From Spirochaetaceae bacterium (GTDB lineage: Bacteria > Spirochaetota > Spirochaetia > DSM-27196 > Salinispiraceae): 8,563 nucleotides of DNA. The stretch lies in assembly GCA_007129335.1 (NCBI GenBank), contig SKVS01000116.1, forward strand, positions 1 through 8,563, given 5' to 3'. Positions 1 through 8,563 of this stretch are shown here, one piece after another; within the stretch, counting starts at the first letter, position 1; every line of letters begins with the position of its first letter. The position numbers and the translations under genes are program-made. The notes below the pieces were generated by a model that made no database searches, was not told the origin of the DNA, and saw only the letters and a list, made by a program, of their open reading frames with translations.

Positions 1-242
1 ACCTGTCCTCCCAGTACATTGCCCGTGGACTTTCCGAATATACCGTTTATCTGTACTCCCTGGATTGACCCTGATTCAGAAAAAACCCCACCCACTTGCG
101 CGCCTTTCACAGACTCTGCATGATTGAACACACCAGCTAATTGAAAACCTTCCATTTGGCCTGTTTTCGAAAAGACTCCGGCAATCTGCAGGCCCTGGCT
201 CGATCGATGGGCAAGAGATCCTACCCCCGAAACCTGAAGACC
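1..242 (-). repeat. Tandem 15-16-residue protein repeats in the caspase-like protein
   Basis: In residues 469-548, glycine-started units recur at 469, 485, 500, 515 and 530: GLQVSGV, GLQIAGVF, GFQLAGVF, GAQVGGVF, GVQINGIF, each followed by a polar stretch. A period of 15-16 with Q at position 3 and alternating hydrophobics suggests a beta-solenoid-like or surface repeat domain. The array continues past the window edge, so its length is unknown. The DNA copies are diverged. Confidence 0.85.
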
Positions 243-1646
243 CTGGGAATAATCCACCACCCCAACGATCGGGCTCAGGGAGAAATTACTCAGAATTGGA
301 CCGCTCCACTGGTAATGGGGCACACCCGGTACTAAGGAGAACAAAAAAGGAACACGATTCACCGGTTCAGTGACAACAGGTGAAACGGAAGCAGGACTGG
401 CCGAAGGAACCGGAGATCCGGCTTGCTGGGCAAAGGCATTGGCCAGGGACCGGTTCACATCTTCAATAATTTTCTGAGCCAAGAGTTCACCAAAATTCTG
501 AGACAATTGTTCAATGCTCAGATCTGTCACGGGAACCTGCTCGGGTTGATCGGTTCCCCGGGTCCGGTTAACCGCCAAATTCTGCCTGGTGAGCATGGAC
601 GGGGTCACCCGACTGATTCCAAAGGAGCTAACCTGTACACTCGTGGTAAACAACTGGTTGTTATCAGAGACCGACACCGCATAAGCTCCCGGCCGAAGTC
701 CCAGGGATACCTCCTGTCCCGGAACCTTGGTAAATTCCGCAACCAATTGACCGGAGGCATGGCGAATAAAAACCCTGCCGGACAAAGATCGATCGAGAAC
801 CAGAACAGAAGCAGAACTTATGGGTTCGCTGAGCACCAGATCCCCGGATCCGCTGAGCTGAATGTCGTAGCTGGGATGCTGAGGCCCTGCCAGGGTGCCA
901 ACGGTATGGGCAAGGGTTTCGTTAAAGGCATAGTGGTAAGCTTCATTCAGGGTTACTCTGCCATCACCGGTGGCATCAGCTGCTCCGCGCAATCCAGAAA
1001 CCAAAAAGTGAGTAAAGAAACTCGCCCCAATACGATCGCTTTCCTGGGCGGCTTCATCCGCACTGGCACTGGTAAGAAAAGCATAACCCTTCATCTGGGA
1101 TGAATCATCTACCAGAAAGGGCTGAACCCGTAATCCGCCCTTGAGCCGGGTAAAAGCACCGGAGGCACAGGAGTCCAGAATAGCAATAGACACATCTGCT
1201 CCCACCTCATCAATAGCCTGCCTCAGGGAATGATAACCCAGATGCTCGGATCCGAGCATGAGGCCGGTTTCATCGGAGTGACCTGAATAGTATACCAATA
1301 GCTCAACCCGGCGACTTTGGCCCCGAACCTGGTCAATCTGTTGGGTTATAGCCGCAAAGGACCGATATACATCGGAAATACTGGGATCCACCAGCAACCT
1401 GCTGTCCGCACTTCCAATACCCCCAAACTCTTCCATGACGTCCATGACCCGCTGGGCATCACTGGCTGCCCAACGAAGGGTTACCCGTTCGGAACCACCG
1501 TCATTTGCTCCGATGAAAAGACCAAAACGGCGCACCCCGGCTTCTGAGGGAAATCCGGGGAATTGTTGTGCCCCGAGGGTGGTCATAGTAATGAGAGCCA
1601 GGCTGACTGCTAATGCAATGGATAATCGTGGTTTATTCTTTTTCAT
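1..1646 (-). CDS. Exported caspase-like (peptidase C14) protein with C-terminal repeats, 3' end outside window
   Basis: The frame is open from the ATG at 1646 to the left edge, giving at least 548 residues. It begins with a signal peptide (Lys/Arg at 2-7, hydrophobic 8-25, likely cleavage after LGA at 26; no lipobox Cys). The caspase fold follows: FGLFIGAND (41-49), catalytic His123 in YYSGHS, nucleophile Cys160 in ILDSCASGAF, and FLTSASADEAA, with SFFTHFL as the later part of the domain. DATGDGRVTLNE (224-235) is an EF-hand-like loop with Asp at 1 and 5 and Glu at 12. A beta-rich domain and a Pro/Ser/Val linker (around 415-435) come next. From 469 on, 15-16-residue repeats of the form GxQxxGVF run to the edge. 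AAGGGG lies 6 nt before the ATG; the gene starts 27 nt after the anti-sigma stop, so it belongs to the same operon. Cleavage target unknown. Confidence 0.92.
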   Translation of the reverse strand, partial: MKKNKPRLSIALAVSLALITMTTLGAQQFPGFPSEAGVRRFGLFIGANDGGSERVTLRWAASDAQRVMDVMEEFGGIGSADSRLLVDPSISDVYRSFAAITQQIDQVRGQSRRVELLVYYSGHSDETGLMLGSEHLGYHSLRQAIDEVGADVSIAILDSCASGAFTRLKGGLRVQPFLVDDSSQMKGYAFLTSASADEAAQESDRIGASFFTHFLVSGLRGAADATGDGRVTLNEAYHYAFNETLAHTVGTLAGPQHPSYDIQLSGSGDLVLSEPISSASVLVLDRSLSGRVFIRHASGQLVAEFTKVPGQEVSLGLRPGAYAVSVSDNNQLFTTSVQVSSFGISRVTPSMLTRQNLAVNRTRGTDQPEQVPVTDLSIEQLSQNFGELLAQKIIEDVNRSLANAFAQQAGSPVPSASPASVSPVVTEPVNRVPFLFSLVPGVPHYQWSGPILSNFSLSPIVGVVDYSQGLQVSGVGSLAHRSSQGLQIAGVFSKTGQMEGFQLAGVFNHAESVKGAQVGGVFSESGSIQGVQINGIFGKSTGNVLGGQ

Positions 1647-1673
1647 GGGATACCCCTTGTGTCCAGTTAAGGA

Positions 1674-2483
1674 TTATTTTCGTAAAGGCAGATAAACTAC
1701 CTGATATTGATTTGGTAATTCCAGGACACCGTCCTGAACCCAGGACCTTCTGTCCAGCTGAGCCTGAATGGTCCCCGCAAGTCCCCGTAGATCCACAGGA
1801 GAGTGGGAAAGTATGAGAATGAACCGCTCAAAAAGGGGCGCGTCATCGAGCTCGTAAGCATAGGGTAATACAATGGTACCCTGGGATCCAACGCTTGTGG
1901 ATGCCCCAAAATTTGAAGGAAAATGAAGGGTAATGACACCTCTGCCATCCACCGAAAACACAGCACCATGGCTGTAACCTGCTGGGTTCAGGCTTACCTG
2001 CAACCTGTCCCGGGTAAGCACCCGATCGTTTGGAGAAAGGAGTTCATACCCCTCTTCAAGCCCTGGTCGGTAACGAAATACCTGCAATTGAGGTTCCAAT
2101 CCCTTTAATCGGATAACATCCTCCCCTAAGATTCCCGGATCTCCCACGAGGCTGCCTCCGGGAAAGGTGGTAATTAAGACCGGAAGCATTATTACCACAA
2201 GAAGTGCCGCGGCAGCCAGACCTAATCCGTACAGGGTCCTTCTTTGCCCAGGAGAACCAAAGGGGTTAAACCGGTTCGTGGGGGTAAACTTCCTGGTGCG
2301 GGATTCAATATTGGGTAGAACCATGTCTGCAGGAAACTCCAGGAGGAAGTCCAGGTTCTGCTGCTTCAGTTCCCGTACCTTCTTTTGGAATGCCTGGTTG
2401 AACCGGTATTGATCCTGGAGCTCCGGGGGCAGCTCCCCTATGGCAGCCTGTTCAGCATGGAGTTGGTTAAAGGTCTGTTCCAT
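1674..2483 (-). CDS. Single-pass membrane protein, probable anti-sigma factor
   Basis: Protein of 269 residues with an N-terminal cytoplasmic part (1-82, with a Gln/Glu/Lys-rich helical stretch at about 22-45), one clear transmembrane segment (about 84-106) preceded by Arg81-Arg82, and a C-terminal part that should lie outside the membrane. It contains no cysteine at all, so it lacks the zinc-binding HxxxCxxC of ZAS anti-sigma factors. The exported part (about 125-235: LSPNDRVLTRDRLQVSL, VFSVDGRGVITLHFP, VLPYAYELDD, FILILSHSPVDL) has the look of the DUF4384-type beta domain often met with caspase-like proteins; this is recognition by eye, not a search. AAGGAG lies 7 nt before the ATG at 2483, and that ATG is within the sigma gene. 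Role as anti-sigma is inferred from gene order, overlap and topology. Confidence 0.82.
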   Translation of the reverse strand: MEQTFNQLHAEQAAIGELPPELQDQYRFNQAFQKKVRELKQQNLDFLLEFPADMVLPNIESRTRKFTPTNRFNPFGSPGQRRTLYGLGLAAAALLVVIMLPVLITTFPGGSLVGDPGILGEDVIRLKGLEPQLQVFRYRPGLEEGYELLSPNDRVLTRDRLQVSLNPAGYSHGAVFSVDGRGVITLHFPSNFGASTSVGSQGTIVLPYAYELDDAPLFERFILILSHSPVDLRGLAGTIQAQLDRRSWVQDGVLELPNQYQVVYLPLRK

Positions 2484-3000
2484 GGTAATGCTCCTTTACA
2501 ACAGCGGCTTTATCCTTGAATACCCGCAAACGTTTTCTAATTCCCGACACTGACATGCCTACCGCCTGGGCTGTTTCTTCCAGGGTGTATCCATCGGCAT
2601 AATGGAGCCAGGCTATGGTTCGGGTTTTTTCATCCCCTAAGGATAGCACCTGTTGGATAACCTGGTTCTGCATTGCATCCTCCTCCGGAGAATCGGGAGC
2701 ACGGGCCTCGCTAAGGGCAATATCCCAACTCACCTTCCCCCGCTCCCGGCGAGATATGCCCCGCAGAGCATTCAGACTGACCCGGGTTGCCATGGTATAC
2801 AGAAGGCTGGAAAATCCTCCGGGCTCAAGGCGGGAATGGGCTTTCAGCAAACGGACAAAAACATCCTGCATGCAGTCCATGGCAAGCTCATGATCCTTCA
2901 CAAGGGAGAGACATCGGCGGTATACCATTGGGCCATAGGTATTGTAGAGTTGGGTTATCTGGTGATCCACCGTTCCTTCCTTGTTGTATATCCGTTGCAT
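2467..3000 (-). CDS. ECF-type RNA polymerase sigma factor
   Basis: Sigma-70 family protein of the extracytoplasmic-function type, 177 residues from the first ATG. Region 2 spans about 15-80 (LYNTYGPMVYRRC, then MQDVFVRLLKAH, which binds core RNA polymerase and the -10). A variable linker covers about 81-115. Region 4 spans about 116-165, with a helix-turn-helix (YTLEETAQAVGMSVSGIRKR, 138-157) that would read the -35. The start is uncertain: the ATG at 3000 has no Shine-Dalgarno and lies 4 nt after a TATAAT, while GTG at 2968-2970 (Val11) has AAGGA 7 nt before it and still keeps all of region 2. The GTG start may be the real one, giving 167 residues. The 3' end overlaps the next gene by 17 nt, the usual arrangement of a sigma factor with its anti-sigma. 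Confidence 0.93.
   Translation of the reverse strand: MQRIYNKEGTVDHQITQLYNTYGPMVYRRCLSLVKDHELAMDCMQDVFVRLLKAHSRLEPGGFSSLLYTMATRVSLNALRGISRRERGKVSWDIALSEARAPDSPEEDAMQNQVIQQVLSLGDEKTRTIAWLHYADGYTLEETAQAVGMSVSGIRKRLRVFKDKAAVVKEHYHGTDL
2975..2982 (-). promoter_or_regulatory. Possible ribosome binding site for a GTG start of the sigma gene
   Basis: AAGGAAGG reads on the minus strand at 2982-2975, upstream of the in-frame GTG at 2970-2968 (Val11). With transcription starting near 2999 it would give a normal leader of about 30 nt, whereas the upstream ATG would be at the very 5' end of the RNA. Confidence 0.45.
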
Positions 3001-3004
3001 CGGG

Positions 3005-3010
3005 ATTATA
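3005..3010 (-). promoter_or_regulatory. Candidate -10 box of the sigma/anti-sigma/caspase operon
   Basis: A perfect TATAAT reads on the minus strand at 3010-3005. A start of transcription 6-8 nt later would fall at about 2998-3000, on the first ATG of the sigma gene. No good TTGACA-like -35 is seen 16-18 nt upstream. An A-rich stretch (3069-3054) lies where an UP element could sit. GGAAC at 3042-3038 resembles an ECF -35, but its spacing to any ECF -10 is not convincing. Confidence 0.35.
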
Positions 3011-3083
3011 TATTACACCCCTGAGGGCGGATGAGATGTTCCTTAGTGTACGATATTTTTTTATTTTTTCAGGTATGTTCAGC

Positions 3084-3112
3084 AAAAAAAAACCGCTTTC
3101 CGAAGAAAGCGG
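3084..3112 (-). terminator. Rho-independent terminator of the biosynthetic operon
   Basis: On the minus strand, CCGCTTTC (3112-3105) pairs perfectly with GAAAGCGG (3100-3093) around a TTCG loop, followed by nine T (3092-3084). The 8-bp stem closed by the very stable C(UUCG)G tetraloop plus a U tract is a textbook intrinsic terminator. It lies 50 nt after the ACP stop and separates the two operons. It would not work for a plus-strand transcript, because the tract is A there. Confidence 0.95.
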
Positions 3113-3162
3113 TAACACGACCACGAATATGAGATCTTACCACACAATCGGGCAAGAGCGCA

Positions 3163-3408
3163 TTATGCCTTAACGTGTTCCATGAACTTGTCAGCAAGTC
3201 CGGATATGTCCCCAATATCGGCCAGTTCTGACCGGGGGATTTTAATATCCAGATCCCGCATTGAACACGATACAACCTCGATAATATCCAAGCTATTGGC
3301 ACCATAGTCTTTCATGGACTTGGTAATATCGATGTCATCCATCTCCACATCGTCAAGATTATCGACAATGTTCTTCTTAATAACCTCAATGACCTTGTCT
3401 TTTGTCAT
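3163..3408 (-). CDS. acpK: Acyl carrier protein, donor-type of the beta-branching cassette (AcpK-like)
   Basis: Stand-alone ACP of 81 residues, last gene of the biosynthetic operon. The phosphopantetheine attachment site is Ser39 in GANSLDIIEVV, close to GANSIDRAEVV of B. subtilis AcpK as I recall it; Asn replaces the Asp of the usual DSL motif. Acidic residues (DDVEMDDID, 19-27) are typical of ACPs. In beta-branching systems such an ACP carries malonyl, which the cassette KS decarboxylates to acetyl for HMGS. The residue six after Ser39 is Val45, not the Trp reported to flag acceptor ACPs at branching positions, which fits a donor role. AAGGAG (3415-3420) is 6 nt before the ATG. The terminator lies 50 nt downstream of the stop. 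No phosphopantetheinyl transferase is visible in the window. Confidence 0.95.
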   Translation of the reverse strand: MTKDKVIEVIKKNIVDNLDDVEMDDIDITKSMKDYGANSLDIIEVVSCSMRDLDIKIPRSELADIGDISGLADKFMEHVKA

Positions 3409-3431
3409 TTTACACTCCTTGAAACAGATTT

Positions 3432-4256
3432 TTAGGATTCAGATTCCTGTTGTTTCTTCCACAATTGATACCGCATCATGGTATTGTCGCTGAAGGGCAT
3501 ACCATAATCCACATTTATTATTTGGCCATTCATAGCATCCATAAAACCGCTTGCCAGGGCGAAAACCGCCTTTCCACAGTCCTCGGGGGTTAAAATCACC
3601 TCCTTAGGGGCAAGTCCCTGGTCCACCACAAAATCGAAAAACTCCTGTCCGAAAATTGCGCTGAAGCTTTCGGTTTTAACGGTGCCGAAACGAATAACGT
3701 TCACCCGCGAACCTTCTTCGAGCAAATGGACTGACATATATTTCCCAAAGAATTCCAGCAGGGCCTTGCTGGCAGCTACAAAGTCGTAGCCCCTATAGAA
3801 GTGGTCAGGACCGTCACTGGATATTCCAATGACTTTTTTGGGGTACGAGCCAAAGCGTTTCTTGATCTTCCTCGTGTATTCTACCATGGGCCAGGTAGAA
3901 TACTCCAGGGTCTTAAAGAGGCTGCGTTTTTTGTAGTCGTCCAGACTTTTCATGGTCGCCGCATAGCCCACATTAGAAACAAAAATGTCTACCCCATGGG
4001 GACTTGTTCGAGAAATATCCTCCAGGATCCTGTCGGTGTCTTCATCAACAGATACATCGGCCTGAAGGAGAATCGGCTCTGGTCCATGAACCGCCTGGAA
4101 TTGGGATTTCAGTTCCTGTTCATCCGCACTGCCCCACTTATAGGTCAGGTAGGTCTGGGCACCTGCGGCAGCAAACTGCAGGGCAGAGGCAAGACCAATT
4201 CCCTTGGTTCCGCCGGTTATGAGCACCGAGGTGCCTTTCATATCGAGGGTTATCAC
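3432..4256 (-). CDS. Atypical SDR with Tyr-x6-Lys signature, probable enoyl-ACP reductase (FabL/FabI-like)
   Basis: SDR-superfamily oxidoreductase of 274 residues. The N-terminus has the nucleotide-binding TGGTKGIG (14-21); SNVG (94-97) stands where classical SDRs have NNAG. The classical Tyr-x3-Lys is absent: four residues before Lys164 sits Val160. Tyr157 precedes Lys164 with six residues between (YDFVAASK), which is the spacing of the FabI/InhA and FabL enoyl-ACP reductases. A second Tyr (154) and SSD (146-148) lie nearby. I therefore infer an enoyl reductase, perhaps reducing the beta-methyl enoyl-ACP left by ECH2; a ketoreductase with altered active site is the alternative. Translation starts at GTG (4256), 6 nt after AAGGAG; the ATG upstream (4260-4262) is followed directly by a stop. 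The C-terminus has a Lys/Gln/Glu-rich tail. The ACP gene follows after 23 nt. Confidence 0.85.
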   Translation of the reverse strand: MITLDMKGTSVLITGGTKGIGLASALQFAAAGAQTYLTYKWGSADEQELKSQFQAVHGPEPILLQADVSVDEDTDRILEDISRTSPHGVDIFVSNVGYAATMKSLDDYKKRSLFKTLEYSTWPMVEYTRKIKKRFGSYPKKVIGISSDGPDHFYRGYDFVAASKALLEFFGKYMSVHLLEEGSRVNVIRFGTVKTESFSAIFGQEFFDFVVDQGLAPKEVILTPEDCGKAVFALASGFMDAMNGQIINVDYGMPFSDNTMMRYQLWKKQQESES

Positions 4257-4262
4257 TTACAT

Positions 4263-4268
4263 CTCCTT
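4263..4268 (-). promoter_or_regulatory. Ribosome binding site for the GTG-started SDR
   Basis: AAGGAG, 6 nt before the GTG at 4254-4256. An out-of-place ATG between them is followed immediately by TAA, so it cannot be the start. The next in-frame ATG (codon 6) would be 21 nt away from this site. Confidence 0.75.
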
Positions 4269-4308
4269 AGTCTTCTGGCAATGGACCAATGGAATCAGCC
4301 CATTACGT

Positions 4309-5061
4309 TCAGCTGCCCGCATAAAATCCCCGGATTATTTCCTTGGTTTCCGGATACCCGAAACTGATAGTGTGCATGAGGTCTTCCTGCACCCGGGCGT
4401 CGATGAGAAGCTTTTTCTTCCGTGCACTCAGGGTGTACTTTAACAGGCCCACGGACTTGGGGTTCCGTTCGGCAATCTGCAAGGCAACATCCTTAGCTTT
4501 TGCCAGCACATCGGCCTTGGGAAGAATGTAGTTAAATCCGCAGCCCTTTTCAGCCAGTTCTTTGCCCTTGAATCGTTTTCCCGTATACATCATTTCGGAA
4601 GCTATATAGGGACCTACAAGCTCTTGCAGCAGGGTTGTGGTTCCCATGCCGGGGGTAAAGCCCATGGTCATAAAGACCGCGCCGTAGCGGCTTTCCCGGG
4701 CTGCCAGGACTATATCGGAACACAGTCCAATAACAAGGCCCCCACCCATGGCGTGACCTTCCATGGCAGCTATGACAGGAAAACGGGTATGAATGAGTCG
4801 TTCGGAAATAACCAGGTCCCGCACAACAATTTCACCGCTGGCCAGTTCCATGAGGCTTTCCTTGTCCGCACCGCCGCAGAACACATCATCAAGTCCCCGA
4901 ATAATCATGACCCGGGGATTTACCTCCTCGATGATGTCCAGCTGGGCCAGGAATTCCTCCACAAACCGGTGAGAGAAAATGTTTTTTCCCTGAACATCTA
5001 CCATGTTCAGGTATGCAATCCCGTTATCTTCTAGAGTATGGGTTACTCTGGGTGTACTCAT
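4309..5061 (-). CDS. pksI: ECH2 decarboxylase of the beta-branching cassette (PksI-type, crotonase family)
   Basis: Crotonase-family enzyme of 250 residues, predicted to decarboxylate the 3-methylglutaconyl-like acyl-ACP from ECH1, leaving an alpha,beta- or beta,gamma-unsaturated beta-methyl chain. It matches PksI over its full length: DVFCGGADKESL (59-70), the GHAMGGG oxyanion loop (102-108), and MTMGFTPGMG (131-140) against MKYGFTPGMG of PksI as I recall it. His230 in LMHTISF falls where PksI-type decarboxylases carry their conserved His. An ordinary beta-oxidation hydratase is unlikely: the catalytic Glu pair of crotonase is not evident, and the gene follows HMGS and ECH1 in cassette order. 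The start is well defined: AAGGAG (5070-5075) lies 8 nt before the ATG at 5061, and the ATG overlaps the upstream TGA by 4 nt. A 52-nt gap separates it from the next gene. Confidence 0.94.
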   Translation of the reverse strand: MSTPRVTHTLEDNGIAYLNMVDVQGKNIFSHRFVEEFLAQLDIIEEVNPRVMIIRGLDDVFCGGADKESLMELASGEIVVRDLVISERLIHTRFPVIAAMEGHAMGGGLVIGLCSDIVLAARESRYGAVFMTMGFTPGMGTTTLLQELVGPYIASEMMYTGKRFKGKELAEKGCGFNYILPKADVLAKAKDVALQIAERNPKSVGLLKYTLSARKKKLLIDARVQEDLMHTISFGYPETKEIIRGFYAGS

Positions 5062-5963
5062 ACTATGGTCTCCTTTCTTAGCTCAGAACAACCGCTCAAC
5101 TGAACAGTGGGCTTAAACCGATGAAACCAGTCGGGAGTCTGTCCGTCGGAGAATGCATCGAGGCCCTGTTTTACCTGGGGATTGTTCATGAGCTCCAACA
5201 ACTCACGCTGGGCAGCATTTTGAAAATGCTGAAAAGTACTAAAATTCCCCTTTACATGCTCACCGATGAAGAACTTTGCCCGGGCAAGGGCGTGGGGTTC
5301 AGCCCTCATCATGGTTTTCAACAATGTTTTCAGCCCTTTTTCAAGGTTTTCCCGGGAAAGGGCTTGATCCACCAACCCAAAATTCTCAGCCTCCTGTGCG
5401 CTTAAGCACTGAGCCGTAAGTACCAGGTACCTGGCTCTTTGGGGAGTTATCCTTTGATTCAACAGAAAGGGAAGCACATTGGCAGGAATGAGTCCGAAAA
5501 GAACCTCGCTCAGTTCAAAGCTTGCAGCTCCATCCTGGGCGACCACAATGTCACAGGCTGCGGTTATACCGACTCCCCCCGCCTTTACCGGACCCTCTAC
5601 CAGGCCAATAACGGGCTTTGGTCCGAAGGCAATGGCTTCTAAGAGAAGGGCGTATTGGGAGACAGCCGTTTCACGGCTTTTTGTTTCCCCTGAATCCCCA
5701 AGCTCCGAGCCTTGATTTTCAAGACTTTCCTGAAGAACTTCCAGGTTCATTCCCAAACAGAAGGCCCCTTCCCCGCTGCGCATTAGAATAACCTTTACCT
5801 CAGGATCCTCCATGGCAGCACTCACAGCAGCGTACATATGCTCGAGCATTTCCCTGTCCAAACGGTTCGTACCGGTTCCGTCCTGCAGGGTAATTATTCC
5901 CAACCGGCTGTCCACCTGGTACGCCACCGGCTGGGAAGAACCAGTCAGTTTAGGCAAGTTCAT
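5058..5963 (-). CDS. pksH: ECH1 dehydratase of the beta-branching cassette (PksH-type, crotonase family)
   Basis: Crotonase-fold enzyme of 301 residues, predicted to dehydrate the HMG-like acyl-ACP made by the upstream HMGS to a 3-methylglutaconyl-like acyl-ACP. The strongest family signal is FELSEVLFGLIPANVLPFLL (149-168), closely parallel to PksH (FSLSELLFGLYPACVLPFLI as I recall it). Oxyanion-hole segments are AFCLGMNLE (67-75) and VEGPVKAGGVG (122-132). It is longer than PksH (about 260 residues), with an acidic insertion near 81-98 and a C-terminal tail after about 275. The ATG at 5963 lies inside the 3' end of the HMGS gene and has no strong Shine-Dalgarno; the 14-nt overlap suggests translational coupling. 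The first 10 residues may be extra if a later GTG (Val13) is used. It ends with an ATGA overlap on the ECH2 gene. Confidence 0.93.
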   Translation of the reverse strand: MNLPKLTGSSQPVAYQVDSRLGIITLQDGTGTNRLDREMLEHMYAAVSAAMEDPEVKVILMRSGEGAFCLGMNLEVLQESLENQGSELGDSGETKSRETAVSQYALLLEAIAFGPKPVIGLVEGPVKAGGVGITAACDIVVAQDGAASFELSEVLFGLIPANVLPFLLNQRITPQRARYLVLTAQCLSAQEAENFGLVDQALSRENLEKGLKTLLKTMMRAEPHALARAKFFIGEHVKGNFSTFQHFQNAAQRELLELMNNPQVKQGLDAFSDGQTPDWFHRFKPTVQLSGCSELRKETIV

Positions 5964-7176
5964 AGGTCCGGTACCAGTCCTTCACCCCTTTGAGGACCAA
6001 CAAGCCGCTGTTCCGGTAGTGTTCACCGTACCAGCCATTCAGAATAGAGAAATCGGGTTCAAAATTCGGATTTTCGATGTACGATTCCCGACTATTTTCA
6101 ATGGATTCGTACTCTTCTACGGTAACCCGGCGGCGTTGGTCCAGTTTGCCGGAGATGTTCATGCCCTGAAGAACCTCTAGAGCTTCAGGCAATATGTGCC
6201 CGCTGTAGAACTCTCCAATTGCACCCGAACCGTAGGCGAAAAAGGCTATTCGGTCACCGGCTTTCAAGTCTGTGGCGTGGGTCAGCAGGGATGCAAGACC
6301 GGTAAAATTGCTGGTTCCATAGGTCGAGCCAACCCGGGCTGCGAACCGAAGCCCAGGCATAACCCGCTTTTCAAAATCCAGCTTCAGCTCCGGCTTTTTT
6401 TTGGGAGCATGGTCCCGGCACAGGGTCCGGTGGGCCTGGAAGGCAATTCCGGGAAAAGGAGTATGGTAAACGAAGTACTTGAAGTAGGTATCAAAATCCA
6501 CCTCATCGGGGTTATTCGCCAGGTAGTCTTCGTAGGCCCCGGTGGTGGCGTCCATATAGCTAAACAGGCTGACCTCATTATTTCCCATTTCTTCCTTTGC
6601 GCTGGGCCGGAAGGTGTCGTAAATGTCGGTGGTCCAGGTTCCTTTTTTCAGGGTTTCAAAGGCTACAATCTTCGGAGTATCGCTAATGAGGGCTGCGGTT
6701 GCAGCTCCCCCGAGGACAAACTCTTCAAAAGCTCCCAGATGGGCCCGGCTGAAATCCGTAGCAATGACCAGGGCTTTTTTTCCCCGGTTATGCCCTGCGG
6801 CAATCCAGTTTATTGCCACATCCATGGCAGCAACCCCGGAGTAACAGGCGAACTTTGTTTCAAAGTTCCGCACATTCGGCCCCAGCCCGAGGGCTCTGTG
6901 GATGTTTGTGGAAATAGGTTTACCAAAATCCACCGAACCTTCGGTTCCCACTACCAATAAGCCAATGTCTTCCCGGTCCTGCTGGGTCAGCATTCCCAGG
7001 GCGGCATTCGCTCCCATGGTTACCGCATCCTCCCAGGGAGGATTCAGACCCCGGGTGTGGATCATGAAGTCCTCCAGAACTTTCACCGGGTCTTTGCCCC
7101 GGGCCCGGGCCAAATCCTGCTGATCCAGGTACAAGGATGACCCGTAGACGTTCAATTTTTCTATTCCTACCATCAT
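5950..7176 (-). CDS. pksG: HMG-ACP synthase (PksG-type HMG-CoA synthase family)
   Basis: Condenses an acetyl group from a donor ACP onto the beta-ketone of an acceptor acyl-ACP, giving a 3-hydroxy-3-carboxymethyl intermediate: the first step of polyketide beta-branching. The 408-residue protein aligns along its whole length with what I recall of B. subtilis PksG. The HMG-CoA synthase triad is in place: Glu79 in GTEGSVDFGK, nucleophile Cys111 in ACYSG, and His238 in YHTPF. YGSGAIGEFYSG (315-326) matches the conserved C-terminal family motif. AAGGAG at 7184-7189 lies 7 nt before the ATG at 7176; a second ATG follows directly and could also serve. A mevalonate-pathway HMG-CoA synthase is the alternative, but the flanking ECH1, ECH2, ACP and KS genes argue for the ACP-dependent enzyme. 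The end overlaps the start of the ECH1 gene by 14 nt. Confidence 0.96.
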   Translation of the reverse strand: MMVGIEKLNVYGSSLYLDQQDLARARGKDPVKVLEDFMIHTRGLNPPWEDAVTMGANAALGMLTQQDREDIGLLVVGTEGSVDFGKPISTNIHRALGLGPNVRNFETKFACYSGVAAMDVAINWIAAGHNRGKKALVIATDFSRAHLGAFEEFVLGGAATAALISDTPKIVAFETLKKGTWTTDIYDTFRPSAKEEMGNNEVSLFSYMDATTGAYEDYLANNPDEVDFDTYFKYFVYHTPFPGIAFQAHRTLCRDHAPKKKPELKLDFEKRVMPGLRFAARVGSTYGTSNFTGLASLLTHATDLKAGDRIAFFAYGSGAIGEFYSGHILPEALEVLQGMNISGKLDQRRRVTVEEYESIENSRESYIENPNFEPDFSILNGWYGEHYRNSGLLVLKGVKDWYRTYELA

Positions 7177-7187
7177 GGCAATTCTCC

Positions 7188-7934
7188 TTATGGTGCGTAG
7201 GTCAGCCCGGCGCTGACGTGAATATTCTCTCCGCTAATGAACCGGGCATCGTCGCTGGATAAAAACAGCACCGCAGCTGCGATTTCTTCGGGTTCTCCGA
7301 CCCGCCGGGCAGGACAATGCTTAACCCAGTATTCCTGGAGATTCTTTGCCATATTGTCCTCGGTCATTCCGGTAGGTACATAGCCAACGGTGACTACATT
7401 GCAGGTTATACCCTTTTTCCCGTATTCCTTGGCCAGGGTTTTACTCATTCCAATCAGACCGGATTTTGCCGCAGCATAATTCACCTGGCCCGAAGAACCA
7501 CCCGCGCTGAGGCTTGAAATGTTAATAATTCTGCCCCGGCGTTTGGACAGGAAGTGCATGAGAAAGCTCCGGCAAACCAGGAAGGGAGCGGTTAAATCGG
7601 CTGCAATGACCTGGTTCCACTGTTCATTACTCATTATTGCCGCAGCATTATCCTGCAGAATAGCTGCATTATTTACCACTGCGTCAATCTCGGTAAAATC
7701 ATCGAGCACCTTTTCACAAACCGCCTCAATACCCTCGGGATCCAGCAGATTCATGGGGTAGGCCCGCACAGGAAGATGGGGATTGATTTCCTTCGCCAGC
7801 TCAATGGTTTTGTGAGCTTGATCTTCCCGGGAATTATAGGTAAAACCTACACCCCAGCCCTTTTTTACGTATTCCAGAACTATTGCCCGGCCGATTCCCC
7901 GGGATCCTCCGGTTATAAAAGCATTGTATCCCAT
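7188..7934 (-). CDS. fabG: FabG-type short-chain dehydrogenase (beta-ketoacyl-ACP reductase)
   Basis: Classical NADPH-dependent SDR of 248 residues, probably reducing a beta-ketoacyl-ACP to the beta-hydroxy form in the cytoplasm. Visible are the dinucleotide-binding TGGSRGIG (8-15), NNAA (88-91), and the catalytic Ser140, Tyr153 and Lys157 (YAAAK) with the 13-residue Ser-Tyr spacing of FabG. The C-terminus has the usual sGxxihVsaG motif. I chose the ATG at 7932-7934 because AAGGAG (7940-7945) lies 5 nt upstream and translation then begins right at the Rossmann strand. An in-frame ATG six codons earlier (7950-7952) has GGAGG almost touching it and is less likely. The gene sits between the KS and HMGS genes, an unusual place for a reductase in a beta-branching cassette. 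Its TAA stop (7188-7190) overlaps the Shine-Dalgarno sequence of the HMGS gene, suggesting coupled translation. Exact substrate is not shown; FabG-like SDRs are diverse. Confidence 0.92.
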   Translation of the reverse strand: MGYNAFITGGSRGIGRAIVLEYVKKGWGVGFTYNSREDQAHKTIELAKEINPHLPVRAYPMNLLDPEGIEAVCEKVLDDFTEIDAVVNNAAILQDNAAAIMSNEQWNQVIAADLTAPFLVCRSFLMHFLSKRRGRIINISSLSAGGSSGQVNYAAAKSGLIGMSKTLAKEYGKKGITCNVVTVGYVPTGMTEDNMAKNLQEYWVKHCPARRVGEPEEIAAAVLFLSSDDARFISGENIHVSAGLTYAP

Positions 7935-7939
7935 GATTT

Positions 7940-7945
7940 CTCCTT
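7940..7945 (-). promoter_or_regulatory. Ribosome binding site deciding the fabG-type SDR start
   Basis: AAGGAG, 5 nt before the ATG at 7934. It lies inside the coding sequence that would follow from the upstream ATG at 7952. The upstream ATG has GGAGG only about 1 nt away, too close for good initiation, so this site favours the shorter 248-residue product. Confidence 0.65.
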
Positions 7946-7973
7946 CACTCATTCCTCCGGTAACACCGGGACG

Positions 7974-8563
7974 TCAGGCATAGTCTTCCCAGAGCTTAAT
8001 GAGACTGCAACAGTTCAAGCCACCAAATCCAAAGGAATTTTTCAACATATAGGTAGCCTTAAAGTCAATAGCTTCATTGGGCACAACATCCAAATCGATT
8101 TCCGGGTCCATTTCTTCTATGTTTATGGATGGATGGAGCTTACCGTTTTGCATTTGCAGTATACCCCCAATGGTTTCAACCAGGGGGCTTGCCCAACAGG
8201 TATGGCCGAGCATGGATTTTGGTGCATTGAGTTTCATGTTGTACGCATGATCCCCGAATGCGAGCTTGATTGCATTAATTTCCTGTCGGTCCCCCGCAGG
8301 TGTTCCGGTGGCATGGCAGTTAGCGTACTGAACCTGCTCGGGCCGGATACCCGCATCCTGCACCAGCTGTTTCATGACGTAGGCCATGTATTCTGCGCCG
8401 GGCATGGGCAGGTGGTTGGCGTTTGCGCTGGCCTTTACTCCCAGAACTTCGGCGTAGATCCGCGCGCCCCGGGCCCTGGCGCTTTCCAGACTTTCCACCA
8501 CCAGGGTCGCAGACCCGTGGCTGTACACAAAACCATCCCGTTGGGTATCGAAGGGGCGGCAAC
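7974..8563 (-). CDS. Beta-ketoacyl synthase, C-terminal half (5' end outside window)
   Basis: Discrete ketosynthase of the FabF/type II KS family, cut by the right window edge; 195 codons are visible, about half of a usual KS of roughly 410 residues. The visible part opens with the KS core motif RPFDxxRDGF (from codon 2). It then carries the first active-site His in NCHATGTPAGD (visible residue 83) and the Lys and second His in NAPKSMLGH (115 and 120), and ends with the glycine-rich NSFGFGGLN loop. The nucleophile Cys lies outside the window, so I cannot tell an elongating KS (Cys) from the decarboxylating KS (Ser in place of Cys) that makes acetyl-ACP from malonyl-ACP in HMGS cassettes. Its position beside HMGS, ECH1, ECH2 and ACP favours the cassette KS (PksF/TaK-like role). 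The frame stays open upstream of the GTG at 8526-8528, so that GTG is not the start. The next gene begins 39 nt downstream. Confidence 0.93.
   Translation of the reverse strand, partial: CRPFDTQRDGFVYSHGSATLVVESLESARARGARIYAEVLGVKASANANHLPMPGAEYMAYVMKQLVQDAGIRPEQVQYANCHATGTPAGDRQEINAIKLAFGDHAYNMKLNAPKSMLGHTCWASPLVETIGGILQMQNGKLHPSINIEEMDPEIDLDVVPNEAIDFKATYMLKNSFGFGGLNCCSLIKLWEDYA

Follow-up and report, generated by a model that had tools for sequence, protein, structure and literature searches.

We propose that the operon analyzed here is the core of a stand-alone synthase of single-domain enzymes, in which a beta-methyl-branched chain would be built and handed to a serine palmitoyltransferase (SPT)-like enzyme to give a methyl-branched sphingoid base. 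We regard this reading as reasonably probable; in general terms, and as judged from sequence, the genes likely specify a self-sufficient type II synthase that has beta-branching built in and produces methyl-branched sphingoid bases. The reading is based on the gene set, the catalytic residues, the lack of an above-cut-off modular KS linker in nine genomes, the linkage and co-occurrence of an alpha-oxoamine synthase (AOS) gene, and the linkage of a dehydratase gene. We predict that the chain is incorporated into unusual branched sphingolipid-type lipids, given that the same genes adjoin an SPT-like gene in relatives from several phyla.

The window, that is, the whole stretch of 8,563 nucleotides that was analyzed, is one entire contig (G000:C293) of a spirochaete genome that is 57.7% complete. 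Seven genes form an operon on its minus strand (3163-8561) in the order KS, KR, HMGS, ECH1, ECH2, SDR2, and ACP; HMGS and ECH1 share 14 nt, ECH1 and ECH2 share 4 nt, and the intergenic gaps range from 11 to 52 nt. The operon ends at an intrinsic terminator of the same strand (3092-3113; 9-bp stem, 4-nt UUCG loop, T8), with a fold z of -2.8 for the region 3080-3170, and a sigma factor gene, rather than an AOS gene, follows. No modular polyketide synthase (PKS) gene was found within the window. Thus, the terminator-closed seven-gene operon of the first-pass annotation was confirmed in place and order, with the correction that the KS is partial. An anti-sigma-like neighbor in the window has 39% relatives in genomes G002 and G003; in G002 the operon lies on a different contig from this relative, so the downstream flank of the window looks rearranged. 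Because the window is a complete contig, the 30-80 kb to its right could not be read in its own assembly, and relatives were read instead.

The products of the seven genes were compared with protein families and structures, and their catalytic residues with those of operon relatives in alignments. The beta-ketoacyl synthase (KS; 7974-8561) is cut by the contig end, and its C-terminal half alone is present (PF02801, 3.4e-29; histidine motifs CHATGTPAGD and SMLGHT); its active-site Cys therefore lies off the contig. Full-length KSs of relatives retain this Cys in GGACASGN-type motifs, and the Cys-His-His triad was observed in 37/40 aligned rows (those of fewer than 300 residues excluded), the exceptions being L057 (frame breaks past the Cys), L086_1 (misread frame), and the window itself (N-terminal half absent). 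In non-elongating KS0 enzymes the active-site Cys is replaced, and the three cassette KS0s examined read GGAS, GGGM, and GGAS, all without the triad. A role of the operon KS as a pure decarboxylase is disfavored by the 37 intact triads. The FabG-type SDR ketoreductase (KR; 7188-7952) scored 230 bits against TIGR01830, below the cut-off of 298, and its Y-x3-K motif is retained in 43 of 44 rows. The HMG-ACP/CoA synthase (HMGS; 5950-7176) is PksG/CurD-like (CurD 1.2e-73, PksG 6.8e-69 in the PDB), with Glu79-Cys111-His238 in all 46 rows. A mevalonate-type HMGS was rejected on the PDB scores, which were 252 bits for CurD and 236 for PksG versus at most 181 for MvaS-type entries of Gram-positive cocci; entry 5hwo, titled just hydroxymethylglutaryl-CoA synthase, scored 204 bits.

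The first of the two crotonases, of the ECH1 type (5058-5963; PF00378, 1.3e-38), is a predicted dehydratase from family and position only; PksH (3hp0, 6.1e-21) ranks fifth among its PDB matches. The second, of the ECH2 type (4309-5061), is a predicted decarboxylase that passed the cut-off of NF005496 (251 versus 215 bits), matched CurF-ECH2 (1.4e-39) and PksI (2.8e-38), and has its His230 in 40/41 rows. SDR2 (3432-4256, GTG start) is a probable enoyl reductase with a Y-x6-K motif, whose Y and K are found in 44 of 45 rows; its best PDB match is FabI (1ulu, 3.8e-15), and its top NCBIfam models were a generic SDR (NF005559, 85.5 bits) followed by FabL (NF005975, 84.1 bits), both scores being far below cut-off. 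The same motif disfavors SDR2 as a 3-ketosphinganine reductase. The AcpK-like acyl carrier protein (ACP; 3163-3408; NF005502 (PRK07117), 1.2e-14, 54 bits, below the cut-off of 79) has Ser39 in 33/33 rows. The Trp flag of branching acceptor ACPs sits at position +6, where these rows read Val (32) or Ile (1) and never Trp.

Gene content in relatives was mapped by tblastn at 46 named loci, in G002 and G003, and in the window, counting genes up to 12 kb from HMGS; the genome scan for loci used two peptide patterns, and the 46 loci are a lower bound. This comparison, which the first-pass annotation had suggested, showed that the gene set recurs across several phyla, including spirochaetes, Nannocystaceae, and uncultured phyla, and no modular PKS was found with it in the mapped stretches. 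Among the 24 non-myxococcal loci with at least 4.5 kb available downstream of HMGS, ECH1 was linked in 24, ECH2 in 23, and SDR2 and ACP in 22 each, together with AOS in 22, a FabZ-like dehydratase in 22, and a second, FabF-like KS (KS2) in 18. In Myxococcota the operon is rearranged: at nine loci with at least 9 kb upstream, KS, KR, HMGS, ECH1, ECH2, and SDR2 were present in 9/9 each, ACP and AOS in 8/9 each, and the dehydratase in 9/9. A malonyltransferase (AT) was linked at all nine of these loci but at only 8/24 non-myxococcal ones. The single-domain type II FAS/PKS set is thus represented by KS, KR, SDR2, and ACP in the window and by the dehydratase in 22/24 non-myxococcal relatives. The earlier claim of a self-contained operon stood in part: the recurring set and the retained KS Cys argue against a helper acting in trans, but the seven genes alone are not the whole system. 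Relatives add a dehydratase, an AOS, often KS2, and in some cases AT and GNAT, and we therefore predict a sphingoid-type amino lipid as the product rather than only a branched acyl chain.

The distribution of HMGS and AOS in spirochaetes is consistent with this linkage. In 296 genomes of the phylum, HMGS (at least 61% identity) and AOS (at least 64%) were found in 12 each and together in 10, and in the 230 good genomes close HMGS and close AOS occurred in the same nine (Fisher 2.4e-16), with identity lines that were drawn after the hit lists were viewed. When all matches at the E limits were taken, the 230 genomes comprised 9 with both, 2 with HMGS only, 2 with AOS only, and 217 with neither (7.0e-13). 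The co-occurring genomes fall in six families, so these counts are not independent, and one of the nine paired AOS genes (G165) has an in-frame stop.

On this basis, we propose the following pathway. The malonyltransferase would charge the ACP, and KS, plus KS2 where present, would carry out the condensations, with ordinary cycles finished by KR, the dehydratase, and SDR2. For one or more cycles, HMGS would instead take up the beta-ketone and add acetate to it; dehydration by ECH1, decarboxylation by ECH2, and saturation by SDR2 would then leave a methyl group. The AOS would then condense the chain with an amino acid, for which serine is the most likely candidate, and so release it; a GNAT (bCerS-like) and an epimerase-type SDR (CerR-like), where present, would form the ceramide. 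We favor a branch at the chain start, from an ACP-bound isovaleryl-type primer, over an internal one, although the chances are about even. Known HMGS cassettes employ distinct donor and acceptor ACPs, and the single ACP seen here counts against the stand-alone reading. More tentatively, as something possible rather than probable, the genes may represent a membrane-lipid pathway of a class not described before: in spirochaetes, Nannocystaceae, and a number of uncultured phyla, an autonomous type II synthase with one ACP, possibly repeated beta-methylation, and a new AOS subfamily would make isoprenoid-like, polymethyl-branched sphingolipids.

The closest PDB entry to the cluster AOS is the Sphingobacterium SPT 3a2b (1.8e-80, 274 bits, versus 236 for the next entry that is not an SPT), and the PLP Lys and the His are retained in all 11 cluster rows aligned. 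However, the cluster AOS scores below every curated cut-off and branches as a separate clade, apart from the group of three SPT rows (99/97), and Sphingomonas SPTs score lower against it (191 bits) than does E. coli KBL (218 bits); thus, serine as the AOS substrate stays predicted. The five spirochaete sequences compared all read GAPL where 3a2b reads GSRF. These features would also fit a product other than a sphingoid base, with the branched chain joined to glycine, alanine, or another amino acid to give an amino ketone or a pyrrole-type metabolite, which we consider unlikely. The ceramide genes speak on both sides of this question. The GNAT was linked in 7/27 non-myxococcal loci with 5 kb available upstream and in 3/9 myxococcal loci, and the CerR-like gene in 2/27 versus 9/9; both are thus in the minority outside the Myxococcota, but the latter is constant within them and the GNAT occurs in some loci of both groups. 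A GNAT search of the window's own assembly gave no match, to which no weight is attached. The GNAT is 31-41% identical to three plasmid GNATs, which lie in an AOS-GNAT-epimerase run (Streptomyces) or by LptF/G and CDP-alcohol transferase genes (Roseomonas, Diaphorobacter), and the CerR-like SDR is 26-39% identical to the epimerase gene of the Streptomyces run.

Less probable still is that, in the organism of the window, the operon, with no AOS involved, feeds its branched acyl product into ordinary lipids or passes it to another acyltransferase. The cluster AOS was not found in the assembled part of that genome (57.7% complete), where the sole AOS-type match was a glycine C-acetyltransferase (588 bits, cut-off 460), and the window ACP gene is followed by the terminator and sigma factor; moreover, related HMGS sets without the cluster AOS were observed at L082 and L088, on the Serratia plasmid pSF001, and in spirochaete families f43 and f56. 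Against this, in G001, of the same genus as the window, AOS and dehydratase genes follow the ACP gene (L049), and a close AOS was present in 9/9 good genomes with a close HMGS. In the split operons of G066 and G100, a cluster-type AOS is nonetheless present in the genome (65% and 66%), accompanied in G066 by ECH2, SDR2, and ACP.

We rejected as the main reading, and consider very improbable, an ordinary HMGS cassette working in trans on acceptor ACPs of modular PKSs that are encoded at other sites: HMGS, ECH1, ECH2, and ACP do resemble PksG/CurD, PksH, PksI/CurF, and AcpK, and GGACASGN is similar to the KS0 motif GGASASGQ, but relatives' KSs retain the Cys, the modular KS linker PF16197 was over cut-off in 0/9 genomes (sub-threshold matches in G002 and G003) versus matches in 4/14 control genomes, including B. 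subtilis (three over cut-off), KS queries found only the operon KS and KS2 in 49 mapped stretches (mostly up to 10 kb per side), and four HMGSs from PKS-type cassettes group separately in the HMGS tree (91/88, not starred). In this tree, built with 21 of the 46 loci, the window, and G003, the cluster rows do not form a single group and two changes are required; the mvaS rows are fragments, and their placement was not used. Trans-AT PKS megasynthases nearby, the cautious alternative of the first-pass annotation, are likewise disfavored, as neither upstream megasynthase genes nor Trp-flag acceptor ACPs were seen when sought in relatives.

If the proposed synthase of branched sphingoid bases is correct, the beta-branching chemistry of antibiotic assembly lines is also used to make lipids, and a dedicated synthase would supply branched sphingoid bases in place of borrowed fatty acids. 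It would also imply a new lipid class and biomarker for spirochaetes, Nannocystaceae, and several uncultured phyla, provide a small, discrete, apparently single-ACP model for substrate choice by HMGS cassettes, and add a second synthase type to the 2025 finding of polyketide-derived sphingolipids.

Several known systems share parts of this scheme. The alternative isovaleryl-CoA route of myxobacteria produces a methyl branch by HMGS, dehydration, decarboxylation, and reduction, with CoA-bound intermediates, a non-crotonase decarboxylase, and a reductase of a different family; the same reactions are predicted here, but the operon set looks ACP-based and its predicted decarboxylase is a crotonase. 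HMGS beta-branching cassettes also serve trans-AT PKSs, as for bacillaene. Those for bongkrekic acid, mupirocin, and kalimantacin, which contain a non-elongating KS0 (PMC12560621), have HMGS, ECH1, ECH2, and a stand-alone ACP from the families that are also seen in the operon. In contrast, the KS of operon relatives keeps its Cys, the ACP lacks the Trp flag, a KR and a probable enoyl reductase are built in (with the dehydratase in relatives), no modular PKS was found, and most relatives run on into an AOS.

Among the papers listed by our literature searches, none was found that joins an HMGS cassette with sphingolipids. The portions of PMC8102738 used here discuss beta-branching and sphingolipids apart from each other, in different sections devoted to fungal polyketides; an HMG-CoA-synthase beta-branching origin is suggested there for an isovalerate-type unit, which provides a precedent for the primer model. 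PfSgaAB of Pseudomonas fluorescens MYb115 makes polyketide-derived sphingolipids, in which an AOS that has SPT activity releases the polyketide-type chain, as is predicted from genes here; it is an iterative type I PKS, and the excerpted text makes no mention of an HMGS cassette or beta-branch (PMC12134224). No iterative type I PKS of this type was found, with discrete KS and KS2 only in the 49 stretches and PF16197 over cut-off in 0/9 genomes. Finally, bacterial ceramide synthesis by Spt, bCerS, and CerR has, in the excerpts consulted, the specialized AcpR and AasR (PMC11324152, PMC11087976, PMC11334938); here too AOS, GNAT, and epimerase-type SDR genes co-recur at some loci and a dedicated ACP gene adjoins the AOS. 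The AOS clade is distinct from the Spt of that pathway, and, whereas AasR loads the acyl chain there, a whole branching synthase would take its place here.

All seven single-domain genes listed in the first-pass annotation were confirmed on the minus strand of the window, in the order beta-ketoacyl synthase (KS, C-terminal half), FabG-type ketoreductase (KR), HMGS, ECH1, ECH2, a second SDR (SDR2, a probable enoyl reductase) and ACP. They are separated by 11 to 52 nt or overlap by 14 and 4 nt, and a minus-strand terminator after ACP (a 9-bp hairpin with UUCG and eight T) closes the operon. The window is one entire contig (8563 bases) of a genome placed among the spirochaetes by its relatives, whose assembly totals 2.0 Mb over 410 contigs and is 57.7% complete, and the KS is truncated at the contig edge, so that its N-terminal half and active Cys lie off the contig. 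In PDB comparison, the top solved structures for HMGS were CurD and PksG, both from beta-branching cassettes of polyketide synthases (PKS). ECH2 exceeded the curated NF005496 cut-off, with CurF-ECH2 and PksI as nearest structures; ECH1 is a crotonase, with PksH fifth among its PDB matches; and NF005502 was the top model for ACP, at a score below cut-off. SDR2 gave weak matches only (generic SDR, FabL and FabI) and carries Y-x6-K, an enoyl-reductase motif. Downstream of the operon, at 1-3000 on the minus strand, an ECF sigma factor comes first, then a protein that matched no family and occupies the usual place of an anti-sigma factor, and lastly a caspase-like protein. The protein in the anti-sigma position has 39% relatives in genomes G002 and G003, and in G002 it lies on a separate contig from the operon.

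The operon is longer in relatives. In G001 (same genus; L034/L049), G002 and G003 (a single contig, 99% complete), the gene order is GNAT (a bCerS-like acyltransferase candidate), FabD-like malonyltransferase (AT), KS, KR, HMGS, ECH1, ECH2, SDR2, ACP, alpha-oxoamine synthase (AOS) and FabZ-like dehydratase. The proposal that the seven genes form a full system held in that the set recurs and fell short in that the relatives add AOS, dehydratase and, in some loci, AT and GNAT. When 84,980 species genomes were scanned with patterns from 15 aligned HMGS, at least 46 loci emerged, a lower bound because two peptide patterns were used; by record title these belong to Spirochaetota, Aminicenantes, FCPU426, Firestonebacteria, Nitrospinae and Myxococcota, several being metagenome bins with labels as recorded. 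Twenty-four non-myxococcal loci (G002, G003 and 22 of the 46) extend 4.5 kb or more beyond HMGS on its 3' side, and 22 of the 24 have all three of ACP, AOS and dehydratase. Between ACP and AOS, 20 of these 22 have a gap of 10 to 340 nt; the other two are G002 (284 nt) and L081 (matches overlapping by 10 nt). The genomes of the two exceptions, L072 and L079, carry an AOS at another site, which in the genome of L079 adjoins ECH2, SDR2 and ACP. A second, FabF-like KS (KS2) immediately precedes KS on the same strand in six loci (L052, L055, L056, L063, L066 and L070) and lies downstream on the opposite strand in the other loci that have it. In L131 (9132-10391), a DUF1828 gene and a DUF6978 gene separate ECH1 from ECH2, and the operon is otherwise complete.

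In Myxococcota (mostly Nannocystaceae), the run is AOS, AT, dehydratase, KS, KR, HMGS, ECH1, ECH2, two SDR2-type matches and ACP, and the divergent neighbours include a CerR-like gene (an epimerase-type SDR) in 9/9 loci and GNAT in 3/9; L082 is without AOS and ACP. The SDR2-type matches form a tandem pair after ECH2 in L082-L087, L089, L090, L092 and L094 (three pieces in L086), spirochaete-type loci have one, and Nitrospinae L088 has one plus a weak second (22%). The myxococcal pair would be consistent with separate reductases for plain and methylated enoyl groups.

Among 296 phylum genomes, 12 had HMGS at >=61% identity, 12 had cluster-type AOS at >=64% and 10 had both; these identity lines were set after the lists were inspected. 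Among the 230 good genomes (>=90% complete, <=5% contamination), close HMGS and close AOS occupied the identical nine (Fisher 2.4e-16), which span six families, so that kinship inflates the P value. The unpaired close forms are all in less complete genomes (HMGS only in G000, the genome of the window, and G220; AOS only in G122 and G133). When distant unpaired forms were included (HMGS of 40-42% in G104, G146, G166 and G173; AOS of 43-45% in G106 and G139), the good genomes comprised nine with both, two with HMGS only, two with AOS only and 217 with neither (7.0e-13). The AOS of G165 reads with a single in-frame stop, and G126 has a fragmentary AOS. In spirochaete families f43 and f56, HMGS of 40-42% lies immediately 3' of KR (L125 8573-10634, L126 1109-3134 and L127 3751-7694); L127 also has ECH1, ECH2 and ACP, which L125 and L126 do not, and no AOS was found in the available stretches of the three. 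In family f45, the 20-kb stretches around cluster-AOS relatives of 43-45% (L128 9024-10148 and L129 9683-10936) contained no cassette gene. A distant plasmid version with AT, ACP and flanking transposase genes was observed on Serratia fonticola pSF001 (L121, L123 and L124), with one DH-KS-KR-HMGS-ECH1 run and a second KS-KR-HMGS-ECH1-ECH2-SDR2 run preceded by just a short DH match; some frames appear broken, and no AOS was found in the 26.5 kb examined.

Judging from sequence, the AOS product is likely a sphingoid base, the top solved structure for the cluster AOS being Sphingobacterium serine palmitoyltransferase (SPT). However, the cluster AOS forms a separate clade outside three SPT rows in the tree and falls below every curated cut-off, Sphingomonas SPTs score lower than KBL with it, and a linked GNAT is present in only 7/27 non-myxococcal loci and a linked CerR-like gene in 2/27. 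The five spirochaete AOS compared (L032, 16438-17715; L036, L037, L038 and L045) have GAPL versus GSRF of SPT 3a2b, possibly a clue to another substrate. The bacterial ceramide genes described in passages of PMC11324152, PMC11087976 and PMC11334938 are Spt, bCerS (acyltransferase) and CerR. The GNAT of some clusters shows 31-41% identity to three plasmid GNATs, that of Streptomyces in an AOS-GNAT-epimerase run and those of Roseomonas and Diaphorobacter adjoining LptF/G and CDP-alcohol transferase genes; this gene neighbourhood suggests that bCerS may belong to the cluster GNAT family. In Escherichia coli KE47 (L096 3531-9119), a GNAT of the type called yghO in a Pseudomonas record lies <6 kb from an AOS and a CerR-like SDR, a grouping that resembles the ceramide gene set in a stretch unannotated in its record.

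We propose that KS would act on malonyl-ACP and acetyl units, that KR, dehydratase and SDR2 would carry out ordinary reductive cycles, that HMGS, ECH1, ECH2 and SDR2 would together turn a beta-ketone into a beta-methyl branch, and that AOS would free the chain by joining an amino acid. The branch may lie at the chain start or within the chain: acting on acetoacetyl-ACP, the cassette would supply an isovaleryl primer for an iso-branched base, and a longer substrate would receive its methyl internally. In passages of PMC11324152, rhodobacterial Spt takes acyl-ACP charged by AasR; AasR loads the acyl chain there, whereas here a complete synthase would replace it. Beta-branching cassettes and PKS-derived sphingolipids (the latter in passages of PMC12134224) are each already known separately; in the open-licence literature, with subscription papers and preprints outside scope, we found no paper linking the two, and PMC8102738, in the passages concerned, mentions both and handles them apart.

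The alternative that the operon is a trans-acting helper of a modular PKS would draw on the cassette affinities of HMGS; the operon does not look like one. PF16197 (the modular KS linker) was above cut-off in 0/9 genomes, of which G000, G011 and G060 are, like G066, <90% complete, with sub-threshold matches in G002 and G003; 4/14 control genomes matched, including B. subtilis, three of the four above cut-off. Across 49 mapped stretches, KS queries matched KS and KS2 and no further KS. Together with the retained KS Cys, these results favour the self-contained operon of the first-pass annotation. Catalytic residues were kept in the aligned rows for HMGS (Glu-Cys-His, 46/46), SDR2 (Tyr/Lys, 44/45), KR (43/44), ECH2 (His, 40/41) and ACP (Ser, 33/33).

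In passages of PMC12560621, the cassette KS (KS0) is a non-elongating decarboxylase paired with a donor ACP, and the acceptor ACPs of beta-branching bear a tryptophan flag. Plasmid-borne cassettes of Methylosinus and Eleftheria have a 10.9-kb and a 16-kb gene upstream, respectively, annotated just as SDR and presumably modular PKS genes; no such giant gene was seen in the stretch displayed for a third, from Sandaracinus. As a general rule, the active-site Cys of KS0 is replaced, and at this site the KS0 of the three cassettes has GGGM in Methylosinus and GGAS in both Eleftheria and Sandaracinus, whereas the operon KS keeps Cys, His and His in 37/40 rows, the exceptions being the truncated KS of the window and two rows whose frames are broken or misread. 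Similarly, in contrast to the acceptor ACPs of PKSs, whose tryptophan flag we take to be at +6, the operon ACP has Val or Ile at this position in all rows and Trp in none.
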